Below, in pieces: positions 1 to 64,000 of a DNA stretch of 64,000 bases (position 1 is its first letter; every line of letters begins with the position of its first letter). Both the position numbers and the translations under genes were made by a program. The DNA comes from Agarivorans aestuarii. Its GTDB lineage: Bacteria > Pseudomonadota > Gammaproteobacteria > Enterobacterales > Celerinatantimonadaceae. The DNA is taken from the NCBI RefSeq assembly GCF_019670125.1, contig NZ_AP023033.1, forward strand, positions 2,717,001 to 2,781,000, written 5' to 3'. The notes below the pieces were generated by a model that was given only the letters and a program-made list of their open reading frames with translations, had not been told where the DNA came from and searched no databases.

Positions 1-947
1 TAATTGCCAAAAATCGCCTTAAGCATTGGCTTTATACACTGCCCGCTCAATTAGGTGATTGGCAAAAAGAACATGCTCATGGCGACTTCCCACGCTGGCA
101 GCGGGTACTTAATAAATTCCCCCAACAAACAACTGCTCACATAGAACTTAAAGATAAAGTCAGTATTGGTAAAGCCGAAGAAATGCCTGAAGGCGAGCGA
201 AAAAAAATTGAAAGCTTACTGCGCCACTTACACCCTTGGCGTAAAGGCCCATTTGATGTTTATGGGATTAATATCGACACAGAATGGCGTTCCGATTGGA
301 AGTGGGAGCGCATTCGTAATCATATCTCTCCACTTAAACATCGCTATGTATTAGACGTAGGTTGTGGCAGCGGTTATCACATGTGGCGAATGCTAGGAGA
401 TGATGCAGAGTTTGTAGTAGGCATCGACCCTTCCACCCTATTCCTCATGCAATTTGAAGCCATCCGCAATTTTGCCAACAATGACCAACGCGTTCACTTG
501 TTGCCTTTAGGTATTCAAGAGCTACCTAAATTGCGCGCCTTTGATACGGTGTTTTCGATGGGAGTGCTTTATCATCGCCGCTCACCCATGGACCACCTTA
601 TTCAGTTAAAAGAACAACTACATAAAGGCGGAGAATTAGTACTTGAAACCTTGGTTGTAGATGGCGATGAAAACCAAGTGCTCGTGCCTGCTGGCCGGTA
701 CGGAAAAATGCCCAATGTTTGGTTTTTGCCAAGTACCGCAGCCTTAAAATTATGGTTAGAAAAAGTCGGCTTTGTTGATGTACGAATTGTCGATATTGAT
801 GTTACTTCAACCAAGGAACAAAGAAGTACCTCATGGATGACTCACGAGTCACTCGAAGACTACTTAGACCCAAGTGATAATTCGAAAACTGTAGAAGGGC
901 TACCGGCTCCCAAACGTGCTGTTTTAATTGCAATTAATCCAGACTAA
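1..947 (+). CDS. cmoB: tRNA U34 carboxymethyltransferase CmoB (5'-truncated by window edge)
   Basis: CmoB transfers a carboxymethyl group from carboxy-SAM to 5-hydroxyuridine at tRNA position 34, giving cmo5U and wider wobble decoding. The reading frame is open from base 3 without a start. Its first residues (IAKNRLKHW) match the CmoB region near residue 12 of the roughly 323-residue enterobacterial protein, so only about 10-15 residues are missing. Seen directly: the family stretch [20 protein letters not shown], the SAM-binding glycine motif [11 protein letters not shown], and the [12 protein letters not shown] and [13 protein letters not shown] blocks. An internal ATG at 183 is not the real start, because the homology continues upstream of it. 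cmoA usually precedes cmoB and would lie just outside the window. Confidence 0.96.
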
Positions 948-1019
948 ACAGTTTTCATACGCTATGCTAAAACAATTACTTAAACCGCAGTTTTTACTTT
1001 TGCCTAATGGATTTGAACT

Positions 1020-1733
1020 ATGAAAAAGCTCTCAATAATTTCATTGTCTCTTGCACTTACCGCTTGTGCGAGCCAACAAGCCTCTCAACCTAACGATCAA
1101 ACTCTCGAGCAATTATCCGCTCTTTCGGCTCAGCAAACCTCCGTTTTAAGCCTGTGTGAGTCAATTTCTGAGCAATTAGCAGCTCAACAGCAACGTTTTG
1201 ATCAACTAGAAGAGAAAGTGGTGGCGATAGCCCCAGTGCCAGCTGCGACTTCCAAATCAACCCCGCAAAGCTGCAGCAAGCAAACAAGCTACAAGCTTGG
1301 TAACAAAACCGTGTTAGGTGAATCTGAATGGGTAAGCTTAGAGGGGCAAAAAAAGGCCTTTCAAGCGCGTATTGATACTGGCGCGGCAACCTCTTCGCTA
1401 AACGCAACTGACATTGTAAAATTTGAGCGCGATGGAAAAAACTGGGTGCGTTTTAATATGCGCCATAAAACCCTGGATAGCGATATTATTGTAGAACGCC
1501 CAGTAATACGCACCGCCGAGGTAACTCAATCATCAACCAACAAAGTAGATAAACGCCCAGTTGTTTCTATGTTGGTTAAGTTAGGTCCGATCTCAGAAAA
1601 GACCCAATTTACTTTAACCGACCGTAACCACCTTAGCTACCCAGTGCTACTAGGTCGTAGCTTCCTAAAAGATATAAGTGTGGTAGATATAAGCCAGAAG
1701 TTTACCCAAGCGAAACCGACATTTAAGGATTAA
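1020..1733 (+). CDS. lipoprotein with retropepsin-like (RimK-associated, 'ATP-dependent zinc protease' family) domain
   Basis: 237 residues. The N-terminus is a lipoprotein signal with lipobox LTAC (Cys16), so the protein is probably tethered to a periplasm-facing membrane leaflet. A short Gln-rich, coiled-coil-like stretch follows (about residues 25-70). The C-terminal half carries the aspartic-protease-like motif DTGAATSSL (Asp119) and a second block with PVLLGRSFL. This domain is the PF05618 family, named a zinc protease in databases but retropepsin-like in its active-site motif. The next two genes overlap head to tail (TAATG, then TGATG) and encode a 7TM transglutaminase-like protein and an ATP-grasp ligase, so the three probably act together. 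Family proteins are genomically linked to RimK-type peptide ligases; the substrate is not known to me. A peptidase trimming the ligase's product is an inference. Confidence 0.85.
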   Translation: MKKLSIISLSLALTACASQQASQPNDQTLEQLSALSAQQTSVLSLCESISEQLAAQQQRFDQLEEKVVAIAPVPAATSKSTPQSCSKQTSYKLGNKTVLGESEWVSLEGQKKAFQARIDTGAATSSLNATDIVKFERDGKNWVRFNMRHKTLDSDIIVERPVIRTAEVTQSSTNKVDKRPVVSMLVKLGPISEKTQFTLTDRNHLSYPVLLGRSFLKDISVVDISQKFTQAKPTFKD

Positions 1734-3262
1734 TGCCCATGAGTTCTCGCAATATATTTTATTTCATTGTCACCTTGTGCATGCTGATAGGAATAAGCAT
1801 GACAATGTATCGTCATGTTCAATTTGAAGTACCGTGGTTTCCTGGCGAAAAACGTCAGATTTGGTCAATTGAAGCCAAGGTAGAATTTGACGCCAAAGGC
1901 GAAAGCGTTGAAGCAGTGCTTGCGCTGCCACTAACTCAACGCGGCTATACCCGTATCCATGAATCAACAGCATCATTAGCTTATGGCTTATCTTTTGTTA
2001 ACGACCAAGATAACCCTCGCGCCATCTGGACTAAGCGAACAGCTGACGGCCATCAAGAGATGTATTATAAAGTAGACTTCTTGGTTGATCCTAAAGCGGC
2101 AGATATTTATCAGCCTCAGATGCCTGATACACCATTTACTGAATACCCAGAACCTTACTTCACCGCTGCTAACCACTTAGCCAAACAGGCTGAAGAAGTT
2201 TCTGCTGATGCCTATAGCTTTACTCGTGAGTTGATCAAAGCCTTAACGGATGACGCTGCCAGCAAAAGCCAAAATACGGGTTTGATCTTAGATTACAAAC
2301 CGAAAAACCGCTTAATAGTAGACCTACTAAACAACGCCGATGTTCCAGCGCGTATTGTTCGTGGTTTACAGCTAGAAGACGGTCGCCGTCGTCAAGGTAT
2401 TACCGAATATATTCAAGTATTTAAAGATGAGAACGACTGGCAGATATTTGATTTATCAAATGGTATCCAAGGTCGACCTGACAATACCCTATTATGGGAA
2501 TACAACGGCAACAGCTTGCTTGAAGTGGTTGGTGGTAAAGATTCTCAAGTCACCTTCTCAATGTTACTGGTTGAACAAAGCGCTCAGTCGGCCGTCGCCC
2601 CTAAAATTAGCGAAGCAGATTTTCTTAATTTCTCAATTGATAGCTTACCCTTAGAAGAACAGGCGCTCTTTAAAGGCATTCTACTTATCCCTATTGGCGT
2701 ATTGATTGTTGTATTGCTGCGTGTGCTAGTAGGACTAAAAACCTCAGGTACCTTTATGCCAGTGCTTATTGCCATGGCATTTATGCAGACCTCATTGATG
2801 ACAGGCTTGATTGGCTTCATTATTGTAGTGGGAACTGGTTTGGTTATTCGTGGTTACTTGTCGCACCTAAACTTGCTGCTGGTCTCGCGAATATCGGCGG
2901 TGATTATTACAGTAATCGGAATTATTTCTATCTTCAGTGTTATGAGCTTCAAAGTTGGCTTAACCGAAGGCTTAAAAATCACGTTCTTCCCAATGATTAT
3001 TCTATCGTGGACCATCGAACGGATGTCAGTACTATGGGAAGAAGAAGGCCCTAAAGAAGTGGTTATGCAAGGTGGTGGTAGCTTGCTAGTGGCCGTTCTC
3101 GCCTTCTTAGCAATGAACAACGATTATGTTCGTCACTTAACATTTAACTTTATGGGTGTTCAGTTCATTGTATTAGGAATCATCCTTATCCTAGGTAACT
3201 ACACAGGGTACCGATTACTCGAGCTTCGCCGCTTTCAGCCATTAGCGAATAGGGAGGACTGA
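1733..3262 (+). CDS. inactive transglutaminase-like domain fused to a 7-TM module
   Basis: 509 residues. One N-terminal membrane anchor (about 8-26) is followed by a large extracytoplasmic region (about 30-310) that resembles the inactive transglutaminase domain of this family. A C-terminal block of about seven hydrophobic helices follows (about 313-500, beginning near ALFKGILLIPIGVLIVVLL). The architecture matches the family annotated as inactive transglutaminase fused to 7 transmembrane helices. The start overlaps the stop of the lipoprotein gene (TAATG) with AAGGA just upstream; an in-frame ATG six bases later is also possible. The stop overlaps the ATP-grasp gene (TGATG). This is consistent with a translationally coupled operon. 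The role is unknown; a membrane platform that binds a peptide or polymer handled by its neighbours is an inference. Confidence 0.85.
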   Translation: MPMSSRNIFYFIVTLCMLIGISMTMYRHVQFEVPWFPGEKRQIWSIEAKVEFDAKGESVEAVLALPLTQRGYTRIHESTASLAYGLSFVNDQDNPRAIWTKRTADGHQEMYYKVDFLVDPKAADIYQPQMPDTPFTEYPEPYFTAANHLAKQAEEVSADAYSFTRELIKALTDDAASKSQNTGLILDYKPKNRLIVDLLNNADVPARIVRGLQLEDGRRRQGITEYIQVFKDENDWQIFDLSNGIQGRPDNTLLWEYNGNSLLEVVGGKDSQVTFSMLLVEQSAQSAVAPKISEADFLNFSIDSLPLEEQALFKGILLIPIGVLIVVLLRVLVGLKTSGTFMPVLIAMAFMQTSLMTGLIGFIIVVGTGLVIRGYLSHLNLLLVSRISAVIITVIGIISIFSVMSFKVGLTEGLKITFFPMIILSWTIERMSVLWEEEGPKEVVMQGGGSLLVAVLAFLAMNNDYVRHLTFNFMGVQFIVLGIILILGNYTGYRLLELRRFQPLANRED

Positions 3263-4218
3263 TGCTTAATCAATTCACTAGTCCTTTCAAACTTGCCCGA
3301 AAGGGCATCATGGGGATGAACCAGCGCAATACCGGTTATATTAGCCGGTATAACCCGCGTAAGCTTTATCCTCTGGTCGACAATAAACTAAAAACCAAGA
3401 TTATTGCTCAGCGCGATGACGTTACTATTCCTGCTCTAATTGGTGTGGTGCGCACTCAGCACGATATTCAATCAATTATTCCTCTACTGCATAAACACCC
3501 TGGCTTTGTGATAAAGCCAGCCAAAGGCTCTGGCGGCAAAGGCATTTTGGTTATTACCAAACAAGAGTCAGGGGTATTTTTTAAACCCAGCGGCGCTCCC
3601 ACTCACGAAGAAGATGTTAAGCGTCACTGCTCTAATATCTTAGCGGGCTTATTTTCACTAGGTGGCAGCCCCGATGTGGCAGTGATTGAGGCCTTAATCG
3701 AGTTTGATTCTTGTTTTGATGGCTTTAGCTTTGAAGGTGTGCCAGATGTACGAGTCATTGTTTTTCAAGGCTACCCAGTTATGGCAATGATGCGCCTCTC
3801 TACCGCGGCTTCAGACGGTAAGGCTAATTTACACCAAGGCGCAGTAGGTGTTGGTATTGATATTGGTAGCGGACGAGCATTACATGCAGTTCAGTTTGAT
3901 AGACCTATAGAAAAACACCCCGATACAGACCGACCGCTTAAAGAGCTGATCGTTCCTCATTGGCAGCGCCTACTTGAACTCGCCTCTAGCTGTTACGAAA
4001 TGTCGGGAATGGGTTACCTGGGTACCGACATGGTTTTAGATAAATCCAATGGCCCAATGCTGTTAGAGCTTAACGCCCGGCCGGGTTTGGCTATCCAAAT
4101 AGCTAATGGTGAAGGCATCCTACCCCGCCTTAAACTAGTTGAGAAAATGGTTGCCGAAGGCATTGAACGAACCCCGCTTGAGCGAGTTGAGTTTAGTAAA
4201 ACGGAGTTCTCTAGGTAA
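3262..4218 (+). CDS. RimK-related alpha-L-glutamate ligase-like ATP-grasp protein
   Basis: 318 residues, third gene of the operon. ATP-grasp signatures are visible: the nucleotide-binding loop FVIKPAKGSGGKGILVI (about residue 83), the acidic and arginine-rich central region with VPDVRVIVFQGYPVMAMMR, and the metal-binding end LLELNARPGLAIQIANGEG. Enzymes of this fold use ATP to make an amide bond between a carboxylate and an amino group; RimK itself adds glutamates to ribosomal protein S6. This subfamily is distinct from RimK and is associated with the 7TM transglutaminase-like and retropepsin-like genes. A strong GGAGG precedes the ATG. No signal peptide is visible, so it is cytosolic. The acceptor and amino acid cannot be read from the sequence. 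Confidence 0.87.
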   Translation: MLNQFTSPFKLARKGIMGMNQRNTGYISRYNPRKLYPLVDNKLKTKIIAQRDDVTIPALIGVVRTQHDIQSIIPLLHKHPGFVIKPAKGSGGKGILVITKQESGVFFKPSGAPTHEEDVKRHCSNILAGLFSLGGSPDVAVIEALIEFDSCFDGFSFEGVPDVRVIVFQGYPVMAMMRLSTAASDGKANLHQGAVGVGIDIGSGRALHAVQFDRPIEKHPDTDRPLKELIVPHWQRLLELASSCYEMSGMGYLGTDMVLDKSNGPMLLELNARPGLAIQIANGEGILPRLKLVEKMVAEGIERTPLERVEFSKTEFSR

Positions 4219-4235
4219 ATTTACACACGCTAAAA

Positions 4236-4266
4236 CAAAAAAGCACCCATTAATGGGTGCTTTTTT
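4236..4266. terminator. bidirectional intrinsic terminator between the ATP-grasp operon and purF
   Basis: A perfect stem, AAGCACCCA / TGGGTGCTT, with a TTAA loop is flanked by A6 on the left and T6 on the right. It can stop transcription from both converging units: the 1020-4218 operon on plus and purF on minus. Confidence 0.92.
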
Positions 4267-4288
4267 AATTCTGAAGCAATAGAAGTTC

Positions 4289-5812
4289 TTAGCTACCTTC
4301 GTTATGTAACTCTAGGCTTGCCACTTCTTCGTGAGCTTGAACCGCTTTTGCGTCATTGTTACGCAGTTGGTCCAAATAGTTCAAGTAATCTTGGTCAATA
4401 TCGTTAGTCACATATTTACCGTTGAATACTGAAGTCTCAAAGGTTTGGATCTCCGGATTACTTTCACGACAAGCCACAATTAAGTCTTCTAAGTCTTGGA
4501 AGATTAGTCCATCTGCACCAATCAACTGGCAAATCTCGTCAACTTCTCTACCATGAGCAACTAGTTCGTTAGCCGAAGGCATATCGATACCATAAACATT
4601 AGGGAAACGGATCTCAGGAGACGCTGAAGCAAAGTAAACTTTGTTTGCGCCTGCTTCACGAGCCATCTCAATAATTTGCTCTGAAGTAGTACCACGAACA
4701 ATCGAGTCATCAACTAACAGTACATTTTTACCCTTAAATTCTACGTCAATCGCATTTAGTTTACGGCGAACTGATTTACGGCGCTGGATTTGCCCAGGCA
4801 TGATAAAGGTACGGCCAATGTAGCGGTTTTTAACGAAGCCTTGACGGTAAGGTAAATCAAGGTGCATGGCAATTTGCAAAGCTGTATCGCAAGAAGTCTC
4901 TGGAATTGGGATCACCACATCAATATCTAGATCATCCCATTCGCGAGCAATTTTCTCGCCTAGCTTGGTACCCATGTTGACTCGAGCGCCATATACCGAA
5001 ATTTTGTCGATGATTGAATCAGGGCGAGCAAAGTATACATACTCAAAAATGCAGGGGTTGTGAGTCGCATTTTCAGCGCATTGCTGAGTGAAAAGCTGGC
5101 CATCTTCAGTTACATAAACAGCTTCACCCGGAGCCACGCTGCGCACAAACTCAAAGCCAACAGCATCAAGGGCCACACTTTCAGAGGCTACCATGTATTC
5201 CATTTTCTCTGGGTTTTCATCACTGGTTTTCTGACCCAGAACCAAAGGACGAATACCATTAGGGTCACGGAATGCTACCATGCCTTGGCCAATGATTAAG
5301 GCTGCTACGGCGTAAGCGCCACGAATTTTCTTATGCACCCTGCTAATCGCAGTGAACACCTGTTTTTCGCATAACTCATCTTCCACAATGCTATCTAGCT
5401 CGTGGGCCAGCACATTGAGCAATACTTCTGAGTCAGAGGTAGTGTTGATGTGGCGGCGAGCTCGCTTGGCCATTTCTTCACGCAACTCTTTGGCATTGGT
5501 TAAGTTACCATTGTGCGCTAAGGCTAAACCAAAGGGAGAATTAACATAAAAAGGCTGAGCTTCTGCTGCACTAGAGCTACCAGCAGTTGGATAACGCACG
5601 TGGCCTATACCTAAATTCCCGCGTAAACGCTGCATGTGTTTAACTTCAAACACATCTCTTACCAATCCGTTGGCTTTGCGTTGTTTAAACATGCCTTCGG
5701 TAATAGTAACGATACCCGCAGCATCCTGACCACGATGCTGTAAAACTGTTAGCGCATCATAAATCGCTTGGTTAACGGAACTAGCACCGACAATGCCGAC
5801 AATACCACACAT
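4289..5812 (-). CDS. purF: amidophosphoribosyltransferase
   Basis: 507 residues, the normal length. PurF makes 5-phosphoribosylamine from PRPP and glutamine, the first committed step of purine synthesis. After Met removal, Cys2 of MCGIVGIVG is the glutaminase nucleophile. The glutamine domain spans about residues 2-230. The phosphoribosyltransferase domain carries the PRPP loop [15 protein letters not shown] near residue 365. It lies 14 bases downstream of cvpA in the classic cvpA-purF order. No convincing PurR operator was found upstream of cvpA. Confidence 0.98.
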
Positions 5813-5826
5813 GAAGCTTTTCCTTA

Positions 5827-6318
5827 TTAAGATTGGTAGTTATGTAAAAAACTAGAAGAATCTTTTAAAAACTCAAAAAACCATTGAACAATCACAGTGA
5901 ACTCGGGAATCAATAGCGACCCTTTCCACCATGAGGATTCTGGAAAACCAGTAAACGACAATACAAACAGCAAAGCGCTTACCACTAATGCCCCCCGGAT
6001 AGCCCCAAAACAGATCCCCAATACCCTATCGGTACCGGTTAAACCCGTTGAGTTGACCAAGTGACTAAATAAGTAATTAACCAGCGCACCAAGCACAAGG
6101 GTGGCTATAAACAGCAGAACGATGGCTACGCCACTGCGATAATAGGGATTTTCAATGAGAGTGAAATAACTGGATAGATCGTGATAAAACTGTGACGCGA
6201 TGAAAAAAGCCGCTACCCAAGAGACCAGCGACAGGGCCTCTTTAACGAAGCCGCGAACCAAGCTAATTAATGCCGACAATACTATTACGCCGATGATGAC
6301 GTAGTCTACCCAAGCCAT
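5827..6318 (-). CDS. cvpA: CvpA family inner-membrane protein
   Basis: 163 residues, four predicted hydrophobic helices (about 4-20, 27-45, 65-88 and 103-122), and the family opening [27 protein letters not shown] in parts. CvpA was first linked to colicin V export in E. coli and has more general envelope roles. It sits directly upstream of purF as in E. coli and is likely co-transcribed with it. A 77-base gap separates it from dedD. Confidence 0.94.
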
Positions 6319-6395
6319 AAATTTTCTACTTGTTGAAAAACGCTGCGAATTCTACCAGAAACAAAAATAAAATGCGTACTTGTATTTTTTCATAC

Positions 6396-6968
6396 TTACT
6401 TAAACAAAGGATCAAACTCGCGGATTTTACCGCTTAAGCCAGTGAGTTCCTTCAATTTACTTTGTTGCTGTTCTAGAGTTTTTTTCGATACATTTGGCCC
6501 TACAAATACCCTATTTAACTCCCCTTCTACAGCGGGCTCTGGGTATGAGTGAGCTTGAAAGCCAGCTTCTCTTAGCTTTGCGACTAAACGAGTGACGTTT
6601 TGAGAATTTTTAAAAGTACCTAGCTGAACAATGTAAGCAGGCTTGGCAAATTCAAGCTCCGGTGTATCCACTGCTTCGGCGGCTGGCTTTGTGTCACTAC
6701 CTTTTGCAGTGGTAGTTGGCTGGTCCGAGCTGCCTGCAGGCTCGGTGCTGCTCGCATCGTCTGCTAACTCAGTAGCGACCAACTCTTGATCATTAGGCAA
6801 GTCGATAAGCAAAGGCGGAAGTGAGTCGACTTTAGGCGCAAAAGGGATCGCATTAAACTCTTCTTCAACACGCGTTTTTTTACCATCAAGAACGTCGGGA
6901 ATGATAATTACCCCAAGCGCGACTAAAAAAATGGTTCCCACTAAGCGATTTTTAAACTGTGCGGTCAA
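6396..6968 (-). CDS. dedD: DedD-like SPOR-domain protein
   Basis: 190 residues. It has one N-terminal membrane anchor (about residues 9-27), a low-complexity acidic and Thr/Ser/Ala-rich linker (about 60-105), and a C-terminal SPOR domain (about 112-188, starting YIVQLGTFKNSQNV). SPOR domains bind denuded peptidoglycan glycan strands at the septum; E. coli DedD is a division protein. The gene lies 2 bases after folC, and folC lies 1 base after accD, matching the E. coli accD-folC-dedD-cvpA-purF order. Confidence 0.93.
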   Translation of the reverse strand: MTAQFKNRLVGTIFLVALGVIIIPDVLDGKKTRVEEEFNAIPFAPKVDSLPPLLIDLPNDQELVATELADDASSTEPAGSSDQPTTTAKGSDTKPAAEAVDTPELEFAKPAYIVQLGTFKNSQNVTRLVAKLREAGFQAHSYPEPAVEGELNRVFVGPNVSKKTLEQQQSKLKELTGLSGKIREFDPLFK

Positions 6969-6970
6969 TG

Positions 6971-8242
6971 TTAACTCTCTACAGTTGCTGGAGGAGACAA
7001 TTCTAATATCTCGGCCACGGTAAAAAAAGAACCAAACACAATTAACATGGCGTTATCGTCTAATAGTTTGAGGGCAGCTGAATAAGCCTGAGACAATTGC
7101 GGGTAGCGAGTTAAGTTTGATTGAGAAGAAAAGCAACTCGCCAATGCACTACCGTCGTCACCACGAGGACTATCCAAACCACTAATATGCCACTGCTCTA
7201 CCATGCCCACTAAGGGTTGCACTGATTGCCGCATATCTTTATCACCCAGCATGGCGCACAGCGCAATAATTTTACGCCCATTAGCCAGAGCGGGTAATTG
7301 TGAAGCTAAGTAACTAGCAGACTGTGGGTTATGCGCCACATCCACCACTACCAAAGGTTTTTCAGAGATAACCTGCAAGCGACCAGCAAGCTGCCACTCT
7401 TTGATTGCTTTCGACAAATCAGCACTAGGTATTTCAAGCCCAAGTTGCTCTAAGGTTGCAATTGCAGTTCCGGCATTCGCTAAAGGTAAGCGAGGGTAAG
7501 GCAGACCTTGGTAAGTCAACTTAAGACCAAGATAAGCCCAGCTATCGGCCTCTTGTTCTAGCTGATATTCTTTCCCGGCGGCTAGCTGACGACAGTTAAG
7601 TTGAGCCGAACACTGCAAGACGCTGGAAACTATGTTGCTGTCCCCAACGACCACTTTACCATTTTCACGAAATATGCCGGCCTTCTCGCGACCAATTTGT
7701 TGAATGTCGTCACCCAACCAATCTACATGATCAACTGCAACGGTTGTAACCACGCTAACATTAGGCTCGACAATATTGGTTGCATCTAAACGTCCACCTA
7801 AGCCCACTTCTAAGATGACATAATCTAAAGGCTGCTGGGTAAACATCCAAACGGCGGCAAGGGTACCAAATTCAAAATAACTTAAGCTGGTTTCTTGGCG
7901 AAGCTCTTCAATAGCAGAAAATGACTGGCAAAATGCATCGGCTTCAGGCAATTGACCGTTTATTCTGACTCGCTCTCGATAGTCAAGAATATGTGGTGAG
8001 CTATAAACACCGACTTGATAACCTTGAGCAACTAAAATCTGCTCTAGTAGCGCGCAAGTAGACCCTTTGCCGTTGGTTCCCGCCACCGTAATCACTGTGG
8101 CATCTAAATGACGGAGCTTTGCTTGATCCGCCACTTTGGCAACCCGCGCTAAACCTAAATCAATCGCGCTATGATGCTGGGCTTCTAAATAACAAAGCCA
8201 GTCTGCAAGAGACCGGCTTTGAGCTTCTTTCTTAGACGACAT
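6971..8242 (-). CDS. folC: bifunctional dihydrofolate synthase / folylpolyglutamate synthase
   Basis: 423 residues, Mur-ligase fold. FolC adds glutamate to dihydropteroate and extends polyglutamate tails on folates. Visible features are the P-loop TVAGTNGKGSTCALLE (near residue 53), the DYVILEVGLGGRLDATNIV block, VDHVDWLG, and the C-terminal domain DVAHNPQSA that binds the amino acid substrate. It is in a compact operon between accD and dedD. Confidence 0.97.
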   Translation of the reverse strand: MSSKKEAQSRSLADWLCYLEAQHHSAIDLGLARVAKVADQAKLRHLDATVITVAGTNGKGSTCALLEQILVAQGYQVGVYSSPHILDYRERVRINGQLPEADAFCQSFSAIEELRQETSLSYFEFGTLAAVWMFTQQPLDYVILEVGLGGRLDATNIVEPNVSVVTTVAVDHVDWLGDDIQQIGREKAGIFRENGKVVVGDSNIVSSVLQCSAQLNCRQLAAGKEYQLEQEADSWAYLGLKLTYQGLPYPRLPLANAGTAIATLEQLGLEIPSADLSKAIKEWQLAGRLQVISEKPLVVVDVAHNPQSASYLASQLPALANGRKIIALCAMLGDKDMRQSVQPLVGMVEQWHISGLDSPRGDDGSALASCFSSQSNLTRYPQLSQAYSAALKLLDDNAMLIVFGSFFTVAEILELSPPATVES

Positions 8243-8243
8243 A

Positions 8244-9176
8244 TTATTCTTTTTCGTTAGCAGAAATAGTCGGTCCTAGTTCTTCATCAGCATCGATAGG
8301 TTCAAGCAATACTTCTGTGTCGGTGCTTACAATGCCCATCATTTTTGAGGTCATTCCAGCAATGCGATCACGCATGTTGCGGCGGTCAATAATAATATCG
8401 ATAGCACCTTTTTCTAGCAAAAACTCACTGCGTTGGAATCCTTCTGGTAGTTTTTCACGAACGGTTTGTTCGATAACGCGAGGACCAGCAAAGCCAATTA
8501 ACGCTTTTGGCTCGGCAATATTAATATCACCTAACATTGCAAAGCTGGCAGATACACCGCCCATGGTCGGATCCGTAAGCACTGAGAAATAAGGTAAACC
8601 TTTTTCACGCATTTTAGCCAACGCTGCCGAGGTTTTCGCCATCTGCATCAGGGAAAATAAGGCTTCTTGCATACGTGCACCGCCACTAGCTGAAAAGCAA
8701 ATCAAGGCGCGGTTTTCAGCTAAGCACTTATCAACTGCAGCAACAAAACGAGCGCCCACTACCGAGCCCATAGAACCGCCCATATAGGCAAATTCAAAGG
8801 CACAAGCCACTACAGGTAAACCCTTCAGCTCACCTTTCATCACTACTAGTGCGTCTTTTTCACCAGTATTGCGCTGAGCGCTGGCAATACGATCTTTATA
8901 CTTTTTACTATCTTTAAATCGAAGTTTATCGCGAGGCTCTAAATCTCCAGCCAACTCTTCACGACCATCTTGGTCTAAGAAGGCTTCTAAGCGGTCACGC
9001 GCGCCAATACGCATATGGTGGTCACATTTAGGGCAAACATTGTGGTTACGTTCTACCTCTGCACGGTATAAAGTTTGCTCACAGGAAGCACACTTCGTCC
9101 ACACACCTTCTGGAATATTGCGTCGCTTACCAGAAGCACTTTTACTTTTCGGAAGAATTTTCTCTAACCAACTCAT
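8244..9176 (-). CDS. accD: acetyl-CoA carboxylase carboxyltransferase subunit beta
   Basis: 310 residues. With AccA it transfers carboxyl from carboxybiotin to acetyl-CoA, making malonyl-CoA for fatty-acid synthesis. The N-terminal four-Cys zinc finger is intact (Cys29, Cys32, Cys48, Cys51). The crotonase-like carboxyltransferase core includes [18 protein letters not shown] and [16 protein letters not shown]. It is the first gene of the accD-folC-dedD run; 134 bases separate it from truA upstream. Confidence 0.98.
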
Positions 9177-9310
9177 CGGGAACCTTACTTCTCAATAGGC
9201 GATAAAATCGCCGTGATAACAGAATGCATTGAATGGCGGCAATTAAACCACAATTGGCCAAAATATTTTACATAAAACTGGTCTAACCCTTCATTATCGT
9301 ACAGTTTTTT

Positions 9311-10099
9311 TTAACTTGCTGGCAAAAATAGCGGTCCAATAGGTGAAATGGGTAAGCCAAACTCACTAGGATAATCAACTTGAACTAAATACAACCCTGC
9401 CGCTTTGGCAGTGGCTGCTGCTTGAGCACGATCTTTAAGCGCTAACAATTCAGCAATCCACTCTACAGGGCGCTCTTGCTGCCCAACTTTTAATAAGCTG
9501 CCAACAATATTGCGCACCATATGATGAACAAAAGCGTTCGCTTTAATGTCCACCACTACATAGTCGTTGTAACGACTCACTTTTAGATGCTCGACACGGC
9601 GAAATGGACTACGGCTTTGGCACTGTAATGCTCGAAATGAGGTGAAGTCTTGCTCGCCAAGTAGCGCTTGTCCAGCTTGCTCCATTAACTCAATATCAAG
9701 CGGCTGATGATAGAAGCTCAAACCTTGGGCAAGAATGGCTGGACGAAATCGACTGTTATAAATCACATAGCGATAACGACGCGCAGTAGCGCTAAAGCGA
9801 GCATGAAACTCGTCACTAACGGGCTTGGCCCAACGCACTGCAACATTTTTCGGCATGTTGGCATTTACGCCTAAAGTCCACGCTGCCATTTTCCGCTCAA
9901 CCGGCGAGTCAAAATGCACCACTTGTCCGGTCGCATGAACGCCTGCGTCAGTTCTTCCTGCACATTGCACTTCTATCGGACTATTCGCCACTATAGACAG
10001 GCTAGACTCTAACTCTTGCTGAATTGATTGGACGTCTCGTTGGCGCTGCCAACCAAAATAACCGGCACCATCGTATTCGATGCCTAAAGCGATGCGCAT
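9311..10099 (-). CDS. truA: tRNA pseudouridine(38-40) synthase TruA
   Basis: 262 residues from the start chosen here ([11 protein letters not shown]), which is where TruA homology begins. An in-frame ATG 51 bases upstream (10150) would add 17 residues, and neither start has a strong Shine-Dalgarno, so the longer form stays possible. The catalytic Asp lies in [19 protein letters not shown]. Other family blocks are [16 protein letters not shown] and [16 protein letters not shown]. TruA makes pseudouridine in the anticodon stem-loop of many tRNAs. In E. coli the neighbours are usg and accD; here fimV is inserted between truA and usg. Confidence 0.95.
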
Positions 10100-10194
10100 A
10101 AATAACCACTGATTGTATCTTTGGCGGCTATGATAAAAAAATGACAGCATAAAGTCACCGCTTTATAAGCCAATAACATGGAATAACTGATACA

Positions 10195-10225
10195 AAAAAG
10201 GCAGTGATATTATCACTGCCTTTTT
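10195..10225 (-). terminator. intrinsic terminator after fimV
   Basis: Stem GGCAGTGATA / TATCACTGCC with a minimal loop, flanked by A6 and T5. It lies 15 bases past the fimV stop on the minus strand and separates fimV from truA. Confidence 0.9.
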
Positions 10226-10239
10226 AAAATGGCTTAGTT

Positions 10240-12573
10240 TTAGCTAAAGCGAGAAAGTAACTCTTCGGCTTCTTTCTTCAAGCCCTTATCTTCGCTAATC
10301 AGCACTTCTTGAAGGATTTTTTTAGCCCCATCTTGGTCATCAATTTCCAAGTAGGCTCTTGCCAAGTCAAGCTTTGAAGCCATTTCAGCATTATCGTCAA
10401 CATCTACTGCTGGTTGCTCTTGTGGCAATACATCTGGGAACGAATCGAGCTCCACGTCTAAGCTAGGGCTGTCATATGGATCCGCTTCTTCGGTAGATTC
10501 TTCATCAGCGTCATTTAGTAGCATATCAATATCAACAAACTCTCGTTCTTCAATATCGCTACGTGAGGGAAGCTCCTCTTGATCAGTTGGTTCAGCATCT
10601 TCATTAAAGGCATCTGAGCCGAAACTGGCAAACATGTTATCAATGTCGTCATCAGAGACTTCATCTACTTTCTCACCTGTATCTTCACTAACCACATCTG
10701 TGTTTAGTTCGGGCGTCTCTTCCTCGGCTAAGGAATCGAGCGCTATATCTTCAAGCTTGCTTTCAAAATTACCGATACTGGTAACATTTTCAGCGACTGC
10801 TTCCTCTGCAGCCTCAATCGAAGGGTCTTCAAGTTCGAGTTCGGTTAAGTCAACAAAATCATCATCTAAGTCAAAGGCTTCTGGCTCATTACTATCAGAA
10901 GTTTCAGGCTCGATGGTGTCACTTGTTTCTTCAGCAGTACTTAAAGCTTCTAAGTCAGCGGCGGCATCTTCAAGCGTTTCTGACTCATCTTCTAAACTGG
11001 CAAATTCATCTTCTAAGCTAGCAGTTGGGTCTTCAAGCGCAGTCAACTCGTCTTCGTCTAGTTCTGCTGATAAATCAATGTTGTCTAAATCGACCTTTTC
11101 TTGCTCGCTAACCTCAGATAGCTCAGCTTCCATTTCTTGCTGCTGCTTAAGCGCATCTTCAAACGAAAGCTCATCGCTATCAACTGGGCCTTCTTCGCTC
11201 ACTTCAAACAAGTCTTCCTCATCGTCCATGGCCAAGGCAGCGGCTAGGTCATCTGCACTGATTACCGCATCAGGGTCTTCTTCCGCTGGGCTACCTTCCT
11301 CAAGCGCATCATCTAGCGATGGAACAAGATCGTCAGATTCAAAGGCATCTAACGCCGCCATTTCACTGTCGTCTAAGGAAATTTCGCTAATTGGGTCAGC
11401 GTCTTCTTGTGCAGAGGCAAAGTCTTCAAAGCTCGCTTCTTCAATCTCAGGCTCTAAATCATCTACATCATCTTCAAGCGATTCAGGCTCAGGGATAGTT
11501 TCATCAACACTTAGGTCTGGCTCATCTTCTTCAAACTGGCTATTTAAGTCTTCGGTTTGCTCATCTTCAGGCTCTAAGTTATCGCTAAATAGCTGTGAAA
11601 ATTCATCGTTTTCATCGTCCATCATATTGATGGTTGATTCAGCCATTTCCTTATCTTGCTCTTCTAGCTCCTTTTTAGCCTTACGTCTAAATAGCAAGGT
11701 AATCACTAATGCAATAAGCAGAATTGGAATAAAAATCACCAAGCCAATATTTAGTGGCGAAGAAAAGAAGCCTGAACCGCTTTCTTTGTCCATCTCACTG
11801 GCTTCAATTTTTGGTTTTTCTAGTAGCTGTAAAATTTGAGTTTGATTGCGACGGTTTTCGTTTAACTCTTCACGAATACTGGCGAGTTCGTCACTTAGCT
11901 CTTGAATGCGCATTTTCATGCGATGGTTTACTTCGGCCAAACCCACCATTTGCTGGCTAGATTCATCCATTTGCTGCTTTAGTACATCAAACTCTTGGCG
12001 TTTTAACTGCTCTAGCTCGTCGATACGAGTTTCTAGGCGATCACGTAGGGAGTCTAAGTCTTTTTGCGTTTTCTCTAAGGCGCCAGCATCTGCCATTGGG
12101 CGAGCGGGAGTAACTGCTTTAGGCGTGGCAACTGGCGTAGCTGTTGTGGTAGTGGTTGTTTGTGCCGCCGGTTTATTAACAAGCACTTTAGTGGTTTTCT
12201 TCGGCGCTAAAGCGCTCACCGCCGCTTGATGACTTACCGCTTGTGCTTCGTCAGTGGTGGGAAGTGTAAGATAGCTACCGTTAATAATGGAGTTAATATT
12301 GCCATTATTAAAAGCTTGCGGGTTTTTATTCAATATCGCGAACATCATTTGATACACGCTGATTGAACGGGAAGGACGATTTAAACTAGCAATAGCCCAT
12401 AAAGTATCGTTGCTGCGCACCGGCCCATATGTTTGCTGTTCAGGTTCACCAACAACTTCGTCTGGCCCCACTAACTCAACATAAAAGGTACCCGTTTCTT
12501 GTGCGATGGCTGTACTGAGAGTTGAAAATGATAAAACAGCCGACAATGCAACGAGGGAAATCTTCCGCCCCAT
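10240..12573 (-). CDS. fimV: FimV-like polar/pilus assembly protein
   Basis: 777 residues. It has a signal peptide (about 1-24), a FimV-type LysM-like peptidoglycan-binding domain (about 48-105, with the NDTLWAIASLNRPS block), a coiled coil (about 165-245) and one membrane helix (about 275-293). A very acidic, low-complexity cytoplasmic region follows (about 300-725, rich in Asp, Glu and Ser). The C-terminal FimV/TPR-like motif is about 735-777 (LARAYLEIDDQDGAKKILQEV). In Pseudomonas FimV organises type IV pili and c-di-GMP/cAMP signalling; its Vibrio homologue HubP positions chromosome origin, flagellum and chemotaxis arrays at the pole. The presence of flrABC in the window makes a HubP-like polar-landmark role reasonable. 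Confidence 0.92.
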   Translation of the reverse strand: MGRKISLVALSAVLSFSTLSTAIAQETGTFYVELVGPDEVVGEPEQQTYGPVRSNDTLWAIASLNRPSRSISVYQMMFAILNKNPQAFNNGNINSIINGSYLTLPTTDEAQAVSHQAAVSALAPKKTTKVLVNKPAAQTTTTTTATPVATPKAVTPARPMADAGALEKTQKDLDSLRDRLETRIDELEQLKRQEFDVLKQQMDESSQQMVGLAEVNHRMKMRIQELSDELASIREELNENRRNQTQILQLLEKPKIEASEMDKESGSGFFSSPLNIGLVIFIPILLIALVITLLFRRKAKKELEEQDKEMAESTINMMDDENDEFSQLFSDNLEPEDEQTEDLNSQFEEDEPDLSVDETIPEPESLEDDVDDLEPEIEEASFEDFASAQEDADPISEISLDDSEMAALDAFESDDLVPSLDDALEEGSPAEEDPDAVISADDLAAALAMDDEEDLFEVSEEGPVDSDELSFEDALKQQQEMEAELSEVSEQEKVDLDNIDLSAELDEDELTALEDPTASLEDEFASLEDESETLEDAAADLEALSTAEETSDTIEPETSDSNEPEAFDLDDDFVDLTELELEDPSIEAAEEAVAENVTSIGNFESKLEDIALDSLAEEETPELNTDVVSEDTGEKVDEVSDDDIDNMFASFGSDAFNEDAEPTDQEELPSRSDIEEREFVDIDMLLNDADEESTEEADPYDSPSLDVELDSFPDVLPQEQPAVDVDDNAEMASKLDLARAYLEIDDQDGAKKILQEVLISEDKGLKKEAEELLSRFS

Positions 12574-12652
12574 AGTTTTTCCTTGTTTTCTTCCTGGAGA
12601 CTGAATCGCTTCAATCCTTTGTTATTGCTTTAATATAACCAGCTAACAATAA

Positions 12653-12692
12653 GCGATCTAGCTAAACAACTAACAGTTTACGCCTAGATCGC
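12653..12692. repeat. 40-base interrupted palindrome between usg and fimV
   Basis: Outer arms GCGATCTAG (12653-12661) and CTAGATCGC (12684-12692) are perfect complements. Inner arms TAAAC (12663-12667) and GTTTA (12676-12680) add a second helix around an 8-base loop, with a small asymmetric bulge between the helices. On the minus strand it lies 66 bases after the usg stop and 80 bases before the fimV start. No good U-tract follows, so it is either a poor terminator or a regulatory site for fimV. Confidence 0.6.
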
Positions 12693-12757
12693 ATTTTACT
12701 ACGCTTTTCCTCAACTAGAGTTATCGGCGCATTGACAATTATCTAAACATAATTCGC

Positions 12758-13783
12758 TTAAATATATTGTTTTATTAAAGTTTCTGCGATTAAAGCGGCG
12801 TTAGCCACCACACCCGATTGTGGATTATTAGCCATTAAACTTAAGTTAACACCATTTTCTGTATTTGGATTTTGACGTAAACGGCTTAGTACTATCGATT
12901 CACTGTTAGCAATATTACTCACTGGCGTAACCAGATCATCTTCAACTAATTCAAAGGTTTGGTGGTTAGATAACCATTCTTTGATGCTTAGCAAATCCAA
13001 AGAATAGGTTCCGTACAAATGCAGTGACAAAGTATCACCGTAAAAAACCGGAACATGCTGTGCGCTTACATTGATGTTAAGGTCTGGTGACTGCAACATA
13101 GCTCGACACTGCTCACTTAACTCCGCCTCAAACTGGCTAGCACCCAATAAAGCTTCCTCCCCCAGCTCTGGCAATAAGTTAAACGCGAGTTGTTGAGCAA
13201 ACAATTTTGGCTCAACCGGTAAACCGTTTAGCAAACGCGCTGTTTGCCCTGCTAGTTCATCTACACCTGGCTTGCCTTTATTAGCCGCGCTCAGCATGGC
13301 ATTGACTTCTACTCGTTCTAACTCAACATCTTGTTGGATGATGTGTAATAGCAAGGCAAGTTGACCGGCTAAACTACTTGGACAATTTAGCCAACGCTCA
13401 GACAAGCCTTCAGCAACTTGCTCAGGATTAACCGCAGCATGCACCCATGAGTACGCCTCTTTATTGGCACTCACCATGTCGATAATCACGCAACCGAGTT
13501 GACGGGCTTGCTCAGCTATATCTATGGCAGTTTCTTCACTAGATAATAGCCAAGCCACACTCACTTCCGACCAATTAAGTAGCTCAGCCTCGGCAAAATC
13601 AAGACTTTGACCTTGCCACTTTAAGCGACTTTCTTGCTCTTCTTCGTCAAGCTCTTCTGCTGCTTCGATGTTTAACGGTAAAATCTGCGCAGCAGGAAAC
13701 TCTCGTTGCTCTAGTAAGCTTAGCAACTGCTGGCTTTGCTCACTTTCGGCACCGATGATTGCGACATTATGAAACTGTTGCAT
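12758..13783 (-). CDS. usg: USG-1 family protein (aspartate-semialdehyde dehydrogenase paralogue)
   Basis: 341 residues, about the length of E. coli Usg. It opens with a Rossmann-type VAIIGAESEQSQQLL loop and carries the semialdehyde dehydrogenase dimerisation region (ANKGKPGVDELAGQTARLLNG, HVPVFYGDTLSLHL). Family members are ASADH-like but are not regarded as bona fide Asd enzymes; the sequence around NCPSSLAGQ does not match the ASADH active-site pattern well. The start overlaps the pdxB stop by one base, as in the pdxB-usg-truA order of enterobacteria. Biochemical role unknown. Confidence 0.87.
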   Translation of the reverse strand: MQQFHNVAIIGAESEQSQQLLSLLEQREFPAAQILPLNIEAAEELDEEEQESRLKWQGQSLDFAEAELLNWSEVSVAWLLSSEETAIDIAEQARQLGCVIIDMVSANKEAYSWVHAAVNPEQVAEGLSERWLNCPSSLAGQLALLLHIIQQDVELERVEVNAMLSAANKGKPGVDELAGQTARLLNGLPVEPKLFAQQLAFNLLPELGEEALLGASQFEAELSEQCRAMLQSPDLNINVSAQHVPVFYGDTLSLHLYGTYSLDLLSIKEWLSNHQTFELVEDDLVTPVSNIANSESIVLSRLRQNPNTENGVNLSLMANNPQSGVVANAALIAETLIKQYI

Positions 13784-14907
13784 TATTTGTTCTCTTGAAT
13801 GTTAAAGCCAAGCGCACCCAGGTTTGCTTGCTTATGTTGATTAACCACCTGCAGCGCAGAAAACTCTCTACGTTGCGGATAAAATTTGCGGAGTTTATCA
13901 AACCCTGTGGGGCTTGCTCCATGCTGGCGAAAGCGGCGATCGTCAGCAAAGATGTTGTACACCAGTTGAGTGAGTTTACTTAGCTGAGACTCTGTTAACT
14001 CCCCTTTGAGGGCAATCTGTGAAAACTCAGGTTCAGGTAATAACTTTTCACTTAGATCGTTAGCTTCAATCTGTAAAGCCTGGCACATGGCTTGGTAGAC
14101 CATACTAGTGCCACGCATTTTCCCCTCTAGGCTATAACCAGCAATATGCGGAGTAGCAATGAACGCATACTTCACCAGGGGCTCAAGTATAATGGGTTCA
14201 CCTTCCCATACGTCTAATACCAATAGCGGTGATTGCCCTTGCTCGGCAATTTCTAGCAAAGCTTGGTTGTCTATAACCTCTCCACGGCAGGCATTAATTA
14301 AAATTTGATCTGGCTTAAGTTTGCTAAGCACCTGCTGATTAAACAGATGATAACTGGGGTATTTGCCAGTTTTAGTTGATGGCACATGTAAGCTAATAAC
14401 ATCGGAAGCGATGACCTGCTCAAAGCTTACCGAAGTGGCGAGCCCCCCTTTCTCGGCAAGAGGCGGATCGTAAAGCATTACTTGCATGCCTAGAGCAGCT
14501 GCCCGGATTGCTACTTGTGAGCCAGTGTTTCCAGCACCAACTATAGCAATACTTTTCCCAGCCAGTGGTTGCTGGCGATACTCAGCGGCAGCTAACAAGG
14601 CAGTGGCTACATACTCTCCTACCGCAATGGAGTTACAACCTGGTGCGCTAGCAAAGGCAATCCCTTGGTCATTTAACAAGGTTTGATCTACATGTTCAGT
14701 GCCAATGGTAGCGGTTCCCACAAACTTTAACTTGTTAGCTTGCGAAAGTAACTGCCGATTAACCTTGGTCACTGAACGCACCAACAAAGCATCTGCATCA
14801 ACCAGCTGCTGCGGCTGCATAGTTCGGCCATCTACAGCGACTACTTCACCGTGTTGGCTTAAAATTTGTTGGGCAAAAGGGATATTTTCATCGACAACTA
14901 TTTTCAT
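13783..14907 (-). CDS. pdxB: erythronate-4-phosphate dehydrogenase
   Basis: 374 residues. PdxB oxidises 4-phosphoerythronate in the DXP-dependent pyridoxal-phosphate pathway. It is a D-2-hydroxyacid dehydrogenase: the NAD-binding loop is AIVGAGNTGSQVAIRAA, and the catalytic Arg, Glu and His are expected in NACRGEVID, LDVWEGEP and ATPHIAGYS. A PdxB-specific dimerisation domain is at the C-terminus. It is the first gene of a pdxB-usg unit. Confidence 0.97.
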   Translation of the reverse strand: MKIVVDENIPFAQQILSQHGEVVAVDGRTMQPQQLVDADALLVRSVTKVNRQLLSQANKLKFVGTATIGTEHVDQTLLNDQGIAFASAPGCNSIAVGEYVATALLAAAEYRQQPLAGKSIAIVGAGNTGSQVAIRAAALGMQVMLYDPPLAEKGGLATSVSFEQVIASDVISLHVPSTKTGKYPSYHLFNQQVLSKLKPDQILINACRGEVIDNQALLEIAEQGQSPLLVLDVWEGEPIILEPLVKYAFIATPHIAGYSLEGKMRGTSMVYQAMCQALQIEANDLSEKLLPEPEFSQIALKGELTESQLSKLTQLVYNIFADDRRFRQHGASPTGFDKLRKFYPQRREFSALQVVNQHKQANLGALGFNIQENK

Positions 14908-14974
14908 TGCATATGCTATTGAAGGCTACTTAGATTTTGAGGTGGGCAATCTTACCACGCGTTATAAATTCCAT

Positions 14975-15006
14975 AAAAAAAAAGCTGCCTAAAGGCAGCT
15001 TTTTTC
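14975..15006 (-). terminator. intrinsic terminator after fabB
   Basis: Perfect stem AAAGCTGCCT / AGGCAGCTTT (14981-15002) with a 2-base spacer and A/T-runs on both sides, 14 bases past the fabB stop on the minus strand. Confidence 0.9.
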
Positions 15007-15019
15007 AAACAAAATTGAT

Positions 15020-16237
15020 TTAGTCTTGGAAACGTTCGATTACAAGCGTAGCGTTGGTGCCACCAAAACCAAAGCTGTTAGACATTACGCGGTTTAGCTT
15101 CGCGCTCTTGGCTTGGTTAGCCACAATGTTCAAGCCTTCGGCTTTTTCATCCAAGGTATTGATATTAATGCTTGGTGCAACAAAGTCATTTTCCATCATC
15201 AACAAAGAATAAATAGCTTCATGAACACCCGCCGCGCCTAATGCGTGGCCAGTCATTGCTTTAGTTGCACTAATTAATGGGCTGTTACCACCAAACACTT
15301 CTTGAATAGCACCCAGTTCTTTCACATCGCCTACCGGCGTAGAAGTACCGTGAGTATTTACGTAATCAATATCGCCATCAAGCCCTTGCATAGCTTGGCG
15401 CATACAACGTACGGCCCCTTCACCTGATGGCGCAACCATGTCGTAACCGTCAGACGTTGCACCGTAACCCACTACTTCACCGTAGATTTTAGCGCCACGC
15501 GCAAGTGCGTGCTCTAATTCTTCAACAACAACCATGCCGCCGCCGCCAGAGATAACAAAACCATCGCGGTCTGCATCGTAAGTACGTGAGGCAAGCTCTG
15601 GGTTGTCGTTATATTTGGTAGACAATGCGCCCATGGCATCGAATTCCATGGCTAGTGTCCAGTGAAGTTCTTCACCACCACCGGCAAAAACCACGTCTTG
15701 TTTGCCTAATTGAATAAGCTCTAGAGCGTGGCCAATACAGTGAGCACTGGTCGCACAAGCACTACTAATTGAATAGTTAACACCTTTAATTTTAAACGGC
15801 GTTGCTAAACAAGCCGAGGTAGTGCTAGACATGGTTCTTGGCACCATGTAAGGACCAACACGTCGCACACCTTTAGCACGTAAAATATCAGCTGCTTCTA
15901 CTTGGTTTTTAGAAGACGCTCCACCAGAGCCAACAACTAAGCCTGTACGCTCGTTCGAAACAAGTTCGTCAGCTAGCTTGGCATCTTCAATAGCTTGTTG
16001 CATAGACAAGTAAGAGAATGCTGCAGCATCGCCCATGAAACGCATGGTTTTACGGTCAACATGCTCAGCTGGGTTAATTTTTAAATCACCCCATACTTGG
16101 CTACGTAAGTTTTGCTCGGCAAACTCAGGTGAATGGGTAATTCCCGATTTACCTGCTTGTAAGGATGCTAATACTTCTTCTTTATTGTTACCGATACTAG
16201 ATATAATGCCTAGCCCGGTGATAACTGCTCTTTTCAT
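15020..16237 (-). CDS. fabB: 3-oxoacyl-[acyl-carrier-protein] synthase I
   Basis: 405 residues. FabB condenses malonyl-ACP with acyl-ACP and is required for unsaturated fatty-acid elongation. The Cys-His-His triad is present: Cys in [18 protein letters not shown], His in [11 protein letters not shown] and His in [14 protein letters not shown]. It lies divergent to mnmC as in E. coli. FadR-like and FabR-like sites lie 54-83 bases upstream of its ATG. Confidence 0.98.
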
Positions 16238-16290
16238 CAGATGGTCTCACGGGTTGTATTTGCTGCTATGTTACCGATTTTGCAGCCTAA

Positions 16291-16305
16291 TCTGGTCGGA
16301 TGAGA
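16291..16305 (-). promoter_or_regulatory. putative FadR site upstream of fabB
   Basis: TCTGGTCGGATGAGA matches the FadR core TGGTCNGACCA at all but two positions. In E. coli FadR activates fabB from a site just upstream of the promoter; the placement here relative to a possible -10 (TAACAT on the minus strand) would fit activation. Confidence 0.6.
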
Positions 16306-16320
16306 GTACACGTGTACGCT
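16303..16320 (-). promoter_or_regulatory. putative FabR operator upstream of fabB
   Basis: It contains the perfect 12-base palindrome GTACACGTGTAC (16306-16317) inside AGAGTACACGTGTACGCT. This closely resembles the FabR palindrome of enterobacterial fabA and fabB promoters as I remember it. It abuts the FadR-like site. Confidence 0.65.
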
Positions 16321-16351
16321 TAAATTTTCTAGTAAAACTCGAGGTAAAGTT

Positions 16352-18394
16352 TTGTCTTCATCGGATAATGTGAATAACACCACAACAGCCACGATTCATT
16401 GGAATCCTGAAGGTACCCCTGTGGCTACCGATTACGACGATGTCTATTTTTCTGTAGACAATGGTTTGGCCGAAAGTCGTTACGTTTTTATTGAACAAAA
16501 TCAACTCACTGAGCGCTGGCAAAACCATCAAACCGCTAGCTACGTTATCGCTGAGACAGGCTTTGGCACTGGCTTAAACTTTTTAGCAGCATGGCAGCAT
16601 TACCAGCAATTTCTCGAGGCGAACCCCGATACCGCTTTAACGCGACTACATTTTATTAGCTTTGAAAAACACCCTTTATCACTAAACGATCTAAGCCAAG
16701 CCCTAAAACAATGGCCTGAGCTTAAAGAGTTCAGTGACCAGCTAATTGCATTCTATCCAAAAATTATGACGCCAGGATGTCACCGAATTGCCTTTCGCTA
16801 CCCGGTACCCATTACCTTAGATATTTGGATTGGTGATGTGCACCACAACCTGCCAGAAGTCCCGAACATCAGCGGAGGCTTGGTTAACTCTTGGTTTTTA
16901 GACGGCTTCGCTCCTAGCAAAAACCCTGACATGTGGACCCAGGAATTATTCGAAGGCATGGCCTTGCACTCTGCTGATGATGCTTCTTTAGCAACCTTTA
17001 CAGCAGCAGGTTTTGTAAGAAGGGGCTTAATTGAAGCAGGCTTTGATGCTCACAAAGCCAAAGGCTTTGGCAGAAAACGAGACATGTTAGTGGGCCGCTT
17101 TAAACAACACTCCACACAACAAAGCCTAAACTCCCGACTATATAGCCGCCAAGGAATTAACGCTGGCGAAGACGTCGCTATTATTGGCGCTGGCATTGCA
17201 GGTGTTAGCCTCGCTTATGCTTTAGTTAAACGTGGGGTAAAAGTAAGCCTTTACGAAAAAAACAGTGCCGCTGCGTTAGAAGCATCAGGTAATCGACAAG
17301 GTGCTGTTTACCCTTTGCTTAGCCCTAACCAACCGCATGTTAGTGAGTTTTTTCAGCATGCCTTTAACTATCATCACCAAGTGTTAGCTCAGTTGGAGCA
17401 ACAGCAGTTCGAAGTTGATCATGATTACTGCGGCTTATTGCAACTGGCTTATAACGACAAGTCTCAAGCAAAAAACCTCAATATAGCTCAAGCCGGTTAT
17501 CCTCATGAATTGGTTTACCCAGTGGACAAGGCGACAGCCAGCAAGCTCGCGGGTGTAAGTCTAGATAATGAGGCTCTATATTACCCACTCGCGGGTTGGG
17601 TGAATGCTAAACAATGTGTGCAAACCATTCTAAAAGCAACCGAACAATCGGGTCTGTTAAGCGTGCACTACGGGCATGAATTAACCCAATTCGAACTTGA
17701 AAACCAACACTGTCGCCTATATTTTGGCTCGCAGGTACAACAACACAACAATATCGTTTTCTGCCAATCTCACCATCTATTGAAATTGCCCCAAACTGAG
17801 CAGCTACCCATTACCCCAGTGCGCGGACAAGTTAGCCATATCGATACCACTCCACAGTTAAGTAAGCTCAGTAAAGTATTGTGTTACGAAGGCTACTTAA
17901 CTCCCGCAAACCAACAACAGCATTGCATTGGTGCCAGTTACATTCGCAACGATTTAAGCCTTGAGCTAAAAGCTAACGAAGCAGAAAAAAACTTAGCGGC
18001 TATTAGAAAGTGTCAGCCCCAACCATGGAATGAAAAGCTGCAATTAGCTGAGATACCAGGCCGAGCAGCAACCCGGTGTGCAGTGCGCGACCATTTTCCA
18101 TTAATCGGTCAATTGCCAAACCTAGAGCAGTTGTTCAGTGAGCAATACCTGCAGCAATGGCAAGAGCTGACGCCACCAAGTTATGGTGGGGTATTTGTTG
18201 CCATTGGTTTTGGTTCAAGAGGAATATGCAGTGCGCCATTCGCCACAGAGTTGTTGGCCGCTCAATTGTGTAATGAACCGATGCCACTTAAGCAAAGTAC
18301 TTTAAACTGCATTCATCCACATCGCTTTTGGAACAGACGTTTAGTAAAGAAGCGCCCTTTAGCCTTAAATTATCGCGAGTTTAAAACCAGATAA
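16352..18394 (+). CDS. mnmC: bifunctional tRNA 5-methylaminomethyl-2-thiouridine biosynthesis protein MnmC
   Basis: 680 residues. The N-terminal SAM-dependent methyltransferase domain (about 1-250, with ETGFGTGLNFLAAW and WFLDGFAPSKNPDMW) performs the last methylation. The C-terminal FAD-dependent oxidase (about 265-660, with the dinucleotide loop VAIIGAGIAGVSLAYAL) removes the carboxymethyl group of cmnm5s2U34. The start is TTG at 16352 with GAGGT seven bases upstream; no better ATG fits the homology. It is divergent from fabB, as in E. coli. Confidence 0.96.
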   Translation: MSSSDNVNNTTTATIHWNPEGTPVATDYDDVYFSVDNGLAESRYVFIEQNQLTERWQNHQTASYVIAETGFGTGLNFLAAWQHYQQFLEANPDTALTRLHFISFEKHPLSLNDLSQALKQWPELKEFSDQLIAFYPKIMTPGCHRIAFRYPVPITLDIWIGDVHHNLPEVPNISGGLVNSWFLDGFAPSKNPDMWTQELFEGMALHSADDASLATFTAAGFVRRGLIEAGFDAHKAKGFGRKRDMLVGRFKQHSTQQSLNSRLYSRQGINAGEDVAIIGAGIAGVSLAYALVKRGVKVSLYEKNSAAALEASGNRQGAVYPLLSPNQPHVSEFFQHAFNYHHQVLAQLEQQQFEVDHDYCGLLQLAYNDKSQAKNLNIAQAGYPHELVYPVDKATASKLAGVSLDNEALYYPLAGWVNAKQCVQTILKATEQSGLLSVHYGHELTQFELENQHCRLYFGSQVQQHNNIVFCQSHHLLKLPQTEQLPITPVRGQVSHIDTTPQLSKLSKVLCYEGYLTPANQQQHCIGASYIRNDLSLELKANEAEKNLAAIRKCQPQPWNEKLQLAEIPGRAATRCAVRDHFPLIGQLPNLEQLFSEQYLQQWQELTPPSYGGVFVAIGFGSRGICSAPFATELLAAQLCNEPMPLKQSTLNCIHPHRFWNRRLVKKRPLALNYREFKTR

Positions 18395-18463
18395 GCATGT
18401 AAAATTAGCATTCTAATTGGCCAAGGTAACAACGGAACGACCACGGCCAAAGTTGCTCATAGT

Positions 18464-19036
18464 TTAGGGAATTGTTAAACCTAAAGACTCACCATGGCGG
18501 GTTTGGCGCTGATAAGTACGAACCTTTTGCTGGGCATTGGCCAGTGCCGCCCTTCCCTTAGCATTTATTAACGCTTCCAGTTTGTCGCACTCAGTTGCAC
18601 TTAAGCCTTGGGTTTGCTGAACAAAACGGTCTACACTTTGCTCGATTAAGCGGGTAATTTTTTGATGGTACTGCTGTGCTGCCGCGATGTAACCAATCCA
18701 AGATTGCTGAGCGGCAAAGTCTGCTTTGCTTTGGCTTATCCAGCGAGGCATGACTAAATCGGCACTTAACTGTAATTCTGGTTTAAGGGCTTCACAACGA
18801 TCGTTGCGAACTTGCACCTTGGGTGTCCAATTCATTGTATATTGCGCTGCAATACTATAGCGATTGCCCTGTTTTTCGGGGCCTTGAGCTTTTAGCTGAT
18901 TACGTAACTGGTTTAAATCATGCGCACTAATATCGTAATACTCTATACTGCTTTGCACCGAGGCAGACTGGGCGCATACAGAAAACAGTACACAAACAGC
19001 CACTACTCCTTGCCTGATCCATCTTGCTGGTTTCAC
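18464..19036 (-). CDS. secreted DUF922-family protein with degenerate zinc motif
   Basis: 190 residues with a cleavable signal peptide (about 1-25, ending AQSA). The body fits DUF922 (described as secreted Zn-dependent proteases): the opening YYDISAHDLNQLRNQL, the central LVMPRW block, and the C-terminal RHGESLGL. In family members I recall, a HExGH zinc-binding motif follows the Trp-rich block. Here the aligned residues are AQQYH, so the first His and the catalytic Glu are gone. It is probably a non-catalytic homologue. It stands alone, convergent with mnmC and divergent from the response regulator. Confidence 0.72.
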   Translation of the reverse strand: MKPARWIRQGVVAVCVLFSVCAQSASVQSSIEYYDISAHDLNQLRNQLKAQGPEKQGNRYSIAAQYTMNWTPKVQVRNDRCEALKPELQLSADLVMPRWISQSKADFAAQQSWIGYIAAAQQYHQKITRLIEQSVDRFVQQTQGLSATECDKLEALINAKGRAALANAQQKVRTYQRQTRHGESLGLTIP

Positions 19037-19325
19037 TTTAGTTCCTCTAAATAATCCATTTCCGTTTGCTAGCGTTGCCGCTATTTATAGATTTATTTTT
19101 ATATTTTGACCCAGCAGCATAACAGACAGCCAGCACAAGTTTGAAACTTTAACGAATAATCAATAACTTCTCGACTAAACTTATCTTTACACCGAACTAC
19201 AGAACAGTTTTTGTGAATCACCTCAAAGCGCGGCATACAAATCTCTGTTTTTTATCAATTGAGACTTAGCAAGGTTGGCATTTAGCTTCATACTGTCAGC
19301 ATACAAGGAGAGTTAATAGTAAATT

Positions 19326-20372
19326 ATGTCGTTACCAATTCTCATATGCGATGACTCCAACCTCGCAAGAAAGCAAATGGCCCGCAGCCTTCCACCTGGC
19401 TGGGATGTAGAGATAAGCTTCGCCAAACATGGCCAAGAAGGGGTTGACCTGATCCGTCAAGGTAAAGGAGACGTGGTTTTCCTCGATCTCAACATGCCAG
19501 TAATGGACGGATATGAAGTACTAGAAGAAGTTCAGAAGAACGATTTACCGGCACTGATTATTGTGGTGTCTGGCGATGTTCAACCCGAAGCCTATAGCCG
19601 GGTAAAACAACTCGGTGCCCTCGATTTCATTAAAAAGCCCACTAACAAGGCTAAAATTGGAGAAATTTTGGTAGCCTACGGCATTGTTGAATCACAACAA
19701 CTGCTTGAGCTTGAAAACGACTTAGCCGCTTTAGATAAAATGCCGGCACCGGTCAACGATACGCTTTCACCGAAAATTGTCGATTTTAGGGACCACTACC
19801 AAGAGATTGCCAACGTAGCAATGGGACGAGCAGCCGACTTGCTAGCGCGCTTACTCGATGCATTTATCGTTTTACCCATCCCCAACGTTAATATTCTTGA
19901 AACCAGTGAATTGCATATGGCGCTGACTTCGGTTGAAGAAAACGAAGCGATGTCAGCAGTATGCCAAGGCTTTATAGGCTCTGGTATCGCCGGAGAAGCG
20001 CTGCTTTTATTCCACGACTCTAGCTTCACAGACATGTCTAAGCTGATGAAATATGAAGGCGAGCTAGATGACAATGGCCAGCTGGAAGTGCTAATGGACA
20101 TTGCCAACATTCTTATTGGCGCTTGTCTGAAGGGCGTATCCGACCAACTAGATGTTGGCTTTTCGCAAGGCCATCCAGTGGTGCTGGGACAACATTGTAA
20201 TATCGGCGATTTAATAAATAGTAATACCAGTCGCTGGCAAAAAACCTTGGCAATTGAAATCAACTACACTATTGAAAAGCACAATATTCAATGTGACTTA
20301 TTGTTGCTGATTACCGAAGATTCACTGCCAACCCTAAATAACAAAATTTCTTACTTATTTGAGCACCAATGA
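19326..20372 (+). CDS. response regulator with CheC/CheX-like C-terminal domain
   Basis: 348 residues. The receiver domain (about 1-120) has the acidic pocket ICDDS, phospho-acceptor Asp54 (VVFLDLNMPVMDG) and a conserved Lys in FIKKPTNKAK. The C-terminal half (about 150-345) resembles CheC/CheX-type phosphatases, with an ELHMALTSVEENE region and the DIANILIGACLKGVSD block. The next gene, a diguanylate cyclase, overlaps by four bases (ATGA). A receiver-CheC protein in an operon with a GGDEF enzyme suggests phosphorylation-controlled c-di-GMP signalling, with the CheC part perhaps removing the phosphate. No histidine kinase is adjacent. Confidence 0.85.
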   Translation: MSLPILICDDSNLARKQMARSLPPGWDVEISFAKHGQEGVDLIRQGKGDVVFLDLNMPVMDGYEVLEEVQKNDLPALIIVVSGDVQPEAYSRVKQLGALDFIKKPTNKAKIGEILVAYGIVESQQLLELENDLAALDKMPAPVNDTLSPKIVDFRDHYQEIANVAMGRAADLLARLLDAFIVLPIPNVNILETSELHMALTSVEENEAMSAVCQGFIGSGIAGEALLLFHDSSFTDMSKLMKYEGELDDNGQLEVLMDIANILIGACLKGVSDQLDVGFSQGHPVVLGQHCNIGDLINSNTSRWQKTLAIEINYTIEKHNIQCDLLLLITEDSLPTLNNKISYLFEHQ

Positions 20373-21337
20373 GCCAACATCAAAATGAAATGAATGAGTT
20401 CCACTGGATGCTGGACATGATACAAACTATCGATGTCGGCTTAGTGGTGCTCGATAAAGACTACCAAGTACAAGTGTGGAACAACTTTATGGAAACCCAT
20501 AGTGGCTTGCGTCCCGACCAAGCCCAAGGTAAAAAGCTGTTCTCGCTATTTCCTCAGCTTCCAGAAGATTGGCTGCGCCACAAAATTGATTCTGTATTCT
20601 TTCTAAAGAATCGCGCATTCACCACCTGGGAGCAGCGTCCACACGTTTTTCCATTTAAAAATTATCGTCCTATTACTGGTACGGTAGATTTTATGTACCA
20701 AAACATCACCATTATTCCACTTACTTCATTAACCGGTATCGTTACCCATATTAGTTTGATTATTTATGATGTTACCGATAGTGCGGTAAATAAGCTTGAG
20801 GCGCAGAAGGTTAATGAAGAGCTAAAAATATTAAGCCGCACCGACAAGCTTACTCAGTTGTACAACCGAGGGTACTGGCAAGATAGATTAGACCAAGAAT
20901 TTAATCGTTTTGTGCGAAACACGGCACCTAGCTCCTTGGTGATGTTTGACATTGACCACTTTAAAAAAGTAAACGATACCTACGGCCACCCAGCGGGCGA
21001 CAAAATCATTACCTTAGTGGGTGACACCTTGCGCAAAGTTATGCGAAAAACCGATATTGCAGGGCGTTACGGCGGTGAAGAATTTGGCGTTATTTTAACT
21101 GATACAGACTCAGAACATGCCAAGATATTTTGTGAACGCCTAAGGACAGCGATTGAGGCCTTAAAACCGGTAGTGGATGGGATTGAAATTCCATTTACGG
21201 TAAGTTTGGGAGTTGCTGAACTGGATGACCAAACCGCCAGCGCAAAAGATTGGTTAGCAAATACCGACCAAGCTTTATACCAAAGTAAACACAAGGGACG
21301 AAACCAAACCAGTTTGTTTAGCCATAAAACACACTAG
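20369..21337 (+). CDS. PAS-GGDEF diguanylate cyclase
   Basis: 322 residues. An N-terminal PAS-type sensor (about 8-140, with LVVLDKDYQVQVWNNF) leads through a short helix to a GGDEF domain (about 155-318). The active-site signature is GGEEF (235-239), and an RxxD inhibitory site (Arg226-Asp229) lies five residues before it. The enzyme is therefore expected to make c-di-GMP from two GTP and to be product-inhibited. No membrane segments are visible, so it is cytosolic. It is co-translated with the preceding receiver-CheC protein. Confidence 0.93.
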   Translation: MSQHQNEMNEFHWMLDMIQTIDVGLVVLDKDYQVQVWNNFMETHSGLRPDQAQGKKLFSLFPQLPEDWLRHKIDSVFFLKNRAFTTWEQRPHVFPFKNYRPITGTVDFMYQNITIIPLTSLTGIVTHISLIIYDVTDSAVNKLEAQKVNEELKILSRTDKLTQLYNRGYWQDRLDQEFNRFVRNTAPSSLVMFDIDHFKKVNDTYGHPAGDKIITLVGDTLRKVMRKTDIAGRYGGEEFGVILTDTDSEHAKIFCERLRTAIEALKPVVDGIEIPFTVSLGVAELDDQTASAKDWLANTDQALYQSKHKGRNQTSLFSHKTH

Positions 21338-21355
21338 TTTTGGATAAGCATTAAC

Positions 21356-21386
21356 GAAAAAAGCAAAGCCTAGGCTTTGCTTTTTT
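21356..21386. terminator. bidirectional intrinsic terminator
   Basis: Stem AGCAAAGCC / GGCTTTGCT around TA, flanked by A6 and T6. It lies between the converging diguanylate cyclase gene and the yfcL-like gene. Confidence 0.92.
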
Positions 21387-21402
21387 GTTTTCACTTAAGC
21401 AC

Positions 21403-21702
21403 TTACGCTACAGCAGAAACTTGCTGCTGACTATCAGCAAACGAGATAGCATCGCGCCATAGGGCTTCTACTTGTGATTGCATAGTTTCGTCGGTTTCAC
21501 CATCGAAGTGAGCATCCAACAAGGCAATATGCATTTGTGATTTTAAGCAATGCACCATTGGGCGACCACTTAGTTCAGTCAAGGTTGCTACTACACCTAG
21601 GTGATCACCTAAGTATTGAATAACATTTTTTGGTGGAGCATTTAGATTAGTGTCGTGGCTGTTCAGGTAAGTCTGTAGCAGGGTGACATAATTCTTGAGC
21701 AT
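21403..21702 (-). CDS. yfcL: YfcL family protein
   Basis: 99 residues from ATG 21702, chosen because TGAGGT lies 5-6 bases upstream; another ATG lies 12 bases earlier. It is a small soluble helical protein without Cys clusters or a signal. Assignment rests on weak similarity in the C-terminal half (SQVEALWRDAI) and on position in the fabB-mnmC-yfcL-epmC-aroC neighbourhood known from E. coli. The start lies 56 bases inside the upstream ATP-NAD kinase-like gene, so expression is probably coupled. Function unknown. Confidence 0.7.
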   Translation of the reverse strand: MLKNYVTLLQTYLNSHDTNLNAPPKNVIQYLGDHLGVVATLTELSGRPMVHCLKSQMHIALLDAHFDGETDETMQSQVEALWRDAISFADSQQQVSAVA

Positions 21703-22822
21703 CGGTAACCTCATTTTCAGGGTTCGATACTCGATACATTATATAATCGCGGTAACCAGTAATTACCTTGATGCTTCCAGATAAATACTTATCTAGATCT
21801 GTATCGCCAGTATCAACAATCAACGGGCGTCCATGCAAAGATTTAAGTTTAGTTTTGCTTGCTACAACTACAATATTTTCCCGGCCAAGCTTGCGAATAA
21901 CCGCAGGGCTTAGTTGTTGATTGCCACGGCCAAATAAATGACCCTGACCACCAATGGGTGTAATCAATAGCTTAGTTTGTACGTTGCTTATTCTATTAAT
22001 CAGCTCAGCTTCGGTCAAATCCTCTTGGACGATTTGGTGATCTTTAACCAAATCTACTCCCAGAAGAGTATTAGGCAGTGATAACTCCTGCATAATAGCG
22101 GCTACAGTGGAGCCTGATCCTGCGATAAACTGCTCATCTTCTAACAACTCAATCACTTCGGCGGCGATATCCTGTAAAACCAGCTCTTCGGATTCAATAC
22201 CACCTTGCTTAACAGACTGAACATAACGCACTTCATCGGGCACTAACATCTCGCCAAAACACTTAGCTCGAACCCTGCCTTCTCGAAATGCTTTCTCATC
22301 AATATCCATTACCTCAGCATTTTTCAGGCTTAACATTTCGCCCTTGAGCAACTTCTCAATGACAATGCCACTAGCGGCAGGCGTTACCCCGTAAACACCC
22401 GAATGAATTTTGCAGCCAGCTGGAATACCTAGGCACTTAGTCCCCTCACCCGCAGCACCTAGCACATCACGGGCAGTACCATCTCCACCAGCAAACACCA
22501 ATAGCTCAATGCCCTGTTCAGCCAGTAGCTTAGCAGCTTGTTGTGTATCGCTTGCTTGCGAGGGCTGCTTAGCTTGATAAATCACTTTATGAGGCAGTGA
22601 TAGCTTTTGGCACAAGCTTTCACCCATTTCGCCAGAGGCGGTGTAAACAACAAACTCTAGCTTAATATCACTAAGTGCCCGTAAGGCTTGTTCGGCGCGC
22701 AAGTTGGCTTTTTTTGTTGCTCCCTTAGCAAGTGCCTGTTCACTCACCCCATCAGAGCCTTTTAGCGCAACGCTACCACCAACACCAGCGATGGGATTTA
22801 CAATCAAACCAAGTTTAATCAT
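21647..22822 (-). CDS. ATP-NAD kinase-like protein
   Basis: 391 residues from ATG 22822, preferred over an ATG 12 bases upstream because GAGGT then sits at proper spacing. It opens KLGLIVNPIAGVGGSVALKG and contains the kinase motif LLVFAGGDGTARDVLGA (the GGDG signature of NAD kinase and diacylglycerol-kinase folds) and GIPAGCKIHSGVYG. It is a separate family from NadK, with its own C-terminal region (IGGQGHLFGRGNQQLSP). The substrate is unproven. The ATG overlaps the epmC stop by eight bases (ATGATTAA). Confidence 0.88.
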   Translation of the reverse strand: MIKLGLIVNPIAGVGGSVALKGSDGVSEQALAKGATKKANLRAEQALRALSDIKLEFVVYTASGEMGESLCQKLSLPHKVIYQAKQPSQASDTQQAAKLLAEQGIELLVFAGGDGTARDVLGAAGEGTKCLGIPAGCKIHSGVYGVTPAASGIVIEKLLKGEMLSLKNAEVMDIDEKAFREGRVRAKCFGEMLVPDEVRYVQSVKQGGIESEELVLQDIAAEVIELLEDEQFIAGSGSTVAAIMQELSLPNTLLGVDLVKDHQIVQEDLTEAELINRISNVQTKLLITPIGGQGHLFGRGNQQLSPAVIRKLGRENIVVVASKTKLKSLHGRPLIVDTGDTDLDKYLSGSIKVITGYRDYIMYRVSNPENEVTDAQELCHPATDLPEQPRH

Positions 22823-23327
22823 TTGCAACCTCAACCAATGCTTGGTTTGCCTTGTTTAACACCGTCATGAATTTTTGAGCCCTTACCGGAAAGCCTTGCT
22901 GCAAATATAGCTGATACTGCTCCTCAACCGCAGCAGAAAACGCATGGCGGTCACTTTGAAAGCCAGATAAGTTATCAACACTCACTTGAAAAGTACGTCC
23001 TGCAGCACGCGCTAAGCCACATTCCACGGCTTGCGGCTTATATTCCACTTTTTCAAAGTCCAATTGCTGCTGCTGGTTTCGCCCATCTGCCTTATACCAA
23101 TAGCCATAATCTTCTAGCTGTCGGCGCTGCTCACCGGCAATGCACCAATGAGCAATCTCGTGTAAGGCACTGGCATAAAAACCATGAGCAAACACTATTT
23201 GGTGCTTAACCCTATCTTCACTTGCTGGTAGATAAATCGGCTCATCTTCTCCAGCAACTAGCTCAGTATCAAAATCAGCAAAGGTTTCATTAAACAGTAA
23301 AATAAGCTGCTTTACGTCATCCAGCAT
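22815..23327 (-). CDS. epmC: elongation factor P hydroxylase EpmC
   Basis: 170 residues (E. coli YfcM/EpmC is 182). EpmC hydroxylates the lysine-modified residue of EF-P. The metal-binding motif is in ASALHEIAHWCIAG, and other matches are EPIYLPASEDRV, VFAHGFYASA and YGYWYKADGRNQ. Whether epmA, epmB and efp are present cannot be seen here. It lies between aroC and the ATP-NAD kinase-like gene. Confidence 0.95.
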   Translation of the reverse strand: MLDDVKQLILLFNETFADFDTELVAGEDEPIYLPASEDRVKHQIVFAHGFYASALHEIAHWCIAGEQRRQLEDYGYWYKADGRNQQQQLDFEKVEYKPQAVECGLARAAGRTFQVSVDNLSGFQSDRHAFSAAVEEQYQLYLQQGFPVRAQKFMTVLNKANQALVEVAND

Positions 23328-23352
23328 CGCTATTCTCTAGTTCTCGCTATGC

Positions 23353-23386
23353 TATAAAAAAGCCCCTAAATGCAACATTTAAGGGC
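23353..23386 (-). terminator. intrinsic terminator after aroC
   Basis: On the minus strand an AAGCCC...GGGCTT stem with TTAAATG/CATTTA arms, one mismatch and a 3-base loop is followed by T6. It ends the prmB-aroC unit and separates it from epmC. Confidence 0.85.
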
Positions 23387-23407
23387 TTACTGTTATTTGC
23401 TATATGC

Positions 23408-24496
23408 TTAACGCAGGATCGGCGTTTCTGTCGCTACAGCGCCGTTTTGGCCGCGCTGGCGTAAACAATGATCCATTAACACAATCGCTAACATTGCTTC
23501 AGCAATCGGTACTGCGCGAATACCAACACATGGGTCGTGGCGCCCTTTGGTCACAACTTCTACCGGCTTGCCATATTTATCAATAGTTTGCCCAGGTACA
23601 GTAATACTTGAAGTGGGTTTTAAGGCAATATGTGCAACAACATCTTGACCAGACGAAATGCCCCCCAACACACCACCGGCATGGTTAGAACTAAAGCCTT
23701 CAGGCGTCATTTCATCGCGATGCTCACTACCACGTTGGTTAACTACCGCAAAGCCGTCACCAATTTCTACCGCTTTAACTGCGTTAATGCCCATTAATGC
23801 ATGCGCAATATCAGCATCTAAACGATCAAATACTGGCTCACCTAAGCCAACTGGAACTTGTTTAGCAACAATACTTAAACGCGCGCCAATTGAATCACCT
23901 TCTTTTTTCAGCGCTCGCATAAACTCATCAAGCTCTTCCAACTTGCTTTCGTCAGGAAAGAAAAACGGGTTCTGCTCGATTTGAGAGAAGTCGATATTCT
24001 CAGCTTTTACTGGGCCGAGTTCACTTAAGTAACCGTGGATCTCTACACCGTGATGTTGCTTCAAATATTCTTTAGCGATTACACCCGCCGCTACCCGCAT
24101 AGCGGTTTCACGAGCAGAAGAGCGACCACCACCACGGTAATCTCGGGTACCGTACTTTTGATGGTAGGTATAGTCTGCATGGCCGGGGCGGAACATATCT
24201 TTTATATTAGAGTAGTCTTTTGAACGCTGATCGGTGTTCTCAATCATTAAGCCAATCGAGGTACCGGTAGTCTTTCCTTCAAATACACCTGCAAGAATTT
24301 TAACTTGGTCAGGTTCACGACGCTGGGTGGTATAGCGTGATGTACCAGGCCTACGACGATCCAAATCTTTTTGAATCATTGCTTCGTTAATTTCTAGTCC
24401 CGGTGGACACCCATCAATAATACAACCCAGTGCAACACCGTGGCTTTCACCAAAGGTTGTTACGCGAAAGAGCTGGCCAATGCTGTTTCCTGCCAT
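23408..24496 (-). CDS. aroC: chorismate synthase
   Basis: 362 residues. AroC converts 5-enolpyruvylshikimate 3-phosphate to chorismate using reduced FMN. Family signatures: [18 protein letters not shown] near the N-terminus, [15 protein letters not shown], and the C-terminal [16 protein letters not shown]. It lies 11 bases downstream of prmB, the same prmB-aroC pairing as E. coli. Confidence 0.98.
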
Positions 24497-24507
24497 TAAT
24501 TCTATCC

Positions 24508-25431
24508 TTACTGTTCAAATTGCGAGCGGCAAGCAAGCAATTGCTCGCGGCTAATAATAAATACTCCGTGCCCGCCGTTGGTAAACTCTATCCATGTAAA
24601 CGGAACATCGGGAAACTGTTGCTGCATATGCACTTGGCTATTGCCAATTTCTACAATTAACAAACCATTTGGAGTTAAGTGATCTGCGGCATCAGCCAAA
24701 ATCTTTTTAGTTAACTCTAAGCCATCAAAACCCGATGCCAAGCCTAACTCAGGCTCATGCATAAACTCATCAGGCAAGTTACTCATGTCTTCAGCATCAA
24801 CATAAGGCGGATTGCTGACAATTAGATCATAAGTATGTCCTTTCAACGCGTTTAAGCCATCAGACAAAATAGGCGTAACTTGTTGCTCTAAGCCATGCCC
24901 TTGAATATTAATCTCGGCTACAGCTAAGGCGTCCTCCGAAATATCAACCGCATCTACTTCTGCTTCGGGGAAAGCATAAGCGCAACCAATAGCTATACAA
25001 GCGCTGCCCGTGCATAAATCTAGTATCCGCTTGGGCTCTTCTACCAACCACGGCGAGAATTGGGTTTCAATAAGTTCAGCAAAAGGAGAACGAGGCACAA
25101 GCACTCTTTCGTCCACGTAAAACTCTAAACCAGCAAACCATGCTTTATTGGTTAAATAAGCCACAGGCAAGCGCTCTTGAACACGCTTAACCACCAACTC
25201 AACCAATAAACTACGTTCTTGACGAGTTAAACGCGCATGCCTTACCTCTGGATCAACATCCAAAGGTAAATGAAGACTAGGCAAAATAAGTTGCACCGCT
25301 TCGTCCCAAGCGTTGTCAGTTCCATGACCATAGAAAACGCCAGAAGCATTAAATCGACTCACCGCCCAGCGGATCATATCTTGAATAGTATGTAGCTCAT
25401 CGATTGCTTCTTCGATAAATATCTTTTCCAA
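24508..25431 (-). CDS. prmB: ribosomal protein uL3 N5-glutamine methyltransferase
   Basis: 307 residues when started at TTG 25431. GGAGG lies five bases before this TTG, and the resulting N-terminus ([18 protein letters not shown]) aligns with E. coli PrmB (DKIFVDEA). An ATG at 25458 would add nine residues without a good ribosome site. PrmB methylates a glutamine of ribosomal protein L3. The SAM loop [19 protein letters not shown] and the NPPY motif ([14 protein letters not shown]) are intact. Confidence 0.96.
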
Positions 25432-25494
25432 TTTGGCCTCCAGATTAAGTACAATCACCCACTATATGGCTTCAGGCACAACTGATAATAAAAG

Positions 25495-26019
25495 ATGAAA
25501 AAACCAACTGACGAAGATTTCGCTGCTTTCAAAGAAGCGCTCAAAGGCGTTCGCCAGATAAAACAAGATAAAATAAGTCTTGAGCCCACTCGAATCAAGC
25601 AAAAAAGCCAACAAAGGGAAAAACAACAACGAGCAGCGCTAAATAATAGTCAATTCTTCTTCTCAGACGAGTACCACCCTTTACTCCCCGACGAAGGCCC
25701 AATGCGTTGGCAAAGTGATGAATGTGATCCCTATGAACTAAAAAAACTAAGGCGTGGTGATTACTCGCCTGAGATCATGCTGGATTTACATGGCCTAACG
25801 CAACTGCAAGCCAAACAAGAAATTGCTGCCTTAATTGTTGAATGCAAACAGCAGCATTATCATATTGCTTCAATTATGCATGGCCATGGCCAACAAATAC
25901 TCAAAACTAAAGTGCCTCAATGGCTTGCGCAGCACCCCGAGGTATTAGCTTTTCACCAAGCGCCCAAAGTGCATGGTGGCTCTAGCGCTTTACTGATATT
26001 AATCAGCTCCCCAAACTAA
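25495..26019 (+). CDS. smrB: ribosome-rescue endonuclease SmrB
   Basis: 174 residues. A basic N-terminal extension (about 1-60) precedes an Smr domain (about 95-170) with the DLHG motif (MLDLHGLTQLQAKQ) and the HGHG motif (IMHGHGQQILKTKVPQWL). SmrB cleaves mRNA at collided ribosomes in E. coli. It is divergent from prmB with only a short shared promoter region, as in E. coli. Confidence 0.95.
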   Translation: MKKPTDEDFAAFKEALKGVRQIKQDKISLEPTRIKQKSQQREKQQRAALNNSQFFFSDEYHPLLPDEGPMRWQSDECDPYELKKLRRGDYSPEIMLDLHGLTQLQAKQEIAALIVECKQQHYHIASIMHGHGQQILKTKVPQWLAQHPEVLAFHQAPKVHGGSSALLILISSPN

Positions 26020-26046
26020 AAAACCACTCCGAAGAGTGGTTTCTAT
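26018..26046. terminator. bidirectional intrinsic terminator after smrB
   Basis: Stem AAACCACTC / GAGTGGTTT with a CGAA tetraloop (26021-26042). The A6 run on the left makes it strongest for the minus-strand small gene; T-rich sequence on the right also serves smrB. Confidence 0.88.
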
Positions 26047-26067
26047 TTTCAAAATAAAGCGCTTAGT

Positions 26068-26277
26068 TTAGGCGGCTTTATTCTTGAATTCGTCGATATG
26101 TTGATTAACTTCTGCCACTGTTTGCCGGTGCTTAGTGGTTTTGTGATTAGCCAACGTTTCTAATTTACCATTTTTGAACTCGTATGCCCCTCGTCCTTGA
26201 ATATACAAGCGTCCTTTGAAAAACGCTTTAACGTAACGGGCAATTTTTACCGGAGAATAGCGCGAAAATATCTTCAT
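26068..26277 (-). CDS. small conserved-looking hypothetical protein
   Basis: 69 residues, strongly basic at the N-terminus (KIFSRYSPVKIARYVKAFFKGR), then a short beta-like segment (RLYIQGRGAYEFKNGKLE) and a charged helix. No signal peptide or membrane helix, and no recognised family. The frame is supported by its own convergent terminator and a plausible start, and it fills the smrB-sixA gap. Nucleic-acid or membrane-surface binding from its charge is a guess. Confidence 0.55.
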   Translation of the reverse strand: MKIFSRYSPVKIARYVKAFFKGRLYIQGRGAYEFKNGKLETLANHKTTKHRQTVAEVNQHIDEFKNKAA

Positions 26278-26359
26278 TCGTTATGTCCACTGCTGTTTTG
26301 ACAAAACGAATATTACAGGGAGACTTAGGCGAACCCTAAACAAATCGGCGGCAATTTAC

Positions 26360-26412
26360 GGTTCCGCGAAGAAGATCTCAAAAGCACAAAAAACTGGGAA
26401 CCTTTGAGATCT
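26360..26412. other. interleaved inverted repeats (pseudoknot-like topology)
   Basis: Two complementary pairs are interleaved. GGTTCC (26360-26365) pairs with GGAACC (26397-26402). AGATCTCAAA (26373-26382) pairs with TTTGAGATCT (26403-26412). The order is A-B-A'-B', with A' directly touching B'. The region is non-coding, between sixA and the small gene at 26068, just downstream of sixA on the minus strand. Confidence 0.5.
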
Positions 26413-26462
26413 AGAGTAAAACACCACCATACAAACTTTAGCTAGTTTAATAGCTGGTTTTG

Positions 26463-26927
26463 TTACAAAGTGACTGGATGCTGCAGGGAGATAAACCTGT
26501 TTTCTTGGCCAACCTGAAGCTCAGCTACGGCAGCGGTGCTAAATAAAGGAGCACCAGCCTCTGCCACTAAGCCTTCTACAATAAAGCCCACCAAAGGCAA
26601 ATGAGATACCACCAATAAACTGCCTTGTGGCTGCTCTAAGGCAAGCTCATTAATTAAGCTCACCACGGCAACTTCATCACCAGAAGGAGTAAGCTCATTC
26701 AGCTCAATCACTTTTACAGCCTCAGGTAAGCTTTTAGCCAAACCTTGCCAAGTTTGCTGGGCACGCAAATATGGACTAACTAATACATAATCTAATTGCG
26801 GTAGTTTGTCGGCTAGATAAGCCCCCATTTTACCTACTTCATTTAAGCCAGACTGATTGAGTGCTCGCTCGCTATCGCTAGCAGCGAACATTTCGGCTTC
26901 ACCATGACGCATGATAAATACTTGCAT
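26463..26927 (-). CDS. sixA: phosphohistidine phosphatase SixA
   Basis: 154 residues, histidine-phosphatase superfamily. The catalytic RHG motif is MRHGEAEM (His8), and the second His is in LLVVSHLPLVG. SixA dephosphorylates phosphohistidine proteins; in E. coli it acts on NPr of the nitrogen phosphotransferase system. It lies in the smrB-sixA-fadJI neighbourhood as in enterobacteria. Confidence 0.93.
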   Translation of the reverse strand: MQVFIMRHGEAEMFAASDSERALNQSGLNEVGKMGAYLADKLPQLDYVLVSPYLRAQQTWQGLAKSLPEAVKVIELNELTPSGDEVAVVSLINELALEQPQGSLLVVSHLPLVGFIVEGLVAEAGAPLFSTAAVAELQVGQENRFISLQHPVTL

Positions 26928-27085
26928 AAAAGGGCTCTTCTTAATAATTGAGACGCGTTAAACGCTTAAGCTTACTAATTTTGGCTGCTAATTTAATTGA
27001 TATGCCACAAAACATCCATCAGAGTTTGCAAGACCAAGTTAAGCGACTGATAATCATACTAACGACATAAACAAGGAATGTTGCC

Positions 27086-29872
27086 TTGCGCACTAGCCCT
27101 AACGATCCAAAACAATATCGTTACATAACATTAGACAATGGTCTTAAGGTCTTGTTAGTTCATGATGAATCAGCGCAAAAGTCGGCTGCTTCACTGGCGG
27201 TAAACATTGGCCATTTTGACGATCCTAAACACCGTGAAGGGCTGGCTCACTTTTTAGAGCACATGCTTTTTTTGGGTACCGACTCTTACCCCAAAGCTGG
27301 AGAGTACCAAAGTTTCATTAATCGCCACGGGGGCAGCAATAACGCATGGACTGGTACCGAGCACACAAATTACTATTTTGATATCGATAACGAATGGTTT
27401 GATGAAGCCCTAGATCGTTTCAGTCAGTTTTTCATATGCCCATGTTTTAATCCCGAATTAGTAGAGCGCGAGCGCCAAGCGGTAAATTCTGAGTACCAAC
27501 TCAAAATTAAAGACGACGTTCGCCGCATCTATCAGGTGCATAAAGAAACCGTAAACCCCGAGCACCCATTTAGTCAGTTTTCGGTAGGCAGTTTAGATAC
27601 CCTTAGTGACGGTGACAGCTTAATTCGTGACGATCTGATTGCCTTTTATCAACAGCACTATTCAGCTGACTTAATGTCCTTAGCGGTATTAAGCCCACAT
27701 GAACTTGACCAAAACGAAGCTCACGTGCGTCAACTTTTTGCTGCAGTGCCAAAGGTAGCGGTTAATAAACCTCAAATAGCGCCCTTTTATTTGCCAGAGC
27801 ACTTAGCATTAGAGACACATATTCAACCAGTTAAAGATCTTAAGAAACTCACTTTGTCATTCGGCTTTGGCGACATGGACTCTCTGTATAAGCAAAAGCC
27901 GTTAACTTATATTGCCCATATTTTAGGTTATGAAGGGCCAGGTAGTTTAGTTGCTTTACTACGCCACGCTGGTTTAGTGAACTCTATGGCTGCGGGTGGC
28001 GGTGTCAACGGCAGTAATTTCAAAGACTTTTGCATCAGTTACTCCTTAACCGATGAAGGCTTGAACTGCATAGACTCAATCATTGATGCTAGCTTTAGTT
28101 ACTTGGAGATGATTCGCCAACACGGCTTACAAGCGTGGCGCTACAGTGAAAAACAACAAGTATTTGAACGCGCTTTTCTCTATCAAGAGAAATCACGCGC
28201 AATCGACTTGGTCTCCCACCTCGCCATTAACTTGCAACACTATCCGCCCGAAGATGTTATTTATGGTGATTACGCCATGGAGAACTACGATCAGGCACTT
28301 ATATCGCAATGCTTGAAACAAATAGTGCCAGAGCGAATGAGGATTACTTTAGTCTCCCCCAATGTTAAAGGAGATAAAGTTGCTAAGTGGTACCACACGC
28401 CCTACTCGGTAAAAAAAATAGAGCCGGAGCGCATTAAACGTTGGCAGTCGCCGAACGAATTAGAAAGCTTGAAGTTACCTGCCAGCAACCCATTTTTGTC
28501 GTTTAACCCTTCGCCTTTGGTTGAAGCTCAAGAACAAGAAGCCGAACCTCGGCTAATACTCGACAAGCCTGGTTTTCGTTTGTGGTTTAGCAATGAACCG
28601 GAGTTTAGAGTGCCCAAAGGGCATTTGTATGTGTCTGTAGATTCAAAGCATGCAGTCGCCTCGGTGAGAAATATCGTCTGCACCCGCCTAATGGTAGAGC
28701 TAATGTTAGATCACTTAAGTGAAATGACTTACCAAGCCGAAATCGCCGGTATGTCCTATCAGTTGTATGCCCATCAAGGCGGCTACACTCTGCATTTATC
28801 TGGTTTTAGTGATAAGCAAATATTACTGCTTAAAATGATTATGAATAACCGTTTATTTGGTCATTTTGAGCGTAAGCGCTTTGGCATAATCAAACAGCAA
28901 CTGGCTAAGCATTGGCAAAACCAGATGCAAGTAAAGCCGATTTCGCAATTGTTTAGCGAACTTACATCTTTACTGCAACCCAATAATCCGCCGCCTAGCG
29001 CCTTACTTGAGGCCCTGGAAGACGTTCAGCTAGAAGAGCTGCCCGATTTTGTGGCCAAGCTTTACCAGAATATTCACATTGAGATGCTGGCCTACGGCAA
29101 TTGGTCGGAGCCAAAAATTGCTGAACTGGGTGAATTTATTCAACAGGAGATTTCACCCGATACCAGCCCATCTAAGGAAACACCTAGAAAGCTAATTAGC
29201 ATTAAAGATCAAGGAAGCTTGCTCTACGAAGTTGACAGCCAACAAAATGATTCGGCACTGATGATTTATTACCAAAGCCGAGACTTAAGCCCAGAGAGCA
29301 TTGCCTTGTTTACCTTAAGTAACCACATAATGACCTCAACCTTTTTCAATGAACTACGCACCAAGCAGCAACTGGGTTACATCGTAGGTACTGGTAATCT
29401 GCCGCTTAACCGCCACCCTGGCATTATTTTCTATGTGCAATCTCCCCATGGACAACCACAAACATTGCTTAATGCTATTAATGACTTTTTAGACGAATTT
29501 CCTGTACTGATGTTTGAGCTAAGCGATGCGCAATGGCAACAAAGCAAACAAGGGCTTATTGCACAAATACTCGAGCGCGAAAGTAATATGCGCACCCGCG
29601 CCCAGCGTTTTTGGGTAAGCATAGGCAATAAAGATTTAACCTTTAGGCAACGCCAGCGTGCCGCAGAATGTATTGAACAGCTTGAACGCGTTGACTTGGT
29701 TCGATTTATGATGAGCTTAAAAAGTAAGCAGCGAGACCGGGTGATTGTTTACAACCATGGAGCAAGCGAGCAGCAGCCGGAGCCTTTAAATACTCATCAT
29801 TTAGAAACAGTTCGGATAATTAACAGCCGTAGTGAATTTCAGAGTGATTCAGCGATTTATTGCTACAACTAG
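27086..29872 (+). CDS. M16 (insulinase/pitrilysin) family zinc peptidase
   Basis: 928 residues, the full single-chain pitrilysin size. The inverted zinc motif HxxEH is in LAHFLEHMLFLGTDSYP (about residues 50-66), and the distal Glu is expected in RERQAVNSEYQL. Four M16-type domains can be inferred, the last containing TKQQLGYIVGTGNLP. The start is TTG 27086 with AAGGA eight bases upstream; an ATG eight bases earlier is in another frame. Unlike periplasmic E. coli Ptr, no signal peptide is visible, so it is probably cytosolic and degrades small peptides. It has its own promoter region, divergent from sixA. Confidence 0.93.
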   Translation: MRTSPNDPKQYRYITLDNGLKVLLVHDESAQKSAASLAVNIGHFDDPKHREGLAHFLEHMLFLGTDSYPKAGEYQSFINRHGGSNNAWTGTEHTNYYFDIDNEWFDEALDRFSQFFICPCFNPELVERERQAVNSEYQLKIKDDVRRIYQVHKETVNPEHPFSQFSVGSLDTLSDGDSLIRDDLIAFYQQHYSADLMSLAVLSPHELDQNEAHVRQLFAAVPKVAVNKPQIAPFYLPEHLALETHIQPVKDLKKLTLSFGFGDMDSLYKQKPLTYIAHILGYEGPGSLVALLRHAGLVNSMAAGGGVNGSNFKDFCISYSLTDEGLNCIDSIIDASFSYLEMIRQHGLQAWRYSEKQQVFERAFLYQEKSRAIDLVSHLAINLQHYPPEDVIYGDYAMENYDQALISQCLKQIVPERMRITLVSPNVKGDKVAKWYHTPYSVKKIEPERIKRWQSPNELESLKLPASNPFLSFNPSPLVEAQEQEAEPRLILDKPGFRLWFSNEPEFRVPKGHLYVSVDSKHAVASVRNIVCTRLMVELMLDHLSEMTYQAEIAGMSYQLYAHQGGYTLHLSGFSDKQILLLKMIMNNRLFGHFERKRFGIIKQQLAKHWQNQMQVKPISQLFSELTSLLQPNNPPPSALLEALEDVQLEELPDFVAKLYQNIHIEMLAYGNWSEPKIAELGEFIQQEISPDTSPSKETPRKLISIKDQGSLLYEVDSQQNDSALMIYYQSRDLSPESIALFTLSNHIMTSTFFNELRTKQQLGYIVGTGNLPLNRHPGIIFYVQSPHGQPQTLLNAINDFLDEFPVLMFELSDAQWQQSKQGLIAQILERESNMRTRAQRFWVSIGNKDLTFRQRQRAAECIEQLERVDLVRFMMSLKSKQRDRVIVYNHGASEQQPEPLNTHHLETVRIINSRSEFQSDSAIYCYN

Positions 29873-29906
29873 CGAGGCTGTGTTTCGGTACCTATTTACT
29901 CAGGAG

Positions 29907-30104
29907 CTAGGCTTTCATACGGCAATCGTTGAAACCTTGGCTGCGCTTCACGTTAAGCTTTTGGTGAGTCCAGAGTAGCGGCATACATAGCGGGCCAAAT
30001 AACAAGCCAGCCACGGTCCAACGCCAACGCGGCAAAGAAAACTTAATGGCTTCAATATAGAAAAATAGGCCAAAACAGGCTGAAAACAACAAAACGAAAA
30101 ACAT
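29907..30104 (-). CDS. small two-helix membrane protein
   Basis: 65 residues with two hydrophobic segments (about 1-17 and 30-46) separated by a basic turn (SLPRWRWT), and a basic tail (HQKLNVKRSQGF). No known family recognised. It lies between the M16 gene (convergent) and fadJ, transcribed upstream of fadJ's end in the same direction. It may be a real small inner-membrane protein; support is composition and clean boundaries only. Confidence 0.5.
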   Translation of the reverse strand: MFFVLLFSACFGLFFYIEAIKFSLPRWRWTVAGLLFGPLCMPLLWTHQKLNVKRSQGFNDCRMKA

Positions 30105-30163
30105 ACTACTCGCTCTAATACAGACAAGGTGGCAGATAGTAACAGAAATGTCTTATTTAGACT

Positions 30164-30194
30164 AAAGCCAAGGCGAATAATTCACCTTGGCTTT
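30164..30194 (-). terminator. hairpin downstream of fadJ
   Basis: AAAGCCAAGG / CCTTGGCTTT arms with an inner GAA/TTC extension, 20 bases past the fadJ stop on the minus strand. The T-tract after it is short, so termination may be only partial. Confidence 0.65.
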
Positions 30195-30213
30195 GTTAGA
30201 CTTGCTTTACAGC

Positions 30214-32337
30214 TTAAGCGTAATAGCTTTCACCTTGTCCAGCCATCGTTACTAAGGCTTCGCAGGGTTTAAAACGTTCTCCGTAACTTGACTCCATCGC
30301 TTGCAGCTCTTTTACCAAAGTAGCGACTCCGATGCTGTCCATCGCGCGGAATGGTCCACCTAAGAAAGGCGGGAAACCAATACCGAAAATAGCGCCTAAA
30401 TCACCATCTCGCGCACTGCGTATAACCCCTTCATCTAAACAGCGCGCTGCTTCATTAAGCATCATATAAACACAACGCTTAGACAGGGTAGCTGCATCGA
30501 GTGAGGTTTTAGGTGTAACACCCAGTACTGAGTACACCTTCTCGTCAACTTGCTTAGCTTTGGCTTTTTTACCCTTGCCGTATAAGTAAAAGCCACGGCC
30601 ATTTTTCTTACCTAAACGCTTGTCATCGATAAGTTTGGCAAATGCATCTGGCGCTTTAAAGCGCTCACCTAACTCAGCTTCTAAAATAGGGGCAATTTTA
30701 GAACCGACATCAATGCCAACTTCATCAAGCAAGGTCATTGGCCCTACAGGAAAACCATAATCCAACAAGGTTTTGTCTAAGTGCTCTATGCTTTGCCCTT
30801 CTAGCAACAACATGGCGGCTTCATTCATGTAAGGCGCAAGAATACGGTTTACATAAAAGCCTGCGCCATCTTTCACTACAATCGCAGTTTTACCTTGCTT
30901 ACGAGCAAACTCTACCGTATCGGCAATGGTTTGCTCATTAGTGCCAGCATGCGGAATAATTTCAGCCAAAGGCATTTTTTCTACTGGACTAAAGTAATGC
31001 AGACCAATCACTTGCTCTGGGCGCTCGGCTTTAGCCGCTATTTGCCCAATAGGCAGTGAAGAGGTATTGCTGGCAAAAATCGTTTTTTGATTACAATTGG
31101 CTTCAATATCAGCCACCATTTGTTGCTTAAGCGCTAAATCTTCAAATACTGCTTCCACCACAATTTGGCTATTTTGCATGCCAACAAAGTCTGTTCCGCC
31201 GGTAATGTTATTCATTTGCTGCTGCAGCTGGGCATTGGTAATAAATCGGCGTTTACGCTTTTTATCTAACAACTTATAGGCGTAATTTAGGCCGCCTAAC
31301 ACACCCTTTTCGCTAATATCTTTAATACGAACTTGTGCTTTAGCTTTGGTCGCCGACACAAAAGCAATGCCCGCTCCCATTAAACCACCACCTAAAACTG
31401 CAACTTGATTAATTTTTTGTGGCGACACGCCTTCAAACAAACTTTCTTTTTTCAGTTCATTCGACGCAAAAAACAAGCCGCGCAACGCTGCTGACTCAGG
31501 ACTTTTCACTAAGTCGGCAAAACGCTTGGCTTCTTCTTGATAAGCGGCCTCGGTGTTTTTCTCAATCCCGGCTTTAACACAGGCAATGATTTCGTTAGGC
31601 GCTGGGTAATTCCCACGCGTTTTACTCATGGTTTGCTTGGTTACCTGAGAAAACAACACATTACGACCAACCGGGTTACCTTCCAATAACTTTGAAATGG
31701 TACTTAGTTTAGGTTTTGGTTTACGTTTAGCTTTACCAGCATACTTCTTGGCAACATCTAGCAGCACGCTGTTTGGTACCATCTCATCCACTAAGCCACT
31801 TTTTAGGGCTTGCTTGGGGCGTAACTGTTTGCCAGTAAGCATCATCTCTAAGGCTTTTTGAATACCAACTAGCTTTGGTAAGCGTTGAGTACCACCGCCA
31901 CCGGGTAACAGACCAAGTTGTACTTCAGGCAAGCCTAGGCTGGTTTTATCATCGTTACTACATACTCGATAATCACAGGCTAAGGCGACTTCTAAACCGC
32001 CACCTAAGCACGGGCCATGAATAGCAGCAATAACCGGAAACGGTAGCTTAGCTAAGCGGGCGAAAACTTTGTGTCCGTCTTGTGAGAGCTTTTGCGCATC
32101 GGCGGCTGTATCACAGCTATCAAGCATGCCAATATCAGCGCCGGCGATAAACGAATCAGCCTTTCCGCTATGCACCACCATACCAGTAAGTTGAGACTGA
32201 GAAGCAAGGTCATCCAATATGGCATCCAGCTCGGGGCCAAATTCAGCTTTTAAGGTGTTCATGGTTTCACCATGTACATCAATTTTTAGCAGCGCAACAT
32301 TCTCTTCAATCGTTAAGGTGAAAGTTTGCTGTTCCAT
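30214..32337 (-). CDS. fadJ: fatty-acid oxidation complex subunit alpha FadJ
   Basis: 707 residues (E. coli 714). The N-terminal enoyl-CoA hydratase/isomerase domain (about 1-190) has FIAGADIGMLD and HGPCLGGGLEVALACDYR. The 3-hydroxyacyl-CoA dehydrogenase part (about 305-620) has the NAD loop AVLGGGLMGAGIAF and the active-site block GLHYFSPVEKMPL. With FadI it forms the beta-oxidation complex used especially in anaerobic growth in E. coli. It abuts fadI (one-base overlap), giving fadI-fadJ order. Confidence 0.97.
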   Translation of the reverse strand: MEQQTFTLTIEENVALLKIDVHGETMNTLKAEFGPELDAILDDLASQSQLTGMVVHSGKADSFIAGADIGMLDSCDTAADAQKLSQDGHKVFARLAKLPFPVIAAIHGPCLGGGLEVALACDYRVCSNDDKTSLGLPEVQLGLLPGGGGTQRLPKLVGIQKALEMMLTGKQLRPKQALKSGLVDEMVPNSVLLDVAKKYAGKAKRKPKPKLSTISKLLEGNPVGRNVLFSQVTKQTMSKTRGNYPAPNEIIACVKAGIEKNTEAAYQEEAKRFADLVKSPESAALRGLFFASNELKKESLFEGVSPQKINQVAVLGGGLMGAGIAFVSATKAKAQVRIKDISEKGVLGGLNYAYKLLDKKRKRRFITNAQLQQQMNNITGGTDFVGMQNSQIVVEAVFEDLALKQQMVADIEANCNQKTIFASNTSSLPIGQIAAKAERPEQVIGLHYFSPVEKMPLAEIIPHAGTNEQTIADTVEFARKQGKTAIVVKDGAGFYVNRILAPYMNEAAMLLLEGQSIEHLDKTLLDYGFPVGPMTLLDEVGIDVGSKIAPILEAELGERFKAPDAFAKLIDDKRLGKKNGRGFYLYGKGKKAKAKQVDEKVYSVLGVTPKTSLDAATLSKRCVYMMLNEAARCLDEGVIRSARDGDLGAIFGIGFPPFLGGPFRAMDSIGVATLVKELQAMESSYGERFKPCEALVTMAGQGESYYA

Positions 32338-33644
32338 TATTCAACCTCCAAAACCATTGCCGCGCCCAAACCACCTGCCGCACAGGCAGTGGTTAAACCT
32401 AAACCACCACCGCGACGACGCAGTTCGTTAAGCATTTGCGTAATCATTCGTGCGCCAGTGGCAGCAAAGGGGTGACCATAAGCAATTGAGCTACCCATTA
32501 CGTTAAACTTCTCCATGTCAATTTCACCCAAGGCTTTGTCTCGTCCAATGGATTGTGCAAATTCATCACTAGCAAACATCTTCACATTGGCTAGGGTTTG
32601 CGCGGCAAAGGCTTCGTGCATTTCAATTAAATCTAAATCCTGCAAAGTGATACCCGCGCGGTCTAATGCGATAGGCGTGGCATAAGAAGGCCCCATTAAC
32701 ATGTCTTCCCACACGTCGATACCGGCAAAAGCATAGCTTTTTATGTAACCTAAAATCGGCAAACCTTGCTCTTTGGCTTTGTCTTCTCGCATAAGCAATA
32801 CCGCGGCGGCACCATCGGTAAGCGGTGTAGCGTTAGCGGCAGTTACCGAACCATGCTTGCGGTCGAATACGGGTTTTAGTTTGGCCAGTTTCTCTTCACT
32901 TGAGTCACCGCGCACATTGTTGTCACGGCTAATAGAGGTTTTAAAAGGCTCTGGGTAAGCAGTCATTACTTCGTCGTCCAACTTACCTTCTTCCCAAGCC
33001 TGATGCGCTAAGCGATGTGAACGTGCAGCTAACTTGTCTTGGTCGGCGCGTTTAATGCCGTGCGTTTTGGCCATTTGCTCAGCGGTTTGTCCCATGGAAA
33101 TACCTGTAGAGTACTCAGCCACTGCCGGTGGAACCGGCACCAAGTCTTTAATTCTTAGCTTTTTAATAATATTCCAACGCTGCCCTGCACTGCGGGCTTT
33201 AGATAGCTCAAGTAAACTGCGAGCTAGCTTTTTGCTCACTCCAATAGGTAACACTGAAGATGAATCTGCACCACCAGCAATACCACAATCAATTGTGCCA
33301 GCCATAATGGACTCAACCACGTTAACCGTTGCTTGAAAACTAGTAGCACAAGCCCTAGAAACACTATAAGCATCAGTAGACACATCTAGGGGAGTACCCA
33401 AAACAATTTCACGGGCAATGTTTGGCGCTGCAGGCATTTGTACCACTTGACCAAATACCAGTTGTTGAATCTCTTTCACGTCTAGATCTACACGCTTAAT
33501 TAATTCATTAACCACCATTTTCCCAAGGTCTACGGCTGGAACATCATGATAGGCTGTGGCTTGACGCGCAAATGGCGTACGCAAACCCGCAACTACTGCT
33601 ATGCGTGCGCCATTCGCCGTTTGTAAAGATTGTTGTTGGTGCAT
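32337..33644 (-). CDS. fadI: acetyl-CoA C-acyltransferase FadI
   Basis: 435 residues (E. coli 436). Thiolase catalysing the last beta-oxidation step. The nucleophilic Cys is in [14 protein letters not shown]; the conserved [11 protein letters not shown] and the second active-site Cys region [12 protein letters not shown] are at the C-terminus. It is the first gene of fadI-fadJ, with a FadR-like palindrome 24-36 bases upstream of its ATG. Confidence 0.97.
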
Positions 33645-33667
33645 TCAATTTATCCTTAACGAGTTAA

Positions 33668-33680
33668 GAGGTCAGACCTC
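33668..33680 (-). promoter_or_regulatory. putative FadR operator of fadIJ
   Basis: GAGGTCAGACCTC is a perfect 13-base dyad containing the FadR core GGTCNGACC. It sits just upstream of fadI where a repressor would block transcription, as FadR does at fad genes. Long-chain acyl-CoA would be the expected inducer. Confidence 0.75.
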
Positions 33681-33824
33681 ATAAGCTTTATATTAACCAT
33701 TTCTTCACATAATTCAAACAAGCGATTAAAACTAGTAGTAAGCCGTCAAATTTAAAGGAAATTTTTTGAGCCTAACTGAAGAGTGTTTTATCATCCGCAT
33801 GCGATGAACAATTCAGAGGATCAA

Positions 33825-34780
<956 letters not shown>

Positions 34781-34781
<1 letters not shown>

Positions 34782-35695
34782 TGGATACCATTAGTCGCCA
34801 ATCGCCAGTCAGTTTACAAATTGAGCAGTTGATAGAAGCGCGCGCCATTCATTTAAATATGCCTCCTTGGCGCCAAGTAAGCAGTAGCCGCCATGGTAAC
34901 CGCTTAAGCAAGGTACGTGGGCGTGGCATGGAGTTTGACGAAGTACGTCATTACCAACCGGGAGATGACATACGCTGCATCGACTGGCGAGTGACTGCGC
35001 GCACCGGTAAAACCCATACCAAGTTGTTTCGAGAAGACCGCGAACATCCAGTGTTTATCTTTCTTGATTTATCACATTCGATGTACTTTGGCAGTGGCGA
35101 CAAACTTAAATCAGTGTTTGCTAGCGAATTGGCTGCTTGTTTAGGTTGGAATGCACAGCAACTTGGCGAGCGTGTGGCCTTAACCCTTCACCTAGGTGAA
35201 CAAGCCCACAACCAAAAACCTGCAGCCAGTAAAACCCATTGGCTAGCCCAGCTACAAAGCATCGTGGAAGTGCATAACCAACAATTTGCGGCTCTGGCTC
35301 AGCAGCAACTGCAAGATTGTTCACCGACTCATAACCTTGAGACTTTATGCCAATTAGTTAAAACCGGCTATCAAGTGCATTTAATCAGTGACTTTTACCA
35401 CTTTGACAGCGCCGCGGCTTTGCACTTGCAACGCTTAGCTAGCCACAACCAAGTTTTCGCTTGGCAAATTAGCGACCCCTTAGAGCAACAACTGCCCAAG
35501 GCAAACACCGCAATGCAACTGCAAGTAAGCAATGGAAATAGCGAGGGATATTTGCAACCCGACAGCAAAGCGTTTAGGCAGCAGTTTATGCGCTTAGCCA
35601 AACAGCGGCAGCAACACATTCAACAGATGTTACAGCAGGCGCGTATTCCTCATCAGCATTTTTCAACAGCCTTAGAGTGGCAGGACTATGCCTGA
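34781..35695 (+). CDS. DUF58 domain protein
   Basis: 304 residues. It contains the DUF58 signature GRGMEFDEVRHYQPGDDIRCIDWRVTARTG in parts, followed by a VWA-like fold (FIFLDLSHSMYFGSGDKL). No membrane segment is seen. The ATG shares its A with the TAA stop of moxR. DUF58 proteins regularly pair with MoxR ATPases; the molecular role is not established. Confidence 0.92.
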
Positions 35696-36233
35696 GCAAA
35701 CAAATCCTTTAGCAGATCTAAAAGACATTATTTTACCCGCCAGTTATGAAACCGCCTTACCCGCCATAGGTTGGTGGCTACTCGGCTTGCTGGTAATAGT
35801 TAGCTTAGTAGTGCTGATGTTTGTAAGCTGGCGCTATTGGCAGCTAGACAAACCACGTCGCGAAGCCATGCAAACGCTAAAACAACACACAATGAACTTG
35901 GCGGAACTTAACCTATTAATGAAACGCCTAGCCTTAAGTTATTACCCGCGCCAGCAAGTTGCGTCATTAGGTGGTGAAGACTGGTTAGCTTTTTTAGATA
36001 GCACTTCCAGCACAAACTCGACTGCTTTTGCTGAACAACGCAGTGCTTGGCAGCAAGCCTTGTATGCTGCAGAACCTGCAGATTCAAACCAACAGTGTAT
36101 CGAATTGGCAGAGCAATGGATTAAGCAAGTAAGGCCGCCGCTTAATCTAGCCAGCCTGTTTGGCTTCAATCCAAAACAGCAAGACAAGATGCTGCAAGCA
36201 AGTAGCGCCAATAAAGGAGGCGCAGATGTTTGA
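35688..36233 (+). CDS. DUF4381 domain membrane protein
   Basis: 181 residues. One hydrophobic helix (about 27-47, LLGLLVIVSLVVLMFVSWRYW) follows a short N-terminal segment with LPASYETALPAIGWW, typical of DUF4381. The C-terminal soluble region ends in a short basic tail. It overlaps the DUF58 gene by eight bases and the batA-like gene by eight. Role unknown within the MoxR/Bat system. Confidence 0.88.
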   Translation: MPEQTNPLADLKDIILPASYETALPAIGWWLLGLLVIVSLVVLMFVSWRYWQLDKPRREAMQTLKQHTMNLAELNLLMKRLALSYYPRQQVASLGGEDWLAFLDSTSSTNSTAFAEQRSAWQQALYAAEPADSNQQCIELAEQWIKQVRPPLNLASLFGFNPKQQDKMLQASSANKGGADV

Positions 36234-37230
36234 GTTTGTCTGGCCTTATGTATTCTTGCTACTTCCAGTGCTTTGGCTAGTGGAGAAGTTTAGCCAAACC
36301 AAGCAGCAGCAAAGTGAAGTATTAGTTAACAGCAGTTTACCCTTTACTCAAGCACAAGCAGCGTTAGAACAAACCAATAGTCCGCTTAAGGTTGGCTTTA
36401 AATGGCTAGTGTGGTGTTTGTGTATTACTGCGCTAGCGCGCCCAGTATGGCTAGACGATGAAGTGCAAGGCCTTAACGAGCAAGGCCGCGACTTACTATT
36501 ATCAGTTGATATGTCGGGCAGTATGCAGATTAAAGACATGCAAGTTGACGGTGAAGCCGTTGACCGATTAACCGCTCTCAAGATTTTGCTTAGTGAGTTT
36601 ATTGAGCAGCGCCGTGGCGACCGCTTAGGCATGATTCTATTTGCCGACCACGCCTATTTAGCCAGCCCATTAAGCTTTGATTTAGACAGTTTACTGATTC
36701 AAGTAAAAGAGCTAGTGCATGGTTTAGTGGGTGATAGAACCGCCATTGGCGAAGGCATTGGTCTTGGCATAAAACAGCTAATGAACCACCCCGCAGAACA
36801 ACGTATCTTAATCTTGCTGACCGATGGTCAAAATACCTCGGGCTCGGTAGACCCGATGCAAGCGGCAGAGATGGCTGCCAAACATCAGGTGGTGATTTAT
36901 ACCATTGGTGTAGGTGCCGACGAGCTTTATCAGCAAACCTTATTTGGCTCTCGTAAGATTAACCCTTCGCAAGACTTAGATGAAGGCGCGTTAATTCGCA
37001 TCGCAGAAATGACTGGAGGGCAATATTACCGTGCTCGCAGCACTGAGGAATTATCGCAAATTTATCAGGAAATAAATGCCTTAAACCCTATCTCCGAGGC
37101 CCAACAATATTACCGACCACAATACGAGCTGTATTATTGGCCGCTTGCTCTAGCCAGTTTGTTGCTAATGGCCAGTTTAGCTAGCCCGCTGTTAGTGCGC
37201 CGCTTTAACCGGGAGGCCAGTAATGTTTGA
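36226..37230 (+). CDS. BatA-like VWA-domain membrane protein
   Basis: 334 residues from ATG 36226, with GGAGG just upstream. N-terminal helix (about 5-16), a second one (about 60-75), a von Willebrand A domain (about 88-280) with an intact MIDAS motif DMSGSM, and a C-terminal helix (about 305-328). The architecture matches BatA of the Bacteroides aerotolerance operon. Metal binding by the VWA domain is expected to mediate contacts with BatB and the MoxR ATPase. Confidence 0.92.
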   Translation: MFEFVWPYVFLLLPVLWLVEKFSQTKQQQSEVLVNSSLPFTQAQAALEQTNSPLKVGFKWLVWCLCITALARPVWLDDEVQGLNEQGRDLLLSVDMSGSMQIKDMQVDGEAVDRLTALKILLSEFIEQRRGDRLGMILFADHAYLASPLSFDLDSLLIQVKELVHGLVGDRTAIGEGIGLGIKQLMNHPAEQRILILLTDGQNTSGSVDPMQAAEMAAKHQVVIYTIGVGADELYQQTLFGSRKINPSQDLDEGALIRIAEMTGGQYYRARSTEELSQIYQEINALNPISEAQQYYRPQYELYYWPLALASLLLMASLASPLLVRRFNREASNV

Positions 37231-38959
37231 TATAAGTTTACTGCGCCCAGAATGGCTCTTGCTAAGCCCGCTACTCTTGCTGCTATTGATTAAAAAGCAG
37301 CAGCGTGAACAGTCGGCTTGGAGCAAGTTGCTTAGTCCAGGCATTGCAAAATACTTGGTTGAGTCGCCAAAACAAAGCAAACAATCTCAATGGTCTTTGG
37401 CGGCTCTATTTACCTTGATTTTATTCGCCCTAAGCGGCCCCAGTATCATTAGTGACAATGTGCCGCTCTACCGCGAAGGCTCGGCACGAGTGTTAATCAT
37501 GGACATGTCTTATTCAATGCGCGCGCGCGACGTAAAGCCCGACCGGGTTGAGCTGGCAAAATACAAAGCGCTCGATCTACTAGAACAATGGAAAGACGGT
37601 GAAACAGCCCTTATTGCTTATGCCGGTGATGCCTTTGTACTTAGCCCCTTAAGTAGTGATACCAATACCCTCGCCAACCTGGTTCCCCACCTTAAACCAG
37701 AGTTAATGCCCGCTCACGGCTCAGCCCTAAACCTCGCCATTGAGCAAGCTGCCGAACTAATAAAACAAGCCGGCTACGCGCAAGGTGATGTTGTAGTGAT
37801 TGGCGATGGGCTGAGTGAGCAACAAATGCAACTTAGCCTAAGCAGTTTACAACAGCACAATTTACGGTTCTCGATGTTGGCATTAGGCACCAAAGATGGC
37901 GCGCCGATCCCTCTAGAAGATGGCAGCATGCTAAAAGACCAATATGGCAGCATTGTTATTGCTAAGTTAGAAGCAGATAACTTCCTGCCCCTTTGCCAAA
38001 ACACCGGCGGTATTTGCCAGCTGATTAGTGCTGATAATAGCGATATTGAGAAACTGAGCTCCTTACGTAGCCGCAATTTTGATAGCGAACAACAAAGCAA
38101 TCAACAAGCGCAGGTGAGAAAAGATATTGGCTTTTATCTGCTGCCTTTTATTTTGTTGATGCTACTAAATAGCGTGCGCCGCGCAGAGCTATTGCTAGTT
38201 AGTTTATGTGTTAGCATTTTTGCCCTACCAAAGCCCGCTCTGGCTAACTCGGTGTGGACAAATCAAGCTCAACAAGCACAACAAGCTTTCGAAGAAGAAC
38301 GTTACGGCGAAGCTGCTGAGCTGTTTACCGACCCAAGTTGGAAAGCCTCAGCTTTATACAAAGCAGGTAACTATCAAGAGGCGCAAGCGCTGTTTGCTCA
38401 AGATAGCAGTGCCAATGGGTGGTTTAACCAAGGAAATGCTCATGCTCAACTTGGTGATTATCAACAAGCTATAGAAGCCTATGAGCAAGCCTTAGAACTA
38501 CAAAATGACTTCCCTGCCGCTCAACACAATAAGAAATTAGTTGAAGAGCTGTTAGAACAACAGCAACAAAACCAGCAACAGTCAGAGCAACAAGATTCTA
38601 GCGATTCTGATGAGCAATCAGAGTCGGACTCATCTCAACAACAAGGTGACCAACAGCAGGACGATTCCCAAGCAGAAGAGAATCAAGACCAACAGTCGCC
38701 TTCTGAGCAACAGTCAGAGCAAGAGCAAGAGTCTGAACAGCAACAACAGGCACAAGCCGGCGAAGAACAGTCAAATGAAGAACAAGAGCCTGAGCAAAGC
38801 GCTCAAGCCAATAACTCGCAAGGTGAACCGAGTGACCAAGAAGAGTTACAGAAATGGCTCGAAGATCTGCCTAATGACCCTAGTTTGTTGCTTCGCAATA
38901 AAATGTATCTTGAATATCAAAAACGACGTCGTCAGCCTAGTAATCAGGAGAACTGGTAA
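37223..38959 (+). CDS. BatB/BatC-type VWA plus TPR membrane protein
   Basis: 578 residues. N-terminal helices (about 10-20 and 57-73) are followed by a VWA domain (about 85-290) with the MIDAS motif DMSYSM. Helices follow near 305-345. A TPR region (about 375-450, with GNYQEAQALFAQD and GDYQQAIEAYEQALEL) precedes a long Gln/Ser/Glu/Asp-rich low-complexity tail (about 455-550). The product looks like a fusion of BatB and BatC. It overlaps batA by eight bases. The tail has no recognisable fold. Confidence 0.92.
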   Translation: MFDISLLRPEWLLLSPLLLLLLIKKQQREQSAWSKLLSPGIAKYLVESPKQSKQSQWSLAALFTLILFALSGPSIISDNVPLYREGSARVLIMDMSYSMRARDVKPDRVELAKYKALDLLEQWKDGETALIAYAGDAFVLSPLSSDTNTLANLVPHLKPELMPAHGSALNLAIEQAAELIKQAGYAQGDVVVIGDGLSEQQMQLSLSSLQQHNLRFSMLALGTKDGAPIPLEDGSMLKDQYGSIVIAKLEADNFLPLCQNTGGICQLISADNSDIEKLSSLRSRNFDSEQQSNQQAQVRKDIGFYLLPFILLMLLNSVRRAELLLVSLCVSIFALPKPALANSVWTNQAQQAQQAFEEERYGEAAELFTDPSWKASALYKAGNYQEAQALFAQDSSANGWFNQGNAHAQLGDYQQAIEAYEQALELQNDFPAAQHNKKLVEELLEQQQQNQQQSEQQDSSDSDEQSESDSSQQQGDQQQDDSQAEENQDQQSPSEQQSEQEQESEQQQQAQAGEEQSNEEQEPEQSAQANNSQGEPSDQEELQKWLEDLPNDPSLLLRNKMYLEYQKRRRQPSNQENW

Positions 38960-40552
38960 GTGAAAGCGCTTAGTGTATTTTTTATTCTTTTACTTAGCTT
39001 TAATGCTTATGCCACGACTAAAGTTACCGCTTCGGTTAGTCAAAACCCTGTAGCAGTTGGACAAGCCTTTACGCTAGAAATTGTGGCTGACGATACCTTG
39101 GCGGCCAGTGAATTTGACTCATCGGTGTTGTTAAGGCAAAAGTTTGTAGTAGGCAGTACTTCAACTAGCCGCCAACACACCAGCATCAATGGTGAATCAT
39201 CAACTCAAACGCGCTGGACCACAACTTTGTTAGTGCGTGAAGAAGGTAACTACCTGATTCCTAGTTTTAACATTGGTGGGCAAAACACAACACCTATTCA
39301 ACTAAAAGCTAAAGTTATTGAAGCCATTGAGCCAAGCAAAGATCAGGTTCGCATGGAAGTAAGCCTAGATAATGCCGAGGTTTACATTGGTCAGCCAGTT
39401 ACCTACACCGCCAAGATTTGGGTCGCTAACAGCCTAGACCAAGCCAATATCATCGCGCCCAGTATGTTAGGCGCCAAAATAGAAAAGCTGGGTGATGACA
39501 AACAAGACTTAGAAGTAATTGACGGCAAGCGGTATCGCACCCTCACCCGCCATTGGTTACTCACACCAGAAAAAGCCGGTGAGTTTGAAGTAAGAGGTCC
39601 GCGACTTAGCGGTTTAGCTAACGACATCAACCGCCGTGCTCGACCAGTAGACATTGCCGCACAAACCCTATCTCTAGAAGTAAAAGCCCCGCCAGCGAGT
39701 TTCCCTGGCAGGTGGCTGCCATCTAACGACCTATTGCTATATGAAGAGATTCAACCGCTGCAAAGTGACTACCAGCAAGGTCAAGCATTTACCAGAATCA
39801 TTAACCTAACCATTGCTGGCATTACCGAAGAGCAACTTCCGGAAATAGATATAGATTACGGAGAAGATTTCCGGGTTTACCCAGAAGCTTACCAAGACCG
39901 CACCATTGTGAAAGACGGTATTGTATTTGCGCAGCGCAGCCTTAATGTCGCGATCATTCCGGTAAACGAAGGCGAACTTACTCTGCCTGGTTGGTCGCTA
40001 CCATGGTGGGATTTAAGCAAAGACCAACAAGCCAGTGCAGATATTGCTCCGCGCACTATTACCGTGGTGGCCGCACCGGTTAGCCAACAGCTGCAAACCC
40101 TCAGCAGTAATCAAGATATTGCTCCCGAAGTGATAGAAAAACCTAGCACCTCCTTATGGACTTGGTTTTTCGCCTTAGCGTGGCTAATCACAATGGCGCT
40201 ATTAGTGTGGGTAATTAAACGCAAAAAAGTAACAACTACCGCGAAGACTCAAGTGGAGCAAAACGATGTGGTAGCAACTTTAGATGATAATTATTGGTCG
40301 CAGTTTTCAGCCGCATGTAACAGCGGTCAAATGCAACTGGCAGAACAAGCTTTAGGAAAGTGGCTTACCAAGCAAGAGCTAAGCGATAGCTTTCACAACT
40401 TACATAAAGAAATTAGCGCCGCAAATTGGGCTAGCGAAGCAAAAGAAGATTTTGATTTAATGGCGTTTTTAGAGCGATGCCAAGTCTTAAAGAAGCAGTT
40501 TCAAAATAAAAAAGAGCAAGGAGAAGCAGCGCTCTCCTCGCTCAATCCATAA
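38960..40552 (+). CDS. BatD-like protein
   Basis: 530 residues from a GTG start at 38960, with AGGAG about ten bases upstream. A signal peptide (about 1-18, ending AYA) is followed by a large beta-rich extracytoplasmic region typical of BatD (about 20-395). One membrane helix (about 400-420, LWTWFFALAWLITMALLVWVI) and a cytoplasmic tail follow. It directly follows the batB/C gene and closes the operon. The function suggested from Bacteroides is oxygen or envelope stress tolerance; it is unproven here. Confidence 0.9.
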   Translation: MKALSVFFILLLSFNAYATTKVTASVSQNPVAVGQAFTLEIVADDTLAASEFDSSVLLRQKFVVGSTSTSRQHTSINGESSTQTRWTTTLLVREEGNYLIPSFNIGGQNTTPIQLKAKVIEAIEPSKDQVRMEVSLDNAEVYIGQPVTYTAKIWVANSLDQANIIAPSMLGAKIEKLGDDKQDLEVIDGKRYRTLTRHWLLTPEKAGEFEVRGPRLSGLANDINRRARPVDIAAQTLSLEVKAPPASFPGRWLPSNDLLLYEEIQPLQSDYQQGQAFTRIINLTIAGITEEQLPEIDIDYGEDFRVYPEAYQDRTIVKDGIVFAQRSLNVAIIPVNEGELTLPGWSLPWWDLSKDQQASADIAPRTITVVAAPVSQQLQTLSSNQDIAPEVIEKPSTSLWTWFFALAWLITMALLVWVIKRKKVTTTAKTQVEQNDVVATLDDNYWSQFSAACNSGQMQLAEQALGKWLTKQELSDSFHNLHKEISAANWASEAKEDFDLMAFLERCQVLKKQFQNKKEQGEAALSSLNP

Positions 40553-40567
40553 CTTACAACAGCGTGT

Positions 40568-40852
40568 TTAGCGGTTTAAGCCTAGTTGGAAGATTAGGCT
40601 TTCTGCTTGGCAACAAAAAGTAAACGAAGCAGCCAGCTTAACGCCGCCTTCAACAGCGCTAATCTCGCTGCTAATCTCACAAGGATCCGATTCAGCTTTA
40701 CGCGCTTTTTCTACCAACAGGTTCAAACGGGTTTCGGCTTGTTGTTGCTCGGCAAACACTTCTTCAACTTGTGCTGTACACTCTTCACCGTCGATAACGG
40801 CACCAACATCAACACAACAACAAGTTTTAGATTCTTCTAACTTAGTTTTCAT
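40568..40852 (-). CDS. yfcZ: YfcZ/YiiS family (DUF406) protein
   Basis: 94 residues. It shows the DUF406 pattern: SKTCCCVDVGAVIDGEECTA near the start, EPCEIS-like ESDPCEIS, and FTFCCQAESLIFQLGL at the end. Six or more cysteines are conserved, hinting at metal or redox chemistry that has not been shown. yfcZ neighbours fadL in E. coli; here the sigma factor pair lies between them. Confidence 0.88.
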   Translation of the reverse strand: MKTKLEESKTCCCVDVGAVIDGEECTAQVEEVFAEQQQAETRLNLLVEKARKAESDPCEISSEISAVEGGVKLAASFTFCCQAESLIFQLGLNR

Positions 40853-41005
40853 CTATTTTCCTTTCATTTACAACAGGCCTTAGTTATAACTCATCAATCT
40901 AAACCAAAGCGAAATCAGGTGTATAGTGTGTACCATAGACCAAGTACGGTCTCTTTGATGCGTATCATAACAGATTAGCCTTCTACGTTTTATCTAGGAA
41001 ATTAC

Positions 41006-41572
41006 ATGGTTGTTGATTTTTTTCGAAAGAAAAACCAAACCGACTCGGTCATGTCGGATATGGAAGCAAAACAAAAACGTTATGAAGCCCTAGTACAGGC
41101 TTACAATAAGGATGTTTACCGTTACGCCTACTGGCTAGTAAAGGATAAGCATATCGCCGAAGACATAGTTCAAGAAACCTTTCTTAGAGCTTGGCGTTCA
41201 CTCGACAGCCTTAAAGATGAAAAGGCAGCTAAGGCATGGTTAATTACCATTCTTCGCCGAGAAAACGCCCGTCGCTTCGAGCGAAAACAGTTTAACTTGG
41301 TGGATATCGAGGATCATTCAGTTGCCGATGTAAATGCTACATCTACCGAGCAACAAATTGAAAATGAATGGTTGCGCCGCCAAATAGATAAGCTGGCACC
41401 TGAATATAAAGAACCGCTGCTACTCCAAGTGATAGGTGGATTTAGCGGTGATGAGATTGCCGATATGTTAGAGCTAAATAAAAACACAGTAATGACACGG
41501 CTTTTTAGAGCAAGAAATCAGCTCAAAGAAGCCCTAGATAATGACCAAGAACGAGGACAAAGCAATGGATGA
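41006..41572 (+). CDS. ECF-type sigma-70 family RNA polymerase sigma factor
   Basis: 188 residues. Region 2 contains DVYRYAYWLVKDKHIAEDIVQETFLRAWRSL. The linker has ENARRFERKQF, and region 4 has YKEPLLLQVIGGFSGDEIADML with the helix NKNTVMTRLFRAR. TAGGA lies six bases before the ATG. It overlaps the DUF3379 gene by eight bases, the usual layout for a sigma factor and a membrane regulator. An AGACC-N6-GGTCT dyad lies 54-69 bases upstream of the start. Confidence 0.94.
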   Translation: MVVDFFRKKNQTDSVMSDMEAKQKRYEALVQAYNKDVYRYAYWLVKDKHIAEDIVQETFLRAWRSLDSLKDEKAAKAWLITILRRENARRFERKQFNLVDIEDHSVADVNATSTEQQIENEWLRRQIDKLAPEYKEPLLLQVIGGFSGDEIADMLELNKNTVMTRLFRARNQLKEALDNDQERGQSNG

Positions 41573-42287
41573 GCTAGAATTTCGCCGTCAGTTGTATACC
41601 AATCCTCGAGAGCGTAGCGATACGCTTATACAGGAAGCAACGCGCACACCTAAAAATAAAAAACTGTATGACGAGATGCAGCAGTTTGAATCTAAGCTAG
41701 AGCAAGCACTAAACGTAGATGTGCCCGACGCCCTAGCTGAGCGATTAATACTTAGCCAAAGCTTCGACGATTCACAACTGGAATACCGCCGCAAAACCCG
41801 AGTACATATTGCTATGGCTGCGTCAATTGCCTTTGTAGTGGGTTTAAGTTTTAGCTTAGTTAATTGGCAACTGCCCGCAGGCCATACAGATATGGGACAA
41901 GTGGCTCTAGAGCATGTCTATCATGAAATGCCCTTCACCAGCGGTGTCGATGAGCAACCTAACTTACAAACCATTAATGCCAAGTTAGCCCGTTATGGCG
42001 CAAGCTTTGACCAGCTACCCGGCGATGTAGTTTATGTTAACCACTGTGCTTATGCAGGTGCTCCAGCTTTTCATATGATTATGAAAGGAAAAATGGGCTC
42101 AAACATAAATGTGTTTGTAGTGCCTAAATCCACCGAGTTGCAAGCGGTTGAAAGCTTTGCCGATAAAAAGATGCACGGGATGGTTTCTAAACTATCTAAT
42201 GCCAACCTTGTGGTGGTGGGTGAACGTAACGAACCTATTGAAAAAGCACTTGATACGCTCACCGCAGATTTAACTCAATCTATCTGA
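41565..42287 (+). CDS. DUF3379 protein, probable anti-sigma-type partner
   Basis: 240 residues from ATG 41565, with GAGGA eight bases upstream. The N-terminal cytoplasmic part (about 1-90) is charged, one helix (about 93-108, AASIAFVVGLSFSLV) crosses the membrane, and a periplasmic domain follows with HCAYAGAPAFHMIM. DUF3379 proteins are encoded with this sigma family in marine gamma-proteobacteria. A membrane anti-sigma role is inferred from this layout. The single Cys and His-rich region could sense a periplasmic signal. Confidence 0.85.
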   Translation: MDELEFRRQLYTNPRERSDTLIQEATRTPKNKKLYDEMQQFESKLEQALNVDVPDALAERLILSQSFDDSQLEYRRKTRVHIAMAASIAFVVGLSFSLVNWQLPAGHTDMGQVALEHVYHEMPFTSGVDEQPNLQTINAKLARYGASFDQLPGDVVYVNHCAYAGAPAFHMIMKGKMGSNINVFVVPKSTELQAVESFADKKMHGMVSKLSNANLVVVGERNEPIEKALDTLTADLTQSI

Positions 42288-42303
42288 TTTAATTAAAATA
42301 AAG

Positions 42304-42342
42304 TCAACTCCTATTGTCTTATCAATGGGAGTTGATTTTTTT
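42304..42342 (+). terminator. intrinsic terminator after the sigma factor operon
   Basis: A 13-base-pair stem, TCAACTCCTATTG / CAATGGGAGTTGA (one G-U pair) with a 6-base loop, is followed by T7, 17 bases after the DUF3379 stop. Confidence 0.93.
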
Positions 42343-42509
42343 GTTTGTGAACTAGCAATAAAGCTCAACAATCCCGCTTGATGTTTCGAAACAATCATTT
42401 ATATTTCTTCGCTCACCAAGATCAAACAAGTGTTTAACTTTTGTGCAGCAGCTCCAACTTTTGACATAAAGCATTAACAAACACTTAACAAATATTTTAT
42501 TTACTCTTA

Positions 42510-42530
42510 ATCTGGTCAGAGGTCAGCGCT
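42510..42530 (+). promoter_or_regulatory. putative FadR site(s) upstream of fadL
   Basis: TCTGGTCAGAGGTCAG (42511-42526) has one good FadR half (CTGGTCAGA) and overlaps a second partial copy, GAGGTCAGCGCTC, which matches the fadI operator at 10 of 13 positions. It lies about 60 bases before the fadL start. E. coli fadL also carries two FadR sites. Confidence 0.55.
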
Positions 42531-42584
42531 CTTGCTAAGACCATACATAACTAAACGTTTAACCCCGTAATTAGAGAGGGAACG

Positions 42585-43838
42585 ATGAAGATAAGGAAAT
42601 TGCCACTCGCGCTTCTTGCCGCGTCAGCTACATTCACTGCCGCCCATGTAAACGCAGCCGGTTTTCAACTAGTAGAACACTCTGCTTCGGGGCTAGGCCG
42701 CTCGTTTGCCGGTGAAGCCGCTATTGCCGACAACGCTGCCGTTATGGCACGCAATCCTGCAGCAATGTCGATCTTCGACACCATTGCGGTCTCAGGTGCT
42801 TTAAGTTATATCGCCCCTGACGTTTACGTAAGAGGCAATACAGGCGTAGATTCAATAGACCAAGCCTTAACCAATAACGATGTAGTGCCCGGTGCAGCAG
42901 TACCTGCAGGTTACTTTATCCAACCGCTTAGCGACAAGTGGGCCTGGGGTGTAGGCATGTTCTCAAACTTTGGCTTATCTACCGACTACCCCTCGGATTA
43001 CGCCGCAGGTGCATTGGCGGGTCAAACCGAGTTGATTACGCTTAACCTAAACCCCAACGTGTCCTACCGAATTAATGATCAATTTAGCATTGGTGCTGGA
43101 TTAAATGCAGTTTACGGTACTGCTAAGCTAGTGCGTAACTTTGGTACTGGCGGTCCTTTCCCACCAAGCGGCACTGCCGCCTCATTAGAAGGCGATGGCT
43201 GGGGCTTTGGTTGGAACGTTGGCGGTATGTGGGAAGTGAATGAAGATCACCGCTTTGGTATTAGTTACCGCTCTAAAGTCGATTTAGACTTTAAAGGTGA
43301 CTACCACTCTGACATTCCAGAAGGGCTAAGTGATAACCCATACGGAACCGGCGGACAAACCATTGGCGGCGAGCTAACCCTTAACCTGCCAGACATTTTT
43401 GAAGTATCAGGTTATAACCGCTTAAATGACGCCTTTGCCGTTCACTACAGCTATGTATGGACTGGTTGGAGTACCTTCCAAGAAATTAACGCAACTTCAG
43501 AAGGCATTGGCAGTGTACTAAACAAACAAGAGCAGTTTAGTGATTCTTACCGCGTATCATTTGGTGGTACCTGGTATCTAAACCAAGCTTGGGAACTGCG
43601 CGCTGGTATGGCATTTGACCAAAGCCCATCTCGCACTCACAAAACCATTAGTATCCCTGACAATGATCGTTACAACTACGGCATTGGCTTTACTTACCAT
43701 TTAAGTGAGAAAGGCAGCATTGATACCGGCTTTACTTACATTCAAGGTAAAGAAGGTTCATTCAATGAAGAAGGGGTTGAGTTTGTATCGAAAGGTGATG
43801 CTTACATCGCTGCTATTCAATACAACCACAGCTTCTAG
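42585..43838 (+). CDS. fadL: FadL/OmpP1 family outer-membrane long-chain fatty-acid transporter
   Basis: 417 residues with a signal peptide (about 1-24, ending HVNA). The mature protein starts AGFQLVEHSASGLGRSFAGEAAIADNAAVMARNPAAMS in parts, the FadL hatch-domain signature. It ends in a beta-barrel with terminal aromatic Phe (IQYNHSF), as required for outer-membrane assembly. The substrate is probably long-chain fatty acid, although the wider family also carries other hydrophobics. The FadR-like site upstream supports fatty acids. Confidence 0.95.
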   Translation: MKIRKLPLALLAASATFTAAHVNAAGFQLVEHSASGLGRSFAGEAAIADNAAVMARNPAAMSIFDTIAVSGALSYIAPDVYVRGNTGVDSIDQALTNNDVVPGAAVPAGYFIQPLSDKWAWGVGMFSNFGLSTDYPSDYAAGALAGQTELITLNLNPNVSYRINDQFSIGAGLNAVYGTAKLVRNFGTGGPFPPSGTAASLEGDGWGFGWNVGGMWEVNEDHRFGISYRSKVDLDFKGDYHSDIPEGLSDNPYGTGGQTIGGELTLNLPDIFEVSGYNRLNDAFAVHYSYVWTGWSTFQEINATSEGIGSVLNKQEQFSDSYRVSFGGTWYLNQAWELRAGMAFDQSPSRTHKTISIPDNDRYNYGIGFTYHLSEKGSIDTGFTYIQGKEGSFNEEGVEFVSKGDAYIAAIQYNHSF

Positions 43839-43848
43839 ATCTTGTTTA

Positions 43849-43873
43849 GCAACCGGCAAAGTGCCGGTTGCTT
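43849..43873. terminator. hairpin after fadL
   Basis: Perfect 11-base-pair stem AGCAACCGGCA / TGCCGGTTGCT with an AAG loop, 10 bases past the fadL stop. Only a short T-run follows, so termination may be factor-assisted. Confidence 0.75.
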
Positions 43874-43931
43874 GACCTAAGCATAAGATTAACCCACGCT
43901 TCAGGTATCCATTCACATACTGAGGGCAGCC

Positions 43932-44324
43932 ATGGTAAATAACCCTACCCCCTACTCTATTAGCGAACTAGCGCAAGAATTTACCATAAGCACTCGCAGC
44001 ATTCGTTATTACGAAGACCAAGGTTTATTGCAACCGGTTCGCGATGGCAGCAAACGCCTTTACTCCAAACACGACAAACTTCGTCTAAAACTAATACTAC
44101 GTGGCAAGCGTTTAGGCTTTTCTTTAAAAGAAATAAAAGAGCTGTTCGATTTATATGACGCGAAGTTAAGCAGCAGAAAGGAAGTAGAAGGTTTAATTGG
44201 CAGTATAAAACTACGCAAATTGAGTTTGTTACAACAGCTAGAGGACATTCAAGTGGTATTAATGGAGCTTAAATCAGCAGAGCGCCGCTGTAACGACGCT
44301 CTGAAACACCCCAAAAAAGATTAA
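43932..44324 (+). CDS. MerR family transcriptional regulator (LiuR-like)
   Basis: 130 residues. The winged-helix opening YSISELAQEFTISTRSIRYYEDQGLLQP and the KLRLKLILRGKRLGFSLKEIKELFDLYD block resemble LiuR-type MerR proteins that control branched-chain amino acid catabolism in related bacteria. There are no metal-binding Cys pairs, arguing against a metal sensor. Liu catabolic genes are not nearby, so the target is uncertain. Its stop TAA shares the palindrome TTAA with the stop of tdk on the other strand. Confidence 0.86.
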   Translation: MVNNPTPYSISELAQEFTISTRSIRYYEDQGLLQPVRDGSKRLYSKHDKLRLKLILRGKRLGFSLKEIKELFDLYDAKLSSRKEVEGLIGSIKLRKLSLLQQLEDIQVVLMELKSAERRCNDALKHPKKD

Positions 44325-44905
44325 TGCTCGCCAGCATTGCCTTGAATAAAGTGCTTACGACATAAAGACACATAGCGCTCGTTACCGCCAATCTCTATTT
44401 GCTGCCCTTCACTGACAACTTGGCCATTTTGATCAATACGAGCATTAAAATGCCCTTTATTGCCACACCAGCAAATAGTTTTAAGCTCTTCCAGTTTGTC
44501 GGCTAAGCACAGTAAATGATAAGCACCTTCGAACAACTCACCCATAAAGTCGGTTTTTAAGCCATAAACCATCACTGGGATATGTAAGTCATCCACCACC
44601 TTAGCCAGTTGATAAACCTGAGCTTTGCTAAGAAACTGCCCTTCATCAACAATCACCACATCTTGCTTATGCTGCTGATGTTTAGCTGCAACCAACTCGA
44701 ACAAGTCTTGCTGCTTACAAAATGTTTCGGCAGCCATCGACAAACCTACTCGAGCTTTAATGGTACCCACACCATCGCGGGTATCCATTGCCGGAATAAG
44801 TGCCAAAGGGTTCATACCGCGCTCTTGGTAGTTAAAATGTGCCTGAATGAGTTGGGTAGATTTACCCGAGTTCATTGCAGCATATTTAAAATGTAGTGAA
44901 GCCAT
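44321..44905 (-). CDS. tdk: thymidine kinase
   Basis: 194 residues, type II thymidine kinase. P-loop AAMNSGKSTQLI (about 8-19), DVVIVDEGQFLSKAQVYQL Walker B, and zinc-binding Cys in the lasso region (CWCGNKGHF and LCRKHF). It phosphorylates thymidine for salvage. It lies 19 bases downstream of the NhaC-family gene and may be read from the same transcript. Confidence 0.97.
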   Translation of the reverse strand: MASLHFKYAAMNSGKSTQLIQAHFNYQERGMNPLALIPAMDTRDGVGTIKARVGLSMAAETFCKQQDLFELVAAKHQQHKQDVVIVDEGQFLSKAQVYQLAKVVDDLHIPVMVYGLKTDFMGELFEGAYHLLCLADKLEELKTICWCGNKGHFNARIDQNGQVVSEGQQIEIGGNERYVSLCRKHFIQGNAGEH

Positions 44906-44924
44906 TTACTGCGCTGTTCCTTGT

Positions 44925-46505
44925 TTATTTACTGCTTAATGCCAAAGCTGAATTTTGCTGGCGATGGTACAAAGTTGCGATAGTAATGGCAAACAATAAC
45001 AGACCAACAGCTAATGAGATAATCACACTTCCAGTCGTTCCCATCACTAGATAACAAGCAATGCTTATTTTTGCCACCAGTAAAGCATAAGGAAGCTGAG
45101 TAGCAACATGGTCGATATGGTGACATGCCGCACCGGTAGAAGACAAAATGGTGGTGTCTGAAATAGGCGAACAATGGTCACCAAATACCGCACCCGCTAA
45201 TACAGCAGATAGCATAGGCAGTATTAAGCTGACATCACTGGCTACTGACATATCAGCAGCAATTGGCAACATAATGCCAAAGGTTCCCCAACTGGTACCA
45301 GTTGCGAACGCCATTAAGCCAGCCAATACAAACACTAATACTGGCAGCATGCTCGGGCTAATGGCGCCGTCTAACTTAGAGGCAAGGTATTTGCCCGTTT
45401 CCATGTCGCCAATAACGCCACTAATAGACCAAGCAAAAACTAAAATAAGAATCGCCGGGCTCATCGCTTTTACGCCAACCCATATGGCATGGCCAAGTTG
45501 AGCCAAGCTAAGTTGTTGCTTAAGGGCAAAACCAAGGCTAATCAATAAACCAACAACACCGCCGGTAACCAGCGATAAAGTCACGTCGGTATTTTCTAAG
45601 GCAGCCAGTAAGCTAAATGCTTGTCCTTCTTCTAAGGCAGCTGATCCAGTTATCACAAAGCTGGCAAAAGTAACCAAAGTTAAAATAGTGATAGGTAATA
45701 CTAAACCAAGCGGTGAGCCGTTATCAGCTTCAAAATCATGATTTACACTGCCTGCAGGAATACCCTTTTTCGCATCAAATAATTGACCCTGCTCAGCATT
45801 TTTCTCGTGCTGTTTCATTGGGCCGATGTTGATATTGAAGTAAGCAACCACTAAGGCCATTAACAATGCAAAAATGGCATAAAAATTTAAGGGGATCATG
45901 GTGGCAAACGCAGCCAGCGGCGTGATGTCGGTGATGTTATGAGTCACCAACAAGCCACCAACCAAAGCAATAATGTAAGCTCCCCAACTGGATAAAGGCA
46001 TAAGTACACACATTGGTGCAGCCGTTGAGTCAAGCAAGTAAGCAAGCTTAGCGCGTGATACTCCCACTTGGTCAGTAAGCGGACGAGCTACACTGCCCAC
46101 CGCTAAACTGTGGAAATAGTCATCAACAAAAACCACAAAGCTTAACAAGGCGGTGGTTACCGTAGCGTGACGCTTAGTTTTAATCCGCTTCTTAGCCCAC
46201 TCAGCAAAGGCAGAGGTTGCCCCGGTAGCGGTCATTAAGCTAGTCATCGCGCCTAGTAGCAGCAAAAAGATAATGATTTGCAGGTTCCACCAATTTGGCG
46301 CACCGTCATCCCAAGCTAAGCCTGCCGCCAGCTGTGACAAATAAATGCCAGAATCTACAAAAGAAAAGTTACTAAGCAATAAAGCACCCGTGATGATGCC
46401 GCAGCTAAGTGCAATAATTACACGTCTGGTTGCTAGGGCAACCAACAGAGCAATCACTGGTGGAAGAATAGATAAAAATGAATCGGTATAAGCAATGGTT
46501 TGCAT
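44925..46505 (-). CDS. lysW: NhaC-family transporter, probable lysine permease (LysW-type)
   Basis: 526 residues with about 11-12 hydrophobic helices. Motifs seen are VVFVDDYFHSLAVGSVARP and ALMAFATGTSWGTFGIMLPIA, both typical of the NhaC family. By fold it is annotated as a Na+/H+ antiporter, but it sits behind a lysine riboswitch (46569-46725), and riboswitch-linked NhaC-type proteins in gamma-proteobacteria were predicted as lysine transporters (LysW). Sodium- or proton-coupled lysine uptake is therefore the better functional guess. The gene symbol follows that prediction. Confidence 0.8.
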   Translation of the reverse strand: MQTIAYTDSFLSILPPVIALLVALATRRVIIALSCGIITGALLLSNFSFVDSGIYLSQLAAGLAWDDGAPNWWNLQIIIFLLLLGAMTSLMTATGATSAFAEWAKKRIKTKRHATVTTALLSFVVFVDDYFHSLAVGSVARPLTDQVGVSRAKLAYLLDSTAAPMCVLMPLSSWGAYIIALVGGLLVTHNITDITPLAAFATMIPLNFYAIFALLMALVVAYFNINIGPMKQHEKNAEQGQLFDAKKGIPAGSVNHDFEADNGSPLGLVLPITILTLVTFASFVITGSAALEEGQAFSLLAALENTDVTLSLVTGGVVGLLISLGFALKQQLSLAQLGHAIWVGVKAMSPAILILVFAWSISGVIGDMETGKYLASKLDGAISPSMLPVLVFVLAGLMAFATGTSWGTFGIMLPIAADMSVASDVSLILPMLSAVLAGAVFGDHCSPISDTTILSSTGAACHHIDHVATQLPYALLVAKISIACYLVMGTTGSVIISLAVGLLLFAITIATLYHRQQNSALALSSK

Positions 46506-46568
46506 GTTTTCTCTGTTTTTAATTCAGAGAGCAAATTGAGTGACCAGAAGCCGAAAGGCTTTCACTCT

Positions 46569-46725
46569 GTAGCTCTCCATAGTTGAACTATGACAGTGTC
46601 GTATCTATTAAATCCGACACCAGTAATTAGCTTTGATAATGCTCGTTACTTCGGCGCGGGCCCCTTTCATACAGAATCATTGGAATCACCCCACTCTGCA
46701 CTACTTTTGACCAGCGCTCCTCTAC
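46569..46725 (-). promoter_or_regulatory. lysine riboswitch (L-box) leader
   Basis: Read on the minus strand, the region contains the conserved L-box elements in order: GTAGAGGAGC at the 5' end, the AAGGGGC..CGCCGAAG core (about 46650-46668), CACTGTCATAG, and GGAGAGCTAC at the 3' end that closes P1 with the start. It lies 63 bases before the NhaC-family ATG. Downstream, GAGAGC of the 3' P1 strand can pair alternatively with GCTCTC (46527-46532), and TCTCTG can pair with CAGAGA (46510-46515) next to the start codon, suggesting translational control. Confidence 0.93.
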
Positions 46726-46745
46726 AATATAGCGTTAAGCGCTGA

Positions 46746-46773
46746 ATTATACTTAAACACGCAGAGCATTCAA
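46746..46773 (-). promoter_or_regulatory. promoter of the lysine riboswitch transcript
   Basis: On the minus strand, TTGAAT (-35) and a perfect TATAAT (-10) are separated by 16 bases. Transcription would begin about 10-15 bases before the riboswitch core. Confidence 0.72.
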
Positions 46774-46837
46774 CCAAAACAGGCTTAAAATTTAAGTAGC
46801 AAATCAAAAACTATATTGCTTATTTAAGTTTAGTTTA

Positions 46838-46866
46838 TTGACAAGTTTTATTTAGTAATTAATATT
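46838..46866 (+). promoter_or_regulatory. sigma-70 promoter of the H-NS gene
   Basis: Perfect TTGACA (46838-46843) with TAATAT or AATATT 16-17 bases later, in AT-rich DNA about 45 bases upstream of the start codon. Confidence 0.6.
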
Positions 46867-46908
46867 TTAGGGTAGATTAACCAATACTAATAAATATATA
46901 GGATTAAC

Positions 46909-47316
46909 ATGAGCGATTTCGTTAAGGTATTTTTAAACGCAAGAAGTCTTAAAGCTGCTACAAAAGAATTATCAATTGAGCAATTAGAAGATAGCTACAA
47001 TAAACTTAAAGTCATTTTAGATGAACGTTTCGCCCAACAGGCTGAAGAAGCAAAACAGCAACAAGAAAAACGCGAGAAGTTAGAGAAATATAAAGCCCTT
47101 CTCGAGCAAGATGGTATTGACCCAAGTGAATTACTATCAATGATTGGTGACGCGCCAGTTAAAGAACGTAAAAAACGCCAACCACTGCCAGCTAAATACA
47201 AATTTATTGACGAAAACGGTGAAGAAAAAACCTGGACCGGCCAAGGCAGAACACCTTCTCCAATCCAACGTGCAATAAAAAATGAAGGTAAAACTAAAGA
47301 AGATTTCCTTATCTAG
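46909..47316 (+). CDS. hns: H-NS family nucleoid-associated protein
   Basis: 135 residues. The N-terminal part (about 1-70) is a charged helical oligomerisation region. The C-terminal DNA-binding domain has the signature DENGEEKTWTGQGRTPSPIQRAI, containing the QGR AT-hook-like loop. H-NS binds AT-rich DNA and silences acquired genes; a single copy is seen here. AGGA precedes the ATG. It could be an StpA-like paralogue rather than the main H-NS. Confidence 0.94.
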   Translation: MSDFVKVFLNARSLKAATKELSIEQLEDSYNKLKVILDERFAQQAEEAKQQQEKREKLEKYKALLEQDGIDPSELLSMIGDAPVKERKKRQPLPAKYKFIDENGEEKTWTGQGRTPSPIQRAIKNEGKTKEDFLI

Positions 47317-47328
47317 TTTACCCAAATA

Positions 47329-47358
47329 TAAAAAAGGAGCCTTAAGGCTCCTTTTTTG
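47329..47358. terminator. bidirectional intrinsic terminator between hns and galE
   Basis: Perfect stem AAGGAGCC / GGCTCCTT with a TTAA loop, flanked by A-runs and T6. It ends both converging genes. Confidence 0.93.
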
Positions 47359-47369
47359 TTCAATCAATA

Positions 47370-48383
47370 TTAAGAGGCAAAACCATTCGGGTTGCCTTGT
47401 TGCCAACGCCAAGAGTCCTCAGCCATATCATCTAAATTTAATTCTGCCTGCCAATCTAATTCTTGTTTAGCTAGGCTCGGATCAGAATAACAAGCAGCGA
47501 TATCACCTGGGCGACGTGGAGCAATTTGATAAGCAATTGGCTTACCTGACACCTTTTCAAACGCGGCAAGCATTTCTAATACGCTATAGCCTTGTCCGGT
47601 GCCCAAGTTATAGGTGACTAACCCGGCTTTAGCAGCTAACTTGTTTAAAGCCTTTAAATGGCCCTTAGCTAAGTCGACTACGTGAATGTAGTCACGCACA
47701 CCGGTGCCATCTACCGTGTTGTAATCGTCACCAAATACACTTAACTGAGCTAATCGACCTACAGCTACTTGAGTAATATAAGGCACTAAGTTGTTAGGAA
47801 TACCGTTAGGATCTTCACCGATTAAACCAGACTTATGGGCACCAACCGGATTGAAATAACGCAGTAAAGCAATGTTCCAAGTCTCATCCGATTTATATAA
47901 ATCGCTAAGCATCTCTTCAACAATCAACTTAGAACGCCCGTATGGGTTGGTCGCGCCAGTAGGAAAGCTTTCTAAAATAGGAACAGTATGTGGGTCACCG
48001 TATACTGTAGCCGACGAACTAAAGACTAAGTTTTTTACATTATGCTCTGCCATCACTTCACATAGAGTTAAAGTGCCAGAGACATTATTTTGATAATAAT
48101 GTAAAGGAATAGTCGTTGATTCGCCTACTGCTTTTAACCCTGCAAAATGAATAACAGAAGTAAAGTTATGCTGAGTAAATACAGTATTAAGTTCTGCTTT
48201 GTCTCGAATATCAACTTGATAAAACTTTGGTCTTTTTTGACAAATTTGCTCAATTCTTTCAATTGAAGCAGCATGGGAGTTACAAAGGTTATCAACAATA
48301 ACCACTTCTTCTCCCTGATTTAATAACTCAACCACTGTGTGGCTGCCTATATAGCCTGCTCCACCGGTTACTAAAATAGTCAT
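47370..48383 (-). CDS. galE: UDP-glucose 4-epimerase
   Basis: 337 residues (E. coli 338). NAD-binding loop [13 protein letters not shown], the catalytic Ser region [12 protein letters not shown], and the YxxxK motif [14 protein letters not shown]. It interconverts UDP-glucose and UDP-galactose for surface polysaccharide and galactose use. It stands alone, not in a gal operon, suggesting a biosynthetic role. Confidence 0.96.
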
Positions 48384-48429
48384 AACAATCCTTTATAAGA
48401 TAATATGTTTGGCTCCATCTATGGAGCAG

Positions 48430-49107
48430 CTATTCGATGCCAATAAATTTATGTGTTTGTAAAGATAAGCGCCAGTTGTTTTCTATACAAGCTTCAATAC
48501 ATAAGTCAGTCGCTCTTTGCTGCTGGCTAATTGGTTGCAAACACACCAATACATCCAAGTTTTTGGACATACCAGCTAATAGATTCTTTAAATTAGTTAA
48601 ATCTCGCTCTCGAGCCACTGGGTGCTTTATTTCGTTAGCTCGTTCTAGGGCTTGTTCAATTACTATTTTTCCACCCTTCATATCCACTTTAGGCGAAACA
48701 GTTACCCAAGCTTTGTCGGCTACTTTTACTGGATAAGTACCACTAGTCTCAATTTGCACCGAATAACCTGCTTCAATTAGCGTACTGCTTAGTTCGGTCA
48801 AATCATACATGCACGGCTCACCACCAGTGATAACCACATGTTTTGCTTTATACAGAGCTTGAAATTGCTCAAGCAATTGAACAGCTGTTAAATGCGCCCA
48901 GCGCGCGGTATCGCCACTAGCACCGATTATTAGCTCTGGCTCAACTTTGTCGGCATCTAGTACCTGCCAAGTATGTTTGGTATCACACCATGAACAGCCT
49001 ACATCACAACCCTGTAATCGGACAAAGATTGCAGGTACACCAGTATGAAACCCCTCCCCTTGGATGGTTTCAAACACTTCGTTAACAGGTAAAACAAAAG
49101 ATGCCAT
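48430..49107 (-). CDS. queE: 7-carboxy-7-deazaguanine synthase QueE
   Basis: 225 residues, radical-SAM enzyme of the short E. coli type. It forms CDG from carboxytetrahydropterin on the queuosine path. The cluster motif is GCDVGCSWCDTKHTW, followed by HVVITGGEPCMYDL. It is divergent from queC with a 66-base shared gap. Confidence 0.96.
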   Translation of the reverse strand: MASFVLPVNEVFETIQGEGFHTGVPAIFVRLQGCDVGCSWCDTKHTWQVLDADKVEPELIIGASGDTARWAHLTAVQLLEQFQALYKAKHVVITGGEPCMYDLTELSSTLIEAGYSVQIETSGTYPVKVADKAWVTVSPKVDMKGGKIVIEQALERANEIKHPVARERDLTNLKNLLAGMSKNLDVLVCLQPISQQQRATDLCIEACIENNWRLSLQTHKFIGIE

Positions 49108-49173
49108 TTGTATCCCAGATCATAATAAGCGAAAATCTAGTCCAGTATTAAAACACATTTTAAAGAGCAAATA

Positions 49174-49830
49174 ATGAAAGAAAAAGCGGTAGTGATTTAT
49201 TCAGGTGGAATGGACTCATTCACTGTTCTGCATAAAACCCTGCAATTGGGCCTACAACCTTATGCTCTTAGCTTTAATTATGGCCAGCGCCATGTAAAAG
49301 AATTGGAATACGCTCAAAAGGTCACTGATGAGCTTGGTATCGAACATAAAATCGTAGATATCACTGCAATCAATCAATTGCTCGCTGGCTCGTCACTCAC
49401 CTCTGACATAGATATTCCCGAAGGTGATTACCAAGAAGAGTCGATGAAATCGACAGTTGTACCCAACCGCAATATGATTTTGCTATCTCTAGCTATTGGT
49501 TATGCGGTGTCGATTGGTGCTAAAAAAGTCTTCTATGGTGCGCACTCTGGGGACCACGCTATCTATCCTGACTGTCGACCAGAGTTTGTAAAAAAAATGA
49601 ACGATGTAAGCCTTATTGCTAACTACGATGCGGTAGAAGTAATAAGCCCCTACCTTGAGCAATCTAAAATACACATATTAAGCGATGGATTAGCCATGGG
49701 TTTAGATTATGGCAAAACCTGGACCTGTTATAACGGACGAGAGCAAGCCTGTGGTAAATGTGGCGCCTGCCAAGAGCGTTTAGAAGCATTTAGTCTAAAC
49801 GCGGTTACAGACCCACTAAGCTACGAATAA
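49174..49830 (+). CDS. queC: 7-cyano-7-deazaguanine synthase QueC
   Basis: 218 residues. ATP-pyrophosphatase loop [14 protein letters not shown], and the zinc-binding Cys cluster [19 protein letters not shown] near the C-terminus. It converts CDG to preQ0 for queuosine tRNA modification. No preQ1 riboswitch is seen in the queE-queC gap. rrtA follows two bases after the stop. Confidence 0.97.
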
Positions 49831-49832
49831 AT

Positions 49833-50411
49833 ATGCTCAAATATTTTTTCGGCCGCTTTTGGTTTTTAATTATAGTTATTACTTGCTCGTGGTTTTTGCT
49901 AGCACACACCGAGCTTATGAGCTGGAATAAGCAGTTGATAGCTGAAGGTGAATATTGGCGAATAGTGTCGGGTAATTTTAGCCACAATAACCTTATCCAT
50001 TGGTTGATGAACATAGCCACTTTGGTGCTGGTTTATTTTGTTTTTGATGACCGACTATCAAATAAGCACTTCATGCTACTTAGCACTAGCTTATGCATTG
50101 CAGGTGGTGGGCTGTTATGGTTTGCTAGATATGATGAGTATGTGGGCCTATCTGGCCTTATCCATGGCTTAATTGCCTATGCAGCAATGGTTGACCTATT
50201 AACCGACAAAAAGCGTGTGGGAAGCATAGTTCTGGTGGGTTTAAGTGCAAAGCTACTAATGGAACAACTATACGGCGGCGACCCGTGGGTCACCGATTTG
50301 ATAGGCATCAACGTTGCCATCGATGCCCATTTATTGTTTGCGGTACTCGGAATTAGCTTTGCTTTATTACTATGGTGGCCGTTATGGCGCAATTACCAAC
50401 TAGGCACTTAA
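49833..50411 (+). CDS. rrtA: rhombosortase (GlyGly-CTERM-processing rhomboid protease)
   Basis: 192 residues with about six hydrophobic helices. The rhomboid catalytic Ser is in [10 protein letters not shown] (Ser107) and the catalytic His is in AIDAHLLFA (His166). The HWLMNIATL segment near residue 56 is also typical. Rhombosortase cleaves and sorts proteins carrying a C-terminal GlyGly-CTERM tag, usually secreted proteases and nucleases in marine gamma-proteobacteria. No tagged substrate lies in this window. Its end overlaps the pyrF end by 12 bases. Confidence 0.88.
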
Positions 50412-51098
50412 CTCAGCATTGATACTAGTTAATACTTCTGCTGGTGAGCTGGCTTGAGTGATTGGTCGGCCTATCACTAAATAATCAGAGCCTGCAGTAA
50501 CCGCTTCAACAGGCGTCATGATCCGGCGTTGGTCGCCTTGAGCACTGCCGGTGGGTCTTATGCCTGGAGTCACTAAGGCAAAATCTTCACCAAGTTGAGA
50601 TTTTAGCATTTTAGCTTCATGAGCCGAGCACACCACACCGTCTAAACCAGATTGCTGGGTTAGCTTGGCTAAACGCTCTACTTGTTGCAACGGGCTAAGC
50701 TCTATGCCCAACTCTAACAAGTCAGATTGATCCATACTGGTTAATACCGTCACCGCTATCAGTTTAGGGCGCTTGTCTCCATAGGGCTCTAATGCAGCTT
50801 TAGCTGCTTCCATCATTCTACGGCCGCCACTGGCATGCACGTTCACCATCCACACACCCAGCTCAGCCGCGGCAGTAACAGCTTTAGCAACCGTATTTGG
50901 AATATCGTGAAACTTTAGATCGAGGAAAACTTCAAAGCCTTTACTATGAAGCTGTTTCACCAATTGAGGGCCGAACAAAGTGAACATTTCTTTACCCACT
51001 TTTAGACGACACGAGCCCGGCTCTAATTGCTCTACAAATGCCATACATTGATTAATATCTGCATAATCAAGGGCAACTAATACCTTGGGATCTTGCAT
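50400..51098 (-). CDS. pyrF: orotidine 5'-phosphate decarboxylase
   Basis: 232 residues. TIM-barrel enzyme with the active-site block [19 protein letters not shown] (catalytic Lys and two Asp), and [18 protein letters not shown] near the phosphate-binding end. It makes UMP from OMP in pyrimidine synthesis. It lies five bases after lapB, as in E. coli lapAB-pyrF. Confidence 0.97.
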
Positions 51099-51103
51099 TG
51101 TTA

Positions 51104-52273
51104 CTACTCTCCGTCTAAGCCCACTATTGGTTTAACTGTGCCCCAGCTCTTACACGATGGACAATGCCAATATATAGAGTGAGATGAGAAGCCACAGCGC
51201 CGACACTGATAGTGAGGTTTAATCTTTAATTGTTGGGTAACCAAGCCACGCAGAACTTGCAGGCTTTGTTTAGCTTGGCCCTCTTCAGCAGATGCCAAAT
51301 GAAGGCCCATTAAGTGGTGAAATCCTTTCATGGTAGGGTTGCGCTTAAGCTCATCCACCAATAGTTCCTGTGCTTGCTCGGCGCCATGCGCCTCACGATA
51401 AATAATCGAAAGCTCTACCACCACACTTGCAATGCTCTTTATTGAAAGGCAATACTCCAAAAACTGCTGGTAATATTCAGGCTTTGCCAAATTATCGCTA
51501 CAGGTTTTGTAAAGTGATAAAGCATCGGAAGCAAAATCTATATCTTGCTCTGGGATTCTATTCAGATTTTTAAGGGCCGCTTTGTAATCGCCTTCAGCAT
51601 TTTGAATCTGGGCAAGATGCAAACTGGCTCTTACACATTTTTTATCAGCGCTGAGTGCTTTTTTCAGTAAAGCTTGGCTCTTAGAGAGTTTACCCGCGGT
51701 TTCTAGCTCTTGCGCTTGCTCGCAATAAAAATGCGCAATCTGCCGATTAACATCGCTTAACTCTTTGGGGTCTATTTTTTTTGCCACAGCAATCGCTTGC
51801 GGCCATTCCCGAGTTTGCTGGTAAATGCTTAGTAACTGCTTTAAAGCAAGCTGGCGGTAATCCGGTTCTTCTTGTAGCTCTATTAGTAAGGCTTCGGCTC
51901 TATCAAACAAACCTGCGGCCAAGTAGTCTTTTGCCAATTGATGCAAAGCTAGGTTTTTTTGGTCAATATCGATGCCTTCGCGAGCAATCAAGTTTTGATG
52001 AATGCGAATAGCTCTATCAACTTCTCCGCGCTGTCGGAACAAATTGCCCAACGCGAGGTGAGTATCTATGGTTTCGGAATCTACTTGAAGTAGTTCAACA
52101 AAGAGATCTACGGCTTTGTCTGATTGGTTGGATAAAAGAAGGTTTAAACCTTCTACATATTGCTTAGATACGTGATTTGCTTGCTGTTGCTGATTTTGTC
52201 TAACACTGCGCTGCCCCATATACCACCCATAAGCGGCAGCTACTGGTAATAGCAAAAACAACAAGCCTAGCAT
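51104..52273 (-). CDS. lapB: lipopolysaccharide assembly protein LapB
   Basis: 389 residues. N-terminal membrane helix (about 1-18), tandem TPRs (about 35-340), and a C-terminal rubredoxin-like zinc knuckle [24 protein letters not shown] in parts. LapB recruits FtsH to LpxC and so balances LPS synthesis. The lapA stop overlaps its start by one base. Confidence 0.96.
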
Positions 52274-52563
52274 TAACTATCCTTGACCGTCTCGTCTTGC
52301 AATTTATTCAGCTGTTTTTGCTGCTTAGCCAGACGGCGTTTTAAGCCAGCACTTTCTAAACGAATACGAGTATAAAAAGCCAATAAAAATAGGAGACAAG
52401 TAATGAAGCCAGCTACGAATAAACCAGCCATAAGCCATGACAGACGCATGTCAGATTCTGCAATAAGGTAGTTAACACTTACTACTTCATCATTTTGCGC
52501 GCCCACAGCAAGTGCAGTAACAAACAGTACAACTAATAACAGCGTTGAGAATATTGCTTTCAC
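52273..52563 (-). CDS. lapA: lipopolysaccharide assembly protein LapA
   Basis: 96 residues from a GTG start at 52563 with GGGAGG four bases upstream; an ATG 45 bases earlier lacks a ribosome site and homology. Two membrane helices (about 5-21 and 43-65) flank a short loop, and a basic coiled-coil tail follows, matching the LapA_dom family. It pairs with LapB, and lapAB follows ihfB as in E. coli. Confidence 0.93.
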   Translation of the reverse strand: MKAIFSTLLLVVLFVTALAVGAQNDEVVSVNYLIAESDMRLSWLMAGLFVAGFITCLLFLLAFYTRIRLESAGLKRRLAKQQKQLNKLQDETVKDS

Positions 52564-52657
52564 ATAACCTCCCAGAGCCAAACAAAAGCTAGGGAAATTA
52601 TGCAGCAATCACGTTAATTTAACCAGCCAAGATCACCTAATTGTAAAAGAAACAATA

Positions 52658-52942
52658 CTATAGGCTAGCGTTTACGCGTTCTCGCAATTCTTTACCAGGT
52701 TTAAAGTGGGGAACATGCTTCCCAGACAACTCTACCTTTTCACCTGTTTTAGGATTTCGGCCTACTCTTGGTGCACGGAAGTGCAGTGAGAAGCTACCAA
52801 AACCACGAATTTCAATTCTGTCGCCTTCCTGTAGTGAACAGGTCATTTGCTCAAGAATTTCTTTAATTGCCGACTCAATTTCTTTACTGGTAAATTGAAT
52901 ATGTTTACTAGCGAGTATTTCAATCAAATCAGATTTAGTCAT
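52658..52942 (-). CDS. ihfB: integration host factor subunit beta
   Basis: 94 residues from ATG 52942, with GGAGA four bases upstream; the longer in-frame ORF start at 53029 has no homology. IhfB bends DNA as a heterodimer with IhfA. Signature seen: [21 protein letters not shown], including the Pro-bearing DNA-intercalating arm. IHF often assists sigma-54 promoters, relevant to flrABC nearby. It lies downstream of rpsA. Confidence 0.97.
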
Positions 52943-52994
52943 GGATTCTCCAAGCCATTGATAAAGGGAACTAATACCAGTGTAGATAAAGAAA

Positions 52995-53017
52995 TGGGGG
53001 GGAACAAGTCCCCCCCA
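52995..53017 (-). terminator. G7/C7 hairpin between rpsA and ihfB
   Basis: T-GGGGGGG and CCCCCCC-A arms with a 7-base loop form an almost pure G:C stem; on the minus strand TTTCTTT follows. It lies 38 bases after the rpsA stop and about 50 bases before the ihfB start. Confidence 0.75.
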
Positions 53018-53054
53018 ATATTCAATCACATAAATCTAAAAAAAGATTTAAAGA

Positions 53055-54728
53055 TTATTCGCCTTTAAGTGCAGATTTGAATGCATCTGCCATAGCGTTA
53101 CCAATCTGAGCATCTTCTTTCTTGTTCAGAGTAGCCATTGCTTCTTTCTCGTCCGCTTCGTCTTTAGCACGGATAGAAAGGCTGATTACGCGGTTCTTAC
53201 GGTCAACACCAACGAACTTAGCTTCAAGCTTGTCGCCAACAGAAAGAACTAGTGATGCATCTTCAACACGGTCACGGCTAACGTCACCAGCACGTAAGTA
53301 ACCTTCAACGCCACTTGCTAGCTCAACAGTTGCACCTTTAGCGTCAACTTCAGTAACAGTACCGTTAACTAAAGCACCTTTCTTAAGGTCAGCTAGGTAG
53401 TTGTTGAACGGATCTTCAGCAAGCTGTTTAACACCTAGGCTAATGCGCTCACGCTCTGCGTCAACTTGTAGTACAACAGCTTCGATTTCGTCGCCTTTCT
53501 TAAAGTCGCGAACCGCTTCTTCACCTTGAGCATCCCAAGAGATGTCAGATAGGTGAACAAGACCGTCAATACCGCCGTCAAGGCCAATGAAGATACCGAA
53601 GTCAGTGATAGACTTGATCTTACCTGAAACTTTGTCGTTCTTATCATGAGTGCTAGCGAATAGCTCCCATGGGTTAACTTTACACTGTTTCAAACCAAGT
53701 GAGATACGACGACGTTCTTCGTCGATATCCAATACCATAACTTCAACAAGGTCACCCACGTTAACAACTTTAGATGGGTGGATGTTTTTGTTAGTCCAAT
53801 CCATTTCAGAAACGTGAACTAGACCTTCAACACCGTCTTCGATTTCAACAAAACAACCGTAGTCAGTTAGGTTAGTTACGCGACCTTCAAGACGAGCACC
53901 TTCTGGGTAACGGTTAGCAATTGCTACCCATGGATCTTCACCCAGTTGCTTAAGACCTAGAGATACACGAGTGCGCTCACGGTCAAACTTAAGTACTTTA
54001 ACGTTGATTTCGTCGCCAACATTAACAATTTCGCTTGGGTGCTTAACGCGTTTCCAAGCCATGTCAGTGATGTGTAGAAGACCGTCAACACCGCCAAGAT
54101 CAACGAATGCACCGTAGTCAGTAAGGTTCTTAACGATACCTTTAACTTCTTGACCTTCTTGAAGGTTCTCAAGAAGTTGGTCACGCTCAACACTGTTTTC
54201 AGTTTCGATAACAGCACGACGAGATACCACTACGTTGTTACGTTTCTGGTCAAGCTTGATAACTTTAAATTCAAGCTCTTTGCCTTCTAGGTGAGCAGTA
54301 TCGCGAACAGGGCGAACGTCAACTAATGAACCAGGCAAGAATGCACGGATGGTGTTAACTTCAACCGTAAAGCCACCTTTAACTTTACCATTGATGATAC
54401 CAACAACCGTTGCTTGCTCTTCGTAAGCACTCTCAAGTTGGATCCACGCTTCGTGACGTTTAGCTTTTTCGCGAGAAAGTTGAGTTTCACCGAAACCATC
54501 TTCAACAGCGTCAAGGGCTACGTCTACTTCAGCGCCTACTTCAATTTCTAATTCACCAGCAGCATTTTTGAACTGCTCGGCAGGAATCGCAGATTCTGAC
54601 TTAAGGCCAGCGTCTACTAGTACCATACCGTTTTCGATACCTACTACAGTACCTTTAACAATAGAACCAGAACGGAATTCCAAATTCTGTAGAGACTCTT
54701 CAAAGAGTTGAGCAAAAGATTCAGTCAT
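53055..54728 (-). CDS. rpsA: 30S ribosomal protein S1
   Basis: 557 residues, exactly the E. coli length. Six S1 RNA-binding repeats are recognisable by the [16 protein letters not shown] and [17 protein letters not shown]-type segments. S1 binds mRNA leaders and helps initiation on structured mRNA. The leader (54729-54833) after cmk holds the cmk terminator; S1 autoregulation through such a leader is known in E. coli but the elements are not clear here. Confidence 0.98.
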
Positions 54729-54784
54729 TTTTTAATTTACACATATAGAAACGTCCACTCAGCAATCCGGCTAAATGGGGTTAA

Positions 54785-54817
54785 TAAAAAACACCTATTT
54801 CATCCATGTTATAGGTG
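54785..54817 (-). terminator. intrinsic terminator between cmk and rpsA
   Basis: On the minus strand CACCTAT and ATAGGTG arms enclose 12 bases and are followed by T6. Just before it, CCCAGT-AATC-ACTGGG forms a second small hairpin containing the cmk stop codon. Confidence 0.8.
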
Positions 54818-54833
54818 AGCTAATTCCCAGTGA

Positions 54834-55514
54834 TTACTGGGTTAATTTTTCGTCGATAAACGCTATCGACATTGAAACGACTTCATCAATAGAAAGAGAA
54901 GTTGAATCAATTACTAACGCATCTTGAGCGGCAACTAAAGGAGCAACCGAACGGTTTCTATCTCGTTGGTCTCGTTCTTCAATTTCGCTCAAAAGGTGGT
55001 CAAAACTAACACTAAAGCCTTTTTCTTGCAACTGATTATAGCGTCGCTGCGCCCTTTCCGCTGCACTTGCGTCTAAAAATATCTTGGCGGGAGCGTCAAC
55101 AAAAACAACCGTTCCCATGTCTCGCCCATCAGCAATTAAACCAGGCTCTTCTCGAAATGCTCGCTGGCGTCTTAATAAGGCTTCACGCACTCGCGGAAAT
55201 GCAGCGACTTTAGAGGCGGCATTTCCCGCAGTCTCTTTGCGAATTTCTAGGGAAACATCTTCACCTTCTAGAATCACCAAGGTATTGCCGTCTTTGGCTT
55301 CAAATCGTACATCAAGGTGAGCCGCCAAAAGACTTAATGCCTCTTCGTTGTCTAAGGCTACTTCGTGGTGCAAAGCAGCTAACGCTAAGACCCGATAAAT
55401 GGCTCCGCTATCCAGAAGTTGCCATTGATAATGCTGCGCTAGCTTTTGGCACAAAGTGCCTTTACCAGAACCACTAGGCCCGTCAATTGTCACCACTGGA
55501 ACGTTTTGAGTCAT
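54834..55514 (-). CDS. cmk: cytidylate kinase
   Basis: 226 residues. P-loop [18 protein letters not shown], the NMP-binding block [13 protein letters not shown], and the lid-like [17 protein letters not shown]. It phosphorylates CMP and dCMP. It lies upstream of rpsA as in E. coli. Confidence 0.97.
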
Positions 55515-55671
55515 GAGTCCTCCATAATGTCCAAAGCAAAATGCGAGTTCTTATCTGGAGATAGATAAGAACTAAAAATTCGGCGGCATTATACGTGAAA
55601 AGCTCGCAATAAGCCTCACTAATTTATTAACAAAAAACAAAATAAACCGAACGCTTATCCCACTTTTAAAC

Positions 55672-55706
55672 AAAAAGCAGTATATCATCTGGATATACTG
55701 CTTTTT
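55672..55706. terminator. strong intrinsic terminator downstream of flrC
   Basis: Perfect 15-base-pair stem AAAAAGCAGTATATC / GATATACTGCTTTTT with a 5-base loop. It lies 21 bases past the flrC stop on the minus strand and separates flrABC from cmk. Confidence 0.92.
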
Positions 55707-55727
55707 ATTAATAGTGTCTGCTGGTTA

Positions 55728-57059
55728 TTAGGCTGGCAACTCTACGCCAGAATCTTTGATGCGGGCCAATTTGTAACGAAGTGTTCTGGGACTAATACCC
55801 AACTTTTCAGCAACATCTTTACGCTTGCCATTACATGCTTTAAGCGTATCTAAAATGATTTGTTGCTCTTGTTGGCGCAATTCATTGCCTAAGGGTTCAT
55901 TTGCTGGTGATGACTCACACACTGGCTCAACCTGTAAAGGCTCTAGCTGATTTTCGATGACCAGGCAGTCATTATCAATGACATTACCATTGGCTAGAAT
56001 CAGTGCCCTCTGCATTACATTGTCTAGCTCACGCACATTGCCAGGCCAAGAGTGATTTAGTAATTTATGCTGCGCACTTAAACTCAACTCATAGTTTTGC
56101 GCACTATGGCGATTGAGAAGGTGTGTTGCCAATGGCAATACATCACCTTTACGCTGCTCTAATGGTAGCCAGTTTAGTGGGAATACATTGAGGCGATAAT
56201 ACAAATCCTCTCTAAACTGACCCATCTTAACTATCTCTCGCATATCTCGGTTGCTGGTAGCAATCACGCGAACATCAAGTTTAATCATTTTGCGACTACC
56301 CAAGCGCTCAACTTCCCGCTCCTGCAACACTCGCAATAACTTAGCTTGCAAACCAAGGTCCATTTCACTGATTTCGTCTAGCAAAATAGTTCCTCCTTGA
56401 GCCTGCTCAAACTTACCGGGACACGCTTTTATCGCACCGGTAAATGCGCCTTTCTCATAGCCAAATAGAGTGGCTTCAAGCATGTTTTCAGGAATTGCCG
56501 CACAGTTAATCGCAACAAATTCTTGGTCCTTACGGTGCGAACAATCGTGAATGTAGCGAGACAGTACCTCTTTACCCGCACCACTTGGTCCGCTAATTAA
56601 TACTGATGCTTCTGATGCTGCAACTTTTTGACTCAATTTTAGTAACGCTTCAGTGGAAGCATCGCCATAAATAGGCTCTCGTTTTTCAACTTTAATTGAC
56701 GGCGCATAACGGCCGACTTGATTGAGTAGTACTTCTGGAGAAAAGGGTTTTGACAGGTAATCAATGGCGCCATCACGCATAGCTGACACTGCATCATCAA
56801 TTTTGGCGTAAGCGGTCATCAGCAATACTGGCGTTTGCGGCCATTTTTGTTTGATATTTTTAAGTAGGCTTAAACCATCCATGCCACTCATTTGCACATC
56901 ACTCACCACCAAATCGACGGGAGCTTCCGCTAAGGCAATTAGTGCAGACTCTGCACTATCAGCTTGTTCACAGTGATAACCAGCTAATTGCAAGGTATCT
57001 ACCAATGCTTCACGCAAACCGGCATCATCTTCAACAATAAGGATCGTAGATTGACTCAT
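55728..57059 (-). CDS. flrC: sigma-54-dependent flagellar response regulator FlrC
   Basis: 443 residues. Receiver domain (about 1-120, phospho-acceptor Asp54 in VVSDVQMSGMDG), AAA+ sigma-54 activation domain (about 133-370, P-loop GPSGAGKEVLSRYIH and the sigma-54 contact motif GAFTGA), and a Fis-type helix-turn-helix (about 400-440, KRKDVAEKLGISPRTLRYKLA). In Vibrio FlrC turns on class III flagellar genes after phosphorylation by FlrB. Two bases separate it from flrB. Confidence 0.95.
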   Translation of the reverse strand: MSQSTILIVEDDAGLREALVDTLQLAGYHCEQADSAESALIALAEAPVDLVVSDVQMSGMDGLSLLKNIKQKWPQTPVLLMTAYAKIDDAVSAMRDGAIDYLSKPFSPEVLLNQVGRYAPSIKVEKREPIYGDASTEALLKLSQKVAASEASVLISGPSGAGKEVLSRYIHDCSHRKDQEFVAINCAAIPENMLEATLFGYEKGAFTGAIKACPGKFEQAQGGTILLDEISEMDLGLQAKLLRVLQEREVERLGSRKMIKLDVRVIATSNRDMREIVKMGQFREDLYYRLNVFPLNWLPLEQRKGDVLPLATHLLNRHSAQNYELSLSAQHKLLNHSWPGNVRELDNVMQRALILANGNVIDNDCLVIENQLEPLQVEPVCESSPANEPLGNELRQQEQQIILDTLKACNGKRKDVAEKLGISPRTLRYKLARIKDSGVELPA

Positions 57060-57061
57060 AG

Positions 57062-58105
57062 TTATTGCCCTCCTACAGCAAGATCATGATGTTGCGCTTC
57101 GGCAAGTGGTAAACGCACCTTAAAGCGCGAGCCTGTTGAATTAGATTCAAGCTCAATGCTTCCGTGATGCGCCTTGACTACAGACTTCACTACCGCCAAA
57201 CCTAAACCTGTTCCGTTTTGCTTGGTGGTATAAAAAGGTTCAAATATCTTTTGTTTGCTCGCTTCATCTATACCGCCCGCTTGGTCTTCAATGCTAATCA
57301 GCACCTCTTCAGCAGTGCAGCTAAGTTGTACTTTGATTTCACTTCCCTTCGCGCTTAACTGTGCGGCATTTTCAACCAAATTAGACAAGGCAGACACTAA
57401 GGCATTGGCATTCACTAAAACCTCTACATGAGGTGCACTTACTACACTGGAGAATTTAACCTGGTGCTGACGCACGCAAGCCTCGGTAGCAGTTTGTAAT
57501 TGCTCTACGATGTGCTGAGCACTGACCTGATTAACCACCATTTTTTCGCCACTTTTAGCAAACAGCAACATATCGTTCACTTGTGTTTCTAAATCATTAA
57601 GGCGGTCCATCATTTTATTCTGAAAGTTGTCGCGGGCGTTATCCGACAAGGTTTTATTCGATAAATTAGAGCCGTACAACATGGCTGCAGAAAGTGGCGT
57701 TCTTATTTGATGGGCTAGCGAGGCCACCATATTCCCTAAAGCAGACATTCGCTGTAGCTTGGCAACATTAGCTTGTAGTTGACGAGTATGGGTCATATCA
57801 GTCAACACTATCAGTTGGCCTTGAGTATCTTGCAAAGGTGAGAGGCTTAACTTCACCCGCCTACCGTCAACCAATGAGAGTTCGTGTCCATCATCGGCTT
57901 TTGGCGAGAACAGTTTTGGCACTGCCTCTAACCAGCGTTGTTGCTCAATATCTTCACCCAGTAATTGCTTGGCCACCGGGTTTGCCCTAGAGACAAAACC
58001 TTTATTATCAAGCAAGACCAAACCTGATGGCATAACGTCGAAAATCTGCGACAAGTTATGCTCAGATAAGCTGGCTGGCTGTTGTTGAAGTTGCACTGAG
58101 GGCAT
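57062..58105 (-). CDS. flrB: flagellar sensor histidine kinase FlrB
   Basis: 347 residues without membrane segments, so cytosolic. PAS domain (about 15-110), HisKA with the phospho-acceptor His in SLAHQIRTPLSAAM, and HATPase_c with NLVENAAQLSAKG and GTGLGLAVVKSVVKAHHG. It phosphorylates FlrC. The neighbour flrA lies upstream across a terminator-like hairpin. Confidence 0.95.
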   Translation of the reverse strand: MPSVQLQQQPASLSEHNLSQIFDVMPSGLVLLDNKGFVSRANPVAKQLLGEDIEQQRWLEAVPKLFSPKADDGHELSLVDGRRVKLSLSPLQDTQGQLIVLTDMTHTRQLQANVAKLQRMSALGNMVASLAHQIRTPLSAAMLYGSNLSNKTLSDNARDNFQNKMMDRLNDLETQVNDMLLFAKSGEKMVVNQVSAQHIVEQLQTATEACVRQHQVKFSSVVSAPHVEVLVNANALVSALSNLVENAAQLSAKGSEIKVQLSCTAEEVLISIEDQAGGIDEASKQKIFEPFYTTKQNGTGLGLAVVKSVVKAHHGSIELESNSTGSRFKVRLPLAEAQHHDLAVGGQ

Positions 58106-58166
58106 GAAATAAGCTCCGCGTCATAAAACCGTTAACAGTGCTTATCAATCAATATTCGTGCCATAT

Positions 58167-58190
58167 AAAAAAGACTCTGTATTCAGAGCC
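58167..58190 (-). terminator. terminator or attenuator between flrA and flrB
   Basis: On the minus strand AGGCTCTG-AATA-CAGAGTCT (one G-U pair) is followed by T6. It lies 21 bases after the flrA stop and should set flrBC apart from flrA, as expected from the flagellar hierarchy. Confidence 0.83.
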
Positions 58191-58210
58191 TTATGATAGG
58201 GTTACTGCGT

Positions 58211-59692
58211 TTAGCTATCTTTATTCAAACCATACTTTCGCATTTTTTCAACCAAGGTTGTTCGCCGCATCCCCAGTTGCTCTGCCGCTCTAGCGACAAC
58301 GCCATCTTGCTGTTCAAGCGCTTGGCGAATGAGGTCAATCTCTAAGTCAGCCAGTAGCTCTTTTAAGTTAACGCCTTCATCTGGAAGTTGTTGTACCGCT
58401 CCCCAACCTTCTTCATCAAGCTCCTGTTCTTGCTCCCCATCAGGAAACAACGCCTCAGGGCTTGGGTCAGAAAATACCGAAGCATCCTCATCACTAAATA
58501 TAGCCAACAGAGCATCGCGCTCAGCCAGTTCAGGGCTGTAATTCGGCTCAAAGGTTTCGGCATCGATATGTCGATACTTCGGCGGCAAATCGTTTACGTC
58601 GACAATTTGGTCAGGATGCAAAATTAGTAGGCGTTCGACCAAATTGGATAACTCACGTACATTACCTGGCCATTGGTGCTGCATTAAGGACTCAACAGCG
58701 CGCTGAGTAAACCTAACCACAGCCGAATGCTCATCTTCATGGCGATTAACCAATTCTTGAAGCAGCAGAGGAATATCATCTTGACGCTCTCGCAACGACG
58801 GCATTTCAATGGGGAATACGTTCAAGCGATAGTATAAATCTTCCCGAAACTTCTCTTGCTCAATCATTCGCTCTAATTGACGGTGAGTGGCTGCCACTAC
58901 TCTTACGTTAGCTGTAATCGCCTTGCTGCCCCCTACTCGCTCAAATTGACGCTCTTGCAGCACCCGCAACAATTTAACCTGCATAGGCATTGGCATGTCA
59001 CCAATTTCGTCTAGGAACAGCGTTCCACCTTCAGCCAATTCAAAGCGTCCCTTGCGCATAGCAAAAGCACCCGTAAACGCGCCTTTTTCATGACCAAATA
59101 ACTCACTTTCAAGTAAATCAGGAGGAATTGCACCACAGTTAATCGGCACAAATGGGCCTTGGCTGCGCACCGAGTGATCATGAATGGCTTTGGCTACTAC
59201 TTCTTTACCAGTACCTGATTCACCGAGAATGAGCACGTTCGCTTCTTTAGTCGCCACCTGTTCTATTAAGTGGCGCACCTCCTGAATAGCGATACCTTTA
59301 CCGATCAAATTCTGGCGTAACCGCTCACTTTTAGCAGGGCTAGCTTTGCCCGGTAGGTGGGTTAAATAAGCATCGCAGTGATGTAGTAGCTGAGTAAGCT
59401 GCTCATAACTAAAAGGAAGATCTAAATGGCCGATAAGGTTAGGTAAGACCTCAAAATTGCTGCCCTCGCCAACCGTTAAGAATGGACAATGAGGATGCTT
59501 AGCTATAACGCTCTTTACATCCTCTAACTGCTTACTGATTAGAACGACCTTGTCTGCATTACTCGCCAAAGCACTAAGTTCGTCGGTATTGCACACGTTA
59601 AATTGTTGGCCAATAAAACCAAGTACCGTTTCTAGTTGCTTAGCTCTCTCTTGGTCACTTTCACAAACTAAAACGCTATTGGATGCTTGCAT
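58211..59692 (-). CDS. flrA: flagellar master regulator FlrA (FleQ-type, sigma-54 dependent)
   Basis: 493 residues from ATG 59692, with AGGGGA upstream; a longer in-frame start at 59782 adds 30 residues without homology. The N-terminal receiver-like domain (about 1-120) lacks the usual acceptor Asp (VVLISKQL at that place), typical of FleQ/FlrA. The AAA+ domain has P-loop [21 protein letters not shown] and [13 protein letters not shown]. The Fis-type helix-turn-helix closes it ([21 protein letters not shown]). FlrA activates class II genes including flrBC and is inhibited by c-di-GMP in Vibrio. Confidence 0.95.
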
Positions 59693-60993
<1,301 letters not shown>

Positions 60994-60996
60994 GCC

Positions 60997-62154
60997 ATGA
61001 GCACTCCAATTCATTACGGTAAGCAACAAATCGACCAAGATGATGTGCAAGCGGTTGTCGATACGCTCAACTCAGCGTTTCTCACCCAAGGGCCGCAGGT
61101 TGCTCAATTTGAACGGAGCTTAGCAAACTACGTAGGTTGCAAACATGCCATTGCCTGCAGCAATGGAACCGCAGCACTTCATTTGGCTTGCTTGGCCTTA
61201 GCCGTTGAGCAAGGTGATATAGTTTGGACTTCTGCCATCAGTTTCGTGGCGTCTGCTAACTGCGCGCTTTATTGCGGAGCAAGCATTAGCTTTATAGACA
61301 TTGATACAAACACCGGCAATATTTCGCTTACGGCGTTAGCCAACAAGCTACAACACGCTGAAAAAACCAATTCGCTTCCCAAGGCTATAGTTGTTGTCCA
61401 TTTAGCGGGGAACAGTTGCGACATGCAAGCTATACATAAGCTCTGCCATCCCTTGGGCATTAAAATTATAGAAGATGCATGCCATGCACTAGGCGCTAGT
61501 TATCAAGGAGCTAAAGTAGGCTGCGGAAAGTATAGTGATTGCTGTGTATTTAGTTTTCACCCAGTTAAAAGCATTACCAGCGCTGAAGGTGGGATGATAA
61601 CCACTAATGACTCAAGCCTAGCCAAGCGCCTAAAACAACTAGCATCTCACGGCATCACCAAAGAGTCGCAAGACCTTCAGCAGCCAGGGCAACCTCAGTG
61701 GTATTACGAACAACAAAGTTTAGGTTACAACTACCGATTGTCTGACTTGCAAGCTGCACTTGGTTTAAGTCAGTTAGCAAAACTCGATACTTTCATCGAA
61801 CGCAGACAGCAGATATTTAATAACTACCAGGAAGCATTTAACACCCATAAGTTAAGCCTTCTTAAACAAAATGAGGAAGGCGAAAGTGCTCACCACCTCG
61901 TCGTGATACTCATTCCAAACAACCAACGAGATGCTGTGTATCAACAGTTAGCTGACAAAAAAATTCATTGTCAGTTGCACTATATGCCTATTTATCGCCA
62001 GCCCTTTCACCGTATAAGTGATGCTGAAATAGAAACATTTTCTGGAGCTGAGCAATACTTTTCGAGTGCCTTATCTCTGCCCGTGTATCCCGACTTGAGC
62101 CATCAACAGCAACAACGAGTGATTGAGTCTTTGTTGGAGATTGTTAATGAATAA
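60997..62154 (+). CDS. pseC: UDP-4-amino-4,6-dideoxy-N-acetyl-beta-L-altrosamine transaminase PseC
   Basis: 385 residues, DegT/DnrJ/EryC1/StrS fold. The PLP-binding Lys is in FSFHPVKSITSAEGGM, preceded by EDACHALGASYQG. It transfers an amino group to the PseB product. It overlaps pseF by eight bases (ATGAATAA). Confidence 0.95.
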   Translation: MSTPIHYGKQQIDQDDVQAVVDTLNSAFLTQGPQVAQFERSLANYVGCKHAIACSNGTAALHLACLALAVEQGDIVWTSAISFVASANCALYCGASISFIDIDTNTGNISLTALANKLQHAEKTNSLPKAIVVVHLAGNSCDMQAIHKLCHPLGIKIIEDACHALGASYQGAKVGCGKYSDCCVFSFHPVKSITSAEGGMITTNDSSLAKRLKQLASHGITKESQDLQQPGQPQWYYEQQSLGYNYRLSDLQAALGLSQLAKLDTFIERRQQIFNNYQEAFNTHKLSLLKQNEEGESAHHLVVILIPNNQRDAVYQQLADKKIHCQLHYMPIYRQPFHRISDAEIETFSGAEQYFSSALSLPVYPDLSHQQQQRVIESLLEIVNE

Positions 62155-62842
62155 AAGCTTGTGTGTCATCCCTGCAAGAGGCGGCAGTAAACGCATTCCT
62201 CAAAAAAATATCCGTGATTTTTGTGGCAAGCCGATGATTGCTTGGTCGATAGAGGCAGCTATAAATAGCCAATTGTTTGACGAAGTTATCGTATCAAGTG
62301 ATAGCACTGAAATCATTAATATTGCCAAGCAATATGGAGCGAGCACCCCCTTTGTTCGTCCCGCAGATTTAGCTAACGATCATGCGGGTACAACAGCAGT
62401 GGTCAAACATGCTGTAAATGAACTCGATCCAGACAACTTACTTTACTCAAGAATTTGCTGCTTATACGCCACAGCCCCGTTTGTTACAACAAGTGGATTA
62501 CAGCAAGCAGCAAAAAACATTGACAATCCAAAGTGTAAAACCAGCTTTTCTGCTTCCAGCTTTGCCTTTCCAATTCAACGAGCAATCAAAATGAAGGGTG
62601 AAGGAGTAAGTCCATTTCAACCAGAGTTAATGGGGCAACGCTCGCAAGACTTAGAACCCGCCTATCACGATGCAGGACAGTTTTATTGGTGGACGCGCGA
62701 AGCGCTTAACGAAAATGCAGCTATGTTTTCTCAAAGTTCATATCCTGTGATATTACCGAGAATATTGACTCAAGATATAGACGACCAAGAAGACTGGGAA
62801 ATGGCACAATTCTTGTTTAGTTATTTAAATCAGAAGAGCTGA
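62147..62842 (+). CDS. pseF: pseudaminic acid cytidylyltransferase PseF
   Basis: 231 residues from ATG 62147, overlapping pseC. The N-terminal nucleotide loop is CVIPARGGSKRIPQKNIRDFCGKPM. It activates pseudaminic acid with CTP for transfer. The genes still needed (pseH, pseG, pseI) are not in this window and would lie further right or elsewhere. Confidence 0.94.
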   Translation: MNKSLCVIPARGGSKRIPQKNIRDFCGKPMIAWSIEAAINSQLFDEVIVSSDSTEIINIAKQYGASTPFVRPADLANDHAGTTAVVKHAVNELDPDNLLYSRICCLYATAPFVTTSGLQQAAKNIDNPKCKTSFSASSFAFPIQRAIKMKGEGVSPFQPELMGQRSQDLEPAYHDAGQFYWWTREALNENAAMFSQSSYPVILPRILTQDIDDQEDWEMAQFLFSYLNQKS

Positions 62843-62936
62843 GGCCAAGATTTGGCGCTGTAAACTTATATTTCTAAAGCTTTTCCCGCATTAACCGATA
62901 GCAATTAAGAATATCCATGATAAGGGGCTCTAAATA

Positions 62937-64000
62937 ATGACGCAAAAATCACGAACCGAGCCTCTTTTAGTGCAGTGTCCCAGCCTGCCAGATCGGGAGC
63001 TTCTTAACTCTTATATTGACCGAATATATAAAGCAAAATGGATCACTAATAATGGACAACTCGTTCAAGAGCTAGAAAAAACCTTGAGTGATTTTTTAGA
63101 CGTCCCTTTCTTGGTATTGACCGCTAATGGTACCTCAGCTTTACAATTGGCTTTAAAGCTTTACAACATAGACCAAGAAGTCATTACCACGCCGTTTACT
63201 TTCGCCGCCACTGGCCAAGCAATAGACTGGGTAGGAGCGAAAGCCGTATTTGCAGATATAGATAGCAATAGCTTGTGTTTGTCACCTAAGTCTGTAGCAA
63301 AAAAGATAACAAAACACACTCAAGCTATATTGCCTGTAAACGTTTACGGTCGTACCGCGCACAACCAAGAGTTTGAAAATCTCGCTCAACAACACCAATT
63401 AAAGCTAATTTATGATGGTGCTCAAAGCTTCTCAGCCCCTAGCCTTCACCAAAAATTAGCATTAAGTAGTGGTGACGCGACAGCTTTAAGCTTTCATGCA
63501 ACGAAAATTTTTAACACCATTGAAGGTGGTGCGCTGATTCTAAAAAGCGAACGGGATTATAAAAAAGCCAAATCTCTAATAAACTTTGGCTTCGCAGAGG
63601 GCTTGCCTAGTGCGACAGGCACCAATGCTAAAATGAACGAATTTGAAGCAGCATTTGGGCTCGCTAACTTAACAGCAGTTAATAAGCAGATTCAGATAAG
63701 AAAAACTCTAACCAAAGAATACTTTAAACAGTTAAAAGACATCGACGAACGTCAGAAAATTCGCATAATCAAATCTCCAAACTATGCTTATATGCCGATT
63801 CAATTTGCCGATGAAGCATCTCTTTTTAAAGCGGATGAAATACTTAAGCAACACAATATATTTGGTCGTCGCTATTTTCACCCTCTTCAGCCAGGCTGCG
63901 ACCCCTTAACTTTACCAATAGCGAATTCTGTATCAAGCAGAGCATACTGCCTCCCGCTTCATGGGAACATGACCATACAAGATGTTAAAGAAATAGCTCT
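62937..64000 (+). CDS. DegT/DnrJ/EryC1/StrS-family aminotransferase (3'-truncated by window edge)
   Basis: About 354 residues before the edge, so nearly complete. ATG 62937 is preceded by AAGGGG at nine bases. The N-terminal AKWITNNGQLVQELE and TANGTSALQLALK blocks and the PLP Lys in SFHATKIFNTIEGGA make it a sugar aminotransferase. It most resembles VioA/FdtB types, which act on dTDP-4- or 3-keto-6-deoxy hexoses, rather than PseC. It is the second aminotransferase of the cluster, in a separate translation unit 94 bases after pseF. The sugar substrate is uncertain. Confidence 0.88.
   Translation, partial: MTQKSRTEPLLVQCPSLPDRELLNSYIDRIYKAKWITNNGQLVQELEKTLSDFLDVPFLVLTANGTSALQLALKLYNIDQEVITTPFTFAATGQAIDWVGAKAVFADIDSNSLCLSPKSVAKKITKHTQAILPVNVYGRTAHNQEFENLAQQHQLKLIYDGAQSFSAPSLHQKLALSSGDATALSFHATKIFNTIEGGALILKSERDYKKAKSLINFGFAEGLPSATGTNAKMNEFEAAFGLANLTAVNKQIQIRKTLTKEYFKQLKDIDERQKIRIIKSPNYAYMPIQFADEASLFKADEILKQHNIFGRRYFHPLQPGCDPLTLPIANSVSSRAYCLPLHGNMTIQDVKEIA

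Follow-up and report, generated by a model that had tools for sequence, protein, structure and literature searches.

The rloABC operon of Pseudomonas aeruginosa (PA1768-PA1766) was characterised in 2025 (PMC12239564), and in Pseudomonas it influences biofilms, osmotic tolerance and the response to beta-lactams. In that study RloA cuts poly-glutamate of at least eight residues in vitro, with K46, R92, R114 and R137 gripping the substrate in a model; complementation is lost with R114A or R137A, and Asp48 was also mutated. The study also reports that an encoded run of 8 Glu occurs in no secreted P. aeruginosa protein, that rlo mutants have cell-wall phenotypes and that VxrB regulates the rlo genes in Vibrio cholerae. 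In a triple mutant lacking all RloA proteases, removing rloB or rloC cures the osmotic-stress phenotype completely and the remaining phenotypes in part (PMC12239564), and RloB and RloC would therefore make or export something that RloA must trim. Structures of RloA have been solved (9g58 and 9g59). Independent literature has met the same genes as suppressor insertions in an exopolysaccharide screen, in selections with ceftazidime and other antibiotics, and in hyper-vesiculation of Shewanella. A 2009 comparative-genomics paper on amidoligases, cited by others, was probably the first to note the gene set.

The window, as we call the whole stretch of 64,000 nucleotides of Agarivorans aestuarii DNA that was analysed, holds this already characterised system as a real, conserved operon in a new host. 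Three adjacent open reading frames lie on the + strand, rloA at 1020-1733 (237 aa), rloB at 1733-3262 (509 aa) and rloC at 3262-4218 (318 aa), and each junction is a 1-nt stop-start overlap, TAATG at 1731-1735 and TGATG at 3260-3264. By fold energy a bidirectional intrinsic terminator (~4237-4266, + strand; -18.9 kcal/mol, z -5.4) stands between rloC and the convergent downstream neighbour purF, which was named from its sequence. The upstream neighbour of rloA is cmoB, with a frame open up to the window edge; a broken cmoB was considered and rejected, the frame being open as far as the window reaches. There was no match to anti-phage defence families or Rfam elements, nor a significant one to viral proteins. 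The genome has a single RloB, 95% identical to that of Agarivorans sp. Toyoura001, and a single RloC. The initial annotation had described overlapping genes ending at one terminator and had called their products a ligase, a membrane protein with an inactive transglutaminase domain and an aspartic-protease-like lipoprotein; frames, overlaps and hairpin bear out the former, and family matches (PF14397; PF14400 with PF14402; PF05618 with a lipobox) the latter. Its further statement that the system was undescribed does not hold, since the operon was named in 2025, RloA structures have been solved and poly-glutamate cleavage in vitro has been reported (PMC12239564).

RloA is a retropepsin-like aspartic peptidase (PF05618, E=2.6e-42) whose PDB relatives are 9g59 (E=1.2e-22), 9g58 and 2pma. 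A lipobox, L-T-A-C16, at residues 13-16 (1056-1067, + strand) predicts an exported lipoprotein, and lipobox-type N-termini recur in many relatives; with Ala as the +2 residue, the protein is probably retained at the outer membrane. The protease domain (1311-1715, + strand) carries the DTGA motif (1374-1385, + strand) with the catalytic Asp119, the equivalent of Asp48 in P. aeruginosa RloA; some aligned RloAs have DSG instead of DTG. R117, R164, R179 and R202 align with the poly-glutamate contacts K46, R92, R114 and R137, the first Lys being replaced by Arg. For this mapping residues were counted along a Pseudomonas-type sequence, and all four matched the published numbering. Gene order, domains, DTGA motif, contacts and the ATP-grasp residues of RloC are all shared with P. 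aeruginosa rloABC, at identities to Pseudomonas-type orthologues of ~35% for the RloA domain, 32-33% for RloB and 46% for RloC. Unlike P. aeruginosa RloA, the window protein is a lipoprotein; its linker is long (~100 residues), and the two disulfide cysteines are missing. Two forms of RloA can be told apart, one a lipoprotein whose linker spans about 85-140 residues (window, Vibrio-, Aeromonas- and Halomonas-type), the other short and without a lipobox (Pseudomonas-type and others), in a tally that is indicative only, as the simple lipobox pattern also missed clear lipoproteins. Window RloA and RloB both fall under the cut-offs of the narrow Pseudomonas-type NCBIfam models tried (NF052262, NF052263, NF052264 and NF052267): RloA reached 114.3 against 210 with the best RloA model, and RloB 321.5 against 900 with NF052267 (E=9e-96), a shortfall that limits only the narrow name.

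RloB matches PF14400 (1.3e-47) and PF14402 (8.3e-107) and joins a periplasmic transglutaminase-like domain (1853-2584, + strand) to a seven-transmembrane (7TM) domain (2651-3232, + strand). The AlphaFold2 model (AF2; pLDDT 77.5) suggests that the outer domain resembles the cysteine-protease/transglutaminase fold: residues 41-284 match 3isr, a putative cysteine protease, over 214 residues at an rmsd of 4.1 A (Z 13.3), no further match reaching Z 7, and PF01841 gave weak matches in 8 of 43 RloBs. In the alignment the window protein has gap-T-D where the triad C-H-D is expected; Cys and His are lost and Asp is kept, and this domain would therefore bind rather than catalyse. TgpA and other membrane-bound transglutaminase-like proteins likewise place a periplasmic fold on a membrane anchor, the match to TgpA being weak (Z 5.6); unlike TgpA, window RloB has lost the triad and has a different membrane domain. 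A search of the PDB by sequence found no credible relative of RloB.

The 7TM domain is the most conserved part of RloB (82% mean column identity). Folded alone (pLDDT 75.5) it gave no significant Foldseek match, and the top VIA matches, all at background Z, were a subunit of Rnf, one of a methyltransferase, and NqrD; the best value against Rnf/Nqr (RnfA, NqrD) was Z 8.1 over 127 residues at 3.5 A, which does not exceed the usual background. An AcrB-like match no longer led once the domain was folded alone. By eye, the 7TM domain shares with PgsC/CapC a GxxxxGxxxP motif at equal spacing, and hhalign scored the pair at 19.3 against a permuted null of 12.4 +/- 2.1, with 1 of 100 permutations as high and the alignment spanning 24 columns only, so that profile comparison is only suggestive of kinship, which is retained as a lead. 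PF14102 (PgsC/CapC) matched none of the 43 RloBs; a weak PF14102 match in genome G236 came from an unrelated membrane protein similar to heme A synthase. PgsC relatives were sought in plasmids with a Bacillus subtilis PgsC query, the profile being built from retrieved database sequences only, and none were found in viral contigs.

The third protein, RloC, matches PF14397 (3.3e-96) and scores 469.7 bits with TIGR02291, above the curated cut-off of 314.2. By sequence it is an alpha-L-glutamate ligase-like protein that keeps the Mg/ATP residues of the RimK type, the ATP-grasp positions D256, E269, N271, K85 and R178 being invariant and common to RimK; a sequence search of the PDB found no relative.

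The three genes travel together. At the GTDB loci recovered through RloB, RloA adjoins it in 80/80 and RloC in 79/80, far above chance, the one exception lying where the contig ends, and the order rloA-rloB-rloC is kept across classes; the gene set had been called a known genomic association, and these counts confirm it. Of 200 Pseudomonadota genomes, 34 have RloB, and those 34 and no others give strong RloC matches; the PF05618 family is more widespread (72/200). In a sample of 398 genomes, 65 have RloB, with RloC adjacent in 65/65 and RloA in 57/65, so that RloA is absent beside the pair in 8 of 65. An unlinked distribution, which the initial annotation had named as speaking against its proposal, was looked for and not seen. 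That the genes cluster by accident, without a joint function, has next to no probability given the order conserved across classes and the identical presence and absence of RloB and RloC; linkage together with the published epistasis rules it out. RloB and RloC are an invariant pair, always found together, and RloA is their usual third partner, sometimes absent; therefore the 7TM domain of RloB plus RloC form the constant core. Comparative anatomy thereby isolates this core and narrows the question to what an inseparable pair makes and moves.

Our preferred reading, to which we give a probability of about 0.6, is that the window carries a lipoprotein-type orthologue of the P. aeruginosa rloABC operon, in which a glutamate product of RloC is passed by RloB and cut by RloA. 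Cytosolic RloC would use ATP to add or polymerise alpha-linked glutamate, as free chains or attached to an acceptor. The 7TM domain of RloB would pass or present this product to the periplasm, where the degenerate transglutaminase domain may bind it without cutting. RloA, tethered by its lipid and linker, probably to the outer membrane, would dimerise around Asp119 and cut poly-glutamate so that the product stays short; without trimming, the envelope would suffer. From the published epistasis it follows that RloA relieves a state brought about by RloB and RloC, and with a ligase-like RloC and a poly-glutamate-cutting RloA the simplest reading is a glutamate polymer or polyglutamylated product reaching the periplasm through or by RloB. 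Poly-glutamate cleavage, and the cure of RloA loss when rloB or rloC is deleted, were shown for the P. aeruginosa orthologues (PMC12239564); the window itself contributes identity, conserved catalytic and contact residues and operon linkage. We infer from these the product, its transport by RloB and the membrane that holds RloA. Against this reading count the narrow cut-offs that window RloA and RloB do not reach, the 8 of 65 genomes in which rloBC lack an adjacent RloA, the absence of an encoded run of 8 Glu from secreted P. aeruginosa proteins, and the 7TM comparisons, which yielded no transporter fold. An earlier proposal that the three proteins make, hold and trim a peptide or peptide-tagged polymer agrees with the linkage and with the genetics and biochemistry of the orthologous operon (PMC12239564); the interpretation is largely right and, taken as a whole, partly supported.

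RimB-RimK, known from glutamylation of ribosomal protein S6, also pairs a retropepsin with an ATP-grasp glutamate ligase, and the window genome has both systems. Elsewhere in that genome (L126:2387-5333) rimK, a deacylase-like gene, a gene for a small MscS-like membrane protein and a rimB-like gene stand in a row; RimK is a true one (460.7 bits, over the cut-off) and the RimB-like protein scores 112 bits, under the 200-bit cut-off. Unlike RloA with its lipobox, RimB is cytosolic, and no RloB accompanies it. This parallel, the separate rim-type cluster and the published cell-wall phenotypes (PMC12239564) lend some appeal to a different arrangement, in which RloC and RloB would polyglutamylate an acceptor, either a protein or something peptidoglycan-related, and RloA would reverse it, as a periplasmic on/off switch with RloB as receptor or scaffold rather than transporter. 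We regard this as possible though rather doubtful, because with a cytosolic RloC and an exported RloA the product must cross the membrane anyway, and because the acceptor is only postulated.

Four variants do not appear in the available part of the published rlo account (PMC12239564): the lipoprotein RloA with a long linker, two types of RloB, and rloBC with PF05618 proteins elsewhere. Five genomes of one family, f27 (L118, L119, L122, L123 and L185), have rloBC without an adjacent RloA, and their RloB keeps an intact Cys-His-Asp triad in the motifs SCNGKG, SHQWVE and PFDTIND (PF01841, E=6.5e-15), which is found in 0/58 of the other RloBs having the transglutaminase domain. Inactivity of this domain, as initially annotated, thus stands for window RloB and does not extend to these relatives, in which it may still be catalytic. 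Downstream lie a gene for a TPR protein (5/5) and one for an outer-membrane barrel weakly similar to EpsL (4/5; the contig of the fifth ends), which hint at the product's destination; the rloB-rloC-TPR-barrel set looks like a trans-envelope export cluster. This is one lineage, and so possibly one event. Because its triad is intact where RloA is missing, it suggests, and does not show, that trimming once resided in RloB itself. Two genomes of family f33 have instead a 7TM-only RloB lacking the transglutaminase domain, with an outer-membrane-barrel-like gene upstream of RloB and RloC (L121:5963-8958 and L120:6155-8922); the L121 barrel-like protein matched no Pfam or NCBIfam family. At L120 rimB-rimK lies just upstream, and the sole PF05618 neighbour in one f33 genome is a RimB-type protein beside RimK. 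A further genome, G193, has rloBC with PF05618 proteins elsewhere.

A signalling role for RloB, by which it would sense the envelope and control RloC, with poly-glutamate cleavage by RloA as a side activity, would account for a degenerate enzyme domain facing the periplasm and for the VxrB regulation reported in V. cholerae (PMC12239564). We consider it quite unlikely, as the poly-glutamate-contact mutants R114A and R137A fail to complement in that same study and the transglutaminase triad is intact in one lineage. Within the preferred reading of a passed and trimmed glutamate product, PgsBCA/CapBCA, the poly-gamma-glutamate synthase-exporter, offers an analogy in how it works, with a ligase, a membrane protein and an outside trimmer. 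PgsB belongs to a different ligase family than RloC. We speculate, with low confidence, that the 7TM domain of RloB and RloC could be a minimal, PgsBC-like synthase-exporter of an alpha-linked glutamate polymer in Gram-negatives. The periplasmic trimmer would be replaceable, being mostly RloA, RloB's own triad in the RloA-less TPR/barrel lineage (perhaps with export to the surface), and none that we recognise in a third lineage.

Some further proteins were noted in passing. Family f27 genomes encode a 1079-aa protein (L146:8486-11725) that has two PgsC/CapC domains in tandem (TIGR04011, E=8e-19) as well as a long C-terminal part. Another PF05618 protein, small and exported, is encoded at L127:5757-6293, a few genes away from thiamine-synthesis genes; it has DTGA and an odd ~23-residue insertion. 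The window genome also encodes an apparently exported 635-aa protein (L125:5141-7045; contig 1, about 3839140-3841044) with three PF05618 retropepsin domains, an unusual number for a single chain; DTGA is kept in domains 1 and 3 and lost in the middle one, and relatives are encoded by three genomes belonging to the same order.
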